Below, in pieces: positions 1-64,000 of a DNA stretch of 64,000 nt (position 1 is its first letter; every line of letters begins with the position of its first letter). Position numbers and translations under genes: made by a program. This DNA is from Thermoanaerobaculia bacterium (GTDB lineage Bacteria; Acidobacteriota; Thermoanaerobaculia; Multivoradales; J023), in the NCBI GenBank assembly GCA_028066595.1, contig JALCBJ010000020.1:1-64000 (forward strand), given 5' to 3'. The notes under the pieces are model-generated. The model had not been told where the DNA came from. It saw only the letters and a program-made list of their open reading frames with translations, and ran no database searches.

Positions 1-28
1 GCAGAATCAGGATCGAACCGATCTCGCC

Positions 29-1105
29 TTGACAAACCGTCGTTCCATATCAGTCAGGACGCTTGTTGCCGCTGCGGAGAGCGACTCGACTCTGTTTGAG
101 GTACCGGCTGCGAAGCGCCTCGGAGCCCTCTCTACCGGAGACGGATTCACTGGGGCCGTTCGAGTAGGTCGCTATCAGCTGCGCGTGTCCATCGACCAAT
201 GGTGCCGCGACAACGAAATCGGCCTGCGTGATCGCCTACGGTTGTTCCTCATGGTGTGCTCCGCAGTACAGAGCGCGCACCAGAACCTCGTCGTCCATCG
301 AGATCTGAAACCAGGGAACATCCTGGTCGATAGCGAGGGCGAGCCGAAGCTCCTCGACTTCGGCGTCGCTAAGCTGCTGGACGAGTCACGGGCTACGCAG
401 ACCACCTTCCCGGTTCTTCAAACGGCTCCGGGCGCCTCTCCACTGACTCCTGCCTACGCGAGTCCAGAGCAGATCGCCGGCGGTGCGGTGACCACCGCAA
501 CCGATGTCTACGCCCTCGGGGTCCTGCTCTACGAGATGTTGTGCGGTCGGCGTCCTCACGAAGCGCAACAGGAGCAGCATCCACTCCACCTACTCGTAGC
601 GATCCACTCCGAAACGCCGCGTCGTCCGTCGACCCAAGTCGCTCGTAGCGGCTCCCAGTCGATCATGGGGGAGGTGCCGCGAACGCTCGCGCGTCGGCTT
701 CGTGGCGACCTGGACCAGATCGTGATGCACGCTCTGGCGAAGGAGCCATCACGGCGATACCCGACCGCGAACCAGCTCGACGCGGGGAACTACGACGCAG
801 CCCTGGAAGAGGCGGAGGCATCGGCCTCCGTCTTCGCCAACGAAGACTTCGGCAACGCGTATCTGCGGGTCCTCGACGTACTGCGCGCACGATGTCTCGT
901 TCGTCTGGGCCGCTCCGTCGAGGCGGAGAAGATCCTTCAAAAGAGGCTTGCGCACCTAGATGAGTCGGGCGCGAAGCCGAAGCGCTTGGTACCCGTCCTG
1001 GAGGCCCTCGTGGAGGTGAGGAGCGCAATGGGTGACGATCCGAGGGAGGAGCGCGAGCGGCTGCGAGCTCTTTCCGAGCCTCGATCGACGGAGTCCGTCC
1101 GGTAG
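29..1105 (+). CDS. Shortened PknB-type Ser/Thr protein kinase with TPR-like tail (probably decayed)
   Basis: Eukaryote-like Ser/Thr kinase missing essential parts. The C-lobe is recognisable: HRDLKPGN with HRD at residues 90-92, DFG at 110-112, and PAYASPEQI (141-149) in the activation/APE segment. The protein passes from VGRYQL (46-51), which normally opens the kinase domain, straight to IDQWCRDNEIG (55-65), which normally follows the hinge. The glycine loop, the ATP-binding lysine and helix C are therefore absent. A second jump occurs near residue 250, from YPTANQL directly to TPR-like helices, so the usual linker is missing too. Both junctions keep the frame. TTG at 29 is the first start inside the window, but the frame is open to the left edge, so the true start may lie outside. 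The family is clear. Loss of kinase activity is inferred from the missing lobe. Confidence 0.8.
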   Translation: MTNRRSISVRTLVAAAESDSTLFEVPAAKRLGALSTGDGFTGAVRVGRYQLRVSIDQWCRDNEIGLRDRLRLFLMVCSAVQSAHQNLVVHRDLKPGNILVDSEGEPKLLDFGVAKLLDESRATQTTFPVLQTAPGASPLTPAYASPEQIAGGAVTTATDVYALGVLLYEMLCGRRPHEAQQEQHPLHLLVAIHSETPRRPSTQVARSGSQSIMGEVPRTLARRLRGDLDQIVMHALAKEPSRRYPTANQLDAGNYDAALEEAEASASVFANEDFGNAYLRVLDVLRARCLVRLGRSVEAEKILQKRLAHLDESGAKPKRLVPVLEALVEVRSAMGDDPREERERLRALSEPRSTESVR

Positions 1106-1186
1106 ATGTGGACATGCCATTGCCACAAACTCGACGTACGGCAGAGCTGACGGTGATGTCTGTCCTGCTGTGTGGGTATGCCTACC

Positions 1187-2263
1187 TCAAGTCGGCGTCA
1201 TATCCAACACATCGCGCGCGTATTCGGCCAGGGAGCCATATGAGCGAAACGGCCGCCCCATCACGGCTTCGGGGTCGGGCAATGGGTGTGCCTGACTGAC
1301 GGCGAGGAGGTTGTCGATCATCTCGAGCAGTGCCAGCTGAGCGTCTCCGGATTCCGGCAAGAAACTCCGTGCGTCGAACTGGTTCGACCGAAAGCGCACG
1401 CTGCGGATGACGTCCTTGTCGGACCAGATCGAGTCCACCAAGAGGTCGACCACGACGAAGGCTTCCTCCTGACCGTTGTCGATACGCGACGTCGCCAGGG
1501 CCTGGATCGCCGACTGCTTCATACGCCGCCGACCTTGTTCGGCTACCTCGATGGTGATCGTCTCGCCGTCCATGGCCACGGGCACGGCCGGGATCACCTT
1601 CAGCTTCCGATCCTTGGTCATGGTTTCGCTCAGCTCGATCGGGGACTGATCCCACTGATCGGGTGGGGTACGCAGGCCTTGACTCTGGGCCTGTGTCAGA
1701 AGCTGCGACAGCTCCTGGCGGTGGCCCTCGGGAATCTGTGAGTCCGACAGCAATGGACGCGCCAGTTCCTCGGCGGACGCGGCGCGGCATTGCGCGGCCA
1801 CTTTCGCCAGCTCCAGACGGCTCGCCAGGGGCGTTTCATCGGGCAATGTCTCGTGGATCCGAGCCAGGAGATCGGCTGCCGAGTCCTCGTTCTCTCCGCC
1901 GGTCATAGACCGGCACAGGGCGATCCGGAAGTCGAGATCGATCTGCGGCTCTTCGGGCATCCGGTCCACCAGCTCGAACCAGTGGAAAATCGCCAGCTCA
2001 CGGTCGGTTCGAAGCTCGTCTGTGATCAAACGTTGATAGGTCTTGGCGGCGTCCTGCATTCGCTCCATCTGGAGCGCCAGATCCCAGAAGAGGTGGGTCA
2101 CCTCGACGTTCGACGGGTCGGCGCGCACCGCAGGTTCGAGCACACGCCACGCTTCCTCCATCCGGCCTTGGCGCCGGAGATCTCCCGCTCGCTCTGCCGG
2201 CGGCTTTTGTTCGGTCGGGTCGGTGGGTTCGGCACCGCCACGTCCCAGGTCACGCCATCCCAT
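1187..2263 (-). CDS. TPR-containing hypothetical protein
   Basis: A 358-aa soluble protein of unknown function. The N-terminal third has TPR-like helices (RAGDLRRQGRMEEAWRVLEP, then a second helix pair containing DAAKTYQRLI), followed by more helical repeats. The C-terminal ~130 residues look like an alpha/beta domain with no motif I recognise. No signal peptide or membrane segment is visible. ATG at 2263 is chosen because a strong AGGAG lies 7 nt upstream; an in-frame start at 2320 would add 19 residues without a ribosome site. It converges with the kinase gene and diverges from the TPR/membrane gene at 2384, with which it shares a 120-bp promoter region. Confidence 0.75.
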   Translation of the reverse strand: MGWRDLGRGGAEPTDPTEQKPPAERAGDLRRQGRMEEAWRVLEPAVRADPSNVEVTHLFWDLALQMERMQDAAKTYQRLITDELRTDRELAIFHWFELVDRMPEEPQIDLDFRIALCRSMTGGENEDSAADLLARIHETLPDETPLASRLELAKVAAQCRAASAEELARPLLSDSQIPEGHRQELSQLLTQAQSQGLRTPPDQWDQSPIELSETMTKDRKLKVIPAVPVAMDGETITIEVAEQGRRRMKQSAIQALATSRIDNGQEEAFVVVDLLVDSIWSDKDVIRSVRFRSNQFDARSFLPESGDAQLALLEMIDNLLAVSQAHPLPDPEAVMGRPFRSYGSLAEYARDVLDMTPT

Positions 2264-2347
2264 GGATCGTCTCCTACTTCGACTCGCGGATTGATGTCCA
2301 AGCTCTCGAAAGGCTAGCACGCACGGTCCATGAAGACTTCCATCGAA

Positions 2348-2376
2348 TTGACACGCTCGGAGGTGTCCATTAGCTT
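2348..2376 (+). promoter_or_regulatory. Sigma70-type promoter, leaderless arrangement
   Basis: TTGACA (2348-2353) and TAGCTT (2371-2376) are separated by exactly 17 bp. The ATG of the next gene is at 2384, 7 nt after the -10 box, which is where transcription would be expected to begin. There is no Shine-Dalgarno sequence. It is the best-formed promoter in the window. Confidence 0.6.
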
Positions 2377-2383
2377 GGTTACC

Positions 2384-3946
2384 ATGTCCGATACCCCCCA
2401 GCCTCCGAAACCGAATCTGCCACCGATCCCATCATCCGGCGGGGCGCCGGGTGAATCCGATCCATTAGCCGAAGCCAAACGTCGGCTCGAAGACATGGAC
2501 TGGCACGGCGCCGTCGAAGTGGCGGAGCAGGTCTTGTCTTCGGATCCGCAGAATCCGGAGGCGAATCGCCTGCGGGATACGGGCAGGCGGCGTGTCGACG
2601 AGCTGGAGGCCAAGCTCCAGCGCATGAAACGGGTGGCCAACGCCAAGCAAGACATCGCCCGATTGATCGATGCAGGCGAGCTGCAGGGTGCTGCCGAGCA
2701 CTTACGGCGCGCGATGAACGCACTGGGCAATGAGCCGGCGCTGGTGGAGCTGGAGCAGTCTTTGCAGACCGCTCGCGACCGGGCCGACCTAGCGCGTCAG
2801 AACGAGTGGGCGCGGCGCCGACAGCGTGAGGCACAGGCGCTGATCGACGAGTCGGCTCGGCTGGCCACGCGCGGAGACTACGAGGGGATGTTGGAGAAGC
2901 TGCGCCAGGCCAAGCGGGTCGATCCGGAACACGACCAGATCGACCAGCTTCTGGCGACGGGACAGCGACAGGCGGAGGAGCATGCGCGCCAAGAGGTCGA
3001 GGATCGGCAAATCCGTGCCGCCGAAGCGAGCATTCGCCGCCTGTTGGACTCGCTTCATCTCGAGCAGGCCGAGACGCGGCTGCACGCCGCCCGCCGACGA
3101 TTCGGGGAGCCGTTGCGCTTCGATCCGCTGCAGAGGCGCCTCGAAGACCTGCGCCGATCCGCCCGTATCGACATGCCGTTGCCGACACCAGAGAACCTGA
3201 AGAACGTCGCCCAACTGGCGCCGATCATCCGCCGGAAAGAGCGCTCCCTGGCCGAGGCCTATTCCTGGAATGCGGCATTGCTTTTTCCACTGCGCCGGCC
3301 GGTTCTCTGGCTGAGCCTGGCCGGAGTGCTCCTCGTCCTGGACCTCGTGGTCTACGGTCTCGGTCTGAATCCTGCCGTCGGGCTTCTCGGCCCTCTGCTC
3401 GGACTCATCCTGCTACCGGCCATCACCCGCACCACCCTCGAGGGGGTGAACGACCCGCCCTCGCCGCAGAGCTTGTTGAAGCATGCCCGCGTCGGTATCG
3501 ATGCCGCGATCGTCTTCGGCTCGATCCTCGCGTTCGGTTTGCCACTCTTGCTACTGATTCTCACTCGGCGCCTACATCCTCTCCTCGAGGCCGACTCGGG
3601 GCCGCTGGGCTGGCTCTTGCTCGCGATTCTGTTGTGGGGAGCCTGTGCGCTCCTGGTGCCTGCTTGGGGTGTGGCGGCGGCTTTCGGGGCGTCCTATGTC
3701 ACGCGACTCGACCGACTGGTCTCCTGTCTGGTCGCTTCGGGGCGAGGTGTTCTCACGGTGAATGCGATCTTTGTCTACTTTGCTCTCGGCCTTGTGTTGC
3801 GCGCCTTCGCCCACGATTTGGCGCCCGCGGTCGGCCTGCCGGTGTTGGCACTTTTCGAGGCATATGGCCTCGTGCTGCTGCCGCACCTCCTGGGCATCAT
3901 GGTCCGCAATCGAAGGTTGGATTGGGCGATCCTTCACGCTACCTAG
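2384..3946 (+). CDS. TPR / coiled-coil protein with C-terminal membrane domain
   Basis: A 520-aa protein. The N-terminal ~300 residues are charged, helical and repeat-like (for example DPLAEAKRRLEDMDWHGAVE, and a later DYEGMLEKLRQAKRVDPEHD), consistent with degenerate TPRs and coiled coil. The C-terminal ~220 residues contain about six hydrophobic segments, starting near FPLRRPVLWLSLAGVLLVLD. There is no catalytic motif. ATG at 2384 is preferred over 2330 because the promoter at 2348-2376 lies between the two. The nucleotidyltransferase-like gene follows after 8 bp and is probably cotranscribed. Function unknown; a membrane-anchored scaffold is only a guess from domain type. Confidence 0.75.
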   Translation: MSDTPQPPKPNLPPIPSSGGAPGESDPLAEAKRRLEDMDWHGAVEVAEQVLSSDPQNPEANRLRDTGRRRVDELEAKLQRMKRVANAKQDIARLIDAGELQGAAEHLRRAMNALGNEPALVELEQSLQTARDRADLARQNEWARRRQREAQALIDESARLATRGDYEGMLEKLRQAKRVDPEHDQIDQLLATGQRQAEEHARQEVEDRQIRAAEASIRRLLDSLHLEQAETRLHAARRRFGEPLRFDPLQRRLEDLRRSARIDMPLPTPENLKNVAQLAPIIRRKERSLAEAYSWNAALLFPLRRPVLWLSLAGVLLVLDLVVYGLGLNPAVGLLGPLLGLILLPAITRTTLEGVNDPPSPQSLLKHARVGIDAAIVFGSILAFGLPLLLLILTRRLHPLLEADSGPLGWLLLAILLWGACALLVPAWGVAAAFGASYVTRLDRLVSCLVASGRGVLTVNAIFVYFALGLVLRAFAHDLAPAVGLPVLALFEAYGLVLLPHLLGIMVRNRRLDWAILHAT

Positions 3947-3954
3947 GCCGTTTG

Positions 3955-4647
3955 ATGGCCGAGATCATCCTGGAACCCAGTCACCACGACGCCCTCGCTC
4001 CCCAAAGCCTTGAGCTTGTCGAACGATTGGCTCGGCACGATTGGGCGCTGGATCTGTATCTGGCAGGCTCCGCGGCCTTGACGCTCTACCTGGGCCATCG
4101 CCAGGTGCGTGATTTGGATCTCATGGGCGTTCATCGTCTCCGGAGCCCACAGCGACGCGACTTGATGCAAGATCTGCTCGCCATCGAGCCCGGTGTGCGC
4201 GTCGAGACGGCACGCGACGGATTTCTTTCCGTGCGTTTTCCCGAGAGCTGGAACGATGCCTGTCTCCGCCTCTACTACTACCCGTACCCGCTCGTTGGCC
4301 CGGAAGAGAACATCGTCGGTTTGTCGGTGGCGTCGGCTCTCGACTTGGGCTTGATGAAGCTCGGAGCTGTGGCCAGCCGCGCTGCCCGCCGCGACTTCGT
4401 CGACCTCTATCTACTGACCCGCCGTTTGCCCCTGCGAACCCTGTTGGAGCACTCCCAGGAGAAGTTTGGCCACGTGCGTGACTTTCCGCTGCAGGCCCTC
4501 AAAGGTCTCGCGGATTTGAGCTCGGCACGGCAAGAGCCCATCCCGGCGCTCAGGACCGAGGTGGGTTGGAACGATGTCGAAGCCTGGGTTCGGGGGGAGG
4601 TGCGAGAGGTGGCCCGGGAGTGGGTCGGTCTCGGAGCATCGGCGTAG
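3955..4647 (+). CDS. AbiEii-like nucleotidyltransferase, orphan
   Basis: A 230-aa protein with the signature of the AbiEii / DUF1814 nucleotidyltransferase family, whose characterised members are toxins of type IV toxin-antitoxin systems. The active-site block is LAGSAALTLYLGHRQVRDLD: the GS pair is at 38-39 and the DLD metal-binding pair at 53-55. The helical half has a conserved-type lysine in LMKLGAV (about 135) and RRDFVDLYLL (145-154), both family hallmarks. ATG at 3955 is the first start after the upstream stop at 3946, so the two are likely cotranscribed. No AbiEi-like winged-helix antitoxin is adjacent: the upstream gene is a TPR/membrane protein and the next is an SDR. It may be a housekeeping relative rather than a toxin. 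Confidence 0.72.
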   Translation: MAEIILEPSHHDALAPQSLELVERLARHDWALDLYLAGSAALTLYLGHRQVRDLDLMGVHRLRSPQRRDLMQDLLAIEPGVRVETARDGFLSVRFPESWNDACLRLYYYPYPLVGPEENIVGLSVASALDLGLMKLGAVASRAARRDFVDLYLLTRRLPLRTLLEHSQEKFGHVRDFPLQALKGLADLSSARQEPIPALRTEVGWNDVEAWVRGEVREVAREWVGLGASA

Positions 4648-4677
4648 CAGCCCCGACTGCGAGACGGAGAGAATCCC

Positions 4678-5400
4678 ATGACCCTCGAAAGCAACTCCAT
4701 GAAGCCGGTCGCCTTGGTCACCGCAGCGAGCCGCGGCATGGGCGCCGCGATCGCGAGACGCCTTCGCCAAGACGGGTACCGACTCGCGCTGTTCAGTCGG
4801 GGGGAAGGGCTCGATGCTCTAGCCGAGGAGCTCGACGCCCTCGCAGTCCAGGGTTCGGTGGCTGATCCGGGGGACCTGGAGCGCCTGGTCGCGGCGACGA
4901 AGGAGCGCTTCGGCCGGATCGATGCGGCCGTGTGCAACACCGGACACCCGCCCAAGGGCGATCTGCTGTCGATCTCCGACGATGACTGGCACGATGGTCT
5001 CGATCTCGTACTGCTGAACGTAGTTCGCGTCGCCAGGCTCGTGACACCGATCTTGGAGCGCCAGGGCGGAGGGGGATCGATCGTCGCCATTTCTACCTTC
5101 GGCGCCGTCGAACCTTCGCTCAGCTTTCCCGTCTCGTCGGCTCTGCGTGCCGGACTCGGCGCCTTCGTCAAGCTCTACGCAGAACGCCATGGCGCTGCTG
5201 CCATCCGCATGAACGCGGTTCTGCCCGGGTTCGTGGAGACCTACGATGTCGACGACACGACCCGTGCTCGCATTCCCATGGCTCGGCCAGCGCGAGTCGA
5301 GGAGATCGCGGCGGCCGTATCTTTCCTGCTGTCGGATCAGTCGAGCTACGTGACGGGTCAAAGCCTGCGGGTCGATGGCGGAATCACCCGCTCGGTGTGA
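4678..5400 (+). CDS. SDR-family oxidoreductase-like protein, non-canonical active site
   Basis: A 240-aa Rossmann-fold short-chain dehydrogenase/reductase-like protein. The cofactor loop is TAASRGMGAA (15-24). The usual NNAG motif appears as CNTG (86-89). The serine of the triad is present in AISTFGA (Ser139). The YxxxK motif is replaced: the segment FPVSSALRAGLGAFVK has Ser at the tyrosine position (153/154) and Arg157 at the lysine position. An S-x-x-x-R variant is, from memory, shared with a subgroup of SDRs annotated as oxidoreductases. The C-terminus SYVTGQSLRVDGG is typical of the family. Start at 4678 is supported by GGAGAG about 7 nt upstream; a second ATG lies at 4699. Substrate unknown. 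Confidence 0.8.
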   Translation: MTLESNSMKPVALVTAASRGMGAAIARRLRQDGYRLALFSRGEGLDALAEELDALAVQGSVADPGDLERLVAATKERFGRIDAAVCNTGHPPKGDLLSISDDDWHDGLDLVLLNVVRVARLVTPILERQGGGGSIVAISTFGAVEPSLSFPVSSALRAGLGAFVKLYAERHGAAAIRMNAVLPGFVETYDVDDTTRARIPMARPARVEEIAAAVSFLLSDQSSYVTGQSLRVDGGITRSV

Positions 5401-5406
5401 ATCGCG

Positions 5407-6159
5407 TCAGAGTAGTTTCCGCAGTCGACCATAGCCGGAACGACTCACCGGCAGCTTGGTGCCGTCCCGAAGAATGGCTACGCGGCTGTCTTTGGCGTAG
5501 AGCTCGAGCTTCGCCAGACGATCGACGTTGAGCAGGTAGGACCGGTGAATCCGGACGAAGCGACCGGGGTCGAGGCTATCTTCGAGCACCCTGAGGCGTT
5601 CGAGCTTGCGTAGAACGACGTCCCCCGCCACCAGCTTGACGTAGTCGTCTTGGGCCTCTACGTACTCCAGATCTTCAGCGGCCACGACGTGGATGTCGGA
5701 GCCGTCGCGGACCAAGATCCTGTCGAGATAGGGCGAGTCACGTTGGGCTTCCTTTCGCAACACGCGGCCGTCGACGCTGACCTGGGCGCTCCGCCGCTCT
5801 CTCGCCCGCTCCACCGCAGCTGCCAAGCGATCCTCTTCCACCGGCTTCAGAAGGTAGTCGACGGCGTGAACGTCGAACGCCTTCAGCGCGTATTCGTCGT
5901 ACGCCGTGACGAAAATCACTTGGGGTGCGCCTTCTCCGAGCAGCTCCAGCACTTCGAAGCCATCTAGCTTCGGCATCTGGACGTCGAGGAACAACAGATC
6001 CGGTGTGCTGCCGGGTACTTCCTTGAGGGCTTCGTAGCCGTTGGCGCACTCGGCCACGACCTCCACGCCGTCGACGTCTCCCAGCAACTCTCGCAATAGC
6101 GCGCGTGCCGGCGCCTCGTCGTCGACGAGCACCGCTCTCAGCGTTCGGACCTGGTTCAT
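5407..6159 (-). CDS. LytTR-family response regulator
   Basis: A 250-aa two-component regulator of the LytR/AlgR type. The N-terminal receiver has the acidic pocket LVDDEAP (11-17), the phosphoacceptor in LLFLDVQMP (Asp59), a switch-region VTAYDEYALKAF, and the conserved KP in DYLLKPVEEDR. The C-terminal ~100 residues form a LytTR DNA-binding domain (YVEAQDDYVKLVAGD, then VRIHRSYLLNVDRLAKLE). It is the last gene of a minus-strand unit. Its ATG overlaps the stop of the sensor kinase gene by 4 bp, so the pair is translationally coupled and is probably a cognate system. Confidence 0.95.
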   Translation of the reverse strand: MNQVRTLRAVLVDDEAPARALLRELLGDVDGVEVVAECANGYEALKEVPGSTPDLLFLDVQMPKLDGFEVLELLGEGAPQVIFVTAYDEYALKAFDVHAVDYLLKPVEEDRLAAAVERARERRSAQVSVDGRVLRKEAQRDSPYLDRILVRDGSDIHVVAAEDLEYVEAQDDYVKLVAGDVVLRKLERLRVLEDSLDPGRFVRIHRSYLLNVDRLAKLELYAKDSRVAILRDGTKLPVSRSGYGRLRKLL

Positions 6160-7259
6160 GTTGGCTCCTCCATGTCTTCCGCCTGCCCCGGCTGTTCCAC
6201 AGGCATGGTCAAACGGACGGAGTATTCGTCGCCCGAGTCTTGCACCTCGAGCCTCGCTTCGTCGCCCCAGGCTGCGCGCAGGCGCCTCGCCACGTTGTCG
6301 AGGCCGACGCCTCCCGGTTTGGCGCGCCGCTCGGCGTCGCAGTCGTTCCGGACCTCCAGGCGCAGCCGTTCTCCTCGACGCTCGGCGCGCAGGCGAACGT
6401 GTCCACCCTCCACCAGTTGGGCGATGCCATGGCGGACGGAGTTTTCCACCAATGGCTGGAGCACCAGCGGCGGCACCCGCAGTCGTCGGGTTTCTTCGTC
6501 GATCTCGCGTCGTACGTCGAGGCGATCACCGAAGCGGACCTTTTCCACCGACAAGTAGTCTTCGGCGAGCGCCAGCTCGTCGTCCAATGCGATGCGGTGC
6601 TCGGCTCCGAGCTGCATGGTGCGACGTAGGAACGCCGCTAGCCTGGCACACATACGACGGGCGCCCTTGGGCTCGGTACCTACCAGGCCCGCGATGGAGT
6701 TGAGACTGTTGAACAAGAAGTGCGGGTCGACCTGTGCCCGCAGGGCCTGGAGCTCGGCTTCGCGAGCCAGGATGCGCGCCTCGAAGGCCCGTGTCTCGGC
6801 CTGGCGCGATTGCTCGAGGGCGAGGAAGAGGTAGTGCACCACCAGCGACAGGATGTAGAGCATGGCAGCGAACACGAAGAGCACCACCAGGCCACCTTCA
6901 TAGGTGTGCCGTACGCCGGGCGCCACGGCCTCGAGAGCCACCAGGGTGGTAATCCAGGGAAAACCCACCGCGACCATGCCGGCCGACGCCAACGCCGCAG
7001 AACCGAACGCAGCCACTGCGACCAGCTCGTCGCGCGACTCGCCCAAGGGCAGGGCCCTACACAGGTAGAACGATGCGAGGCAGCTGAAGGCATGCACGAG
7101 GAGCAGCGGAGCCACTGCCAGGAAGAGGTCGAAACGCGGTACCGGCTCGCCGCCGCCTGGAGACACACGCCGGAGTAGCTCTACCAGGACCCAGCACGCC
7201 TGCAGGAAGACCAAGAGGTAGAGAAAGAGCCGTCGGCGCTGAGTGAGGATGGGATGCAT
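6156..7259 (-). CDS. LytS-type membrane sensor histidine kinase
   Basis: A 367-aa sensor kinase of the His_kinase (PF06580-type) family. About five hydrophobic helices fill the first 150 residues, followed by a short coiled coil (LEQSRQAETRAFEARILARE). The phosphorylated histidine sits in AQVDPHFLFNSLNSIAGLV (His180). The C-terminal ATPase domain has the N-box PLVENSVRHGI and a glycine-rich GGVGLDNVARRL. No PAS or extracellular ligand domain is seen, so sensing is probably through the membrane helices. It partners the LytTR regulator that overlaps it by 4 bp and lies 32 bp after the thioesterase gene. Confidence 0.93.
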   Translation of the reverse strand: MHPILTQRRRLFLYLLVFLQACWVLVELLRRVSPGGGEPVPRFDLFLAVAPLLLVHAFSCLASFYLCRALPLGESRDELVAVAAFGSAALASAGMVAVGFPWITTLVALEAVAPGVRHTYEGGLVVLFVFAAMLYILSLVVHYLFLALEQSRQAETRAFEARILAREAELQALRAQVDPHFLFNSLNSIAGLVGTEPKGARRMCARLAAFLRRTMQLGAEHRIALDDELALAEDYLSVEKVRFGDRLDVRREIDEETRRLRVPPLVLQPLVENSVRHGIAQLVEGGHVRLRAERRGERLRLEVRNDCDAERRAKPGGVGLDNVARRLRAAWGDEARLEVQDSGDEYSVRLTMPVEQPGQAEDMEEPT

Positions 7260-7291
7260 CTATCCGACCGAGCCACGCCCCTCAGAGGGAG

Positions 7292-7746
7292 CTAGCCGAT
7301 GATGTACGTTCCGGTTCCTACCGCGATCAAAGCCGCCGTATCGACGTCGTAGAGCTCCATCCGGGTCACTGCCACACGACCACCCGCACGCATGATGCGT
7401 CCGGCGGCGCGGAAGGACTCGCCCTGGGCCACCTCCAGATAGTCGACCCGCAGATCGATCGTTCCGATGCGCGCCAGAGTCTGACGCTGGAGCTCTTCCG
7501 GCTCTCCCTCCAGGCGTTCGGCCGCACGGACGAAGGCAATCAGCCCTCCGGTGGTGTCCAGAACCGACGAGATCACGCCGCCGTGAAGAGTTTGTCGAAT
7601 GAAGTTGCCGATGTGTTCGGGTCTCTTGTCGAAGGACACCTGCACCCGCTCCGGTCCTACCTGGTCGACGCGCAGTCCCAAGATCTTGTTGAACGGGATC
7701 TGATCTTCGAAGGACCTTACGGCAGCCTCGATGGCAGGGGAGCGCT

Positions 7747-7750
<4 letters not shown>
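7292..7750 (-). CDS. PaaI-type hotdog thioesterase
   Basis: A 152-aa protein of the hotdog-fold acyl-CoA thioesterase superfamily (PaaI/YigI-like). The helix region RQTLHGGVISSVLDTTGGLI carries the family HGG motif and an acidic residue (VLDT) at the position used for catalysis. Strands such as TIDLRVDYLEVAQGESFRA follow the typical pattern. The likely reaction is hydrolysis of an acyl-CoA or aryl-CoA thioester in the cytoplasm; substrate unknown. ATG at 7750 forms an ATGA overlap with the stop of the MFS gene, indicating coupled translation. Confidence 0.85.
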
Positions 7751-9129
<1,379 letters not shown>

Positions 9130-9145
9130 GTACGTCCTCTAGAGA

Positions 9146-11116
9146 TCAGTCAGCCGGCTCGCGGAGCATGCGACCCAGGAGTGCCAGGAGCACGAGGACG
9201 GCCATGACAACCGCGCCGTGGAGCAGCCAGCCGACCGGCACGGGCGAGGGCCGGGTGACCGTTTCGGCTACGCCCAAGCGGGCCGGAACGTGAGGGCGCA
9301 AGCGTAGCAGGCTCTCGATGGCCTCGAGATCGAAGCGGGCCGCGCCCGGGCTCGGATCTCCCACCAGCGGATCAGCCAGGTGAAGGCTAACAGGTGTCGA
9401 ATCGATGCCTTTCGGGGCGACGAAGAGGAGTGCCGCATGTGGGCGCCATTGCTCCACATCCACCCAAGGCAGCGGGAGATCGCCGCCGTCGTCGACCTCG
9501 AGCTCGAGAGCGGTTTCAGAGCCTTGACCGACGACTCGATCTTGCCGCTCGAGCACGCAGGGCAGGGGTCCCGCCTCGAGACAGCGCCAGTTCTTCTGGC
9601 GCAGGGCGTAGTGAGTGGTGGCAGCGCGACCGCGTCGCCCCGGCCTCTCCGTGCCCAAAGTCAGGTCGCGGGAGAACGGGCCGGGAGCTCGCAGCAGGAG
9701 CTGCGAAGGCACAACCTCGGTGGCCGGCCCTGTCTCAGGGGCGATGGAAAGGGACGCCCTGCTGATGGTGGAGTCGCGATCGGCCCCAGGACGGAGCCGT
9801 GCCGACAAGCCAGGCTCTGGTACGTCCATCTCTTGCCCGACGAAGGGCAAGAGCTTTCCGCGGTGCGAAAGACGAAGGAGATCGACTCTCGTGCCTGCGT
9901 TCCGTACACCCAGCTGCAAGCGCACGAGGTCACCCGGTTTCACGCCGACGTCGAATTCGACCGGCCATGCCTTGGAGAATCCGGAACCGTCGAAGGCCTT
10001 GCCCGGGCCGGCTAGCCGGCTGTCGATGGCCGGCCAGGGCCCGGCGGTGGTTCCCGACGCCCGGATCCAAGCGGGCGGCTGCTCGGGCATTCCTTCCGCG
10101 AAGGCGCCGTGGGTCGTCCGGCCTCCCCAGACGACCTGGTGTCGGCCGGCGTGCTCGGCGCGAAAGGCGATGCTCGGTCGGGTAGCCCAAAACACGGTCT
10201 GCGACAAGAGCGGCGGGGTGCTTCCCTCACCGTCGCTCCACAGCTCTAGACGCAGAGCCGGATTCTGAGCTTCGGCGAGGAGTTTGCCGCGACCGGCCTC
10301 GTCGAACGCGACTCGAATCGCGGCACTCTCGTCCCCCGACGCAGGTTGCCGAATCCCGGCGGCCACCTGCTGCCAGCTGCCGTTTCGTGCCGACCAGAGC
10401 CGCCAGCCGTAGACATCGTCTGCGTTTTCGAGGTGCAGATCGATCCGGCTTAGCTGGCGGGCCGGAGCGCCGAGACGCAGGGTGCACGAACGACGTCCCG
10501 GGTACTTCAGGACGCAGCTCTCCGCGACCTCCAGCCGCTGCGCGGCGTCACCCTCCGCCAGGACGGTCACTCGCTCGAGAGTCGGCATTCCGGCGGATTC
10601 TGGCCAGAAGAGCCGGAGATAGCGCGCGTCCGACGCGGCGTAGTCGAGCGCCAGACGCTGAAGTGCGGTGTCGTCGCCTAGGCGGAAGAGCCCTCCGCGG
10701 CTGAGCTCGGTCCAGGTTCGCCCATCGGAGCTCGCCTGCAGAACGCAGTTGGGTGCGTCCGTCCGTTCATCCACGAGGAACTCGAGTCGCACGTGACGTG
10801 GCGGCTCGGCTCCCAGGTCGAGGCGTACCCAGCGGCCGGTTCGATCGCCTTCCAGACCCGGTTCGAGCGACGTCACGCGCACGAGCCGGCGTCCGTTCTC
10901 GTCGCCGAGCCGATAGACCTTCAACCTGCTGCCGTCGGGCGCCAGAACCGCCAGGTCGACACCCAGGTGGGCTGCCGAGGCGACGTCCAGCCGGGTCGCC
11001 ACCCAGCCCGGCGCCTGGACGTCGACGGCACGCGCGCGGGCGTAGCCGTCGGGTGGCTGACCGGCGGCCGCCACCGCGTAGAGCGATCCGACGAGAAAGG
11101 CTGTCAGGTATTTCAT
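9146..11116 (-). CDS. DUF3999-family exported protein with C-terminal membrane anchor
   Basis: A 656-aa protein with a signal peptide (MKYLTAFLVGSLYAVAAAG) and a single C-terminal hydrophobic segment just before a basic tail (LHGAVVMAVLVLLALLGRM). Most of the protein is predicted beta-rich and periplasmic, with carbohydrate-binding-like sandwich segments (YLRLFWPESAGMPTLERVTV). The family assignment rests on this architecture and on the adjacent DUF2339 gene, a pairing I recall from many Proteobacteria. ATG at 11116 overlaps the DUF2339 stop (ATGA); the longer frame to 11245 lacks any start signal. Function unknown; a role at the cell envelope together with DUF2339 is inferred. Confidence 0.75.
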   Translation of the reverse strand: MKYLTAFLVGSLYAVAAAGQPPDGYARARAVDVQAPGWVATRLDVASAAHLGVDLAVLAPDGSRLKVYRLGDENGRRLVRVTSLEPGLEGDRTGRWVRLDLGAEPPRHVRLEFLVDERTDAPNCVLQASSDGRTWTELSRGGLFRLGDDTALQRLALDYAASDARYLRLFWPESAGMPTLERVTVLAEGDAAQRLEVAESCVLKYPGRRSCTLRLGAPARQLSRIDLHLENADDVYGWRLWSARNGSWQQVAAGIRQPASGDESAAIRVAFDEAGRGKLLAEAQNPALRLELWSDGEGSTPPLLSQTVFWATRPSIAFRAEHAGRHQVVWGGRTTHGAFAEGMPEQPPAWIRASGTTAGPWPAIDSRLAGPGKAFDGSGFSKAWPVEFDVGVKPGDLVRLQLGVRNAGTRVDLLRLSHRGKLLPFVGQEMDVPEPGLSARLRPGADRDSTISRASLSIAPETGPATEVVPSQLLLRAPGPFSRDLTLGTERPGRRGRAATTHYALRQKNWRCLEAGPLPCVLERQDRVVGQGSETALELEVDDGGDLPLPWVDVEQWRPHAALLFVAPKGIDSTPVSLHLADPLVGDPSPGAARFDLEAIESLLRLRPHVPARLGVAETVTRPSPVPVGWLLHGAVVMAVLVLLALLGRMLREPAD

Positions 11117-13902
11117 GGTCCGGCGTCCGCGGATTCTTCTTCGTCGGCAATCGGTCGCAGCTCCGGCCGGAATACGAAGCGTTGAAAGAAGTAGGCGAGA
11201 GCCATCAGGCTGACACCGAGGCCCACCAGCGAGGCGACTCGCCACAAACCTTCGAGCTCGGACGTGTCGTAGAGGAAGACTTTCAGGGTCGCAGGGAGCA
11301 GGACACAGAGAGATCCCCAGCGCACGATCTTGTGGCGGCGTCCGAGCAACGCCAACGTGACGCCGAGGACGATCCAGGCGATGGAATAGGCGTAGTTCTC
11401 GGCGACTCCGACGGCTCCGCGGTCGAGGAATCCTGCATGCTCCGAGGTGGCGCGAAAAGCATGTCGTACCTGGAGGCTGACGAGGGTGAAGAGATCGAGC
11501 AGCAGAGCAGCTGAGAGGATCTTCTGGAGCGCACCATCCACGGGTAGGGACCGCTCCTCGCGACGCAGCGCGAGGAGCACCAGGAAGAGAAGGATCGCCG
11601 GTACGCCGTAACCCCAGAGGAGGCCGTTGAATACCGGCACCGTTCCCACAAATTCGTGGCGAAACAACGGGTTGAAGGACAAGCCGAGCGACAGGCTGCC
11701 GAGAACCACGGTGAGTACCGACAGGGCTCTACCACCCCAAGACAGTTGCGGGCGCGGCCAACGGCGTGCGGCCAGGACACCGACCCAGGCCATCGCCGAC
11801 CAGGCCACGAGATACGTCGCCCACTCGAAGAACAGCGAGTCAGATGCGTCGAGGTCGCCGGGGAAAAAGTACTGACGTACCTGAAGCGTTACGAACGCGA
11901 AACCCAGTCCCAACGTCAGCCAGCGAAGCGCCTCGGCAAAGCGCCGGTCGTTCTGCTGGTCCGACCAGCGGGCCGCGACGAGGAATGCGACGATCGGGAT
12001 GCCGTAGCCGTAGAGAAGCCAGTTGACGATCGGCATCGTGCCGATGGGGTAGGTCAAGACGGCGGGGTTGAGGAGCAGTCGCAGAGATGTGGCCGCTGTC
12101 AGGAGCCATGCGAGATGACGTAGCACCGGGACGTCGAGCCGGCCCGAGAGCCAGAGCAGTGCTGCGACCTCCAACGCCCACGACACCGTCAACCACTGCC
12201 GCTCCAGCTCCAATGGCAAGGCCATGCTGAGCAACACGGTGGCGCCCACCGCCATGGCTGCGAGGGGCTTCTCCATCGCGCGGTCGGCTCGGCGAGCTCT
12301 AGCGAAAGGCAGGCAGCCAGCGACGAGGATCGCTCCCAGCGCCGCGGCCACCAGGCCCCAGTGCCAGCTGTCCAGCCCCAACTCCGATTGGCCCGCCACC
12401 AGGAGCAAGAAGAAAGCGACGACAACCACCGCGCTCAGCGATGCCCAGGTTCCGGGGTACTTCGAGGGCTTGCGGAAGAAGGTACCGCGAGCGAAGAGCC
12501 AGGCAAGTCCGGCAAACAATACGCCGAGCCCGATGTGGGTAGCGAGGAACGTACCGAGATCGTCGGACGTGAGGTTCTTCTGCCACGACCCCAGCTGGAG
12601 AGTGACCACGAGTGAGGCCAACCAGGCGAGAGGTTGATAGCTCTCGTCAAGCCTTGCCAGCACGTAGCAGGCCACGGCCAGAAGCGTCAGCACCGCCCAC
12701 TCCGTCCATCCGAAGCCTGCCCGGAACGTCAGTGTCGCGGCTGCCAATTGCCCGCCACCCAAGGCGCCCCAGCCAACCATTCGAGATATGGAGACTCCGG
12801 CGAGCTTTGTCGTCGTCTCTTCTTCGTCTCGGCCGACGTAATGGAAGCAGAACGACGCGACCGAAGCGAGCAGGAAGAGGCCGGCCCAGATCGCGTCCTT
12901 CGGCAGCAGACTGCCTGCCTGCCCGAATCCGACGAACGCGAAAAACCACAGGAAACCACCGCCCAGCGTGAAGATGCCGAGGGAGCCCCAGGCGCGACGT
13001 CGCGAGACGATGACAAGACCGAGTTGGAGCAGCAAGAGGTAGCTGAAGAGCGCCCACGGTCGGGTGTCATCGCTCGACACGAGAGCGGGTGTCACGAAAC
13101 CGCCCACGAGTCCGAGGATCGCCACCAGATAGCCCTGGCGGAGTGAAAGGAGAACCGCGGTGGCGGTGGTCAAGGCCATCAGCGCGAAACCGAGCCACCA
13201 GGGCACGAGAGCGTAGAGATTGGCTGCGGCCCAGAACGCCACGAAGAGAGTCGCGATGCCGGCCGCGGACAGGCCCTGCGCCACATAGCCCGAAGACCGT
13301 CGGAGCCGGTCACCAGCGACCAGGAGCGCCACTCCGCCCAGGATGCCGGCCGCCACCCGTGCAGCCGGAGTGATCCAGCCACGGTCGAAGGAGAGCTTCA
13401 CCAAATACGCCGCGGCCAGCGTCAGAGCGATGGCGCCCAGCCACACGGGAAGGCGGGTCCAGATCTTCTCTTCCAGGCCGGTCCACCAAGGATCCTGCGT
13501 TGGCTCGAGCTCACGCGCGGCCGGCCCAGGCTCTGCCAGCTCAGGCGCGGCCAGCTCGGGCGTGGGCGGCGTGCGCTCCGCTGGCGGTGCCTCCAGCGCG
13601 GCGGGCGAATCGGCTTCGGGAGTCGGCGGACGTGGCTCGCTGACGATCGCTTCGGACGGAAGCGGCTGTTCGACCTCTGCCGCCCTCGTCGCCGGCGCTA
13701 GATCGGCCGCGGTCGTAGTCATCGCCTCTTCAGGCTGGTCCTCGATGGGGTCCGGTGTCCGGGACTCGACCTGTCTAGAAAGATGCTGCAGCTGAGTTTC
13801 CACGGCTTTGACGCGGTGGCTCAGCTTGACGAGAAACACGACAAGGGCCAGCGGGAAACCGAGGAGGATCGCGCAGCCGAAGAAGCCGAGAAGAGTTTCC
13901 AT
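11113..13902 (-). CDS. DUF2339-family large polytopic membrane protein
   Basis: A 929-aa integral membrane protein with more than twenty hydrophobic helices. The N-terminus has one helix (METLLGFFGCAILLGFPLAL), a short coiled coil (KAVETQLQHLSRQVES) and a Pro/Ala/Glu-rich linker of about 100 residues. The repeated membrane domain then begins near LEEKIWTRLPVWLGAIAL. This matches DUF2339, whose helices recur in pairs with short loops such as NWLLYGYGIP and NGLLWGYGVP; that repeat is visible twice here and supports internal duplication. ATG at 13902 is preceded by AAGG about 9 nt upstream; starts at 13941 or 13962 are possible. It is the first gene of the six-gene minus-strand unit. Confidence 0.85.
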   Translation of the reverse strand: METLLGFFGCAILLGFPLALVVFLVKLSHRVKAVETQLQHLSRQVESRTPDPIEDQPEEAMTTTAADLAPATRAAEVEQPLPSEAIVSEPRPPTPEADSPAALEAPPAERTPPTPELAAPELAEPGPAARELEPTQDPWWTGLEEKIWTRLPVWLGAIALTLAAAYLVKLSFDRGWITPAARVAAGILGGVALLVAGDRLRRSSGYVAQGLSAAGIATLFVAFWAAANLYALVPWWLGFALMALTTATAVLLSLRQGYLVAILGLVGGFVTPALVSSDDTRPWALFSYLLLLQLGLVIVSRRRAWGSLGIFTLGGGFLWFFAFVGFGQAGSLLPKDAIWAGLFLLASVASFCFHYVGRDEEETTTKLAGVSISRMVGWGALGGGQLAAATLTFRAGFGWTEWAVLTLLAVACYVLARLDESYQPLAWLASLVVTLQLGSWQKNLTSDDLGTFLATHIGLGVLFAGLAWLFARGTFFRKPSKYPGTWASLSAVVVVAFFLLLVAGQSELGLDSWHWGLVAAALGAILVAGCLPFARARRADRAMEKPLAAMAVGATVLLSMALPLELERQWLTVSWALEVAALLWLSGRLDVPVLRHLAWLLTAATSLRLLLNPAVLTYPIGTMPIVNWLLYGYGIPIVAFLVAARWSDQQNDRRFAEALRWLTLGLGFAFVTLQVRQYFFPGDLDASDSLFFEWATYLVAWSAMAWVGVLAARRWPRPQLSWGGRALSVLTVVLGSLSLGLSFNPLFRHEFVGTVPVFNGLLWGYGVPAILLFLVLLALRREERSLPVDGALQKILSAALLLDLFTLVSLQVRHAFRATSEHAGFLDRGAVGVAENYAYSIAWIVLGVTLALLGRRHKIVRWGSLCVLLPATLKVFLYDTSELEGLWRVASLVGLGVSLMALAYFFQRFVFRPELRPIADEEESADAGP

Positions 13903-14056
13903 GGCGGGTCGCCTTTCAGCAGAGGAAGAGGATGCGGTCATCTTAGACCGCGGTTCGTCCACCTCCTGAGCAGGAACCAGACCAGCATGGGTGGCCTAAA
14001 CTTGTGGCAGCCGGAATGCTCTTCGTCAGATTTTGTACAGCCAGGCTGTCGAGTGA

Positions 14057-15010
14057 TCAGTCAGGCGACAAATCATCTACGACCCGAGCTCCTCGAGCGC
14101 CGACGGACGATACCAGCCGGTCCGAACCGACATCACCGAGCGACGCCACCATGGCATCGGCGATGCGCTCGGCATCCTCGAGCGACGGGGCGAGCGCGAG
14201 CGTGGATGGGCCCGATCCCGAAAGTGTGCAGCCGATGGCACCGAATGCCAGCGCCGCATTCTTCATGGCGCCGAAGCCCGGAACCAGATGAGTGCGTCGA
14301 GGTTCGGCGATGCGGTCTTCCAGCGCCCGCCGCAGCAACTCGAGATCTCCCGATCCGAGGGCTGCCACGAGAGCACCCAGATTCGCTGCCTGTCGTACCG
14401 CTCGCTCTACAGTGATCTCTCGCGGCAGCGCTTGTCGAGCGATGCGGGTCGACACCTCGACATGGGGCCGCACCACGGCGCAGGCGAGTCCGGGAGGCAC
14501 GAGCAGTGGGACGATGTCCGGAGGAAGGTTCGAACGCACCAGGACGAAACCGCCGTAGAGGCACGGAGATACGTTGTCGGCATGGATCGCCCCGGAGGCG
14601 AGTCTCTCTCCTTCCAGGGCGCAGGCCAGGAGCGTCGCCCGATCGCTCCTCAGCTCGAGGACGGCATCCACCGCCACCACCGCCGCCACCGCCGATGCCG
14701 CGCTGGAACCGAGTCCGCTCCCCAACGACATCCCCTTCGCCACATGCAGCTGCACCCCCCGTTTCGTCACACCGGCTCGCTGCAGCAGCTCCAGAGCCGC
14801 CACGCCTGCCGTGTTCTCTGCTGCGTCGGTGGGCAGGCGTCCACCGTCGCCTGTGATCTCCGCGATCTCGACCCCGGGCTGGTCGCGCCGCGTCGCGGTC
14901 ACCCGATCGCCCAGGCCATCGACCGCAAAGCCGAGGATGTCGAAACCAGGTCCAACGTTCGAGGCGCTGGCCGGTGCGAAGGCTGTGGCGGAAGGAGTCG
15001 GGGCGGACAT
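14057..15010 (-). CDS. thrB: Homoserine kinase
   Basis: A 317-aa GHMP-superfamily kinase that phosphorylates homoserine with ATP in threonine biosynthesis (cytoplasmic). The N-terminus FAPASASNVGPGFDILGFAV is typical of ThrB. The ATP-binding GHMP loop is KGMSLGSGLGSSAASAVA (about 86-102). GAIGCTLSGSGPSTLAL near the C-terminus is the third GHMP motif. Length matches the family. ATG at 15010 is chosen because it sits 10 nt from a TAGAGT box on the minus strand; the frame stays open further upstream, but those codons overlap the promoter region and glgX. No other threonine-pathway gene is adjacent. Confidence 0.95.
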   Translation of the reverse strand: MSAPTPSATAFAPASASNVGPGFDILGFAVDGLGDRVTATRRDQPGVEIAEITGDGGRLPTDAAENTAGVAALELLQRAGVTKRGVQLHVAKGMSLGSGLGSSAASAVAAVVAVDAVLELRSDRATLLACALEGERLASGAIHADNVSPCLYGGFVLVRSNLPPDIVPLLVPPGLACAVVRPHVEVSTRIARQALPREITVERAVRQAANLGALVAALGSGDLELLRRALEDRIAEPRRTHLVPGFGAMKNAALAFGAIGCTLSGSGPSTLALAPSLEDAERIADAMVASLGDVGSDRLVSSVGARGARVVDDLSPD

Positions 15011-15020
15011 GGTGCGGCGG

Positions 15021-15061
15021 ACTCTATCCGACCGTTGGGCCGACATGGGCTCCCTTAGACT
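15021..15061. promoter_or_regulatory. Bidirectional thrB/glgX promoter region
   Basis: Minus-strand TAGAGT (plus-strand ACTCTA, 15021-15026) lies 10 nt from the thrB start. Plus-strand TAGACT (15056-15061) lies 9 nt from the glgX GTG at 15071. Both fit the TANNNT-near-start pattern. No convincing -35 boxes are seen. Confidence 0.4.
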
Positions 15062-15070
15062 CCTATCGCC

Positions 15071-17212
15071 GTGATGCGATCCCACCCGCCAGGAGCCATC
15101 TACGACGGACGCGGCACGACCTTCTCGGTCGTCTCCCGCCATGCAGAAGCCGTCGAGCTGTGTCTCTTCGAACGGCCCGACTCCGCAGCGACGATACGAC
15201 GCGTACAGCTTCGGCGTCGTGGCGAAGGCTGCTTGTGGTGGACTTATCTGCGCGACGCTCCGCCTGGGACCTTCTACGGCTACCGTGTCCATGGCCCATT
15301 CGAACCGCAAAGTGGACACGTCTTCAACTCTTCGAAGTTGCTGCTCGATCCCTGGGCGCGGGCAGTCACTGGACGACCCGAAATCCCGGAGGGGTCGACT
15401 GCCGAAGCGTCGGGTCTGTGGGGCATGCGCGATGCGGGCAGTCGGCGGCTGCACGGGGAGACCTACGATTCGACGGACTCGGCCGGCTCGATGCCCAAGT
15501 GTGTGGTGATCGCCCCAAAGCCATTCGACTGGCAAGGTGTTTCAAGACCGAGAATCCCGTGGAACGACTCGTTCCTCTACGAGGTGCACGTCAAGGGTTT
15601 GACCCAGCTCCATCCGGAGCTGGCGCCGGAGCTTCGCGGGACATATCTCGGTCTCGCGCAGAAACCGGTGCTCGACCATCTCCTTCGCTTGGGAGTGACG
15701 GCGGTCGAGCTGATGCCGGTGTTCCAGAGCGCTCCGGAGGAGCATCTGCTGCGCACGCGCCGACAGAACTACTGGGGATATTCGACGGTCGCCTTCTTCG
15801 CGCCGGAGGCGGAGTACTCGCTCGACCCCCTCGGAGGGCAGGTCACGGAGTTTCGGACCATGGTCCGAGAGCTGCATCGGGTCGGAATCGAGGTGATTCT
15901 CGATGTGGTCTACAACCACACGGCCGAAGGAGGACGTCGCGGTCCCTACTACTCGTTGAAGGGCTTGGATCAGGCGCTCTTCTATCGATTGGGACCATGG
16001 AACCTGCGTCGGCACGAGGACTACACCGGCTGCGGCAACACCCTCGACGTCAACGAGCCGTTGGTGTTCCAGATGGTCCTCGACAGTCTCCGGTACTGGG
16101 TGGAAGAGATGGGTGTCGACGGGTTTCGGTTCGATCTGGCACCGGCATTGACGCGTGACCCGGCGGGCCGTTTCGCTGACGCGGTTCCGCTTTTCGAAGC
16201 CATGGCTGCCGATCCCGCATTCGAGGGCGTGAAATGGATCGCCGAGCCCTGGGACGTTCCGGACCGCGGACGACTATCCGGCTATCGGCTGGGGTGTTTC
16301 CCGGAGGGGTGGGGTGAGTGGAACGACCGTTTTCGCGATGGGGCCCGGCGATTCTGGCGCGGCGAGGCCTCTGGCGCCGCGAGCTCCGATCTGGCCCTGC
16401 GGCTCCGGGGCTCTCAGGACATCTTCGGCACGCGGGCACCACAGGCATCGATCCAATTCGTCGCCGCCCACGATGGCTTCACGCTGGCGGACCTCGCGGC
16501 ATACGAGAGCAAGCACAACCTGGCGAACGGTGAGCGGAACCGAGATGGTTCGGACCACAACCTATCTCGGAACTGGGGCGAAGAAGGGTCGACGGACGAT
16601 CCACAGATCCTCGCCCGTCGGGCACTGCACCGGCGCAACCTGCTGGCGACCCTCTTCTTGGCCCAAGGAGTTCCCATGCTCTGCCACGGCGATGAGATCG
16701 GACGGAGCCAGAGGGGCAACAACAATGCCTACTGTTTGGACGATGAGACCACCTGGGTCCACTGGTCGCGGACCGACTCGGAACTGCTCGATTGGACCCG
16801 TCGGCTCTCGGAGATCCGACGGCGTTACCCTCAGCTGCGGTATCTGCCGCTGCCTTCGAGCGAGGCACCCTACGACAGCCCGGGATCACGCGACTCCGAC
16901 GTGCTGTGGTGGGACGTCGATGGCCGGCCGGCAAGCCCGGAGACCTGGGCAAGCGACCTCGTATCGTTCGCCATGCAGCTTTCTTCCTCGGCGCTCGGAG
17001 GCCCAGGTGGGGATGTTCGCGGTGGATTGCTACTGCTGATCCAGGGTGGTCACGAGTCCGCGATGTTTCGGTTTCCGGCCGCCCATCGGTCGTGGCGTCT
17101 GCTCCTCGACTCGTCGCGACCCGATCTCGAAGAGGAGGGCGTCGCGATCCGACGTACGGCCTATTCCGTCGGACCACTGTCCCTGGCGCTGTTCGAAGAT
17201 CCGCTACCATGA
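15071..17212 (+). CDS. glgX: Glycogen debranching enzyme GlgX
   Basis: A 713-aa GH13 isoamylase-type enzyme that hydrolyses alpha-1,6 branches of glycogen limit dextrins. An N-terminal CBM48-like domain (PPGTFYGYRVHGPFEPQSGH) precedes the catalytic barrel. Active-site residues are visible: VVYNHT (about 279-284), nucleophile Asp355 in GFRFDLAPAL, acid/base Glu392 in WIAEPWDV, and Asp468 in AAHDGFTL. A GTG at 15071 is followed directly by ATG at 15074, and either could start the protein. It begins the glgX-bpt-glgB unit, and its TGA overlaps the next ATG. Confidence 0.95.
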   Translation: MMRSHPPGAIYDGRGTTFSVVSRHAEAVELCLFERPDSAATIRRVQLRRRGEGCLWWTYLRDAPPGTFYGYRVHGPFEPQSGHVFNSSKLLLDPWARAVTGRPEIPEGSTAEASGLWGMRDAGSRRLHGETYDSTDSAGSMPKCVVIAPKPFDWQGVSRPRIPWNDSFLYEVHVKGLTQLHPELAPELRGTYLGLAQKPVLDHLLRLGVTAVELMPVFQSAPEEHLLRTRRQNYWGYSTVAFFAPEAEYSLDPLGGQVTEFRTMVRELHRVGIEVILDVVYNHTAEGGRRGPYYSLKGLDQALFYRLGPWNLRRHEDYTGCGNTLDVNEPLVFQMVLDSLRYWVEEMGVDGFRFDLAPALTRDPAGRFADAVPLFEAMAADPAFEGVKWIAEPWDVPDRGRLSGYRLGCFPEGWGEWNDRFRDGARRFWRGEASGAASSDLALRLRGSQDIFGTRAPQASIQFVAAHDGFTLADLAAYESKHNLANGERNRDGSDHNLSRNWGEEGSTDDPQILARRALHRRNLLATLFLAQGVPMLCHGDEIGRSQRGNNNAYCLDDETTWVHWSRTDSELLDWTRRLSEIRRRYPQLRYLPLPSSEAPYDSPGSRDSDVLWWDVDGRPASPETWASDLVSFAMQLSSSALGGPGGDVRGGLLLLIQGGHESAMFRFPAAHRSWRLLLDSSRPDLEEEGVAIRRTAYSVGPLSLALFEDPLP

Positions 17213-18000
17213 TCCTGATGCTCGACGTCGTCCAGGAACATGCTTGCTCGTATTTGCCGGACCGGGTCGCGCGCATGCGCTACCGCCTGATGCCGGACTG
17301 TCCCCCGGCGACCTACGAGAAGCTAGTGTCCCGTGGTTGGCGGCGCTTCGGCGCGACTCTCTTCCGTCCCACCTGCCGTCGCTGCGACGAATGTCTCGGC
17401 CTGCGCCTCGACGTCGCGACCTTCGAGCCCAACCGCTCCCAACGGCGGGCGCTACGCAGGAATACAGATCTGACCATCGTACTGCGCCGCGCGTCGATCA
17501 GCGACGAACACCTGGATCTCTACGATCGGTACCACACGGACATGGCCGAGCGACGAGGCTGGGAAGAGAAGGTGTTCGATGCTGAGGGCTACCACGCGAC
17601 CTTCGTCGCCGGCGGCGACCCCTTCGCGCACGAGCTTCTCTACTACGACGGTACGCGCCTTCTGGGCGTCGCTCTGGTCGATATCTTGCCGTCCTCGCTG
17701 TCGGCGGTCTATTGCTACTACGACCCTGCGGAGAGGCAGCGCGGCATCGGAGTATTCTCCGTGCTGGCTCAGGTGGAGCTGGCGCGCCAATATGGGATCC
17801 CCTACGTCTATTTGGGCTACTGGATCGAGGAGAATCGCAGCATGGCCTACAAGTCGCGCTACCGCCCGCATCAGATCCTGGCGGGACGACCCAGGCTCGA
17901 GGAAGAACCCGATTGGCGTGACGGTGACGAATATCGTGCCTGGCGAGAGAGCGACGAGACCACGAGCGACCGTCCGGTGCTCGTGGAGGCCGCGGGATGA
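17209..18000 (+). CDS. bpt: N-degron aminoacyl-tRNA-protein transferase (Bpt/Ate type)
   Basis: A 263-aa enzyme of the arginyl/leucyl-tRNA-protein transferase family, which adds an amino acid from tRNA to acidic N-termini so that the protein is recognised by ClpS/ClpAP. The N-terminal domain has cysteines in EHACSYLPDR and RPTCRRCDECLGLRL, typical of the family. The C-terminal GNAT-like domain has LYDRYHTDMAERRGWE, CYYDPAERQRGIGVFS and YVYLGYWIEENRSMAYK. The N-terminal CPYL of most bacterial Bpt proteins is CSYL here. It starts inside the stop of glgX (ATGA) and ends inside the start of glgB (ATGA), so it is coupled to glycogen genes. ATG at 17218 is an alternative start. Confidence 0.9.
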   Translation: MILMLDVVQEHACSYLPDRVARMRYRLMPDCPPATYEKLVSRGWRRFGATLFRPTCRRCDECLGLRLDVATFEPNRSQRRALRRNTDLTIVLRRASISDEHLDLYDRYHTDMAERRGWEEKVFDAEGYHATFVAGGDPFAHELLYYDGTRLLGVALVDILPSSLSAVYCYYDPAERQRGIGVFSVLAQVELARQYGIPYVYLGYWIEENRSMAYKSRYRPHQILAGRPRLEEEPDWRDGDEYRAWRESDETTSDRPVLVEAAG

Positions 18001-20468
18001 CCCGAAAGGCGGGGCCCCGAAAGCCGCGATCATCGAAGCAGGGAGCGTCGCGAACCAACAAGAGCTCGACACGCAAGGAGCGGACCCCATCGGCCACCGC
18101 CGGGAAGGCCCAGGCGAGGGAGCAGTCCGTGCCCGCCAAGCCGGATCTCGAGAGCGAGCGGTCGGCAGTACTGCTGGGGGACGAGGGTCAGCGACTGTCG
18201 ATTCTGCGGGGTGATCACGGGGATCCCTTTCTTTACCTCGGACCCCATGTCGCGGTCGTGGCGGAACAGACGGGAACGGTCGTCCGGGTTCTCGAGCCCG
18301 AGGCCCACGAGGCGGAGGTTCTCCTGGAACCGGGCGATCAGGTCATTCCACTCCGCCCCCTGGGTGGCGGACTCTTCGGCATTTTCTTGCCCGGAATCGA
18401 GTCCGACACCGAGTACCGTTTGAGACTCAGTTTCCCCAACGGAACGGTCCGCGAACGCGACGATCCCTACCGATTCCCATCGACCCTTTCGGATCTCGAC
18501 CTTTACTTGCTGGCCGAGGGTACCCACCTCGAGCTGTGGAACTGCTTGGGCGCCAACCGTCGCGAGGTGGCCGGGGCTAACGGCTGGTCATTCGCGGTAT
18601 GGGCTCCCAATGCGCAGCGCGTGAGTGTGGTGGGCCCGTTCTGCGCCTGGAAGGGCGCGGTCTTCCCCATGCGCCGGCTGGGCACCTCGGGCGTGTGGCA
18701 GATCTTTCTCCCCGATTCGATTCTCGGCGATGGAGACAGCGAGGTATCCGATCAGAGCGGAACTCTGTACAAATACGAGATTCTCACGCAACGCGGCCAG
18801 AAGATCTTCAAAGCCGATCCCGTGGGCTCTTGGTGCCAGCTACCACCTGACACCGCCTCGCGCACCTATCACTCCCGGTATCAGTGGAACGACGAAGAAT
18901 GGTGGCAGCGTCGCCGCTGGGCCGATCTGCGGCAAGGGCCCATGGCGACCTATGAGATTCATCTGACCTCGTTCGCGCGCAGCACCTTCGACGATCGGGA
19001 CCCGGATGCTCTCGTGAACTATCGGGATCTGGCTCCTCGCGTGGCGAAGCACGTGAAGGATTTGGGGTTCGACAGTGTCGAACTACTACCGATCGCCGAG
19101 CACCCGTTTGACGGCTCCTGGGGCTACCAGGTCACCGGATACTTTGCTCCCACCTCGCGCTTCGGCTCGCCAGACGACTTCCGGTTCTTCGTCGACCACC
19201 TCCATCAGGAGGGTATCGCGGTGATCGTCGACTGGGTTCCCGCCCATTTCGTCAAGGACGGTCATGGATTGGGCCGATTCGACGGTTCCGCGCTCTACGA
19301 GCACGAGGATCCGCGTCGAGGCGAGCATCCCGACTGGGGCACCTATGTCTTCAACTATGGCCGCTACGAGGTGCGAAACTTCTTGGTGGCCAACGCCCTG
19401 TATTGGTTGGAGGAGTTCCATGTCGACGGTTTGCGGGTCGACGCCGTGGCATCCATGCTGTATCTCGACTACAGCCGAAAGGAAGGCGAATGGCTGCCGA
19501 ATCACCACGGCGGCAACGAGAACTACGAGGCCCTGGAGTGTTTGCGTGAAGTGAATCGGCGAATCGCTGAGCGGTGTCCGGGATGCTTCACCATCGCAGA
19601 GGAGTCGACAGCCTGGCCGGGCATCACGAAGCCGACAGAAGAAGGTGGGTTGGGCTTCACGTTCAAATGGAACATGGGTTGGATGCACGACACGCTGGAC
19701 TACTTCCAGATCGATCCGTACTTCCGTTCCCACCACCACGACAAGCTCACGTTCGCCATGGTCTACGAGTACTCGGAGGCCTACGTGAATCCTCTCTCCC
19801 ATGACGAAGTGGTCCACGGTAAGAGGTCGCTGTGGTCGAAGATGCCGGGAGACGCGTGGCGCAAGGCGGCTCACCTTCGCGCCCTGTTCGCCTATCAGTT
19901 CACACGTCCGGGCAAGATCCTGCTGTTCATGGGTTCGGAGCTCGGTTCACCCCGCGAGTGGAACCACGAGGGTGGGCTCGATCACTATCTCCTCGGCGAC
20001 CCGTATCGAAAGGGCCTGCGCGACTTCGTGGTGGCTCTCGGCCGGCTCTATCGCGAGACGCCGGCGTTCTGGCGCCTCGATCACGAACCCGCTGGTTTCC
20101 AGTGGCTCGCCGTCGAAGACCGCTCCCGCTCGGTCTTCGCGTTTGCCCGCTACGCCGAGCCGGCCGAGGTCGTGCTGGACGACGATGAAGACTCCACCAG
20201 CCTCGTGAAGTCGTGGAAAGTTCCGGATCTCCATGCCCTCGTCGCACTCAATCTCACGCCGGTTCCCCGAGACGACTATCGGATCGGCGTTCCGGCAGCC
20301 GGGAGCTATCGTGTCGCACTGTGCAGTGACGACGAGAGCTTCGGCGGCAGTGGCTATCCCCGTGCGAAAACCGTGACGGCAGATGGGACTCCATGCGATG
20401 GCTGGCGCGACAGTCTGCAGCTCACGCTGCCACCGCTCTCGGCGATGGTGTTGCTGCCAAAGAGATGA
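17997..20468 (+). CDS. glgB: 1,4-alpha-glucan branching enzyme GlgB
   Basis: An 823-aa GH13 enzyme that creates alpha-1,6 branches in glycogen. Two N-terminal CBM48-like modules are visible, the second around WSFAVWAPNAQRVSVVGPFC. The catalytic barrel has IVDWVPAHF, nucleophile Asp482 in GLRVDAVASM, acid/base Glu535 in IAEESTAWPG, and the transition-state pair in NPLSHDEVVHG. MGSELGSPREWNHE follows as expected. The first ~45 residues are an unusual Lys/Arg/Ser/Thr-rich stretch with no predicted fold. The start overlaps the bpt stop. An in-frame GTG at residue 45 (18129) could start a form lacking most of that stretch. Confidence 0.95.
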   Translation: MTRKAGPRKPRSSKQGASRTNKSSTRKERTPSATAGKAQAREQSVPAKPDLESERSAVLLGDEGQRLSILRGDHGDPFLYLGPHVAVVAEQTGTVVRVLEPEAHEAEVLLEPGDQVIPLRPLGGGLFGIFLPGIESDTEYRLRLSFPNGTVRERDDPYRFPSTLSDLDLYLLAEGTHLELWNCLGANRREVAGANGWSFAVWAPNAQRVSVVGPFCAWKGAVFPMRRLGTSGVWQIFLPDSILGDGDSEVSDQSGTLYKYEILTQRGQKIFKADPVGSWCQLPPDTASRTYHSRYQWNDEEWWQRRRWADLRQGPMATYEIHLTSFARSTFDDRDPDALVNYRDLAPRVAKHVKDLGFDSVELLPIAEHPFDGSWGYQVTGYFAPTSRFGSPDDFRFFVDHLHQEGIAVIVDWVPAHFVKDGHGLGRFDGSALYEHEDPRRGEHPDWGTYVFNYGRYEVRNFLVANALYWLEEFHVDGLRVDAVASMLYLDYSRKEGEWLPNHHGGNENYEALECLREVNRRIAERCPGCFTIAEESTAWPGITKPTEEGGLGFTFKWNMGWMHDTLDYFQIDPYFRSHHHDKLTFAMVYEYSEAYVNPLSHDEVVHGKRSLWSKMPGDAWRKAAHLRALFAYQFTRPGKILLFMGSELGSPREWNHEGGLDHYLLGDPYRKGLRDFVVALGRLYRETPAFWRLDHEPAGFQWLAVEDRSRSVFAFARYAEPAEVVLDDDEDSTSLVKSWKVPDLHALVALNLTPVPRDDYRIGVPAAGSYRVALCSDDESFGGSGYPRAKTVTADGTPCDGWRDSLQLTLPPLSAMVLLPKR

Positions 20469-20477
20469 CCCTTAGGC

Positions 20478-20540
20478 GTGTGGCATTCGGATGCCGCACC
20501 GAATGTCTGGCACTTGCGAAAGGCGCCGATCGAACGGCGC
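20478..20540 (+). other. Two stem-loops downstream of glgB
   Basis: First stem-loop: GTG-t-GGCAT / ATGCC-g-CAC around the tetraloop TCGG (20478-20499), starting 10 nt after the glgB stop. Second: GCGCCG (20523-20528) pairs with CGGCGC (20535-20540) around ATCGAA. Neither has a following T-run, so this is not a standard intrinsic terminator. No credible gene was found in the rest of the interval to 20713. Confidence 0.4.
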
Positions 20541-20713
20541 GAGGGGCGACAAAGAAGGCCTCCGCGACGGCAACGAACCCGGCTTCGTAAGAGGTCGCGT
20601 CGCCTTGAGCTGCCAGATGCTGTGGAAGAACGGCTCGAAGGGTTACAGCCGCCACGATAGATCGAACGGCTGAGTCCGCATCGCCCGCGCTTTCAGCAGG
20701 CCCGGTAAGACCC

Positions 20714-21295
20714 TCACTGCGATGCGGCGTGATACCGCTCCAGCAACTCCTCCTGGGTGATCTGACGAAAGGAGAGGTGGTAGCCCTCGTAGATGGCGAT
20801 TCCGTAAAACAGGAGATCCATGGGGCTAAAAGTAGCCTTCAGGAGCTCTATGGCGATGCCGAAATCGACCTGGAAGAGGACACTGAGGGGCGAGATACCT
20901 TCCTGCGCGCCAATGAATCCAAAGATCGAGAACAGATTGCCGAGTATGCAGCCGAGGAGTGCGAGCAGAGCACCCGCGATGCCGAACTTCGCCGATACCC
21001 CTCGGCCGAACTTGCGTATCGCAACGCCGACGAGGAAGCCGACACCCACCGCCATCCAGCCGATCTGGTACTCGGTAGCGACGGTGATGACGGCCCAGAT
21101 TACTGCTCCTACCAGCGCTGCCACCAGGCCGGCCGAGGTACCGAGTTGAAAGTTCTGTTCCCCCTGCATAGCTGCGAGCACCTGTTGAAGCCGCTCTTGA
21201 TCCAGCTCTTCGGATGCCGACTCTTCGACAATCTCCTCTGCTTCCTCGGTCAAGGCAATGTCGTCGTCGTTCTCGATCTGATCTCTGGCAGGCAT
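20714..21295 (-). CDS. Small four-helix membrane protein with acidic N-terminus
   Basis: A 193-aa protein. The first ~50 residues are strongly acidic (DDDIALTEEAEEIVEESASE) and are followed by about four hydrophobic segments (LVAALVGAVIWAVITVA; IGWMAVGVGFLVGVAI; FGIAGALLALLGCILGNLF; MDLLFYGIAIYEGYHLSF). I do not recognise a named family, although the final segment resembles C-terminal ends of other small bacterial membrane proteins. ATG at 21295 has no good ribosome site. A GAGGAG at about 21325 suggests a start nearer there, but no standard codon lies at the right distance. It follows the CPBP gene by 134 bp. Confidence 0.65.
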   Translation of the reverse strand: MPARDQIENDDDIALTEEAEEIVEESASEELDQERLQQVLAAMQGEQNFQLGTSAGLVAALVGAVIWAVITVATEYQIGWMAVGVGFLVGVAIRKFGRGVSAKFGIAGALLALLGCILGNLFSIFGFIGAQEGISPLSVLFQVDFGIAIELLKATFSPMDLLFYGIAIYEGYHLSFRQITQEELLERYHAASQ

Positions 21296-21429
21296 AGAGC
21301 TATCGTTCTGGTCAACGATGGTCTCCTCGATTCCGGCGGATCGTGATGGATCTGACGTTAGGGTTCTTCTAAAAGTACCCGAGAAGGAACGAAAAGTCCA
21401 TGCGTAGAGGCAAAATACAAACTGACTGC

Positions 21430-22188
21430 TCAGGCGGGGGCAGAATGGAGATGGGGGTCGGTGGCCTCCGGCGACTCGTTCGAGAGTCGCCAGCTCATCC
21501 ACCCGGCTGCCAGGTCGATGGCTGCGTGCAGGATCATCAGCGGGAAGACGCTGCCGCCGAGTACGTAGAGGAGTGCCATGGTGAGCCCGATGCCTGCCAC
21601 TTTCGGTAGGTGACTCGGCTGGTAGGCGTGGCAGACGGCGAAGATGGCCGTCGAGGCGGCGACGGCGAGTACCGGGCCTCCTAGGTTCCAGAAGATCGCC
21701 ATGAGAAATCCCCGGAAGATCAGCTCTTCGTTGATGCCGGCGGTGACGGACAATGCCCAGAACCAGTGCAGCTCCCTCTCATTCGACGGAGTGAGGTTGC
21801 CCACCTCGTTGCTCGATCGGGCGAACTGCTCGCGGACCTGTTCGCGGAACGACTCGCTGGTGATGATGGCGCGGATCTGAAGCGCGAGACCGACGAGGCC
21901 TAGTAGGCAGAGTCCCCAAGCCGCGACAGCGCCGTTGTTCCTGGGCCAGGTGAGGCCCAGGCCTTCCAGCGGACGCGCCAGCCACCACCAGCCGAAAAGC
22001 AGGATGGCGGACTTGATCCACTGCTCGGCCACGAGCTGGCGGTAGAAGGAGATACGGGCGTTCGGGTCGCCGTCGGCGACCCGCTGGCGAACTCGACGAA
22101 CGCTGCGCACGCCGAGGAGAGGCAGGGCAAGTGCGAAGTACGCGACAACGATCCAGTCGAATGGGGTGAGGTTCAGGTCGAAGGTCAT
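21430..22188 (-). CDS. CPBP-family intramembrane metalloprotease
   Basis: A 252-aa membrane protein with the CPBP (CAAX protease and bacteriocin-processing, 'Abi') signatures: the EExxxR motif INEELIFRGFL (Glu154, Glu155, Arg159), then His187 in FAVCHAYQ and His221 in MILHAAIDL. All expected catalytic positions are present. Family members cleave prenylated or bacteriocin-like peptides in the membrane, or act as immunity factors; the substrate here is unknown. The gene is divergent from the ArsR-like regulator, and the palindrome at 22238-22257 lies 50 bp from its start, so joint control is plausible. Confidence 0.9.
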   Translation of the reverse strand: MTFDLNLTPFDWIVVAYFALALPLLGVRSVRRVRQRVADGDPNARISFYRQLVAEQWIKSAILLFGWWWLARPLEGLGLTWPRNNGAVAAWGLCLLGLVGLALQIRAIITSESFREQVREQFARSSNEVGNLTPSNERELHWFWALSVTAGINEELIFRGFLMAIFWNLGGPVLAVAASTAIFAVCHAYQPSHLPKVAGIGLTMALLYVLGGSVFPLMILHAAIDLAAGWMSWRLSNESPEATDPHLHSAPA

Positions 22189-22237
22189 GGCTTGATCTCT
22201 CGAGTAGATGGAGCTGGATTGCTCGCTTGTTGACTAT

Positions 22238-22257
22238 TATTCAGATAAATCTGGATA
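22238..22257. promoter_or_regulatory. Palindromic operator candidate
   Basis: Arms TATTCAGAT (22238-22246) and ATCTGGATA (22249-22257) are inverted repeats with one mismatch in 9 bp and an AA spacer. The site lies in an unusually AT-rich gap between the divergent CPBP protease and an ArsR-like regulator. Autoregulation is inferred. Confidence 0.5.
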
Positions 22258-22270
22258 TCAAGCTCTGGTC

Positions 22271-22276
22271 TATAAT
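22271..22276 (+). promoter_or_regulatory. Perfect -10 box TATAAT, 6 nt before the start codon
   Basis: TATAAT ends 6 nt before the ATG at 22283, so the transcript would begin at or next to the start codon. No consensus -35 lies at 16-18 bp; the operator palindrome occupies the region just upstream. Confidence 0.45.
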
Positions 22277-22282
22277 CAGGCG

Positions 22283-22939
22283 ATGAGCAGACATACCGAC
22301 GGCCTTTCATCCGAAGCCGAGTTCGAAAGCAGCACCGCAAGGCCCGAGCTGGCCGTCAAGACGATCGACGACCTGGAGCAACTACGCGCCCTTTCCGATC
22401 CGCTGCGTCTGCGCATTCTCGAAGCACTCTGCGGCCCGCCGCGCACCACGAAGCAAGTGGCAGACCGGTTGGGCGAAAAACCGACCCGCCTCTACCACCA
22501 CGTCGACGCGTTGGAAGCTGCGGGATTGATCCGGCTGCTCCATACCCGGCCGAAACGAGGAACCCTCGAGAAGTACTACCAGTCGGTGGCGCGCCAGTTC
22601 CGAACCGACCCTTCGATCTTTCCCCGCAGCGGCGAGGGACCATCCGACGACTCGTGGCAGCTGCTGGGGGCACAGCTCCTGGAGGGAGCGGCGGTGGATC
22701 TCCGGCGCCTGGCAGCGGCCACGGAACAGAACGAGGTCGAAGCCGACCCAGAGCGCTTCGAAGCTATGATCGCGCGGATCAAGGTCCATGCGTCGCCGTC
22801 GTCGTTGACGAGCATCTACGAAAAGCTGGAGGCGCTGCTCACCGAGTTGTCGGACGAGGATCCCGGCGAACCCGACGAATCTTGCCGGAGCTTCGATCTG
22901 GTGCTGGCGTTCTTTCCCGAACCGGAGTCCGAGTCGTAA
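22283..22939 (+). CDS. ArsR-like winged-helix transcriptional regulator
   Basis: A 218-aa regulator. The DNA-binding part (about residues 30-110) reads LRALSDPLRLRILEALCG, then RTTKQVADRLGEKPTRLYHH as helix-turn-helix and a wing TRPKRGTLEKYYQSV, as in the ArsR/HTH_20 group. The C-terminal ~110 residues are helical and acidic and could be the effector or dimerisation domain. No metal-binding CxC motif of classical ArsR proteins is seen. ATG at 22283 is chosen because TATAAT ends 6 nt upstream; an upstream in-frame ATG at 22208 would lie before the operator. Likely targets are itself, the divergent CPBP gene and possibly the RND pump downstream. Confidence 0.85.
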   Translation: MSRHTDGLSSEAEFESSTARPELAVKTIDDLEQLRALSDPLRLRILEALCGPPRTTKQVADRLGEKPTRLYHHVDALEAAGLIRLLHTRPKRGTLEKYYQSVARQFRTDPSIFPRSGEGPSDDSWQLLGAQLLEGAAVDLRRLAAATEQNEVEADPERFEAMIARIKVHASPSSLTSIYEKLEALLTELSDEDPGEPDESCRSFDLVLAFFPEPESES

Positions 22940-23060
22940 GCAGCTCGTCCCGATTCCGAGTGCGACCGAACACTTTGGGCGGCAGTTCGTACCTGTTTCG
23001 GTAAGCTCGCTCGGAACGCATCGTTTGTCCTGTATCACTTATCTACGGGTCCAACCTCAC

Positions 23061-24334
23061 ATGACATCAAAACGTCCCCATCTGCGGGCTTCGGCCCGTC
23101 CGCTCGTCCTTCGTCTCCTCGCCGTCCTCGCTACGGTCTGCCTCGTCCTGACCGGTTGCGAGGGAATGGAATTCGGCGACCAGCAGAAGGAGAAGTCGAA
23201 ACCAAAAGAAGAGATCATCCCGGTCGAAGTGGCGGGTCTCATTCGCGGCCCCATCGAGGCGGTACTCCGCTTCTCGACCAATCTCGAGGCCGAAGCCGAG
23301 GTGCAGGTCTTCTCTCAGGCGTCGCGGCTGGTGACCGAGCTGCGGGTGGAAGAGGGCACGCGGGTGAAGAAGGGCGACCTCCTACTGCGGCTCCAAGACG
23401 ATGAGCAGCGGAGTCAGGTCGCGCGCATGGAGATCGATCTGGCGAAGGCACAGCGGGAGTTCAAGCGTCAGGAGAATCTCTTCGGGCAGAAGCTCGTCTC
23501 GGAGCAGGTCTTCGTAGACGCGCAGTACGAAGTCGAGCGTCTGAGCTTGGCGCTCGAAGACGCTCGTCGTCAGCTCTCGTACACCGAGGTCAGGGCACCG
23601 ATTTCGGGCACGATCACCCAGCGTCATGTCAACCTGGGAGACAACGTGCAGCTCGGCCAGCTGCTGTTCGACATGGTGGACTTCGACACCATCGTGGCGC
23701 GTATCTTCGTGCCTGAGCGGGAATTGCCTCGTCTCCAGGTCGGGCAGCCGGCGCGCATTTTCTCGTCCTCTACCGGAGCCGCTCCCCGCACCGGAAACGT
23801 CGATCGGATCTCCCCCGTGGTCGACGCCCAAAGCGGTACCGTGAAAGTGACCTTGCGCATTCCACGCAACCAGGGCTTGGTGCCCGGGATGTATGTCGAG
23901 GTGGAGCTGGTGGTCGCGCGGGAGGACGATGCTTTGCTCGTCCCGAAGCGGGCATTGGTTTATGACGACGTGCAGAGTTTCGTCTATCGGCTCGCGCCCT
24001 TGCCGCCGGAGCCGGAACCGGAGTCATCGATAGAGGTCGCCGACGATGGGGAGGCGGACGACGGCGAAGGCGCCGAGGACGATGCGGAGGAGGAGCCCGA
24101 GCTGCCCGCCGACGGTGTCGTGGAGCGTCTCTTGATCGAGCCGGTGTTGGCGGATCGTGACAGCGTCGTGCCGTCGCAGACCGACGGTCTGAAGGCGGGC
24201 GAGGAGATCGTGGTCGCGGGTCAGGCGGGGCTCAAGGACGGAGCCAAGGTGCGGATCGTCGAAGGTGTGGCCGTCGAGGTCGGTCCGGCGGAGGATCTAC
24301 AGGAGCGAGCCGACACACCCGCCGGGGACGAACC

Positions 24335-24338
<4 letters not shown>
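23061..24338 (+). CDS. RND efflux periplasmic adaptor lipoprotein (membrane fusion protein)
   Basis: A 425-aa membrane fusion protein that bridges an inner-membrane RND pump and an outer-membrane channel. It has an N-terminal signal with lipobox VLTGC. The lipoyl/barrel-sandwich half LVTELRVEEGTRVKKGDLL is followed by a short alpha-hairpin (REFKRQENLFGQKLVSEQ) and the matching YTEVRAPISGTITQRHVNLG. The beta-barrel and membrane-proximal domains follow. The last domain carries a long acidic insert (about 24005-24115) that is unusual for the family. ATG at 23061 fits the signal peptide better than 23025. It overlaps the pump gene by 4 bp. No outer-membrane factor gene is nearby. Confidence 0.92.
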
Positions 24339-27880
<3,542 letters not shown>

Positions 27881-27913
27881 ACGAGCGGAACGGATCTTGC
27901 TGGATTGGCGAGT

Positions 27914-29149
27914 ATGAACCGCCACCAGCTTCTCGTGGCCTCGTTCGTCGGGCTCTGCCTGGCGTTTGCAGTGCCGGCGCAGGCGCAGCTATCCGATCCT
28001 GATTCACCACCTCGAGTCCAGGCATCCGAGGAGGACGAGGCTCAGCCACAGGATGTCTTCTTCGACGTGGTGACGGTCGACGAGGTGTCGGTGGTGGTCC
28101 GCGTCACCGACCGCCGTGGTCAGCCCATCCTGGGCTTGGAAAGGGACGACGTCGCGGTCCGCGTGGGTAGAGAGGTGGTGCCGGTGGCCGGTCTGCGCTG
28201 GCACTCGTCGGAGGCGGCAACGTTCTCTTCAGAGGACGGTCAACCCGGAGATCCGGAACTGCGGACGACCTCGTCCTCGATGGCGCCGGCTCCCGTCGAT
28301 TCGCCGGCGATCAGAGCTCGAAGTCGCACTTTGGATGGCGCAGAGGGCAACGGAGCCTTCGACGAGGATGGCAAGCTTCTGGTGCTCTTCGTACAGGTCG
28401 GCCATCACCAGGTAGTGACCTTCGACGCGTCGTGGGTCACAGGGCACATGAAGGCGCTGCCGAGTATGAGGCGACTCCTCGCGTCGTTACCTGCTACCGA
28501 CCGTGTCGCCGTGGTGTCCTTCGATTCGAAGCTGAAGCTCTGGCAGGATTTTTCCCGCGATCGCCGAGCTACCGGCGAGGCGCTCTGGGATGCGGTGGGC
28601 TTCGGAACCCCGGAGGTTCCAGCGGCGACGGAGGGTCCCTCGCTTGTCGACACCCTAGATTTCGATGCCGCGGAGGAGGCCACCAGCCCTGAGGAGGCTC
28701 TCCACGTGCTCGGAGAAGCCCTGGCGGCCTGGCGGGAACCGAAAGAGATCATCTTCCTCGGCTGGGGACTCGGTCGGCTGGTGGGAGGTATGGTGTCGAT
28801 GCCCAGGGTGTATCGTGACGCCCTGGCGAGCCTGCAGGAAGCGCAGGCCACCGTCCACGTACTCAATGTGGTGCAGATGGGCGGCAATGCTCTGGCATTC
28901 GGTCTGGTGAACGTGGCCGAAGCCACCGGTGGAACCTACGGCTCGACCTTCGAGTTCGGTCGGCGCAAGATCGAACGTCTGGGGCGCGTCCTCGGAGGCT
29001 ACTACCTGCTGACGCTCGATCCGGACGATTTTCCCGGGGTCCGGGGCCGTCTGCGAATCGGTCTCCGTCGGGACCTCGGTCTCGAGTTGCGAGACGTGAG
29101 AATCCATCATCGGAAGATGGTGGTGCAGGGCCGCCAAACAGCGCGCTGA
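27914..29149 (+). CDS. Acidobacterial VWFA-related exported protein
   Basis: A 411-aa secreted protein. The signal peptide ends in VPAQAQ. The following segment DVVTVDEVSVVVRVTDRRG, ending in PILGLERDDVAVRVG, is the typical opening of the acidobacterial VWFA-related family. The von Willebrand A-like domain spans about residues 155-340. Its first strand reads LLVLFVQVGHH where a functional MIDAS would have DxSxS, so the metal site is degenerate. Later strands VAVVSFDSKLKLWQDF and IIFLGWGLGRL fit the fold. It starts 33 bp after the RND pump. ATG at 27914 is preferred to TTG at 27905. Probable role: periplasmic or surface protein binding, unproven. Confidence 0.8.
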   Translation: MNRHQLLVASFVGLCLAFAVPAQAQLSDPDSPPRVQASEEDEAQPQDVFFDVVTVDEVSVVVRVTDRRGQPILGLERDDVAVRVGREVVPVAGLRWHSSEAATFSSEDGQPGDPELRTTSSSMAPAPVDSPAIRARSRTLDGAEGNGAFDEDGKLLVLFVQVGHHQVVTFDASWVTGHMKALPSMRRLLASLPATDRVAVVSFDSKLKLWQDFSRDRRATGEALWDAVGFGTPEVPAATEGPSLVDTLDFDAAEEATSPEEALHVLGEALAAWREPKEIIFLGWGLGRLVGGMVSMPRVYRDALASLQEAQATVHVLNVVQMGGNALAFGLVNVAEATGGTYGSTFEFGRRKIERLGRVLGGYYLLTLDPDDFPGVRGRLRIGLRRDLGLELRDVRIHHRKMVVQGRQTAR

Positions 29150-29242
29150 CAGCGGCGGACACCCAACGAGAGATCTCCTGGTGCAGCCGCTGCGGTGCAC
29201 CGCACCAAGAGGCCGATTGCGGGTCGCGCCGGTGAATCCGGC

Positions 29243-29248
29243 TACACT
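29243..29248 (+). promoter_or_regulatory. -10-like box TACACT near the start codon
   Basis: TACACT ends 9 nt before the ATG at 29258, with no Shine-Dalgarno sequence between. TTGCGG at 29217-29222 is a weak -35 candidate with long (20 bp) spacing. Confidence 0.3.
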
Positions 29249-29257
29249 CGACGTGCA

Positions 29258-30121
29258 ATGTCCGAGCAACCAGCGACCGAATCCACCTTCCAACTCGTTC
29301 ACGAGCCCTCCTTCAGCGGCGTGATTCACGGCGTCGTGCAGACACCGGACGCCGCTGGTGCGCGTCCGACCGTCGTGGTGTGTCACGGCTTCAAGGGATT
29401 CTTCGAGTGGGGCTTCTTTCCGCCGCTGGCCGACCTGCTGGTGCAGCGGGGCTATACCGTCGTGCGCTTCAACTACTCGGGCAGCGGTCAGAAGCCGGGC
29501 GACGATGTGGTGACCGACCTGGAGGCGTTCCGACGCAATACCTTCAGCTTGGAAGTGCAAGAGACGCTACGTGTCCTGGAGGCCTTGGACGAGCTGGCGC
29601 CAGGGCGAGTGGATCTCTCGCGGCTGGCGATCATCGGACACAGCCGCGGTGGTGCGGCCGCGGTCCTCGCCTCGGCGGCCGAGCCCTGGCGAGAACGCCT
29701 GCGCGCACTGGTGACTTGGGCGTCGATCTCGAGCTACGACATCTATCGACGTGGTGAGGCAGAGGTACGAGAGAAGGGATATGCCATCGTGGTCAACGGA
29801 CGTACGGGGCAGGAGTTGAAACTGGGTCCCGATCTTCTGAACGACCTGGACGCCCACCCGGAGCGGCTCGACGTATCTGCAGCCGCGGCCCGCCGCCGGT
29901 CGCCCTGGTTGATCCTCCACGGAACGGGAGACGAGACGGTGTCCACGGACGAGGCTCGTGTTCTGGCGCGCGCGGGCGCGACGGGTGGCGAGGTCGCGCT
30001 CGAGCTGATCGAAGGCGCTGGCCACACGTTCGGCGCTCAGCACCCGTTCACCGGCCCGACGCCCGACGTGATCCGTCTGTTCAACGCTACCCAGACGTGG
30101 TTGCGCGAACACTGTTGGTGA
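29258..30121 (+). CDS. Alpha/beta hydrolase
   Basis: A 287-aa cytoplasmic alpha/beta hydrolase. The nucleophile elbow is IIGHSRGGAAAVL, the acid is probably in LHGTGDETVSTDEAR and the histidine in EGAGHTFGAQHPF. The oxyanion region is VVCHGFKGFFEWGFFP. It resembles the dienelactone-hydrolase-like or acyl-peptidase-like branch with a short lid. Substrate unknown. ATG at 29258 fits the -10-like box upstream and the family N-terminus; an earlier in-frame start at 29195 would add residues that do not look like protein. yigZ follows after 9 bp. Confidence 0.88.
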   Translation: MSEQPATESTFQLVHEPSFSGVIHGVVQTPDAAGARPTVVVCHGFKGFFEWGFFPPLADLLVQRGYTVVRFNYSGSGQKPGDDVVTDLEAFRRNTFSLEVQETLRVLEALDELAPGRVDLSRLAIIGHSRGGAAAVLASAAEPWRERLRALVTWASISSYDIYRRGEAEVREKGYAIVVNGRTGQELKLGPDLLNDLDAHPERLDVSAAAARRRSPWLILHGTGDETVSTDEARVLARAGATGGEVALELIEGAGHTFGAQHPFTGPTPDVIRLFNATQTWLREHCW

Positions 30122-30130
30122 GGCGGTCCG

Positions 30131-30730
30131 GTGCCGTGGGTACGTACTCTCGCCCGACGTCATTCGGTCGAGATCGACAAGATCAAGGGCTCGCGCTTCC
30201 TAGCGACCGCCTCACCGGTGTCGAGCATCTCCGCCGCCGAGGCGTTTCTCGTCGAGCTCAAGGACGAGTACCGAGACGCCACACACAATTGTTGGGCGTA
30301 CCGGCTGGAGTCCGAGCCGGACAGCTTGCGCTACTCGGACGACGGAGAACCCTCGGGCACAGCCGGACAACCCATTCTTCGGGAGATCGTCGGCCGCAGT
30401 CTGCTCGACGTAGCGTTGGTGGTGACGCGTTATTACGGCGGTACCAAGCTGGGCACCGGCGGTTTGATGCGCGCCTATTCGGCTGCGGCCGCCGTGGCGC
30501 TCGCCGAGGCTCCCGTCGTCGAGCGACGCATCGCCGAGGTCCTGCGTATTCGCTTCGAGTACGGCTTCACCGGGTCGGTTCAATCGGTGCTCGCGGCCCA
30601 CGGTCTGAAGCCGGAGCGCGCCGACTATGGTGCGGACGTGGCGTTCGACTTGGAGGTGCCGACTGAAGACGTTGAGGCTGTACGGCGGCAGCTTGTGGAC
30701 GCGACCACCGGAAGCATCGTCTTTCAGTGA
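30131..30730 (+). CDS. yigZ: YigZ / IMPACT-family protein (UPF0029)
   Basis: A 199-aa protein of the YigZ/IMPACT family. The N-terminal domain has KIKGSRFLATASPVSSISAA, RDATHNCWAYRL, DDGEPSGTAGQPIL and the hallmark TRYYGGTKLGTGGLMRAYS. The C-terminal ~70 residues form the DUF1949-like ferredoxin-fold domain. In E. coli and yeast relatives the family is linked to translation regulation or proteostasis, but the biochemical role is not settled. The start is GTG at 30131, 9 bp after the hydrolase stop, suggesting cotranscription. Confidence 0.93.
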   Translation: MPWVRTLARRHSVEIDKIKGSRFLATASPVSSISAAEAFLVELKDEYRDATHNCWAYRLESEPDSLRYSDDGEPSGTAGQPILREIVGRSLLDVALVVTRYYGGTKLGTGGLMRAYSAAAAVALAEAPVVERRIAEVLRIRFEYGFTGSVQSVLAAHGLKPERADYGADVAFDLEVPTEDVEAVRRQLVDATTGSIVFQ

Positions 30731-31275
30731 ACGGGTTCACTCCTGGCTCGAGCCAACCTCCGCCACTCACCACGGTCCACTCGGCAGCGCGTGGGGCAGG
30801 CTCGCGAGTACGTCCCGGCTGCCGACTCCTGGTCCCGAGTGTCGCGCGCCCTGCCCCTGAAGCCTTCCTCGGTGACGAGCGCCCGCCTAGGTTGAAACGG
30901 TCCGGAGCCGGCGTGGTCACGCGCGTCCCCTTCGGAGCCCGAGGTTCCGGGCGGGAGCTTCCTCGGGCCGGCAGACCGGCGTTCGCCTAGTCATTCCTCT
31001 TGTCAGTCATCCAGCGAGCGCCGGTCACGCTGCTTTCTCGTGCGGAGTTGGAGCCCACGGACCACTGGACGACAGGGCACGAGACCCAGGGATCACGATC
31101 GACCGAGGTTGCTTCCATGCCGGAGGACGGTCGTGCTCGCAGGTCCGTTTCGACCGGTACGTTTGGTGGTGCCCGCTCGGCGGCAGGGGCCGGTATGGCT
31201 TGAGCATGCGTTTTGCATCTCACTCGGTTGGGTATGAGAAAATCTCGGCCCCAACCTGCTAGCGAGCCGAAAGTG
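30731..31275. other. 545-bp intergenic region without a supported gene
   Basis: Only short frames with no protein-like composition are present. The one structured site I see is GCCGG (30967-30971) pairing with CCGGC (30976-30980) around CAGA, without a T-run. It could mark the end of the yigZ transcript. A promoter for the methyltransferase gene should lie in the last 150 bp, but I see no clear boxes. Confidence 0.4.
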
Positions 31276-32091
31276 ATGTACTACCAGAGGAAACGGACCC
31301 AACACGACACCCGCCAGAGGACGGCGGCGTCTGGCTTCGGTGACACTCCTCGGATGGGCGTGGTCGTATATCTACTGGTTGGGATCGCGTTGAGTGCTAC
31401 AGCGGTGGTGGCTGCGCAAGGGGAGTCCTTCGAGACGCTGCGCCGCGACATGGTGGATCTCCAGGTGCGGCAGCGTGGTATCCAGGAGCCTGGGGTCCTC
31501 GAAGCCATGGAGCTGGTTCCGCGGCATCTCTTCGTCCCACCGTCTTTGAAGCGGGAAGCGTACGACGACCGGCCTCTACCGATCGCTCCTGGTCAAACAC
31601 TGAGCCAGGCGTATGTGTCGGCGCGAATGATCGCTCTTCTCGAGCTCGACGGTGACGAACGCGTGCTCGAGATCGGCACCGGCTCGGGCTACGACGCTGC
31701 GGTCCTATCGAGGTTGGCGGAGGAAGTTTTCACGATCGAGATCGAGCCTGGCCTCGGCGAAAGTGCCCGCAGCAAGCTGCAAAGTCTGGGCTACGAGAAT
31801 GTCCACGTCCGCATCGGTGACGGGTACCGCGGCTGGCCGGAGAAATCCCCGTTCGACGCCATTCTGGTAACCACGGCTCCGGAGCGCATCCCGGAGCCGC
31901 TGTTCGATCAGCTGGCGCCCGGTGGTCGCATGGTGATCGCTGTCGGCTACAGTCTGCACCAGGATCTACAGGTGGTGACCAAGAGCCGTGGCGGCGATCG
32001 CGAAGTACGGCGGGTGAGTCTGATCAGTCTTGCGCCCATGACCGGCGAAGTCACGGAGCAGAACGACGACGGCGGTCCCGGAGGCTACTGA
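31276..32091 (+). CDS. pcm: Protein-L-isoaspartate O-methyltransferase with N-terminal signal/anchor
   Basis: A ~271-aa SAM-dependent methyltransferase of the PCMT family, which methylates isoaspartyl residues in damaged proteins. Motifs: the substrate segment PIAPGQTLSQAYVSARM, SAM motif I VLEIGTGSGYDAAVLSRL, and motif III PFDAILVTTAP. Unlike cytoplasmic PCMT it has a hydrophobic N-terminal segment (GVVVYLLVGIALSATAVVAAQG) after a basic stretch, so it is probably exported or membrane-anchored. Start is uncertain: ATG codons at 31234, 31276 and 31354 are all in frame, and the last gives the shortest signal peptide. RDD follows after 126 bp. Confidence 0.85.
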   Translation: MYYQRKRTQHDTRQRTAASGFGDTPRMGVVVYLLVGIALSATAVVAAQGESFETLRRDMVDLQVRQRGIQEPGVLEAMELVPRHLFVPPSLKREAYDDRPLPIAPGQTLSQAYVSARMIALLELDGDERVLEIGTGSGYDAAVLSRLAEEVFTIEIEPGLGESARSKLQSLGYENVHVRIGDGYRGWPEKSPFDAILVTTAPERIPEPLFDQLAPGGRMVIAVGYSLHQDLQVVTKSRGGDREVRRVSLISLAPMTGEVTEQNDDGGPGGY

Positions 32092-32180
32092 GCGACCGGA
32101 CCCGAACAAGCTCCGCACATCGCTGCTTGTGTCCGCATCGCGAGGACGTGACGCCGGCGATCCTCCGCGCGCGACGAAAC

Positions 32181-32208
32181 GACGACTGTGTCGTCACGGC
32201 GTTATGAT
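32181..32208 (+). promoter_or_regulatory. Inverted repeat and -10 box before the RDD gene
   Basis: GACGAC (32181-32186) and GTCGTC (32190-32195) form a perfect 6-bp inverted repeat around TGT. TATGAT (32203-32208) ends 9 nt before the GTG at 32218. The repeat occupies the expected -20 to -35 zone and may be an operator. Confidence 0.4.
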
Positions 32209-32217
32209 CGGTAAACC

Positions 32218-32982
32218 GTGAGGGATGTCAAGCCGCAAGAACCGCTCGATCCGACCGGCCACGGATCCGCCGCCGAGGTTCTCGGCCTCGACAATGTCGC
32301 GCTCGATCTCACGTTGGCCGGCCTCGGCAGCCGCCTATTGGCCATGGTTCTCGACATGATCGTCGTGCTGCTCCTCTGCGTCCTCGTGACGCTCGGCATC
32401 CTTCTGATCGCGGACACTGTCGGCTTGCCGGGAGACTGGACTGCGGTCCTGATCATCTTTCTCCTCTTCTTCTTCCAGTGGGCCTATTTCTCGGTCTGCG
32501 AGCTGCTGATGGATGGTCGGACGCCGGGCAAGAGCTTGGTGGGTCTGCGCACGGTGACTTCCCTGGGTGGGCGACCCTCGCTGGCCGCCGTCATGGTTCG
32601 CAACCTGTTGCGGCTCATCGATATGTTGTTGGGGTGGCCGTTGATCGCTCTCGACCGACGGAGCCGCCGCCTGGGAGATCTCCTAGCCTCGACTCTGGTG
32701 GTGCATCACCGCCAGGACGAGCACGGCATCCGGCTGGGTAGCGTGCCTTCCTCTTGGGGTAGCCGGGAGGTGGCGGTGGTGGAGAGCTTCCTACGGCGCG
32801 CGCGGCGCATGGAGTCCGAGCAGGCACGCACACTGGCGGAGCGACTCCTGGACTGGATGCGTCGTCGGGAGCCGGCATTCCTTGCGCAGCGCGGCCTCGA
32901 TACAAAGGATCTGCCGGCCGACTTCATCGTCGCCGATCCGGTAGCTCTCCTCGGAGAGCTTCTTCAGGCGGAGCGAGCCTGA
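32218..32982 (+). CDS. RDD-family membrane protein
   Basis: A 254-aa protein with the RDD domain in its first ~170 residues: LAGLGSRLLAMVLDMIVVLL (Arg and Asp in the first helix) and MDGRTPGKSLVGLRTV before RNLLRLIDMLLGWPLI, both diagnostic. The C-terminal ~80 residues are soluble and helical. Members are often transport-related, but roles vary. It starts with GTG at 32218 without a ribosome site, fitting the leaderless pattern. It opens a seven-gene cluster ending with MoxR and DUF58; spoIIM starts 1 bp after its stop. Confidence 0.9.
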   Translation: MRDVKPQEPLDPTGHGSAAEVLGLDNVALDLTLAGLGSRLLAMVLDMIVVLLLCVLVTLGILLIADTVGLPGDWTAVLIIFLLFFFQWAYFSVCELLMDGRTPGKSLVGLRTVTSLGGRPSLAAVMVRNLLRLIDMLLGWPLIALDRRSRRLGDLLASTLVVHHRQDEHGIRLGSVPSSWGSREVAVVESFLRRARRMESEQARTLAERLLDWMRRREPAFLAQRGLDTKDLPADFIVADPVALLGELLQAERA

Positions 32983-32983
32983 A

Positions 32984-33952
32984 GTGGACTACCGGCGTTT
33001 CGTCGAGATGCGTGAGCCCGCCTGCGACGAGTTCAAGGATCTATTGGACCGAGCTGAGCGTTCGCCCCGCAGGCTGGGACATGCCGAGCTGGAGCGCCTC
33101 AGCGTGCTCTATCGTCAGCTGCTTCACGATCATTCCCTGGCCGCGGCGCGTTTCCCCGGCACGGGTATGGCGCGCAGGCTGCGTCGCCTCGTGCTGGAGG
33201 GCACGCATTTCCTCCAAGCCGATACAGGCGAGAGTCTTCCGAGATTGGGGCGATTTATCGGCCATACCTTTCCCGTGACCCTTCGGCGCCTGGCGCCCGA
33301 CATCGGTATCGCTCTGGCACTGTTCGCCGTGGCAGCGTTGTTCGGTTTCACGCTGACCACGATGGAGCCGGCTCTGGCCTCGACTTTTTTGCCACTTGTG
33401 TACCTGGAGGGGCTCGAGCAGGGAAAGCTATGGACCGAGTCGATCTTCGCCATCGCTCCCGGCTCGATACTCTCGGGACAGATCGCTACCAACAATCTAT
33501 CGGTGGCCCTTACCGCCTGGGCCGGTGGCGCTCTCGCGGGATTGGGCTCGCTCTGGGTGACGCTCTTCAACGGGCTGATGCTCGGCAGCGTCTTCGCTGC
33601 TACGGCCCGCTACGGCTTGGCGGATCGCCTCTTCGAGTTCATCGCCGCCCACGGACCGTTGGAGCTGTCATTGATCATCGTTTCGGCCGGTGCTGGGCTG
33701 CACCTCGGTCGCGCGATGATCAGTGCCGGCGACGAACCGCGTGGCCAACGGCTACGCAAAGCGGCGATCGACTCCCTCCTCGTCGTCCTGGGTTGCTTGC
33801 CTTGGATCCTGGTACTCGGCTTCGTCGAGGGCTATATCTCGCCGCGCGATGAGATCGACGCTAGCGCCAAGCTCGTCGTAGGACTTCTCCTCGAGGCGGC
33901 GTTCCTGGCGTGGGCTGTTCTCCCCGGCCGCAAAGTAGGAGCCGCCCCTTGA
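32984..33952 (+). CDS. SpoIIM-family (stage II sporulation protein M-like) membrane protein
   Basis: A 322-aa polytopic membrane protein. The diagnostic segment is ATNNLSVALTAWAGGALAG, followed by the NGLMLGSVFAATARYG loop and FIAAHGPLELSLIIVSAGAG, all characteristic of the SpoIIM/DUF95 family. The N-terminal ~100 residues are soluble and helical. In sporulators SpoIIM belongs to the engulfment machinery. In non-sporulating bacteria it recurs beside RDD, MoxR and DUF58 genes, as here. GTG at 32984 has GGAG-like sequence about 10 nt upstream. Its stop overlaps the next start (TTGA). Confidence 0.88.
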   Translation: MDYRRFVEMREPACDEFKDLLDRAERSPRRLGHAELERLSVLYRQLLHDHSLAAARFPGTGMARRLRRLVLEGTHFLQADTGESLPRLGRFIGHTFPVTLRRLAPDIGIALALFAVAALFGFTLTTMEPALASTFLPLVYLEGLEQGKLWTESIFAIAPGSILSGQIATNNLSVALTAWAGGALAGLGSLWVTLFNGLMLGSVFAATARYGLADRLFEFIAAHGPLELSLIIVSAGAGLHLGRAMISAGDEPRGQRLRKAAIDSLLVVLGCLPWILVLGFVEGYISPRDEIDASAKLVVGLLLEAAFLAWAVLPGRKVGAAP

Positions 33953-34848
33953 GCCGCCTCGATCTGGTGCCGTTTCGCTTGTTGATCGACCGCGTGCCGG
34001 CGGTGGTCCGCCGTCACGCGGGTCAGTTCTTTTGGCCCACCGCACTACCGCTGTTAGCGGTTGGTGTCGCCCTGGCCATCGCGCAGGTGCGCTGGACCGA
34101 ATCGGTGTTCGATACGGCTTCCGGCGGGGGCAACATGTTCGCCTTCTTCGGTCTGTTCCTGCTGATCGTCGTGCTGTCGCTGGGCGTCTATGTCTTGGTC
34201 TATCTGGCCTTGGCGGTGGTTGCCGTCGATGCCGTCGCGGGTCGGCAGGTCAGCATGGGCCGCGCGTGGCGCTTCTGCCTGCGCCCGACGGTGCTCGGCA
34301 CGAGCGTATTCGCTGGAATCGCCATCGGTATCTCCTTCACGGCCTGTTGCATACCTGGGCTGTTCGTGGCACCGCTTCTGGCCCTCCTCGTGCCGGTGAT
34401 GGTGGAAGAGGGCAAGGTGGGGCTCGACGCCGTCTCGCGCACCATCGAATTGGTTCGCTTCCAAGGTAGAAGAGGCCTTTCCGATAGCGGCTGGGCCCAG
34501 TCTTTCGTGGTGCTGTTCGTGGGTACCATCCTGTCCTACGCCGCGAGTACAGTGACGCAGGGTCCTTTCGTGATCCTTCAGCAAGTACTGCTCATCCGCC
34601 AAACCGCCAGTGGCCAAGCCGCCGACCCCGGCGCCGTGGTCGGTAGTTTGTGGTTGCAGGTGCCGGCGCAGGTCCTGGGTGCCCTGGTGACCGTGTTGGT
34701 CTGGGGCTATTGGGCCTTCGGCCTGGCACTGCTCTACTTCGAGATCCGGAGACGCAAAGAAGCAGACGATCTCGAGCGGGCGATCGACGACATTGTCGTC
34801 GGTCCGACTGCGCAGCCGCTGGCAACGAGTTCGCCGGCCGAACCATGA
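33949..34848 (+). CDS. Polytopic membrane protein of the MoxR cluster
   Basis: A 299-aa protein with about six hydrophobic segments. The region GISFTACCIPGLFVAPLLAL, then PVMVEEGKVGLDAVSRTIEL, resembles membrane domains found in YciC-like and glycerophosphodiesterase-associated proteins, where a helix end is followed by an acidic 'P-x-x-x-E' turn and 'A-x-x-R-S/T'. Otherwise no family is recognised. The start is TTG at 33949, overlapping the SpoIIM stop, because no ATG or GTG lies in a sensible position. It overlaps the DUF4129 gene by 4 bp (ATGA). Confidence 0.75.
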   Translation: MSRLDLVPFRLLIDRVPAVVRRHAGQFFWPTALPLLAVGVALAIAQVRWTESVFDTASGGGNMFAFFGLFLLIVVLSLGVYVLVYLALAVVAVDAVAGRQVSMGRAWRFCLRPTVLGTSVFAGIAIGISFTACCIPGLFVAPLLALLVPVMVEEGKVGLDAVSRTIELVRFQGRRGLSDSGWAQSFVVLFVGTILSYAASTVTQGPFVILQQVLLIRQTASGQAADPGAVVGSLWLQVPAQVLGALVTVLVWGYWAFGLALLYFEIRRRKEADDLERAIDDIVVGPTAQPLATSSPAEP

Positions 34849-35558
34849 GTGAAGCCGACCCCTCGACGGTTGCCCTCGAGGAAGCAGATGTCACGGCGGG
34901 CGGGCCCGATCTGCTCCCCCACCAAGCCGACGCCGAGGCGTTAGCCGAGGTATACCGCCAGGGCGTCGATACAAGCTCAGCATCACCGGGGATTGGAGAG
35001 TACTTCCGGGACACGATCATCTACGGCTTGGGCCGACTCTTCGATTGGCTGGGAGAGAAGTGGGGCGCTTTTTCCTGGCTGAACTGGGATCTTGTCCAGA
35101 CGGTGCTCAGTGCCGTGCTGCTGGCCTTGGTGGGGTGGTTGCTCTTCGTCTTGCTGCGCCGATTTCTGGCCCGTCGCGGTGAGCAGCAGAACGATGGCAG
35201 AGTGCTTGTCGATTCGCCTCGCCGACCGACTACTGCTTCCCACGATTGGGCCGAAGAGCTCAGGCTTCGTCTCGAACGCGGCGACGTGGCGGCGGCCCTC
35301 GAAGCGCTCTGGTGGTGGCTCGCAGCGCAGGTGGGTGTGCCGAACGCCGATCCTTCGTGGACCAGCCGCGAGCTGTTGATCCATGCGGGGCGAGGTGACC
35401 TCCGCCGTCCGGTTCGGAGTCTCGATCACATGATCTACGGTCCGGTGCCTCCCCGTGCCGTCGAGGTCGGGGAGCTCTGGCAGCGGTTGCAGCCTTTGGT
35501 GGTTCCGGGATCCGTCGATTCTCCGGGAGCCGGAGCCGATTCGGGAGCTGCATCGTGA
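34845..35558 (+). CDS. DUF4129-containing membrane protein
   Basis: A 237-aa protein with one transmembrane segment (VQTVLSAVLLALVGWLLFVLL) near the middle and a cytoplasmic C-terminal domain containing LRLERGDVAAALEALWWWLA and DPSWTSRELL. This matches the short helical DUF4129 domain that recurs in bacterial MoxR/DUF58 and transglutaminase-like clusters. An amphipathic stretch, GEYFRDTIIYGLGRLFDWLG, precedes the membrane helix. ATG at 34845 overlaps the previous stop, and GTG of the DUF4350 gene overlaps its own stop. Confidence 0.78.
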   Translation: MSEADPSTVALEEADVTAGGPDLLPHQADAEALAEVYRQGVDTSSASPGIGEYFRDTIIYGLGRLFDWLGEKWGAFSWLNWDLVQTVLSAVLLALVGWLLFVLLRRFLARRGEQQNDGRVLVDSPRRPTTASHDWAEELRLRLERGDVAAALEALWWWLAAQVGVPNADPSWTSRELLIHAGRGDLRRPVRSLDHMIYGPVPPRAVEVGELWQRLQPLVVPGSVDSPGAGADSGAAS

Positions 35559-36688
35559 GTCGTCTTCGCAGCTGGGTCCGCTGGCTCCCGTTGGCCCTGC
35601 TTCTGGCCTTCACCGCCCTGGTCCTGGCGCCGGACGAAGGTGCCGATTCGAGCACCCTGTCGCGTGAGGGCGGCGGTTGGTGGGCACTGTGGTCCTACGC
35701 AAAGGCCCGAGGTCTCGATGTGGAACGGCTCGACCTTCCATTGGATCGAGTCTTCCCGGAAGACGGCGTCGAGACGCGTGCTGGGAGTGGCGTGCTGGTC
35801 TTGGGCTTTCCTTGGCAGGTGGGGCAGCAGCCTGGGGAATCGGATGCAGTAGAGCGCCATCTGAGGGCGGGCGGTACCGTGCTGGTCACGTACCGCCTCG
35901 ACCAGTTCACCGAGCTGGAGCCCATGTGGCGCATCCTCGGTGCTGACGGGACTGTGATCTTGCGGTCACCGCCGCCTGCATCGCCTAGGGCGTGGTGGCA
36001 CTACCGTCACGAGCGCTGGGCGCTGGCGCCGACGGAAGCCCTTCCCCGCGGCCCGGTCTTGGAGCTGCCCGCGACCTTCGCCGCCCCAGTCGCGCCGCCC
36101 TCAGCCCGTGAGCTCTACGTCGCAGACGACACGGCTGTCCGAAACGCACCGTTGATCTGGATCCAGGAACGGCTGAAGGGGCGGGTCGTGGTGTTGCCGT
36201 CTGATCTCCTGACCAATGCCGAGTTGCGTCGCTCTGCGAACGCCGATTTCGTAGAGACGTTGATCCGGCATCTGGAAGGTCCTTGGTGGTTCGACGAGTA
36301 TCACCATGGTCTGGTAGACCCGGCCCTTTTCGCGGAAGGTGGCGGCCGCGCCTACAGCTGGGATCTGTTGTTGCTTCACCTGGCGCTCGTCTACCTCTTG
36401 GGCGCCTGGGCTCTAGGGCGAGGGTTCGGCGCGGCCTGGAGCGAGCCACCGGCAAGACACGGCTCGGCCTCCAACTTTCTCCGCAGTCTCGGCGCGTTGC
36501 ACAAGAAGCTTGGCCACCATCGGGACGCCGCACGCAAGTTGCTCGACCGCAGCCTCGACTATCGGAGGGGAGCCCGCCGCCCTGAAGGACGCGACGTGGA
36601 ACACTTGCGACGCGAGGCCGACGCGGTGACTCGCAACGACGAATTCTTGAAGTTTGCCCGCCGGTTGGCGAGCCGTGAAGATGGATGA
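35555..36688 (+). CDS. DUF4350-type membrane protein
   Basis: A 377-aa protein with a first membrane helix (LRSWVRWLPLALLLAFTALV), a ~230-residue exported domain and a second helix (WDLLLLHLALVYLLGAWALG), ending in a helical cytoplasmic tail. The segment GWWALWSYAKARGLDVERLD and later TVLVTYRLDQFTELEPMW are typical of DUF4350, which has a GATase-like or Rossmann-like fold lacking catalytic residues. It is regularly encoded beside DUF4129 and MoxR. The start is GTG inside the upstream stop. The gap to the MoxR gene is 49 bp. Confidence 0.8.
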   Translation: MSRLRSWVRWLPLALLLAFTALVLAPDEGADSSTLSREGGGWWALWSYAKARGLDVERLDLPLDRVFPEDGVETRAGSGVLVLGFPWQVGQQPGESDAVERHLRAGGTVLVTYRLDQFTELEPMWRILGADGTVILRSPPPASPRAWWHYRHERWALAPTEALPRGPVLELPATFAAPVAPPSARELYVADDTAVRNAPLIWIQERLKGRVVVLPSDLLTNAELRRSANADFVETLIRHLEGPWWFDEYHHGLVDPALFAEGGGRAYSWDLLLLHLALVYLLGAWALGRGFGAAWSEPPARHGSASNFLRSLGALHKKLGHHRDAARKLLDRSLDYRRGARRPEGRDVEHLRREADAVTRNDEFLKFARRLASREDG

Positions 36689-36737
36689 CCGTTCGAACGA
36701 ATACGAATGAACCCGTGCCTTGTCAGAGGAGACGGCC

Positions 36738-37733
36738 ATGAGCGAGCCCGCATCGAATGAAACTCGACCACCGAGCACCGACTCGGCGCCGGCAGCCGAG
36801 GCCGCTGCAACGCGCCTGCTCGAGGCCATGGAGGCCCACGTCCTCGGCCAGCGGGAGGCGTGCGAGCTGCTCCTGGCGACCTATATGGCGCGGGGTCACG
36901 CGTTGCTGGAAGGAATTCCCGGGATCGGCAAGACGCTGCTCGCGCGGACATTTGCCTCCGCGTTGGGTCTGGAGTTCCATCGCGTGCAGTTCACTCCCGA
37001 CCTGATGCCGACCGACGTGGTCGGTACCCATGTCTTCGATCGTGAGGGCGGCAGCTTTCGTCTCGTCGAGGGGCCGATCTTCACCCAGGTGCTGATGGCC
37101 GACGAGATCAACCGCACGCCGCCGAAGACCCAGTCGGCCTTGCTCGAAGCGATGCAGGAAGGGCAGGTGACGATCGATGGCGACGGCCATACGCTCGACC
37201 CGTCGTTCTTCGTCATTGCGACGCAGAATCCCGTGGAGCTGGAAGGTACGTATCCGTTGCCGGAAGCCCAGCTCGACCGCTTCCACGCCCGTATCGTCAT
37301 GTCGCTACCGTCAGCCGAGGCCGAGATGGAGCTGTTTCGCCGCGCCGTTCGGGGAAGCGGTGGGCTGGCCTACGAGACGCTCCCAGAGCCTGTGGTCACG
37401 GCAGAGGAAGCTGCCGAGCTACGCAGGGCGTCGGCAAGGGTCCACGTATCGGACGGCCTGCTCGACTATCTGGCGAGGCTCGCTGCCGCGGTGCGCGACT
37501 CCGCCCACCTGGAGCTTGCGGTCAGCCCTCGAGGCGCTTTGGCGCTCCTCGAGACGGCCCGCGCTCTAGCCCTCCTCGACGAACGCGACTACGTGACTCC
37601 CGACGATTTCAAGCGTTGCCTCGGTCCCTGCTGGCGCCACCGCCTGATCCTCAATGCCGAAGCGGAGCTGGAGGGTCATTCGGCCGCGGGTCTGCTGGAC
37701 ACGGTGGCGGCCGACGTCGAGGTGCCGAAATGA
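36738..37733 (+). CDS. MoxR-family AAA+ ATPase
   Basis: A 331-aa AAA+ ATPase of the MoxR group, thought to act as a chaperone that assembles or activates partner protein complexes, usually with a VWA/DUF58 protein. Walker A is [13 protein letters not shown] (58-70), Walker B is [20 protein letters not shown], and sensor 1 is [20 protein letters not shown] followed by AQLDRF. The C-terminal lid contains [23 protein letters not shown] at 36738 has a clear GAGGAG 7 nt upstream, better than TTG at 36720. It is immediately followed by the DUF58 gene. Confidence 0.95.
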
Positions 37734-37772
37734 TTGTCGGTTCGAGCTCGATCGCGAGTCGGATCTGACCTC

Positions 37773-39128
37773 ATGCCCACGGGACGTCTTCTGCTGATAC
37801 TGGGTGCCGCCACACTCCTGGTCGTCGCAGGCATCGTCGAATCGGTGCTCGCCTGGGGGGTGCTGGGTTTCGATGCGTTGCTGCTCGCTGCGTTCGGAGT
37901 CGATCTGTGGCGTGCGAGCCGTTTTCGCCTGCGGGCCGAACGGGAGTGGCCGAGCCTTCTGTCCCAGAGTGCAGATTCGGAGGTCGCCGTCCGCGTCTAC
38001 GGCTCGGGCCAGGGTAGGACCCTACGGATACAGCTACGCGACGTCCTCCACCCCGCTCTGTCCAACGCACCTCGCCGCACCCGGCTGGTGCTCTCGGCGG
38101 AGACACCCGAGGTCACCTGGCGCTACCGCATCATTCCGCGTCGCCGGGGGGAAGCGCTGGCAGGAGCATTGATGGCGCGTGTCGAGGGTCCCTGGCGTCT
38201 CGCCCGCCACCAGCGCCAGCTGCTCGCGCCGGAGTCTCGACGCGTCTATCCCCAAGTACGCTGGGAGGGAAAAGTAGGGCATTTGCTCCTGCTTGCCCAC
38301 CGGCGGTCGTTGGGGAGCCATCCGCAGCGGCTCCAAGGACTGGGGACAGAGCCCTATGCTCTGCGCGAATATCTCCCGGGCGATCCGCTGAATCGGATCC
38401 AGTGGAAGGCATCTGCGCGACACGGCCGCCTTGTTTCGCGGGAGGACACCTGGGAGCGTGGTGCACGATTGCTGGTGTTGCTCGACTGCGCCAGGTCGAT
38501 GTCCGGGATGGCGGAGACGAGCTGGTCCGAACAGGCGGTCCAGCGCTCGAAACTAGACCACGCTCTGGCCGCGGCCCTGGCCTTGGTGCGAGTAGCGGCT
38601 GCACGTGGAGATCGCGTGACGCTGGCAGCGTTCTCCGATCGCGTAGAGCGCACCGTACGGGTCCATGGCGGCCAGAAGAGCCTGCAGGCCGCGTACACCA
38701 GCATCTATGACCTCGGCGCACGTCGCGTCGAGCCAGCTTTTGACGTAGCAGCCGAGGTAGCGGTCGGTCTCGAGAGCCGTCGTTCCACCGTCGTTCTCTT
38801 CACCTCCGTCGTGGATCTGGCAGCTGCCGAGCTGTTGCGACGTTCGGTGCTGCGGCTCGAACGCCTCCATCGTCCGATCCTCATCAATCTCCAGGATCCC
38901 GAGCTGGTGGCTCTGGCGGAGGATGCACCCCGAAGCACCGAGGAAGCTTTTGCTCAGTCCGCTGCGCTGGAGATCTTGCTCAGTGGACGGCGGCTCGCGA
39001 CCCGGCTGCGCCATGCCGGGGTCCGTGTCGTCTCGACGTCGGCAGACCGGCTCGCCTTGGAAGCTCTGGAGGCCTATCTCGCCATGTTCGGTGGCGTCGG
39101 AAGGCAATCGGGACGGCGGGCGGCCTGA
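37773..39128 (+). CDS. DUF58-family protein with VWA-like domain
   Basis: A 451-aa protein. Two N-terminal hydrophobic helices (about residues 1-45) anchor it in the membrane. The DUF58 signature EPYALREYLPGDPLNRIQWK, followed by ASARHGRLVSREDTWERGA, leads into a VWA-like domain beginning LLVLLDCARSMSG, where DxxxS-type residues of the metal site are visible. DUF58 proteins are the usual partners of MoxR ATPases. Start: ATG at 37773 is a reasonable choice; TTG at 37734, directly after the MoxR stop, would add 13 residues. It is the last gene of the cluster and converges with xerC. Confidence 0.9.
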   Translation: MPTGRLLLILGAATLLVVAGIVESVLAWGVLGFDALLLAAFGVDLWRASRFRLRAEREWPSLLSQSADSEVAVRVYGSGQGRTLRIQLRDVLHPALSNAPRRTRLVLSAETPEVTWRYRIIPRRRGEALAGALMARVEGPWRLARHQRQLLAPESRRVYPQVRWEGKVGHLLLLAHRRSLGSHPQRLQGLGTEPYALREYLPGDPLNRIQWKASARHGRLVSREDTWERGARLLVLLDCARSMSGMAETSWSEQAVQRSKLDHALAAALALVRVAAARGDRVTLAAFSDRVERTVRVHGGQKSLQAAYTSIYDLGARRVEPAFDVAAEVAVGLESRRSTVVLFTSVVDLAAAELLRRSVLRLERLHRPILINLQDPELVALAEDAPRSTEEAFAQSAALEILLSGRRLATRLRHAGVRVVSTSADRLALEALEAYLAMFGGVGRQSGRRAA

Positions 39129-39151
39129 CGTCGAACGAAGGCCGGGGACGC

Positions 39152-40096
39152 CTACGTATCTTCGTCGAGCTTTGCTCTCGGATGAGCCTCGCGATAGACG
39201 CGCAGCAGCCGGTCTACGTCGACATGGGTGTACTTCTGTGTGGTGGCCAGGGAGCTGTGGCCCAACAGCTCTTGGATCGTACGCAGGTCAGCACCCTCTT
39301 CGAGCAAGTGGGTAGCGAACGTGTGCCGCAGAGTGTGGGGATGAACGCCGTCCGGCACGCCCGCCGCTGACGTTTGACGGTCGAGGATGCGGCGAACCGA
39401 GCGATCGGTGAGACGGCCGCCCCGATGATTCAGGAAGACAGGCGATTCCTCGTCTTTGGCAAGCGGGTCGTTGGCCCGAACGGCGTCCCAGTGGTGCCAC
39501 CATGCACGGAGCGTTTCAGCGGCGGGCCGGCCGAAAGGCACCATACGCTCCTTGCCACCTTTTCCGAAGACCCGTAGGACGCGCGCTCCGAGGTCGATGT
39601 CGTCCCAGTCGAGGCTCACGAGCTCTCCGACGCGCAGACCCGCGGCGTAGAGCAACTCTGCCATCGCCCGATCGCGATCGGCCAGCGGACCATCTCGCGT
39701 CTCTGCCTCGATGAGCTCTTCGACCTCGCCGGGACGTAAATGGCGCGGCAGGCGTTTCTCGTGCTTCGGAGTCTTCACCCTCGCTGCCGGATTCTCTTGC
39801 AGCCGCCCGTCCCGGCACGCCCAGCGCAAGGCCGACCGAAGCGTCGACAGGCAGCGCCCTTGGCTGCGCCGCGAGAGGCCCTCCCGGGTCATCCAGGCGA
39901 GAAATGCTCGCACCGTCTTCGTATCGATGTCGGCTGCGTCGATGCGACCCTCCGGCTGGCCCAGGTACTCCCCGACGAAACGTCGAAAGCGCTCGAGGTC
40001 TCCGGCGTAGGCCCGTTGGGTGTGCGCGGACAGGCCGCGTTCATAGCCCACATACTCGAGGTACTCGCCGATCAGATCGGTCAGCGGCGCTCTCAT
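39152..40096 (-). CDS. xerC: Tyrosine recombinase XerC/XerD-type
   Basis: A 314-aa site-specific recombinase with all catalytic residues: Arg155 (AAGLRVGELV), Lys182 (FGKGGKERMVPF), His254-x-x-Arg257 (PHTLRHTFATHLL), His280 (LLGHSSL) and the nucleophile Tyr289 (TQKYTHVD). The N-terminal SAM-like domain (LSAHTQRAYAGDLERFRRF) is present. Length and motifs fit a chromosomal Xer enzyme that resolves dimers rather than a phage integrase. No dif or att site is seen nearby. It follows the NarL-type regulator by 48 bp on the minus strand. Confidence 0.92.
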   Translation of the reverse strand: MRAPLTDLIGEYLEYVGYERGLSAHTQRAYAGDLERFRRFVGEYLGQPEGRIDAADIDTKTVRAFLAWMTREGLSRRSQGRCLSTLRSALRWACRDGRLQENPAARVKTPKHEKRLPRHLRPGEVEELIEAETRDGPLADRDRAMAELLYAAGLRVGELVSLDWDDIDLGARVLRVFGKGGKERMVPFGRPAAETLRAWWHHWDAVRANDPLAKDEESPVFLNHRGGRLTDRSVRRILDRQTSAAGVPDGVHPHTLRHTFATHLLEEGADLRTIQELLGHSSLATTQKYTHVDVDRLLRVYREAHPRAKLDEDT

Positions 40097-40144
40097 CTCC
40101 GGGGCCTCGCGCGCCGCCCGGTCATACTCGCCACGCCCCGATCC

Positions 40145-40798
40145 TCAGTCCGGGTCCACGATCCCCGACCGTAGCGCGTAGCTGACCACCTGTGCTCGGT
40201 TGTTCAGATGGAACTTGTCGAGGATGTTGCGGACGTGGAACTTGACCGTGTTCTCCGAAACGCCCAGTTTGCTCGACAAATCGCGGTTGGAGGTGACGCC
40301 TTGCACCATCCATTCGAGCACGTCCATCTCCCGGGCCGTCAAGGCATCGGGGTCGTGCTCCTTGGGCTTTGGAGTCTTGGGATTGGCGAATTCCGTCAGC
40401 AGTTTCTTCGCCAAGAGTGGAGTCAGCGCCGGCTCGCCTCGGGCGACACCCTCGAGCAGGTGGATGAAGTCGCCCGATTCGAGATCCTTCATCACATAGC
40501 CTTCGGCGCCGGCTCGGATCGCTTCGAAGAGGTCGGCATCGTCGGTGGAGGCGGTCAGGATCACCACTTTCACCTTCTCCAAGCTCTCGTCGGCGCCGAG
40601 AATCCGGGTAGCCGAAAGGCCATCCATCTCGGGCATTGAGAGGTCCATCAGCACGACGTCGGGTCGCAAGCTGCGGGTCATCTCGACGGCTTCCCGGCCG
40701 TTGCCGGCCACACCCACGACATCGAGGCCATTCGATTCGAGCAAACTCTTCAGACTGTCGCGAAACAGCGTGTGGTCGTCTGCTATGAGGAGGCGCAT
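40145..40798 (-). CDS. NarL/FixJ-family response regulator
   Basis: A 217-aa response regulator. The receiver has LIADDHTLFRDSL, phosphoacceptor Asp52 in VLMDLSMPEMDG, the switch Thr in VVILTAS, and the conserved lysine in EGYVMKDLESG. The C-terminal LuxR-type helix-turn-helix (about 150-210) has LTAREMDVLEWMVQG and KLGVSENTVKFHVRNILDKF. No histidine kinase gene is adjacent, so its partner is elsewhere. The ribosome-binding region directly before its ATG is part of an exact 16-bp tandem duplication. Confidence 0.95.
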   Translation of the reverse strand: MRLLIADDHTLFRDSLKSLLESNGLDVVGVAGNGREAVEMTRSLRPDVVLMDLSMPEMDGLSATRILGADESLEKVKVVILTASTDDADLFEAIRAGAEGYVMKDLESGDFIHLLEGVARGEPALTPLLAKKLLTEFANPKTPKPKEHDPDALTAREMDVLEWMVQGVTSNRDLSSKLGVSENTVKFHVRNILDKFHLNNRAQVVSYALRSGIVDPD

Positions 40799-40829
40799 GG
40801 ATACGTGGTCTCCTGGATACGTGGTCTCC
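40798..40829. repeat. 16-bp exact tandem duplication covering a ribosome-binding site
   Basis: The 16-bp unit tggatacgtggtctcc occurs twice in direct succession (40798-40813 and 40814-40829). Read on the minus strand it is GGAGACCACGTATCCA twice, the second copy ending in the A of the response-regulator ATG. The GGAG of the proximal copy is the likely ribosome site. Confidence 0.85.
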
Positions 40830-40958
40830 GCGACACATCGGACAGACCAAAAAGCGCGGGCTCTATCCTGAACAAGGAAGCGATCAGCGAAAGAAGATGC
40901 CTGTGCCTATCCTACCCTCCCTTGCCTCCCAGCCGCGGAAGCCCCACAATCGGGCACC

Positions 40959-41714
40959 ATGAGCTGGGTTCGTTTTCTCGAGGTGCCTCTGCGCGAGCTG
41001 GGTCAAGTGACCTTGGTGCTCGGCAGGGTACTGGCGTGGACACCGCGGCCGCCCTACGATGTCGGACAATTGCTCCAACAGATGGTGCGGGTAGGTATCG
41101 CATCGGTGCCCGTGGTCCTCTTGACGGCTCTGTTCACCGGCATGGTGATGGCTCTGCAGATCTTCACCGTGCTGTCGCGTTTTGGCGCCGAAGGCTACGT
41201 CGGTTCGATCGTTGGACTGGCCATGGTGCGTGAGCTGGCGGCGGTGCTCGGAGCGCTGATGATCGCGGGGCGTTGTGCATCGGCCATGGGTGCTGAGCTT
41301 GGAACCATGCGAGTGACGGAGCAGATCGACGCCCTCGAAGTCCTGGCCACCGATCCGATCCACTACCTCGTGGTACCGCGGGTCTGGGCCACTACGATCA
41401 TGTTGCCTCTCCTGATCGCCCTGGCCGACGCGGTCGGCATCTTCGGGGGGTACTTCGTTTCGGTGATCGTCATGGGTGCCAATCCCGTGACCTACATGGA
41501 GACGACGTTCCAGTACATGGAGCTCGACGATCTGACGTCGGGGTTGATCAAGGCTGCGGTGTTCGGTCTCCTGCTCTCGGTGGTGGGTTGTGCGAAGGGT
41601 TACTACACCTCCGGAGGTGCCGAGGGAGTGGGACGCGCCACCACACAGGCGGTGGTGACGGCTTCGATCTTCATCCTGGTTTCCAACTTTTTCCTCACGA
41701 AGCTGATGTTTTGA
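40959..41714 (+). CDS. mlaE: MlaE-type lipid ABC transporter permease
   Basis: A 251-aa inner-membrane permease of the MlaE/Ttg2B family for retrograde or anterograde phospholipid transport between membranes. Diagnostic sequence: GAELGTMRVTEQIDALEVLA, followed by TDPIHYLVVPRVWAT. About five hydrophobic segments are present. The N-terminus VRFLEVPLRELGQ lacks a STAS domain. It overlaps the ATPase gene (TGATG) and is therefore coupled with it. No MlaD (MCE-domain) gene is in the window, although MlaEF cannot complete a Mla path without one. Confidence 0.92.
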   Translation: MSWVRFLEVPLRELGQVTLVLGRVLAWTPRPPYDVGQLLQQMVRVGIASVPVVLLTALFTGMVMALQIFTVLSRFGAEGYVGSIVGLAMVRELAAVLGALMIAGRCASAMGAELGTMRVTEQIDALEVLATDPIHYLVVPRVWATTIMLPLLIALADAVGIFGGYFVSVIVMGANPVTYMETTFQYMELDDLTSGLIKAAVFGLLLSVVGCAKGYYTSGGAEGVGRATTQAVVTASIFILVSNFFLTKLMF

Positions 41715-42493
41715 TGGCCGTGCCTTCTCACCGTAGCGAGATCAAAATCCACGTGCGTGAGCTCCGCAAGTCCTTCGGCGCGAAGGAGGTGTTGCGCGGT
41801 GTCGATCTCGACGTACGCGCCGGTGAGTCCCTGGTGATTCTGGGAGGCTCGGGGACGGGTAAGAGCGTTCTGCTGAAGCACCTGATCGGGCTGCTGCATC
41901 CCGATGCAGGCAAAGTCGAGGTCGATGGTGTCGACCTGTCGACCCTGGACCATGCCGAGCTCATCGACTTCCGTCGACGCTACGGCATGTCGTTTCAGGA
42001 AGGTGCCCTCTTCGATTCCATGACGGTGCACGACAACATCGCGTTTCCACTCCGCCGGAGTCGCCCCAAGCGCTCTCGCCGAGAGATCGACACACGCGTC
42101 GCGGATTGTCTCGACCTGGTGGGTCTCGAGGGTCAGGGCCCGAAGATGCCGTCGGAGCTCTCCGGCGGTATGCGCCGTCGTGTCGGCTTTGCCCGGGCTA
42201 TCGCGCTCGAACCCGACATCCTCCTGTTCGACGAGCCGACCACGGGACTCGATCCGGTGATGACCGCCGTCATCGACGATGTGATCTTGCATCTCAAGGA
42301 GAGCCTCGGTTCGACCTCGGTCACCATCACACACGATCTGAACAGCGCCTTTCGAATCGCCGATCGGATCGCCATGATCCATCGAGGAACGATCCTCGCG
42401 ATCGATGAGCCCGAGGCGTTCCGCAGCACCGAGGATCCCCGGATTCGCCAGTTTCTCGACGGTCGCGCTCAGGGTCCCCTCACCGACACATAG
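41714..42493 (+). CDS. mlaF: MlaF-type ABC transporter ATP-binding protein
   Basis: A 259-aa ABC ATPase partner of MlaE. Walker A GGSGTGKS (44-51), signature LSGGMRRRVGFARA, Walker B ILLFDEPTTGLDP and the switch histidine in TSVTITHDLNSAF are all intact. The GMRRR variant of the signature motif is typical of MlaF/Ttg2A. The C-terminal extension seen in E. coli MlaF, which binds MlaB, is short here. ATG at 41714 overlaps the MlaE stop. Confidence 0.93.
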   Translation: MAVPSHRSEIKIHVRELRKSFGAKEVLRGVDLDVRAGESLVILGGSGTGKSVLLKHLIGLLHPDAGKVEVDGVDLSTLDHAELIDFRRRYGMSFQEGALFDSMTVHDNIAFPLRRSRPKRSRREIDTRVADCLDLVGLEGQGPKMPSELSGGMRRRVGFARAIALEPDILLFDEPTTGLDPVMTAVIDDVILHLKESLGSTSVTITHDLNSAFRIADRIAMIHRGTILAIDEPEAFRSTEDPRIRQFLDGRAQGPLTDT

Positions 42494-42522
42494 AGGCGAT
42501 CGGCTCTCACGTAAGGGACCGA

Positions 42523-42528
42523 TATACT
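42523..42528 (+). promoter_or_regulatory. -10-like box TATACT near the start codon
   Basis: TATACT ends 10 nt before the ATG at 42539, which has no Shine-Dalgarno sequence. It may give the following gene its own transcript, separate from mlaEF. No -35 consensus is seen. Confidence 0.35.
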
Positions 42529-42538
42529 CGTCGCCACC

Positions 42539-43096
42539 ATGGCTAGACGACCCGCCCACTTCGGTACGGCGCAGATCAAGAAGCGGGAGCCGGTGCGCCC
42601 TCTCATGGTTCTCCTCCTGATCGCAGCCGGAGGCATTCTTCTCTATCTCTGGCTGCAGGAAGACGCTGTCGACCCTGTGGTGTCGGTCGCGGAGGAAACG
42701 TCCGAGGCAGAGGAGACAGCTCCGGCGTCCCGCCCCACGGCGTCCGCAGTACCGATGCCTGCCCCCGTCGATGACGCCGCCGACTGGTGGTATGGCGTGG
42801 AGAGCACGATCTACAACGCCTTGCAGAGTGTGGACGATGCCAGGGACGGTCACTGTACGAGCCTGGAGTTCGCCGTTTCCGACCTGGGCACCGTTGGGTC
42901 CAGACCGGAACAGGAGATCCGCGACTCGTTCTCCGCTCTGGTCGCGGCCTTGGATGACACTCTGGCGGCCTGCCGGAACGGAGACGGTTCGGCGGTCGAT
43001 CGCGCTGTGGGTGCGGCACGCGGACGTTTGCGGACACTTCTGGGCGCTTTGGAACGGCAGGATGTGCCGCCTTCGACTCTGCTGACGGACATCTGA
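42539..43096 (+). CDS. Single-pass membrane protein of unknown function
   Basis: A 185-aa protein. A basic N-terminus (MARRPAHFGTAQIKKREPVR) leads to one membrane helix (PLMVLLLIAAGGILLYLWL), an acidic and Pro/Ala-rich linker of ~45 residues, and a helical C-terminal domain of ~100 residues containing two cysteines (DGHCTSLEF, LAACRNGDG). The topology suggests a periplasmic domain with a possible disulphide. No MCE domain is present, so it does not replace MlaD. It lies 45 bp after mlaF but has its own -10-like box. Confidence 0.7.
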   Translation: MARRPAHFGTAQIKKREPVRPLMVLLLIAAGGILLYLWLQEDAVDPVVSVAEETSEAEETAPASRPTASAVPMPAPVDDAADWWYGVESTIYNALQSVDDARDGHCTSLEFAVSDLGTVGSRPEQEIRDSFSALVAALDDTLAACRNGDGSAVDRAVGAARGRLRTLLGALERQDVPPSTLLTDI

Positions 43097-43303
43097 GCCG
43101 GACTGAGAACCGACCTTTAGCGAGCACGCACCTGGATCTTGGTGCCTTCGGCGGCCAGGACGCTGTCTCGTGCCTCCAGCGCGTCCATTCCTCTGGCTCT
43201 TCGGATAGCTCACCTCGTCGCTGATGTGAATGTCGTGGCCAGGGACGGAAGATTCTCAAGCTGAGGCTTTCTTCCGATCAGAGATTTTGAAATAATGGGA
43301 GTT
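43097..43303. other. AT-richer intergenic region with a possible short remnant
   Basis: On the minus strand a 23-codon frame (about 43123-43190) encodes a protein-like C-terminus ending GTKIQVRAR. A second minus-strand frame further upstream also looks protein-like, but stops separate the two. This may be the debris of a decayed gene. The last 60 bp are AT-rich and probably hold the promoter of the TPR gene. Confidence 0.25.
43291..43296 (+). promoter_or_regulatory. -10-like box AATAAT near the start codon
   Basis: AATAAT ends 7 nt before the ATG at 43304, in an AT-rich stretch. TTTCTT at 43268-43273 is at the right distance for a weak -35. Confidence 0.35.
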
Positions 43304-44431
43304 ATGAGCAAGGATATCTCTGAAAATCGCAAATATGAGAAGAATAGCGAAACGGCCGTCGAGCGCCAGCGAGCCCGCGAGCGAATGCGCTACGTCGCGC
43401 CCGGGACGGCGGGAAAGGTACTCACGCACCATCGATATTGGACCGTACAGTTCCTAGAGTTGTATCTGGAGCGCTGCGACGAGATCGCCTTTGACGTGCC
43501 GGCCGACGCCTACCTGCTGGCACAACATGCTCCCGAGGTGGCGAGGAGGACTCGAGTTGGTCCCGAGGCCCGGGAGTTCGACACTCCACTCGACAAGCTG
43601 AGCGGGATCGTCATGGCGCTGGCGGTGAAAGGTAGCTGCTGCCGCGCACACGAGGAGCTGGCCGAGGCAGCGTTGTGTTTTCGGCGTGCCTTCGAGGGAG
43701 TTCGCGGTCGAACTGCGTCCACCTCCGTCATGGCCGAGCTCCATCGCCGGTATGCTGCGTTGCTCGCTGTCGGCCGAGAACAGGAAACCGCCCTCCAGCA
43801 TCTCGAGCAGAGCCTCACGCTCGCGGACCAGGCAGGAGATCGAGACGCTGCCGCCGACGGCCTTGCCCTGCGTGGCTACTTGCAAAGCGAGGCGCGACCT
43901 GCAGAAGCTGTTCTCGACTTCATACAGGCATCACGGTTGGCAGATCTTCGCTCGCGGCGGGGCGAGCGGACTGCACAGGCGGCGCTCTACAATCTGATCG
44001 CTACGCTCGCGATGGATTCCGTCGGCCTTCGAGACCAGGAGACAGCATTGAAGCTTCTCCAAGGCTTGAAGGACCATCTCAAAGGGACTCCAACGAGCGT
44101 TCGGAAGATGAAGGTACTTTGGATCGAGGGTCTGATTCTGGCGAACCTAAAGATCGATCGGCACGCCGAACGCCAGCTGATGAAGGCCCGCAGCGGATTC
44201 GAAAAACTCCGGCAGCCAGTCGACTTTGGCGTGGTCTCCATGGATCTCGCCAAGTTCCATCTGAGTCGAGGAGCTGAGGCTGCTTGCCGTTCCCTGGCTT
44301 CGGAGACTTGGGACACACTGAAACGACTCGGTCCTGATCCGGAACAATTGGAGATCATTCGGATCTGGTGCGAGAAGGGGGCGACGGTGCACGGCACCGA
44401 TCGAGCGCGCCGAGCACTTCTCGACCGATGA
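43304..44431 (+). CDS. TPR-repeat protein of unknown function
   Basis: A 375-aa soluble protein made almost wholly of helical repeats. Examples are VQFLELYLERCDEIAFDVPA, AHEELAEAALCFRRAFEGVR, RYAALLAVGREQETALQHLE, AVLDFIQASRLADLRSRRGE and AERQLMKARSGFEKL. No DNA-binding or enzymatic domain is evident. The overall pattern, with a first helix layer describing LYLERCDEIAF, resembles TPR proteins common in Acidobacteriota; that is recalled, not checked. ATG at 43304 fits the AATAAT box; another ATG lies at 43295. It converges with the small secreted protein gene, and the structured element lies between them. Confidence 0.7.
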   Translation: MSKDISENRKYEKNSETAVERQRARERMRYVAPGTAGKVLTHHRYWTVQFLELYLERCDEIAFDVPADAYLLAQHAPEVARRTRVGPEAREFDTPLDKLSGIVMALAVKGSCCRAHEELAEAALCFRRAFEGVRGRTASTSVMAELHRRYAALLAVGREQETALQHLEQSLTLADQAGDRDAAADGLALRGYLQSEARPAEAVLDFIQASRLADLRSRRGERTAQAALYNLIATLAMDSVGLRDQETALKLLQGLKDHLKGTPTSVRKMKVLWIEGLILANLKIDRHAERQLMKARSGFEKLRQPVDFGVVSMDLAKFHLSRGAEAACRSLASETWDTLKRLGPDPEQLEIIRIWCEKGATVHGTDRARRALLDR

Positions 44432-44522
44432 CAAACCGGCACCGGGAACAGGAGAGCTTCGTCGGTTCGATACCGGCAGCCGTCTCCTGCACCCAGGCGC
44501 CAGTGCGATGTTGACTAGAAAC

Positions 44523-44673
44523 AACCAACCGGGTTCGAGATGACGAGGACCTGACAAGGCGCGCGACGAGGAATAGCAGCGCTATCCGAGGAGGCGCGAC
44601 ACTGCCAGGGCCTCGAGATGCCCTGAGTTGGTGGATGGGATCAACCAACACCGCGCAAGGACAGAGGTTGGTT
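44523..44673. other. Structured intergenic element, candidate ncRNA or palindromic repeat
   Basis: AACCAACC (44523-44530) is perfectly complementary to GGTTGGTT (44666-44673) and could close a ~150-nt structure. Inside are three further stem-loops: GG-a-ATAGC/GCTATCC (44570-44587, loop AGC), CAGGGC/GCCCTG (44606-44611 and 44620-44625) and GTTGGT/ACCAAC (44627-44632 and 44644-44649). The last strand can also pair with 44667-44673, so two alternative folds exist. It lies between convergent genes and touches the stop codon of the small secreted protein. Strand of action unknown. Confidence 0.5.
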
Positions 44674-45032
44674 CATCCGTTGGGGATGATCAGAGGACCT
44701 ACCTCGTCTTCAGGATCCGGTTCGGGGCCCTCTGAACCCGACGCATGTTCCGGGCTGTCCAACGGCTCTCGCTCGTCTTGAGGAAAGGGCTCAGCCGGCC
44801 GGCGAGTGGCGAAGTTCCTGGCGGAGAGCTCGCTCGCGGAGCTTGTCGAGTTCGCCGTCTGCCACTCCGTCACTCGGCTCAGTCGTTGCCAGAGGTCTCC
44901 GAGGAAACTGTGGACCACGTTTCCGGGACTATCGTCCGAGATCCAGCTGGCGAAGGTCTGAGGTGCAGCGGCCAGGGCCACGCTCAAAGTAAGACCGAGT
45001 ACGAGATGTCTCGCGTTTCTCTTCGACGTCAT
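44673..45032 (-). CDS. Small secreted protein with conserved-looking GPLIIPNG end
   Basis: A 119-aa protein with a signal peptide (ARHLVLGLTLSVALAAAPQT followed by FASW). The mature part has a helical segment (NVVHSFLGDLWQRLSRVTEW), a low-complexity middle, and an acidic Pro-rich tail ending DEVGPLIIPNG. The coding case is good: AGGAG lies 7 nt before the ATG, and composition matches secreted proteins. I recall short exported acidobacterial proteins ending in similar G-x-I-x-P-N/D-G motifs, but cannot verify this. Function unknown. It is convergent with the TPR gene across the structured element. Confidence 0.65.
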   Translation of the reverse strand: MTSKRNARHLVLGLTLSVALAAAPQTFASWISDDSPGNVVHSFLGDLWQRLSRVTEWQTANSTSSASELSARNFATRRPAEPFPQDEREPLDSPEHASGSEGPEPDPEDEVGPLIIPNG

Positions 45033-45306
45033 TTCGCGTCTCCTGAGGGTCAGTGATGCGCCATTGCATTACTGATATTCAAGATTAAGTGACGTATAGG
45101 TCGAGAAATACGGTGAAATAAGAGATTTTTTCCGAAATTGCTCGAATCAACCAACCGCCTGGAAGGTTGCAGAGACGTCGATCGGACCTTGTGGTCGGTG
45201 TCATTGGGCTGAGCGACACGGGAGTCGGCGGACTTGCCGATCCCTCCGTGAGCCTCAGGCGAGTGACATTCGCTGTCGTACGGTTGGCGGAGGAGGAGCT
45301 ACGGTT
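45033..45306. other. AT-rich divergent intergenic region
   Basis: About 60-140 bp upstream of the small secreted protein gene the sequence is clearly AT-richer than its surroundings, with runs such as gattttttccgaaatt. A stem-loop CAACC (45152-45156) / GGTTG (45165-45169) occurs here. AACCAACC (45149-45156) repeats the motif that closes the structured element at 44523-44673. A promoter for the minus-strand gene is likely here, but I cannot pick boxes with confidence. Confidence 0.35.
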
Positions 45307-45570
45307 ATGGAAGAGGCCCTACGCGACGTCTTGACCGAGTTGCAACGAGCACACGAGCAGATCGCCCGGCGTCAGGCCGAGCTGCGGGAGGTGGCAGCGC
45401 AGCTGCCATCGCCCGAATACGACGACGATACGGGCGGGCCCAGCAACCTGGCGGCTGCATGGCAGCTCGGACTGCAGGTCCACGTCGACGAACGACTCGA
45501 GGCAGTCGTGCGCTGGCTCGCTCGGGCCGTCGAGTGGACGGAAGAGCGATTCGGCGGACTCGACGACTAG
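45307..45570 (+). CDS. Short coiled-coil protein
   Basis: An 87-aa protein with a strong ribosome site (GGAGGAGGAGCT, about 8 nt before the ATG). The first ~35 residues form a charged coiled coil (LTELQRAHEQIARRQAELRE). A short acidic loop and a second amphipathic helix (VHVDERLEAVVRWLARAVEW) follow. No family is recognised. Its final codon shares the palindromic CTAG with the end of xseB, so the two genes converge with a 4-bp overlap. Confidence 0.7.
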   Translation: MEEALRDVLTELQRAHEQIARRQAELREVAAQLPSPEYDDDTGGPSNLAAAWQLGLQVHVDERLEAVVRWLARAVEWTEERFGGLDD

Positions 45571-45776
45571 TCGCTGGTATCCAACTGCTGGACGATCTGC
45601 GTCACTTCGGCCTCGGCCTTGCGGATCTTGCTGCGGCAAAGCTCCAGCAACTCGGTAGCCCGGCGTAGCTCCTTGGCGAGGCGGTCGATGTCGACGGAAT
45701 CTTCATCGAGCCGAGTCAAAATCGATTCCAGCTCGGTCATCGCATCGGTGAACGTGGGTTCGGCTTGTTTCGTCAT
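45567..45776 (-). CDS. xseB: Exodeoxyribonuclease VII small subunit
   Basis: A 69-aa protein matching XseB: FTDAMTELESILTRLDEDSV, followed by RLAKELRRATELLELCRSKI and a coiled-coil C-terminus. Several small subunits bind one XseA to form the nuclease that degrades single-stranded DNA. Its ATG overlaps the xseA stop (ATGA), so expression of the two subunits is coupled. Length is normal for the family. Confidence 0.93.
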   Translation of the reverse strand: MTKQAEPTFTDAMTELESILTRLDEDSVDIDRLAKELRRATELLELCRSKIRKAEAEVTQIVQQLDTSD

Positions 45777-47176
45777 CTTGCGCCCTCGCTGGGATCTCGT
45801 GCTGTGCTCGACAGGCTACCGCCAGCGACACGGGTCTCCAGCAAGTCTCCGGATCGTATCTGATCGGGATGGGTGACGACGTGGCCGGTCGGGCCGCGGG
45901 TGACAGAGTAGCCGCGCTCCAAGAGGCGCTGGGGTGAGAGTCCCTGGGTCAGGCGCTCCAGGCCGTCGAGGACCGCCGCTTGCTGCTGGAGGCGGCCACC
46001 AGCGGTCCGTATCAGTTGCTTGGCGACATCCTGCCGCCTCGCCGCTGCACGCTCCAAGGCACGCTGGGTCGTGGGCACGAGTCGGCTATCCAGCTGGTCC
46101 AGGCTCTCCGCCGACTCGCGGATCCGGCGTCTTGCGAGAAGATCGAGAGACCGAGCTGCGGTTTCGAGCTGGCGCCGGCTGGCCGCCAGTGCGTGGCTAC
46201 TGTTTCGTGCGATGCGATCGAGTCGCTGAAGGCGCTTCTCGGCGTGCCCGAGGGCGCGCTGTGCGGCGCTCGCCAGTTCGCGTCGGGTTCCCAGAAGGCG
46301 ATCTTCGGCGTCTCGGACCCGATCGACGAGGAGCGTTGCAGCTTCGGTCGGCGTCTTCACTGACGTGTGACAGACCAGGTCGGCGATCGAGCGATCGATC
46401 TCGTGACCCAGGCCGCAGATTACGGGCCTCGAACAGCGGGCGACGGCCTCGGCGATGCGGCGACTGTCGAACGACGCCAGGTCGCTCCGCGATCCACCGC
46501 CCCGCACGAGGACGATCACGTCGAGAACCGGGCGTAGCTCGGCCAGAAGGTCCAGGGCCGACGCGACCTCGAGCTCCGCCCGAGGTCCCTGCGTGGATGC
46601 GTGGACGAACACCACGTCGAAAGCGTAGCCCCCGTCGCGGACGCTGGTGAGGAAGTCATGGTAGGCCGCGCTGTTTTCGGACGTCACCAAGCCGATTCGA
46701 AGAGGCAGCTCCGGCAAGTGCAGCTTCTGGTTTGCTTCCAGGAGCCCAGCCTGAGCCAAGGTCCGCAAGGTCGAACGTCGTCGACGTTCTAGCTCCCCGA
46801 GGCTGAACAAGGGGTCGATGTGCCTTGCCACCAGCTGCAGACGACCGCTCGGAGGATACAAGTCGATCTGACCGAAGCAACGGATCTCGTGACCTTCCGC
46901 GATCTCCTGACCCGTGCTCTCCAGCTCGGCTCGGACCCGTTGATGGTCGGTTCGCCACAGCACAGCGTCGAGCTTACCGACGATCCGGTCACCGTGTCCT
47001 TTCTCCACCAGCTCGAAATAGAGATGTCCGCGCTGGCTGACCCTCGGCCGATGAACCTCTCCCCGTACCCACAGGCCAGGGAAGACTTCCCCCAAGACAT
47101 CGCGGATCTCCTCGCCCAGCTGGGAGACCCGGTAGGTGGGTTCGTCACCCGGGCCGACATGGTCGAGAAGCCTCAT
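45773..47176 (-). CDS. xseA: Exodeoxyribonuclease VII large subunit
   Basis: A 467-aa catalytic subunit of exonuclease VII. An N-terminal OB-fold domain (LWVRGEVHRPRVSQRGHLYF, ELVEKG) is followed by the nuclease domain: IGLVTSENSAAYHDFLTSV, VLVRGGGSRSDLASFDSRRI, VICGLGHEIDRSIADLV and VKTPTEAATLL. The C-terminal third is a long coiled coil that holds the small subunits. The gene overlaps xseB by 4 bp and lies 113 bp after the hypothetical gene at 47290-47826. Confidence 0.95.
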   Translation of the reverse strand: MRLLDHVGPGDEPTYRVSQLGEEIRDVLGEVFPGLWVRGEVHRPRVSQRGHLYFELVEKGHGDRIVGKLDAVLWRTDHQRVRAELESTGQEIAEGHEIRCFGQIDLYPPSGRLQLVARHIDPLFSLGELERRRRSTLRTLAQAGLLEANQKLHLPELPLRIGLVTSENSAAYHDFLTSVRDGGYAFDVVFVHASTQGPRAELEVASALDLLAELRPVLDVIVLVRGGGSRSDLASFDSRRIAEAVARCSRPVICGLGHEIDRSIADLVCHTSVKTPTEAATLLVDRVRDAEDRLLGTRRELASAAQRALGHAEKRLQRLDRIARNSSHALAASRRQLETAARSLDLLARRRIRESAESLDQLDSRLVPTTQRALERAAARRQDVAKQLIRTAGGRLQQQAAVLDGLERLTQGLSPQRLLERGYSVTRGPTGHVVTHPDQIRSGDLLETRVAGGSLSSTARDPSEGAR

Positions 47177-47289
47177 CGTTCAGGAGATGGGGTCGAGAAT
47201 GGGAGGCTCCAGCTCGGTCGGTGCAACCGGCTTTGTGATCGCCCGCGAAAGCGACCTGATCGGCGAGGTCCGAGGCTTCGATCCCCGAG

Positions 47290-47826
47290 TCAGTGGTAGG
47301 TGGCCAACTCGTCCGACGATTCGAGGGGAAGAGTCTCGGCCCAGTCGAGGGCCTCATCGTCGCCCTCGAGATATTCCTTGACGAAGTCCACCGCCTCGTC
47401 GCGCGTGCCGAACCAGCGCCAGATGAACGTGTGGCCGGCAGGCGCCGTGAAATAGCAGTAGTTCTCTATGCCGCCTTCGAAGTCGAGCTTGTCGCCGTTG
47501 ACGCCGACACACATGAGGCCGATGGAGCGGTAGGCCAGGGCCAGGGCCTTGAGTGCCGCCTCATAGTCGCCCAGCTCTTCCCGGGACAGATCGGTGTGGT
47601 GAACGCCCAGCTTGATGCCGTCCTCCTCTGCCAAGGGGTTGTAGGGCACGTCGTGGCGCTCCATCGCGTCTTTGGTCTCTGCGGTCGTCACGAAGACGTC
47701 ATCGGTCCCCTCGACCTTGTAGGCGATGGCGTAGGTGTCCTCGCCGAAACGCGGAAAGGTCTCGCCGAGAACACTCTCGTCCTCGACCGTGAAGTAGTAC
47801 AGGCGGTTATCCAAACGGGGCTTCAT
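47290..47826 (-). CDS. Hypothetical soluble protein
   Basis: A 178-aa protein with no signal peptide or membrane helix. The sequence is acidic and looks alpha/beta: LYYFTVEDESVLGETFPRFG, YAIAYKVEGTDDVFVTTAET, then helices (ELGDYEAALKALALAYRSIG) and a C-terminal block ENYCYFTAPAGHTFIWRWFG. No domain is recognised. A clear GGAGG lies about 7 nt before the ATG at 47826. It may be cotranscribed with xseA, 113 bp downstream on the same strand. Confidence 0.75.
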   Translation of the reverse strand: MKPRLDNRLYYFTVEDESVLGETFPRFGEDTYAIAYKVEGTDDVFVTTAETKDAMERHDVPYNPLAEEDGIKLGVHHTDLSREELGDYEAALKALALAYRSIGLMCVGVNGDKLDFEGGIENYCYFTAPAGHTFIWRWFGTRDEAVDFVKEYLEGDDEALDWAETLPLESSDELATYH

Positions 47827-48286
47827 TCGGGACTCCTCCGGGCGGTACCCCGGATCGTGCGTCGACCTGCGGCTCTCGGCGCCGGCTACGCGTCGGGTCG
47901 ACGGTGAAACGAATCGAGCTGCCGAGACACCTGGTGATGCAATTCGGCAAGCGAAGTGTCGGTCGTGGCTTGTGTCGACTTCGAGATCCGCGACGACCTA
48001 GGAACGGACGAACGAAGACCTCAGATGGGAAGCGATGAAGTTCGACAAAGTGAATTCGCTAGAGCGAGGGTGGCCGGAATCCCCCGAAGTCGGAGATACT
48101 AGCCGCCGACGGATGATAACAAAGGTCCGTCCCGCTGCATTCCGCGGCATCCATCCGATCTCTGCACCACCTGTAGCTTCCGCTAGTATCCAGCCTCGGA
48201 CATCCCCCCGATCCCGTCCACCGGCGAACGAGCCTCGGTCCGTTACCACGCCCGAAAGTACTCTCAATATGAGGGATCGTCAGAGC
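47827..48286. other. 460-bp divergent intergenic region
   Basis: No protein-like frame, repeat or strong hairpin is seen. The large ATPase/TPR frame stays open back to 48035, but that stretch has low-complexity composition and no start signals. TACTCT (48259-48264) lies 4 nt before an in-frame ATG at 48269 and is a weak promoter candidate. Confidence 0.4.
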
Positions 48287-51262
48287 ATGTCGACGGTTCT
48301 AAGACCCTTACCCACACTGGAACTGCCTGCTGCCTTCGTACGCCTGTGGCGTGCTGATGGCTCCTCACCCTTCGCATCAGCCGAGGCCGAGGAGCGGGTA
48401 CGCGGGGTATTGGCTGGTTTCGACGGAGTGGAGTTGCTCGGTCAGGACGCCGGAGGTGGTGCTGCGGCCGCAGTGGTGCCGGTGGCCGGGCGAGCTGCCC
48501 TCATCGACGCCGCCCTACGCCTTGCGCGGACGCTCCTGACGGAGGCCGAGCAGTTGGGCGCGCTCGACACGGCGGCCCTTGTCCATCCCGGCAGACTCCG
48601 TCGCGAGCCCGATGGTATCGAGCTGGTGCTCGATACGTTCGCCGAAGACGTGACCCGACAACGTCCCCAGATCGCGGCTGGCGAGGTCACCCTCACCGGA
48701 TATGCAGTCGCCCGTTTACGCGATCGTCTGGAGACCGAGCCGGCTGGTACCTACGACCCGCCCTCGGGTCGTCGAGTGACTTTAGCTCTGGCGAGCGGGC
48801 CTCTCGGCCGTGTGGCGCCACTGCACGACCCGCAGATTCTGGGGCGCCATCCCAATGTCGCTCGACCGGGACTTCTCACTCAGCTCGACGAGATCCTCGA
48901 TCAACCCGTCTGTCGTTTGGTGGGCCCGTTGGGCAGCGGTAAAAGTCACCTGCTGTGGCATCACCTCGGTCCCGATGGTGCGCGTTGGCTGTCCGCCGGG
49001 CCGGATCGGCTGGCATCGCCGCCGCTGGAAGAGCGCGTCGGCATGGACATCTCGGCCGAGCATCCTGGACGTTGGGTCATCGACGTCACCGCCGCTGGCG
49101 AGACGGACCGAGCCTTCGTGAACGAGATCATGGAGGTCTCGACGGGGTTGGCCAAGCTCTCCTCCCAGGTGGCTGCTCCGATGAGCATGGTGCTGGTGGA
49201 GCGGCAGCCGTCACCAGAGTGGGACCATCTACCAACCCTCGACGTCCCTCCCATGGAAGACGCCGAGGCCGAACGGCTCGCAGAGGAGCTCTTCGAGGGG
49301 TTCGAGTTGCCCGAACGCCTGCGTCGGTCGATTCTGAAGGCTGCCGCGGGTCATCCGCTGGTCTTCGGCCAGAGTCTGTTGCGGCTCCTGCATCGCGGGC
49401 TGATGAGGCACGTCTACGGCAGTTATTTCTACGCCGGCAGTGAAGAGATCGCTCTGGAAGTCACTGAGCAGCTGGTCTGTGAAGTGGAAGCCGAGGTGCG
49501 CCGGCTCGGTGATCCTCTTCCACTGCGGTTGATGGCGGCAGTCGATGAGCCGATTTCGGCCCGCCATCTGCTCCAGACGTGTGGCCGCTATGGGATCACG
49601 CTGGACGAGGATTGGGACGCACCTCTGCGTGCTGCCGGCCTGATCCATTACGAAGGCTCCGAGGACCAGCTGGCCTTTTCCTGCCCGGCCTACGGCCTGG
49701 CCCTGCATCAGACCGCGCCGGAGGACTCAGGCCGTAGCTTGCGGCATGCATTGGGTGGCGTCCTCGCCGAGCACGAAGCAGGCTGGCGTGCCTACCGTCT
49801 GTTGGCGGGTAGTCCCGAGGCCCTGCCGCCGCTTCTCGACATCAGTCGCGATGGCAAAGATACGGGCAACAAGGGCGTCGACAGGGACGAGCTCTTCAAT
49901 GCTCTGTGGATCGAGCATCGGGAGCACCATGCCCGGGGCGGCGATGTCGACACCGAGTTGGAGATCCTCTGGAATCTGATCCCGCTGGCCCACCGACTCG
50001 GGACGTTGGGTCGGCTCCGGACCGAGCTGGAGAGGGCGGTAGAGCTCGCCCGAGAAGATTCCACCGGTGCGCAACGCTACGTTGCCTTGGCCGCATTGCG
50101 GGCCGAGCTCGATCAAGAACAGGGTCGGTATCGGGAGGCCGAACAGGCATTGCGACAGGCGTTGTCCGCATCCCAGGGCATGGACGACAAACGCCGTGCC
50201 GCACTGATCGTGCGACTGGGTGCCTTGCTGACGCGCGAGGAGCGATGGGGCGAAGCACGCACGGTGTTTCGTGATCTGCTCAAAGTGGCGGAGAAGGAGA
50301 AAATCAGTCACCTCGCAGCCAGTTGCCACCATCATCTCGGTCATGTGGCCCTACTGCAGAAGCGTCTCGACGAGGCTCTGGAGCACCACCGCGCGGCGGC
50401 CGCGCTCCGGGATCGACCAGGTCGCGCTGCGGCACTCGCCTCGTCTCTGGTGGCGCTCGGCCAGGTGGCCTTGGCGGAAGGCGACATACCCACCTCTTTG
50501 GATCGCTTCTCCGATGCCGAGAAGAAGATGGACGAAGGGGAGGTGCCGCCCTGGCAACGATGCTCGCTGTGGATCGGACGCGGCCGTGCGTTGCGGCGGG
50601 TGGGTGACCTGCCCGCGGCCGTCAAGGCGTTGAGACGTGCCCTCGAGGTTCGCCGGGTCGGCGACGTGCCAGAGGAGGCGTTGGCCACATTGTCCCTGGG
50701 TCAGGTGCTCCTGGAGCAGGGGAAAGTGGACGATGCGCTGGCCGAGGTGCGAAAGGCTCACTTTCAGGCCAGTCTGCTCTCCGACGCTGCGCTACTCGGC
50801 GATGCGGAACGTCTCCTGGGGCGCTGTGCCCGTCGGCAGGGACGCAGCGACGAAGCAGTGACCCATTTTCACGAAGCCTTGAGGCTCCACGGTCGCCATC
50901 AAGACGGTGAAGCGTTGGCGGAAGATCATAGTTGGCTGCTGGAGATGGCCATGGACGCCGACGACGCCGATGGCGTCTTCGAACACGCAGCCGAGCTGCG
51001 GACTTTGGTGGAAGAGATCCGTCTTCCGTCCTCCGGCGAGACTCTGGACTACCGCCTCTTTCGAGCACTCAGCTGGCTACGGGAGCGGGAGGTCGCTACT
51101 CCGGATCCAGAGATCTATCTGCGATCCGCCTATCAGGAGCTGATGCGCAAGACGAACTTCTTGCCCGCCGAACGTCGCCATCACTTCCTCTACCAGGTGC
51201 GTGAGCATCAGCAGATCCTCGACGCAGCGACGGTGCACGACCTCTCCCTACCGTATTTCTGA
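48287..51262 (+). CDS. Large P-loop ATPase with TPR repeats (STAND-like)
   Basis: A 991-aa protein. Residues ~1-165 may be a degenerate regulatory domain; spacing around AALVHPGRLRREPDG and EVTLTGYAVARL faintly recalls nucleotide-cyclase-derived domains in similar proteins. A P-loop follows at VGPLGSGKSHLLW (Gly213-Ser220), then a helical AAA/NACHT-like region (EEVFxG-type ELFEGFELPERLRRS). From about residue 520 to the end there are TPR repeats, for example RLGALLTREERWGEARTVFR and HHLGHVALLQKRLDEALEHH. No helix-turn-helix is seen. ATG at 48287 is preferred; ATG at 48269 is possible. Such architecture usually marks a signalling hub. Partner unknown. Confidence 0.75.
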   Translation: MSTVLRPLPTLELPAAFVRLWRADGSSPFASAEAEERVRGVLAGFDGVELLGQDAGGGAAAAVVPVAGRAALIDAALRLARTLLTEAEQLGALDTAALVHPGRLRREPDGIELVLDTFAEDVTRQRPQIAAGEVTLTGYAVARLRDRLETEPAGTYDPPSGRRVTLALASGPLGRVAPLHDPQILGRHPNVARPGLLTQLDEILDQPVCRLVGPLGSGKSHLLWHHLGPDGARWLSAGPDRLASPPLEERVGMDISAEHPGRWVIDVTAAGETDRAFVNEIMEVSTGLAKLSSQVAAPMSMVLVERQPSPEWDHLPTLDVPPMEDAEAERLAEELFEGFELPERLRRSILKAAAGHPLVFGQSLLRLLHRGLMRHVYGSYFYAGSEEIALEVTEQLVCEVEAEVRRLGDPLPLRLMAAVDEPISARHLLQTCGRYGITLDEDWDAPLRAAGLIHYEGSEDQLAFSCPAYGLALHQTAPEDSGRSLRHALGGVLAEHEAGWRAYRLLAGSPEALPPLLDISRDGKDTGNKGVDRDELFNALWIEHREHHARGGDVDTELEILWNLIPLAHRLGTLGRLRTELERAVELAREDSTGAQRYVALAALRAELDQEQGRYREAEQALRQALSASQGMDDKRRAALIVRLGALLTREERWGEARTVFRDLLKVAEKEKISHLAASCHHHLGHVALLQKRLDEALEHHRAAAALRDRPGRAAALASSLVALGQVALAEGDIPTSLDRFSDAEKKMDEGEVPPWQRCSLWIGRGRALRRVGDLPAAVKALRRALEVRRVGDVPEEALATLSLGQVLLEQGKVDDALAEVRKAHFQASLLSDAALLGDAERLLGRCARRQGRSDEAVTHFHEALRLHGRHQDGEALAEDHSWLLEMAMDADDADGVFEHAAELRTLVEEIRLPSSGETLDYRLFRALSWLREREVATPDPEIYLRSAYQELMRKTNFLPAERRHHFLYQVREHQQILDAATVHDLSLPYF

Positions 51263-51332
51263 GAGAGCGTTCGGTGACGCTGCCGACTGTGTGGATCTCG
51301 CCAGCGCGTCGAGACAGCGACAGGGAAGACGC

Positions 51333-52019
51333 CTACGCTTCTGCTGCCGTCCGATCGTTCCCGTGGCCCGACCCGGCGAGAACGCGCTCCCCGTTGCCGT
51401 GCTCCAGAAAGTCGAGGATCGCGTCGGTGACATCTTGACGGTTCATCATGAACGTGTGCATGGCCGGAACCCGAAGGACCGGGATGTCGTCGAGCCGGGT
51501 CTCGTCGACCTGCACCACTGCGTCGTGGGGCCCGTCGAACGGTAGCCAGCCAAACCTGGGGCCGGCGTCACCGGCGACCACCAGGCTGGGAACGTCTGGA
51601 ACGGGCAGTTCGTCGTAGAACGACGGATCCGCGATGGTCTGGCCAGCATTGCGAGTGAACGTCTTGAAGAAGAAATTGTTTCGTAGACTGCGAGCCGCAG
51701 CCGGAGGTTGGTTAGGCGGCGCCAGCATGATGAAACGCGAGAAGCCCACAGGCAGGCTCGGGTAGGCCTTGCGGGTGATGATGTTGCCGAGCGAGTGGCC
51801 GACAACGCCCCACCGCGACACGTCCTTACCGGCCTCTAGGTCTTCCACCAGGACCAGGTTCACCTGCCGCAGGAATCGTTCGACGATCTGGTCGAAGGTC
51901 TCGAATGCGACGAAGTAGCCAAAGAGGCTGGGTCGGTAGCCGGCCCGTTTCAAACGCAAAGCGAGCGGCCACATGGAAGCGGGCGACCGCCCCATGCCAT
52001 GGGGCAAGAAGATACGCAT
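51333..52019 (-). CDS. Alpha/beta hydrolase (lipase-like)
   Basis: A 228-aa cytoplasmic alpha/beta hydrolase. The first strand is MRIFLPHGMGRSPASMWPLA, with an HG-type oxyanion element. The nucleophile serine is in WGVVGHSLGNIITRK, the acid is probably in VVAGDAGPR or DGPHDAVVQVDE, and the histidine in RVPAMHTFMMNR. It resembles small lipase/esterase-like or PGAP1-like hydrolases. It lies 52 bp after hmgA on the same strand and might be cotranscribed with it. Whether it is part of tyrosine catabolism is unclear. Confidence 0.82.
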   Translation of the reverse strand: MRIFLPHGMGRSPASMWPLALRLKRAGYRPSLFGYFVAFETFDQIVERFLRQVNLVLVEDLEAGKDVSRWGVVGHSLGNIITRKAYPSLPVGFSRFIMLAPPNQPPAAARSLRNNFFFKTFTRNAGQTIADPSFYDELPVPDVPSLVVAGDAGPRFGWLPFDGPHDAVVQVDETRLDDIPVLRVPAMHTFMMNRQDVTDAILDFLEHGNGERVLAGSGHGNDRTAAEA

Positions 52020-52071
52020 GAGCGGCTAGCTAACCCGGACTCACGACGCTCCATGCGCCGTAAGAGCCGAG

Positions 52072-53250
52072 CTAGACGGTCGCGGCCTCCTCGTGTCCGA
52101 GCCAGCTGTAAGGGTACTCAGCGTCCTCCATCGCCAGCGCCTGCTGGGTAACACGCAGGGGGCGGAAGGTGTCGACCATCACGGCCAGCTCCTCCGTGCC
52201 CTTTTTGCCGATGGATCCCTCGTAGGTACCGGGATGCGGTCCGTGAGGAATCCCGTTCGGATGCATGGTGAACGAGCCTCGGTTGATGCCCTTGCGTGAC
52301 ATGAAGTTGCCTTCGACGTAGTAGAGCACCTCGTCGGAGTCGACGTTGGAATGGTTGTACGGTGCCGGGATCGCCTGTGGGTGATAGTCGTACAGACGCG
52401 GTACGAAGGAGCAGATCACGAAGCCCGGCCCGTCGAACGTCTGGTGAACGGGGGGTGGCTGGTGGACGCGGCCGGTGATGGGCTCGAAATCTTCGATATT
52501 GAACGCGAACGGCCAGAGATGGCCGTCCCAGCCCACCACGTCCAGTGGATGGTGGTCGTAGACGAACCGTGTGACGCGGTCGCGTGCTTTGACGTGAACC
52601 TCGAACTCGCCGGTCTCGTCGTGTGTCACGAGATCGTCGGGCGGTCGGATGTCGCGCTCGCAGTACGGTGAGTGTTCCAGGAACTGTCCATAGCGGTTGA
52701 GATAGCGCTTCGGTGGCTCGATATGACCGTAGGCCTCCACCACCAGGTGGCGCTGACTCACGTCGTCGTCGGGAATCATGCGCCACATGACACCGGTGGG
52801 AATCACCAGATAGTCGCCGGGACGGTACCTCAACGTGCCGAACTGGCTCTCCAAGACTCCGGTGCCTTCATGGATGAAGATTGCCTCGTCACCGTGAGCG
52901 AAGCGATACCAATAGTCCATGGTCTCGGTCGGGCGAACGACCGAGAGGACGACGTCGCTGTTGCCCATCAGCGGAATGCGTCCGCGGATCGGGTCACCTC
53001 CTTCCGGCACCGGAGCAGAGTCGAAATGTCGATGGCGAAGGTGCTCTTGCTCTTCGTACTCCAGTGCCACCGTCGTCTCCACCTCGATCTGCCGCACGCG
53101 GGTGGGCGGATGGAGGTGGTAGAGGATCGACTGGATACCCGCGAAACCATGGATTCCCATGAGCTCCTCGTGGTGCAAGCTGCCATCGTCCTTGCGGAAC
53201 TGCACGTGTCGCTTGTGGGGAAGCCGGCCGAGCTTGTAGTAGTAGGTCAT
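52072..53250 (-). CDS. hmgA: Homogentisate 1,2-dioxygenase family protein
   Basis: A 392-aa cupin-fold dioxygenase that opens the homogentisate ring to maleylacetoacetate. Segments GIHGFAGIQSILYHLHPPTR and RYRPGDYLVIPTGVMWRM fit the family. Iron-ligand candidates are His300 (PAPYNHSNVDSDEVLYYVEG), the acidic pair Asp306/Glu307, and His336 in HPNGIPHGPHPG. It is shorter than canonical HmgA (about 430-445 aa), matching a shorter bacterial subgroup. AAGGA lies 7 nt before the ATG. It follows hpd by 37 bp, which supports the assignment. Maleylacetoacetate isomerase and fumarylacetoacetase are not in the window. Confidence 0.88.
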   Translation of the reverse strand: MTYYYKLGRLPHKRHVQFRKDDGSLHHEELMGIHGFAGIQSILYHLHPPTRVRQIEVETTVALEYEEQEHLRHRHFDSAPVPEGGDPIRGRIPLMGNSDVVLSVVRPTETMDYWYRFAHGDEAIFIHEGTGVLESQFGTLRYRPGDYLVIPTGVMWRMIPDDDVSQRHLVVEAYGHIEPPKRYLNRYGQFLEHSPYCERDIRPPDDLVTHDETGEFEVHVKARDRVTRFVYDHHPLDVVGWDGHLWPFAFNIEDFEPITGRVHQPPPVHQTFDGPGFVICSFVPRLYDYHPQAIPAPYNHSNVDSDEVLYYVEGNFMSRKGINRGSFTMHPNGIPHGPHPGTYEGSIGKKGTEELAVMVDTFRPLRVTQQALAMEDAEYPYSWLGHEEAATV

Positions 53251-53287
53251 ATCGTGTCCTTTCGGCTTTGGGGGCTGGAACTCCGAG

Positions 53288-54370
53288 CTACAGGTTGCCG
53301 CGGCGCGCCTGCTCTCGTTCGATGGATTCGAAGAGAGCCTGAAAGTTGCCTTGGCCGAACCCGCGGGAGCCTTTGCGCTGGATGATCTCGATGAACAACG
53401 TGGGACGGTCCATCACCGGCTGGGTGAAGAGCTGGAGAAGGTAGCCGTCCTCGTCGCGGTCCACCAGGACCCCGAGATTCGCCAAGTCGCGGATCTGCTC
53501 GTCGATGGTGCCGACGCGGTTCGGCACTTCCTCGTAGTAGGTGCCGGGCACGTCGATGAACTGGACTCCGTTCTCGCGCAGGCGGGCGACCGTGCGCAGG
53601 ATGTCCGACGTGAGCATGGCGATATGTTGCACCCCGGGACCCTGGTGGTAGTCGAGGTACTCCTCGATCTGGCTCTTGTTGAGACCCTCGGCGGGCTCGT
53701 TGATCGGGAACTTGATCACCTGCCCCGACATCACGATGGACATCAGCGCGCTGTATTTCGTGGAAATGTCGTCGTCGCGAAACTCCAGGAAACGTTCGAA
53801 TCCGAGAACGTCGGAATACCAGTTCGCCCACTTCTCCATGTCGCCGAATCCGACGTTGCCCACCATGTGATCGAAGGTGAGGATGCCGGTGTCCTCGGTC
53901 TCGACGATCGCCTGTTCGTAGCCCGGAAGGAACGGGCCGTCGTACTGACTCGTGTCGATGAAACTGTGCACCACGTCACCGTACGTCGCGATGGTGGCCC
54001 GCCGTACTTTGCCGTTTTCGTCTTCCAGATCGTGCGGCTCGGCGATCGGCTCGGCACCGCGCCGCACCACCTCCGCGAAGGTGGTGTCGACGTCGTCCAC
54101 AGCAAAGCAGATGTCCTTCACGCTGTCGCCCCGAAGCGCCACCCTCTTCTGGATTTCGGATTCCGGCTCGTACGAGGCAGTGCAGACCAGCGTAGCCTTG
54201 TTCTGGCGCAGCACGAACGAGGTCTCTTGGCGGTCCAGTGTTTCGAGTCCGCGATACGCGATCTGCGAAAAGCCAAAGGCCTCGCGGAAGTAGTAGGACG
54301 ATTGCTTGGCGTTGCCCACCCACAGTTCGACGTGATGGATCTTGCGCAGGCGCAGGGGGTTGTCGCTCAT
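53288..54370 (-). CDS. hpd: 4-hydroxyphenylpyruvate dioxygenase
   Basis: A 360-aa non-haem iron dioxygenase converting 4-hydroxyphenylpyruvate to homogentisate. Iron ligands are visible: His168 (ILTFDHMVGNVGFG), His249 (GPGVQHIAMLTSDI) and Glu328 (RPTLFIEIIQRKG). The substrate-pocket sequence VIKFPINEPAEG and the C-terminal GFGQGNFQALFESIEREQ are hallmarks. Start at 54370 is supported by AGGAAG 7 nt upstream; the frame continues further but without coding character. It is the first gene of hpd-hmgA. Confidence 0.97.
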   Translation of the reverse strand: MSDNPLRLRKIHHVELWVGNAKQSSYYFREAFGFSQIAYRGLETLDRQETSFVLRQNKATLVCTASYEPESEIQKRVALRGDSVKDICFAVDDVDTTFAEVVRRGAEPIAEPHDLEDENGKVRRATIATYGDVVHSFIDTSQYDGPFLPGYEQAIVETEDTGILTFDHMVGNVGFGDMEKWANWYSDVLGFERFLEFRDDDISTKYSALMSIVMSGQVIKFPINEPAEGLNKSQIEEYLDYHQGPGVQHIAMLTSDILRTVARLRENGVQFIDVPGTYYEEVPNRVGTIDEQIRDLANLGVLVDRDEDGYLLQLFTQPVMDRPTLFIEIIQRKGSRGFGQGNFQALFESIEREQARRGNL

Positions 54371-54637
54371 TTCGGACTTCCTGACGTAGGCGATGCGGTC
54401 CACTCGTGATCCGCATGTGATGAAGCTCCGCCAGAGCAGCGCGAAGCACAGGCTGCGCACAGTCTGGAACGGAGCAACGAGTTGTTTCGGGCTTTGATCT
54501 CCGGGAGCGTGCCCGCGGCGTTCTTTGACGTTCCTCCCGGCTCCCAGGCAATCTATCAGAAGCGATCGGGGCGTCGTGGAGCCGATCGGAAGATACATCG
54601 TCGCCCACGCCGGAGCTCTAAGGGGGTCGACTCCCCG

Positions 54638-54643
54638 TAGACT
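54638..54643 (+). promoter_or_regulatory. -10-like box TAGACT near the start codon
   Basis: TAGACT ends 6 nt before the GTG at 54650, which has no Shine-Dalgarno sequence. The remaining 260 bp between this gene and hpd show no gene. Confidence 0.35.
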
Positions 54644-54649
54644 CGCACC

Positions 54650-56941
54650 GTGTCGCGAACTGGTCCGCTTTTGCGTCTCGTCCTTCGCCGACCCGGCGTA
54701 CGCCGGATGGTGTTGGCGACGGTGGGCCTGGCCGCCGTGGTGCTCTTCACGGCTGTGCTGCGTCTGGAGACCGACAATTCGCCGCGGAGTTTCTTCGTCC
54801 ACGGATCACCGGGCGTCGCCGACTACGAGCGCTTCTCCGAGGTGTTCGGCAGTGATCTCAGTCTGCGGGTCAGCGTCGACGGGCCGGGGGTCTTCGGTCG
54901 TGAAGGACTTCGCTATCTAGCGCGCCTCGAGGACGAACTGGCTCGACTGGACGGCGTGCTGAGGGTCTCGGGTCTAGCGCGGCACCATCAGCGATTCGGA
55001 TGGCCACCAGAGGATCCTGAGGAGTTTCGCCGCCGAGCCCTCGCCGACGAGCTCGACCGGTCTGCGGGGTGGATCGATGCGGCCGGTCGTGGAGCGACGA
55101 TCTTGCTGCAGATCGAGGAGCGCCGAGACGTGGCGGGGCGTGACGCGCTCTTGCTGCAGATCGAGGAAACTCTGGCGTCCAACCGGTGGAAGACTCCCGA
55201 GGGCGTGCGGGCTCAGCTCGTCGGTTTGCCCGTGCTCAACCGCGACCTGGATCGCTCCTCTGCGGAGATCGAGGGACGCTTCCTCCCGCTCTTGGTGATT
55301 TTCGCGGTCGCCCTGCTCCTGCTCTTCGTTCGCGATCCGCTGGAGCTGCCTGCACCGCTGCTCTTCGTCGGCTTGTGCGAGCTGTTGACCGTGGGGACGC
55401 TGGCGGTGAGTGGGCAGCGGATGAATCTCGTTCTGGCCGTCCTACCGCCCCTGGTGTTCGTCATCGCCCTGGCCACCGCGCTGCACCTTCTCCTTCGTCT
55501 GCGTCAGCTACACGGGCCGAGTCGGCTGGAACGGTTGGAGGCATTGTTCGAGGAGAAGGCCTGGGCAGTGTTCTGGACGGGCATCACGACCGCCGTGGGG
55601 TTCGCTTCGCTCGCCTTGTCACCGGTGGCACCCGTGCGTTCTCTGGGTCTGTGGGCTGGAATCGGTTTGCTGCTGCTCACTGTTGCTGCTTTCCTCGTGT
55701 TGCCGGTTCTCTTCTTGGTGCTGGGTCGACGTCCCCAGGAACGCGGGGCGGAGCCAGGTGGGCATGACGTTTCCAGCCACGAGGAGCGGAGTCGTGCCCT
55801 GGGCAGGCGGTGGGCTGCTTGGGCCGTCGAGCGGCGGGCGTGGGTTCTGGCTAGCGCGGTCCTGTTGAGCGTGGTTGCCGTGGTCGGCCTGCCCCGGCTT
55901 CGCGTCGAATCGAACGCGCTGCGCTATTTGAGCCCCGAGCATCCGTTACGCGTCGGTATCGAAGACCTGGAGTCCCGAAGCATCGGCGTGGCGGCGCTGG
56001 AGATCTGGATTCGCCTAGACCCGACGGGTGGCGGAGCGCCTGCACCTTTCGTCTCGGCCCTCGAGATCGACCGACTGGCGGACTTGACGGGCGACCTGGA
56101 AGACGATTCGCAAGTCTACGGTGCCCTATCGGCCGGTGACGTTCTACGCGACGCCCTCCGCTATGTTCCAACCACTCCGGGCAGCGCCGCGGTGCGTCCC
56201 CAGATGGTGCTTACAGGCCTTCGCAACGACCACCAGGGCCGCGAGGTGTTGTCTGCACTGTTGTCCGAGGACGATCGTTCGGCGCGGATCACCGCGTTCG
56301 TTCCCACACTGGGTGCCGCGCAGCTGAAGGTCCTGGTAGAGCGCGTACGACAGGCGGCCGAGCTGCACTTCCCCGATGGCGAAGTCGTCGTTACCGGTCA
56401 GTATCCGCTACTCCTCGAAGCCCAGCGACATCTCATCTCGACGCTGGTCTGGTCCCTGGGCCTGACGCTGCTTGCCGTCGGGGTGGTGCTGCGGCTCCTG
56501 CTCCCCTCGAGCCGCCTGGCACTGCTCGCACTGCTGCCCAACTTGTGGCCGGTTGCAGGAGTCTTTGGGGTCATGAGTTGGTTTGGGATACCTCTCGACA
56601 TCGCCACGGTCATGGTGGCTGCCGTGGTCCTCGGCCTGGCGGTGGACGATACGATTCACACTCTGGGACACTTCCGCCGTCTCGCACCCCGGTATGGTGC
56701 CCGTCGCGCGGTGGTGGAGACCCTCGGCGCCACGGCGCCGGCCTACCTCCTCACGGGATTGATCCTGCTCGCGGGATTCGGTGTCTGCACACTTTCCGAT
56801 TTCGCGCCCATCGCCCGCTTCGGTGGACTGTCGGCTGTGGGCATAGTGTTGGCGGTGCTGGGAGATCTCTTTCTCTTGCCGGCGCTCCTCGCCTTGACGC
56901 CAGACGATGTGGTGCGACGACTGCCAGTTCCTCACGAATGA
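54650..56941 (+). CDS. MMPL/RND-superfamily exporter
   Basis: A 763-aa inner-membrane protein with two repeats of a large periplasmic loop followed by a helix bundle. The second bundle has VLGLAVDDTIHTLGHFRRL, with the Asp-Asp pair used for proton coupling; the first has FVIALATALHLLLRLRQLH at the equivalent place, which lacks it. This 'export protein of the RND superfamily' type (MMPL-like, hopanoid or lipid exporter relatives) works without a classical AcrA/TolC partner. Cargo is unknown but may be lipid-like. The start is GTG at 54650. The exported protein gene at 57066 follows by 124 bp. Confidence 0.9.
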   Translation: MSRTGPLLRLVLRRPGVRRMVLATVGLAAVVLFTAVLRLETDNSPRSFFVHGSPGVADYERFSEVFGSDLSLRVSVDGPGVFGREGLRYLARLEDELARLDGVLRVSGLARHHQRFGWPPEDPEEFRRRALADELDRSAGWIDAAGRGATILLQIEERRDVAGRDALLLQIEETLASNRWKTPEGVRAQLVGLPVLNRDLDRSSAEIEGRFLPLLVIFAVALLLLFVRDPLELPAPLLFVGLCELLTVGTLAVSGQRMNLVLAVLPPLVFVIALATALHLLLRLRQLHGPSRLERLEALFEEKAWAVFWTGITTAVGFASLALSPVAPVRSLGLWAGIGLLLLTVAAFLVLPVLFLVLGRRPQERGAEPGGHDVSSHEERSRALGRRWAAWAVERRAWVLASAVLLSVVAVVGLPRLRVESNALRYLSPEHPLRVGIEDLESRSIGVAALEIWIRLDPTGGGAPAPFVSALEIDRLADLTGDLEDDSQVYGALSAGDVLRDALRYVPTTPGSAAVRPQMVLTGLRNDHQGREVLSALLSEDDRSARITAFVPTLGAAQLKVLVERVRQAAELHFPDGEVVVTGQYPLLLEAQRHLISTLVWSLGLTLLAVGVVLRLLLPSSRLALLALLPNLWPVAGVFGVMSWFGIPLDIATVMVAAVVLGLAVDDTIHTLGHFRRLAPRYGARRAVVETLGATAPAYLLTGLILLAGFGVCTLSDFAPIARFGGLSAVGIVLAVLGDLFLLPALLALTPDDVVRRLPVPHE

Positions 56942-57065
56942 GTGGCGGGTTTCTCGTACCGGATTCGTATGGCAGGTCAGAGCCGGGTCGACCTCGTGAG
57001 TTTCCCGGCCCTTCTTCCACGACGACCAACCCAAAGTTCCTCGACTCATTGGAGTTTCAAGTCAC

Positions 57066-57866
57066 ATGTTCCGATACCACCCGAGATTCTTCGTCCTGTG
57101 CGCCCTTTTCGCCTGTTGCGTCTTTGGTCTGCCCGCCACCGCCGACGTGAAGATGGTCACCCAAATGGAAACCAGTGGTACGGCCGCCACCAACGGTGAG
57201 AGTGTCGTCTACATCAAGGGCCTGAAGATGCGCACCGAGCAGGAGGTCAGCGGCCGGCAAATGGTGTCGATCCTCGATCTCGAATCGCAGCAGATGATCA
57301 ACCTGAATATGAAGAAGAAGCGCGCCGAGGTATTCGACATGAGCGGCGTCGGTGAGCAGGTGGAGCAGTTCGTGGATGCCAGCACTGTCAGTGTTTCCCT
57401 CGAACCCACTGGGGCCACCCAAAACATCGCCGGAGCCGTGTGCAATGTTCACGACATGATGGTGAAGGTCGAGGTAGAAATCGCGCCGGGCTCTGGCATG
57501 GGCGCGACCATGGTGATGGACGGAACCGCTTGCTTGGTGCCTGACGCGCCCGGAGCCGAGGACTACCAGCGCTTCTATGCCGCCATGGCCGAGAAAGGTC
57601 TCTTTCTGGGTGATCCACGTGCGGCACAGGGTCCGGGTGCCGGTCAGCAGAAGGGAATGACCGAGCTATATCGGAAGATGGCCGAGAAGGGCGTTGCCTA
57701 CCATTCCGACATGAACGTTGGTTTCGATGGCTCGGGAATGATGGCCAAGATGCTCGGCAACCTGTCGTTCGATTCCAAGACGACGGTGAAGAGCGTGTCC
57801 ACCGACCCACTCTCCGACAGTCTGTTCGTGGTCCCGTCCGGCTGGAAGGTGAAGAACGTGAACTGA
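57066..57866 (+). CDS. Exported DUF4412-like protein
   Basis: A 266-aa protein with a signal peptide (FFVLCALFACCVFGLPATAD). The body is beta-rich with repeated short strands: VVYIKGLKMRTEQEV, MVSILDLESQQMINLNMKKK, AEVFDMSG. This strand pattern, describing 'tracked ion or bound ligand reset', is seen in DUF4412 and related LolA-fold proteins. Two cysteines occur in AGAVCNVHDMMV and GTACLVPDA. A lipid-carrier role downstream of an MMPL-like exporter is an inference only. Start ATG at 57066 has GGAG 11 nt upstream. Confidence 0.75.
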   Translation: MFRYHPRFFVLCALFACCVFGLPATADVKMVTQMETSGTAATNGESVVYIKGLKMRTEQEVSGRQMVSILDLESQQMINLNMKKKRAEVFDMSGVGEQVEQFVDASTVSVSLEPTGATQNIAGAVCNVHDMMVKVEVEIAPGSGMGATMVMDGTACLVPDAPGAEDYQRFYAAMAEKGLFLGDPRAAQGPGAGQQKGMTELYRKMAEKGVAYHSDMNVGFDGSGMMAKMLGNLSFDSKTTVKSVSTDPLSDSLFVVPSGWKVKNVN

Positions 57867-57892
57867 GCCTCGACCGCCTTCGCGATCGGAGC

Positions 57893-58183
57893 CTACTCTG
57901 GCGTCACGTTCTTCGGCGGAGGCTTTTCCCAGCCTCCGCCTTCCTCTTGCGTTTCCGATGCCTGCGCGCGTTTCTGCGCGTCCGTGCGCCAGCGTGCCAG
58001 CAAGATGGTGAGAACACCGAGGATCACCTCGTCGATGAACGGCATGGCGTCGGGCACGATCAGGTCGACAGCGAAGATCGCCGCGACGACGAAGACCAGG
58101 TTCGAGGTGCTCAGGCGGTCGAGGAACGCTGTGATACGTCCTGGTGTCTTGTTGCGATTCGAGTTCTTTGCGTCGGCGCTCAT
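57893..58183 (-). CDS. Small membrane protein, DUF6116-like
   Basis: A 96-aa protein with two hydrophobic segments (LVFVVAAIFAVDLIVPDAMP and FIDEVILGVLTILLARW) separated by a short turn, a basic N-terminus and an acidic Gly/Pro-rich C-terminal tail (GGGWEKPPPKNVTPE). The FAVDLIVPDAMPFIDEVILG core is, as I recall, characteristic of DUF6116 proteins. Function unknown. GGAAGG lies about 6 nt before the ATG at 58183. It converges with the exported protein gene. Confidence 0.7.
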   Translation of the reverse strand: MSADAKNSNRNKTPGRITAFLDRLSTSNLVFVVAAIFAVDLIVPDAMPFIDEVILGVLTILLARWRTDAQKRAQASETQEEGGGWEKPPPKNVTPE

Positions 58184-58270
58184 GATTTCCTTCCAGGACG
58201 ACAGTCTATCTCTGTGTCCCTCTGGCCGAGGCCACTACGTCTGGCGTCGGCGGCGGATTCGTCTTGGTTC

Positions 58271-58366
58271 TGCCCCTTTTCGGAAAAGGGGAGTTGGAGG
58301 GGGATTTCTGAAAAACAAGACTCGGTTCTTGGAACTCCCCCTATCCCCTTTCCTAAAAAGGGGGAG
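58271..58366. repeat. MITE-like palindromic repeat
   Basis: Two halves of about 40 bp are imperfect inverted repeats of each other. Each contains its own hairpin: CCCCTTTT (58273-58280) / AAAAGGGG (58284-58291) and CCCCTTT (58345-58351) / AAAGGGG (58357-58363). Each also carries a nearby (A)GGGGGA/TCCCCC block. The middle reads around gactcggttc. C/T- and A/G-rich tracts differ sharply from flanking DNA. Its translation resembles the well-known 'NPPSPPFKKGG' type of intergenic repeat. No transposase gene is present and I see no second copy in this window. Confidence 0.65.
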
Positions 58367-58449
58367 TCCGACTTGCCTCACACCGAAGCCGCGCGTACTC
58401 TGAAACGTAGGGGTACCGTCTGACGGACTCGCTGATCTGGGAGATAGAC

Positions 58450-59028
58450 ATGACGCATCACGACGAAGCATCCAGCCGCGCCGCTCGCTCGGCTTTTCTC
58501 GCCACCGGAATCGCTGCGGCCGGCGCCGTGGCGCTGATTCTGCTACCCAAGGTCCGCAGGACCCTGGCCGACACGATCGACCTTGCAGAGGAAGCCGCTC
58601 GGCGGTGGTATGGCGCCGCCGAAGAAGTGGCTGAAGAGTTCACCGCACGCACCGCCGGCCCGCGCGAGCCCGAGTCTGCCGAACCTGGAGATCAGGCCAG
58701 CGAAACCACCGTCGCAGCTTCCGATGCCGTCGACGAGCCGGTGGCAAACCCCTCCGCCGAAGCGACGAAGGCCGATGTCGAAACGAAGCGTGCCAAGGGC
58801 AGAGCCGCCTCCAGCACCAGCCCGGGACACATCAACCCGAAAGGCCAAAAAGTGATACGCCGCGTCGGCAAGAGCCCTTCTTGGAAGGGGCAGTACACCT
58901 ACGAGCTGGAGTGCGGCCAGTGCGGTCACCGGTATGGTGCCAACGGACCCGACATCGAGCGTGCGAATCGCGGTGAGGGACGCGCCTGTCCGGTGTGTCA
59001 GGGTGGCAAGCCGGGAGATCCCATCTAG
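58450..59028 (+). CDS. Membrane protein with C-terminal zinc ribbon
   Basis: A 192-aa protein. One N-terminal membrane helix (FLATGIAAAGAVALILL) is followed by an amphipathic helix, an Ala/Glu/Pro-rich linker of ~70 residues and a C-terminal ~65-residue domain. That domain has two CxxC knuckles: ELECGQCGHRYGANGPDI and RACPVCQGGKPG. The YGANGPDI/CPxCQGGxPG pair belongs to a small zinc-ribbon type that I recall from stand-alone proteins and nuclease-associated contexts. A GGGAG lies about 7 nt before the ATG. Function unknown; the zinc ribbon may bind nucleic acid or protein. Confidence 0.75.
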   Translation: MTHHDEASSRAARSAFLATGIAAAGAVALILLPKVRRTLADTIDLAEEAARRWYGAAEEVAEEFTARTAGPREPESAEPGDQASETTVAASDAVDEPVANPSAEATKADVETKRAKGRAASSTSPGHINPKGQKVIRRVGKSPSWKGQYTYELECGQCGHRYGANGPDIERANRGEGRACPVCQGGKPGDPI

Positions 59029-59086
59029 TTGGTCACACGCCATCGCTTTGCCATCGTCGCGGCATCTTTGCTCGGCTCTCTCGCGG

Positions 59087-59092
59087 TAGAGT
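59087..59092 (+). promoter_or_regulatory. -10-like box TAGAGT near the start codon
   Basis: TAGAGT ends 6 nt before the ATG at 59099, with no ribosome site between. It fits the window-wide TANNNT pattern. No good -35 was found. Confidence 0.35.
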
Positions 59093-59098
59093 TCCGCC

Positions 59099-60130
59099 AT
59101 GACGACGCTCGATCCTCCCCCTACACTGCGGGTAGGCGCTGAGGCGGCGGATACGCGACGCCGGTTCGAGGAGTCGGTGGCGCGTCGATCCGAACCGCCG
59201 GTGGTTCGCTCGGCTCTCGAGCTTGTAGGTGGGTCGCCGATGGTAGAGCTGACGCGCTTTGCTGCGGAAGAGCTGGGACAGGGGAGGCGGGCGGATCTCT
59301 TCGCCAAGCTGGAATGGTTGACCCCAGGCGGTAGCGTCAAGGACCGAGCCGGTTTGGGCATGGTGCTCTGGGCCGAGGCGGAAGGCCGGCTGCGGCCTGG
59401 CGGAACGATCGTCGAGCCGACCGCCGGGAACACCGGAATCGGTCTGGCGCTCGCGGGTGTGCTGCGTGGCTACGAGGTGATCCTGGTGGTGCCAGAGGGC
59501 TATGCCATCGAGAAGATCAAACTGATGCAGTCCTTGGGGGCGACAGTCGAGCGCAGCCCGAAGGCTGACGGGATCCGTGGAGCCATCGCGCGGGTTCGTC
59601 AGATCGAAGAGGAGTTGGGCGATGCCTTCGTGCCCATGCAGTGGGAGAACGAAGGGAATTCCGGTTTCCACGAGCTGACCACGGCAGAGGAGATCCGGCG
59701 CCAGATGGAGGATCGCATCGACGCAGTGGTGATCGGCGTCGGCACCGGCGGTACCTTCACTGGTGTCTGCCGCGCGCTGCGCCGTCTCCATCCCGATCTG
59801 CTGTGCGTCGCCGTAGAGACCAACGGCTCGGTGCTTCAGGGCGGCGAGCCCGGACCCCACGAGGTGGAAGGGATCGGCACCTCGTTCATTCCCGAGATCC
59901 TCGATCGTCGATTGATGGACGAAGTGATCATGGTGCATGACGACGACAGCTTCGCCACCGCGAAACTTCTGGCGCGCTCCGAAGGTTTGCTGGTGGGCGG
60001 CTCGTCCGGAGCCAACGCCTTTGCCGCGCTCCAGGTTGCGCGACGTTTGGGACCTGGTCGGCGAATCGTTACCATCTTTCCGGACTCCGCGGAGCGATAT
60101 CTGTCGAAGGGTCGCTTGGGCGGCCCTTAG
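59099..60130 (+). CDS. Cysteine synthase / PLP-dependent beta-family enzyme
   Basis: A 343-aa fold-type II PLP enzyme close to O-acetylserine sulfhydrylase (CysK/CysM) and the catalytic core of cystathionine beta-synthase. PLP-binding Lys81 is in TPGGSVKDRAG. The substrate loop is EPTAGNTGIG with Asn111. The phosphate-binding loop is GVGTGGTFTGV. The PLP-ring serine motif is FPDSAERYLS. The ~40-residue N-terminal extension is longer than in CysK. It could make cysteine from O-acetylserine and sulfide or act in transsulfuration; sequence alone does not decide. The next gene follows after 65 bp. Confidence 0.9.
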   Translation: MTTLDPPPTLRVGAEAADTRRRFEESVARRSEPPVVRSALELVGGSPMVELTRFAAEELGQGRRADLFAKLEWLTPGGSVKDRAGLGMVLWAEAEGRLRPGGTIVEPTAGNTGIGLALAGVLRGYEVILVVPEGYAIEKIKLMQSLGATVERSPKADGIRGAIARVRQIEEELGDAFVPMQWENEGNSGFHELTTAEEIRRQMEDRIDAVVIGVGTGGTFTGVCRALRRLHPDLLCVAVETNGSVLQGGEPGPHEVEGIGTSFIPEILDRRLMDEVIMVHDDDSFATAKLLARSEGLLVGGSSGANAFAALQVARRLGPGRRIVTIFPDSAERYLSKGRLGGP

Positions 60131-60181
60131 TTTTCCGGCTCTCCTAGCGGGTCTTCGGCGGTTCGCGCCAAGTCACTGGGG

Positions 60182-60187
60182 TAGAGT
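60182..60187 (+). promoter_or_regulatory. -10-like box TAGAGT near the start codon
   Basis: TAGAGT ends 8 nt before the ATG at 60196; no Shine-Dalgarno sequence is present. It may give this gene its own transcript separate from the cysteine synthase gene. Confidence 0.35.
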
Positions 60188-60195
60188 CGCTCATC

Positions 60196-61245
60196 ATGAA
60201 GACGAGCGCGAAGATGGTCGGGTGGGTCGCCGCGATCCTCTGGATGAGTGGTCTCGGATTGTGGATCTCGGGTTGCCAGCATGATGGGCGTACACCCCTG
60301 GTGCTCTACTCACCCCATGGCCGAGACCTCCTGTCGTTGTTCGAGCAAGAATTCGAGAAGTTGGAGCCGACGGTCGATGTCCGCTGGGTCGACATGGGGT
60401 CACAGGAGGTCTACGACCGCATCCGCTTCGAGCGCGCCAACCCTCAGGCCGACGTCTGGTTCGGTGGGCCGGCCACCATCCTCGCTCGCGGTGCCGAGGC
60501 GGGCCTCCTGGAGGCGTATCGGCCGCCATGGGCCGATGTGGTCACCGGTGGACACCCCGACGATCTGTACTTCAGTCTGTACCGCACGCCACCCATCGTG
60601 GTCTACAACACCGACGCCGTGAGTGAGGAAGACGCGCCGCGGGATTGGGAAGACTTGCTCGATCCGAGATGGCGCGATCAGGTTCTGATCCGGGATCCCC
60701 TGGCGTCCGGTACCATGAGGACCATCTTCGGCATGATTCTGGCTCGTTCCGTCGAACAGACTGGATCGCCTCAGGACGGGTTCGATTGGCTCCGGAGGCT
60801 CGACGCGCAGACCAAGGAATACGTTCACAATCCGGCGCTCCTACATCTCAAGATGGAGCGACAGGAAGGTCTCGTCACCTGCTGGGAGCTGACGGACATC
60901 CTCTTCCAACGTCAGCGCGGTGCGCCATTGGGATATCACTTTCCCTCCTCCGGCTCGCCGGTGATCGAGGATTCCGTCGGCCTGGTCAAGGACGGGCCAC
61001 ACCCGGAGGTCGCTCGCCGTTTCCTCGACTGGGTGGGATCTCGTGAGGCCCAGGAGTTGGCGGCAGAAAAGGTCTTCCGTCTGCCTGCGCGGACCGATCT
61101 TCCCGCGGACGAACTGCCGGAGTGGGCGCGCCAGGCGCTCGATGAGCTGATCACTGCCGAAGTCGATTGGCAGCTGATCGAAGAACAGGGCGCTGAGTGG
61201 ATGAACCGTTGGGATCGGGAGGTCCGCGGCCAGGGCACGGAGTGA
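60196..61245 (+). CDS. Iron-type ABC substrate-binding lipoprotein, orphan
   Basis: A 349-aa periplasmic binding protein. The N-terminal helix ends in a lipobox, WISGCQ. The mature protein begins TPLVLYSPHGRDLLSLFEQE and has PQADVWFGGPATILARG, then PPIVVYNTDAVSEEDAPRDW and EEDLLDPRW-like sequence, the pattern of the FbpA/FutA ferric-iron (or phosphonate/thiamine-type) family. SSGSPVIEDSVGLVKDGPHP fits the second lobe. No permease or ATPase gene is adjacent. The ligand cannot be read from sequence. ATG at 60196 gives a normal lipoprotein signal. Confidence 0.85.
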   Translation: MKTSAKMVGWVAAILWMSGLGLWISGCQHDGRTPLVLYSPHGRDLLSLFEQEFEKLEPTVDVRWVDMGSQEVYDRIRFERANPQADVWFGGPATILARGAEAGLLEAYRPPWADVVTGGHPDDLYFSLYRTPPIVVYNTDAVSEEDAPRDWEDLLDPRWRDQVLIRDPLASGTMRTIFGMILARSVEQTGSPQDGFDWLRRLDAQTKEYVHNPALLHLKMERQEGLVTCWELTDILFQRQRGAPLGYHFPSSGSPVIEDSVGLVKDGPHPEVARRFLDWVGSREAQELAAEKVFRLPARTDLPADELPEWARQALDELITAEVDWQLIEEQGAEWMNRWDREVRGQGTE

Positions 61246-61287
61246 CCTAGTCGCCGAGAGTCTGGTCGATCCTCCTAATCCCTCCTC

Positions 61288-64000
61288 TCAATTCCCTCGT
61301 AGAGTGGATGCCGGATCAATGCCGATGGCCTTGCGGGCGGGCGACCAGCCGGCGGCCAAGGCCACCAGTGCCAGCAGAGTGACGGGGACGATCAGCTCCA
61401 GGGACAGTGGCTCTACGCCGTAGAGGAATCGTTCGATCAAGCGGCCTAGTGCCCACGCGCCCGCCAGCCCGACGGTCGAGCCGACGACAGACCAGGCAGC
61501 CACGCGACCGAGAACGTGGCGCGTAATGTCGCCTCGGTCGGCACCGAGCGCCATGCGCACCGCCAGAGCCCTTCGCTCGAGCGCTATGCCGTACGACGAG
61601 ACGCCGTAGATACCGACCGCGCCGAGTAGCAGAGCGAGTGCCGCGAAGGCGGTGATCAGAGCCGCCCGCAATCGTGGTTGCTTGACGGTTTGGTCGACGA
61701 CGTGCTGCATGGACCGAAGGTTGGCGACGGGTATGTTGGGGTCGACACTCCAAACCGCCGCGCGAACGGCTTCCACCAGACCTTGCTCTATTGCTCCGGA
61801 GGCCGGAGCGGTGCGTAGCAGTACCGTCTGCCGGCGGCCTTGCCAGCTCAGGACGGCTTGGTCCCGTGCCAGGTACACGTGCATCGTCGGCTCTTCGGTC
61901 AGTTGTAGGTGTTTGGTGTCCCCCGCGATACCGACGATCTCGACTTCCTGCCTCGCCATTCCGAATCGGGCTCCCAGGGCATCGCCTGCGGGCCAGAAGC
62001 GGTCGGCCACGGTCTGATTGACCACCGCCACCGCCTGCGTTTCGAGACGATCGACCGCTTCGATCGGTCGGCCTTGGAGGATCGGGATCCCCGCTGTCTC
62101 GAAGAAGCTCGTCGATACAGAGCGCGTCTGCGCCGACCAGGCTCCATCGGGATCCTTGGACGGTTGGCCCGGCACGATCATGCTGTTGCCATCGAAGCTG
62201 CCGGACAGCGGCAGAACGTTGGTGCTCGACGCCCGCTCTATCCCTGGCAATGTCGCCAGCCCGCCCAGGACCTCTTCGAAGTAGACGTTACGTTGTTCGA
62301 TCTCCGGATAGCGTGCGGACGGCAGTGCCAGATCGAAGGTGACTAGGCCCTCGGCCTCGACGCCGACGTCGACCTGCTGCAGCCGCATGAAGCTGCCCGC
62401 AAGTAACGTTGCGCCATGAAGTAGCACCAGTGCCATGGCGATCTGTAGGGTGACCAATGCGCCGCGCAAGCGCAGGACGCTGGCGCCTCCCGCAGTCCGA
62501 GAGCCGGCCCGGGCGAGCTGGAGTCCACCCCGACCATCGCGCATGGCGGGCAGGAGTCCGCACACCAGACTCGTGGCCGCCGAGAGTGCCAGCGCAAAGA
62601 CGAGTGCGCCACCGTCGATCTCGACCCGGCCGGAACGCGGCAAGCTAGGGCCCGAGAAGTCGACGACGAGGCGGACCAGTAGATGGGCGAGACCTATTCC
62701 CAAGACACCGCCCGTAACGGCCAGAAAGGTTCCTTCCAGCAGGCCGTGCCGAAGGAGCGCGAAACGGCTGGCTCCGAGGGCGCGAAGCACTGCGGATTCG
62801 CCGGCTCGCTCGGCGGCACGTCCCAGCATCATGCTGGTCACGTTGGTCACCGCGATGGCGAGAAGAAATCCCACGGCGCCCCAGAGCAGCCACAGGGATT
62901 CGTCGGCGTTGCCGACCAGCTGTTCCTGGAGCGACAGCAGTACCACCCCACGTCCGTAGTTGTTCGACGGGTGCTCGCGTTCCAGTTGCTCTGCGATGGT
63001 GGCGAGCTCCGCCTGCGCGGCCTCGAGTCGAACGCCTGGGGCCAGCCTTCCGATGGCGACGTAGGAGGAGGAGCCACGGTTAGGAAGCCGATCAGCGGTC
63101 ACACCCAGGTATCCCAGCGGCCGCCAAAGAGCAATAGGGCGACCATCGTCCGATAGGTTCGGGTCCTCGAATCCGGCGGGCGCTACACCCACCACCGTGT
63201 GGGGCCTACCGTTCAGGACGACTGTCTGGCCGACGATGGCCGGATCGCCACCATAGCGGAGCTGCCAGAAGCCGTGCTCCAGGACCACGACGCGGTCTTG
63301 CCCGTCGACATCCTCTTCCGGCAAGAAGAATCTGCCGGCAGCGGGTACGCCACCGAGGAGGTCGAAGTAGTTCGTGTTCACCAGGGCGCCTTCGAGACGC
63401 AAGGGCTCGCCATCGCCGGTGAGGTTGGTCGTCCACTCGTCGTAGGCGGCGATTCCTTCGAAAGAACGGCTGCGCTGCGCCATGTCGACGATGTCGAGAT
63501 AGGCCAAGGTGGCGCCGGTGCTGATCCGTCCCTCGTCGGTGCCGCACAGACGTACGAGCCGATCGGGCTCCGGAAAAGGCAAAGGCTCCAGCAAGACGCC
63601 CCGAACGAGGCTGAAGATCGCGGTATTGGCTCCGATGCCCAGAGCCAGAACCGAAACCACGACGATAGTGAAGGCCGGCCTACGCAGTAGAGATCGAACG
63701 GTCTGGCGCAGCTCGGGATTCGTCGGTAGGAGCTGTTCTCGGGATTCTGCTCCACCGAGCCGCGAGCGGAGTCGGAGGGCGCCGGGGGAGCCCGAATAGG
63801 CGCTCCGCCGGCGTCGCGCATCGAGATGGGCACCCGCCGCATCACGCAGGGTCTCGAGGGTCGCGACGACGAGGGCGGATGCTCTGTCGGCCTTGCCGTC
63901 GGCAGGACGATCGAGATAGATGCGGCGCAGCTCGTTGCCGTGTCGCGCACGAAACCGGCGTGGATAGAGCCTGAGAAGCAGGCCGAGGTAGATCTCCGCG
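61288..64000 (-). CDS. ADOP-type ABC permease (MacB/FtsX-like), truncated by the window edge
   Basis: More than 900 codons of an acidobacterial duplicated orphan permease. The frame is open to the right edge, so the start lies beyond 64000. The N-terminal part visible at the edge includes LRLYPRRFRARHGNELRRIY, the typical ADOP cytoplasmic leader. The first membrane helix (FTIVVVSVLALGIGANTAIF) and the MacB periplasmic domain follow, then two FtsX domains (for example VGFLLAIAVTNVTSMMLGRA and LALLLGAVGIYGVSSYGIAL). No ATPase gene is adjacent, which fits the 'orphan' type. Substrate unknown. It converges with the lipoprotein gene. Confidence 0.92.
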   Translation of the reverse strand, partial: AEIYLGLLLRLYPRRFRARHGNELRRIYLDRPADGKADRASALVVATLETLRDAAGAHLDARRRRSAYSGSPGALRLRSRLGGAESREQLLPTNPELRQTVRSLLRRPAFTIVVVSVLALGIGANTAIFSLVRGVLLEPLPFPEPDRLVRLCGTDEGRISTGATLAYLDIVDMAQRSRSFEGIAAYDEWTTNLTGDGEPLRLEGALVNTNYFDLLGGVPAAGRFFLPEEDVDGQDRVVVLEHGFWQLRYGGDPAIVGQTVVLNGRPHTVVGVAPAGFEDPNLSDDGRPIALWRPLGYLGVTADRLPNRGSSSYVAIGRLAPGVRLEAAQAELATIAEQLEREHPSNNYGRGVVLLSLQEQLVGNADESLWLLWGAVGFLLAIAVTNVTSMMLGRAAERAGESAVLRALGASRFALLRHGLLEGTFLAVTGGVLGIGLAHLLVRLVVDFSGPSLPRSGRVEIDGGALVFALALSAATSLVCGLLPAMRDGRGGLQLARAGSRTAGGASVLRLRGALVTLQIAMALVLLHGATLLAGSFMRLQQVDVGVEAEGLVTFDLALPSARYPEIEQRNVYFEEVLGGLATLPGIERASSTNVLPLSGSFDGNSMIVPGQPSKDPDGAWSAQTRSVSTSFFETAGIPILQGRPIEAVDRLETQAVAVVNQTVADRFWPAGDALGARFGMARQEVEIVGIAGDTKHLQLTEEPTMHVYLARDQAVLSWQGRRQTVLLRTAPASGAIEQGLVEAVRAAVWSVDPNIPVANLRSMQHVVDQTVKQPRLRAALITAFAALALLLGAVGIYGVSSYGIALERRALAVRMALGADRGDITRHVLGRVAAWSVVGSTVGLAGAWALGRLIERFLYGVEPLSLELIVPVTLLALVALAAGWSPARKAIGIDPASTLRGN

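Follow-up and report, generated by a model that had tools for sequence, protein, structure and literature searches.

The 64,000-nucleotide stretch of DNA analyzed here (hereafter, the window) contains, between two convergent gene 3' ends, a 160-base copy of a CTAG-ended hairpin repeat (44500-44659, plus strand). On one side, a gene encoding a 378-aa protein (43295-44431, plus strand) has its 3' end toward the element; on the other side lies a convergently oriented ORF of 119 aa (44673-45032, minus strand). Neither product has a Pfam match. The 378-aa protein belongs to a family that has undergone expansion; as many as 19 matches occur in one related genome (the genomes named are G001, G003 and G006). 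The repeat was delimited with a covariance model based on 25 diverse elements, and the window copy was aligned with 48 other elements. This model (R1) finds exactly one match in the window, a full-length one at 44500-44659 (95.8 bits, E 3e-19). The earlier note had placed a structured element at 44523-44673; the structure is real, and its boundaries are shifted to 44500-44659 by the model. The occurrence of AACCAACC at 45149-45156, also pointed out in that note, does not correspond to a second unit detectable by the model in the window.

The element consists of three parts, all read on the plus strand. The 5' arm, including a terminal inverted repeat region (44500-44555), pairs with the 3' arm, which includes the other terminal inverted repeat region (44607-44659); both arms were placed from alignments A2 and A4 and from the predicted pairing. 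Between them lies the conserved apical core (44556-44606), AAGGCGCG-CGACGAGGAATAGC-AGC-GCTATCCGAGGAGGCGCGACACTG, which has GA-rich mismatches as well as a bulge on the 3' side and is common to all subfamilies and to the Gemmatimonadota elements. Both terminal CTAGs of the window copy have decayed, to CCAG on the left and CAAG on the right.

Among the possibilities raised previously for this locus was an intergenic repeat, and the genome-wide search proposed along with it bears this out: the element is not single but belongs to a dispersed, multi-copy family. In the genome of the window, BLAST detects 34 places, most of the matches covering the central positions 45-113 of the query, and the covariance model yields 64 matches; 7 of these read an already counted copy on its other strand, so that about 57 places remain. 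Extracted with their flanks, the elements of this genome are about 165 bases long, start with CTAGTG and finish with CACTAG. They form subfamilies A, B and C, plus one resembling the window copy; the arms differ between these groups and the core CAAGGCGCGCCGACGAGGAATAGCAGAGCTATTTCGAGGAGAAGCAACGCCG is common to them. Several copies of the repeat and of its insertion sequence (IS) partner, described below, lie less than about 200 bases from contig ends (for example, those of C6, C74, C97, C110, C127, C141 and C150); the family therefore probably breaks the assembly of this genome, and the copy numbers are lower bounds. One element (L018, contig C153, approximately 95142-95288) is a chimera that joins the 5' arm of subfamily A to the 3' arm of subfamily C, which suggests recombination between copies. 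Another repeat, with the end CTGGTGGGATGGACTCCCC, interrupts the terminal arm in each of three elements located at contig ends (L009, L030 and L041), as if it were targeting them.

Beyond this genome, BLAST finds the element in 10 of 40 relatives, and the covariance model, at E up to 0.001, in 71 of the 396 sampled Acidobacteriota genomes (18%), representing 50 of 210 genera. Intact members are nearly all 164-168 bases long, and nearly all of the matches listed across the phylum span 164-170 bases. Among named genomes, the exact core pattern matched Acidobacteriota and Gemmatimonadota MAGs, including the complete Longimicrobiales chromosome OX639991.1, which contains 60 BLAST matches to the element. 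No match was found in plasmid and phage collections, each searched with one query, and no description of the present family in the open-licence literature.

Intact members have CTAG at both termini and form a single end-to-end hairpin, and substitutions across the family keep the pairing. The cross-lineage alignment is nearly gapless, the core always beginning some 58 bases in from the 5' end, and RNAalifold produces one hairpin of 45 pairs, 35 of these with both sides changed. Paired cells account for 89.6% of the total, compared to 71.0% in shuffled alignments, and the covariation score is 0.497, compared to 0.165; by either measure, 0 of 500 shuffles reach the observed value, a count that is not a probability because the shuffles leave relatedness in place. 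When the partner is shifted by one column, pairing falls to 31-44%. The outer helix, made up of the terminal inverted repeats, comprises 19 pairs, with 91% of the cells paired and 14 pairs changed on both sides; deriving the pairing from Watson-Crick pairs only gives 62 pairs across 49 elements.

The arms vary in sequence between lineages while remaining complementary. The core, about 55 bases with GA-rich mismatches, is conserved across phyla, more so than the arms, and the invariant positions of the 49-element alignment fall within the core, several of them in the mismatches and the bulge (GA-C-GA against GA-G-GA; AAC). The palindrome is complementary along its whole length, and either strand can be folded. 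Many elements of the genomes G068 and G069 (L202-L214) are longer, about 230-253 bases, combining the usual arms with an enlarged, branched apical part that includes two extra GC-rich hairpins. In resident subfamily-A copies, we counted 43 non-wobble disruptive changes and 3 compensations; given that these copies decay with few compensations, the constraint is on active lineages and not on copies in place. GU wobbles exceed AC wobbles in the model-selected set of elements, and elements gathered without any RNA model (GU 68, AC 59) display no clear strand bias. The comparison of GU with AC does not support strand-specific selection on RNA, the excess being unclear in the pre-model sample and thus possibly a selection bias.

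Insertion of an element can be observed at one comparable locus. The filled site in G069 reads cagtccaCTAG[...]CTAGAGCCGCC, and the empty site in G059, which is 98% identical to G069 there, reads cagtccaCTAGAGCCGCC, with a single CTAG; G065, G066 and G068 likewise have a single CTAG at this locus. The insertion is precise and duplicates either CTAG or the TA inside CTAG, a 2-base and a 4-base duplication being indistinguishable because the element would start with C or G in both cases. For an empty site at the window locus itself, the relatives offer no comparable locus, as they carry only diverged homologs of the upstream gene (best identity 40%). In the genome of the window, an A element is nested in another element (L014), and its removal, judged by eye, restores the expected core length.

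The target is a rare sequence: CTAG occurs 53 times in the window versus 112 expected. Gene context was assigned to 50 copies with a simple gene caller. Convergent genes flank 13 of these copies and divergent genes 3, and the copies between co-directional genes are split 12 versus 12 between the two orientations; such randomness speaks against a function in cis that depends on the strand. The terminal CTAG contributes the TAG stop of a flanking gene in 22 of the 50 copies; other CTAG sites of the loci examined do so in 6 of 51 cases (Fisher p 3e-4). The copies would collect at gene 3' ends because CTAG is depleted and often contains a TAG stop codon.

A likely source of transposase is evident in OX639991.1, where the inverted ends CTAGTGTAGTGTCCG, 1.2 kb apart, flank a gene for a 382-aa IS630-family transposase (NF033545, 254 bits). 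The type-1 elements of this chromosome have the ends CTAGTGTTGTGTCCC, near-identical to those of this intact IS, with differences at some positions. In the genome of the window, IS-like ends CTAGTGTGCCGATTGACAAGTTC are located at contig ends, and a variant IS end CTAGTGCACCGTTTGAC is identical to the subfamily-A terminus over 17 bases. One IS-end copy runs into an ORF with a helix-turn-helix region resembling IS630 (E 9e-7, below the model cut-off), and G027 has a comparable end, after which comes the C-terminal part of an IS630-like transposase. The body of the IS is unassembled in the genome of the window, its transposase being seen as fragments alone, and the single intact DDE_3 protein of this genome has no CTAGTG-type ends on inspection. 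Elsewhere in the same genome (L138, contig C168, approximately 12200-13120), a CRISPR-like array with the repeat GTTTCAATCCGCGCCTCCGCGCGGGAGGCGAC adjoins a DDE_3 (IS630-type) transposase gene.

These features are those of a miniature inverted-repeat transposable element (MITE). The family is short, multi-copy and devoid of a transposase gene; it has complementary, CTAG-ended terminal inverted repeats and, at the one comparable locus, has inserted precisely at CTAG, duplicating TA inside it (G069 versus G059, G065, G066 and G068). An autonomous IS with matching ends is present in OX639991.1, and the genome of the window has the 17-base end match together with the transposase fragments. The window copy is, in all likelihood, a non-autonomous transposable element of the IS630/Tc1-mariner type that is old and has decayed. 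This assignment is favored by the roughly 57 dispersed places, the empty site in G059 and the single CTAG in the three other genomes, the nested insertion in L014, the intact IS with near-identical ends in OX639991.1, and the IS ends in the genome of the window that match subfamily A and, in one copy, continue into the IS630-like helix-turn-helix region. The excess of copies with a TAG stop in CTAG, the covariation of the whole hairpin across lineages, and the core-less derivatives of OX639991.1 (three elements of 65 bases, at unrelated places, with one common internal deletion) point in the same direction. On the other side, the genome of the window offers only fragments of the transposase and one intact DDE_3 protein with its ends unplaced, and the IS and MITE ends of OX639991.1 are not fully identical. 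Furthermore, the covariation extends far past the part that a transposase would need, transposition alone does not account for the conservation of the core between phyla, and correction of palindromes by template switching could mimic compensatory changes in the arms.

The evidence strongly suggests that IS630-family transposases move the element in trans. They would bind the terminal repeats, excise the element and insert it at the TA within CTAG. In published work on ISY100, this transposase family duplicates the target TA, and a study cited there reports that an IS630-associated transposon favors TA in CTAG (PMC2170065). Active copies, we infer, would have to form the whole hairpin of about 165 bases with its GA-mismatch core, as single-stranded DNA or RNA, and this hairpin would serve some step besides cutting and pasting; resident copies, such as that in the window, would decay free of the hairpin constraint. 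A more speculative reading, of limited likelihood, is that a structured motif, as RNA or as single-stranded DNA in folded form, has been carried through at least two phyla on successive IS630-family transposases, swapping the transposase-binding arms and keeping the core, the length and the fold, with the core aiding the spread of the element in a role other than transposition.

What the core does can be read in several ways. The hairpin could be needed as DNA, with the core of an extruded or single-stranded element read by a host or transposition protein during replication or transposition. The palindrome that is complementary over its full length, with both strands foldable, and the random orientation of the copies fit this possibility, to which we give some, although limited, credence. 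Its difficulty lies in the three 65-base elements of OX639991.1, which moved without a core: the sharing of one deletion at unrelated places implies that the core was not needed for their movement, and thus, judging from these sequences, the core seems to be dispensable for movement in this one genome.

It is somewhat unlikely that the mobile element carries a structured non-coding RNA with a function of its own, the plus-strand hairpin binding a protein through the GA-mismatch core to the benefit of the element or the host. Covariation over the whole length, the concentration of the most conserved positions in the core mismatches and bulge, the enlarged, branched apical domain that the same arms carry in G068 and G069, and the location of copies at the 3' ends of genes, which would bring them into transcripts, are all compatible with such an RNA. 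However, orientation relative to co-directional genes is random (12 versus 12), the GU excess of the model-selected set is unclear in the pre-model set (68 versus 59), pairing is not kept in the resident copies, and Rfam has no match in the window at the gathering score.

We similarly doubt that the element has no function past transposition, its arms being complementary through binding of one transposase and template-switching correction, and its core being merely inherited. The resident copies do decay freely (43 other disruptive changes versus 3 compensations) and the core-less derivatives do move; nevertheless, the core is better conserved than the arms over two phyla, and its mismatches have been retained rather than corrected.

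The earlier note had based its interpretation on four mutually complementary strands, all of which are present on the plus strand: AACCAAC at 44523-44529 in the 5' arm; GTTGGT at 44627-44632 in the 3' arm, where the next base is G such that the strand has six bases, not seven; AACCAAC at 44643-44649, also in the 3' arm; and GTTGGTT at 44667-44673, which is flanking DNA outside the covariance model match and the element. Counted on both strands, AACCAAC occurs 8 times in the window versus 2.5 expected, a number reached by 1 of 100 shuffles. The region 44500-44690 is more stably folded than its shuffles (z -2.2 on the plus and -3.9 on the minus strand), and the first strand is predicted to pair with GTTGGT at 44627-44632 with a probability of 0.97 on the plus and 0.87 on the minus strand. 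On the plus strand, the third strand and the flanking GTTGGTT can pair with a probability of 0.42, so that the flanking strand competes only in part. The alternative pairing is thus predicted to be physically possible in the window copy, yet it is no part of the element. Exclusive folds of the kind seen in switching RNAs, as envisaged previously, do not hold for the family, the alignment of which is one continuous hairpin with no competing helix conserved, and a riboswitch-like RNA was rejected on the same grounds, the alternative helix drawing on flanking DNA. No intrinsic terminator (a GC-rich hairpin followed by a T run) or other terminator-like site was found in 44350-45100, at odds with the proposed bidirectional terminator. 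That this locus acts in cis as a switching RNA or a bidirectional terminator is therefore highly improbable, notwithstanding the plus-strand pairing and the convergent genes, given the external fourth strand, the lack of a terminator-like site and the single fold across the family. Identity with a known non-coding RNA was likewise rejected: no Rfam family matched in the window at the curated gathering score, and a search of four loci at E up to 5 gave just two weak, unrelated matches.

Among the described repeats, compared here by description, ERIC, Correia and RUP resemble the present family in type only. RUP of Streptococcus pneumoniae is a small palindromic repeat with termini similar to those of an IS630-family element in the same genome and a TA target; it is 107 bp long, has been proposed to be mobilized by IS630-Spn1 and was described in one species (PMC2229807), whereas the present family differs in sequence and length and, with its conserved core, extends over several genera and two phyla. 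ERIC, described in enterobacteria and relatives, and Correia/NEMIS, described in Neisseria, are also short and mostly intergenic, with TA termini, target duplication and long stem-loop transcripts (PMC2229807, PMC10969869); in the present family, unlike these, the arms covary between lineages around one core. IS630/ISY100 insertion sequences share the duplication of the target TA (PMC2170065), and the matching ends found here lie beside IS630-family genes, but the present element encodes no transposase. The kind of element is known, an IS630-type MITE, but it is unusual in how deeply it is conserved, in its fixed geometry and in its conserved core. In the reviews consulted, bacterial MITEs appear as families of particular species or groups, whereas the architecture described here, with CTAG ends, a near-fixed length of 165 bases, covarying arms of very different sequence and a core with GA mismatches, is found again in Gemmatimonadota and in 18% of the Acidobacteriota genomes sampled. 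The purpose of the MITE interior becomes testable through comparison and experiment, the covariance model can be used to annotate many intergenic regions, and the family helps to account for contig breaks, and for the 3' ends of genes, in these genomes.

In OX639991.1, a second subfamily, with the ends TAGCAGYCCGTGGA, forms head-to-tail arrays (L120, approximately 3738487-3739346; L121, 4079350-4079874; L122, 207147-207895). The units of these arrays are 171, 174 and 249 bases long, and those of 249 bases contain an additional AT-rich, hairpin-like stretch.
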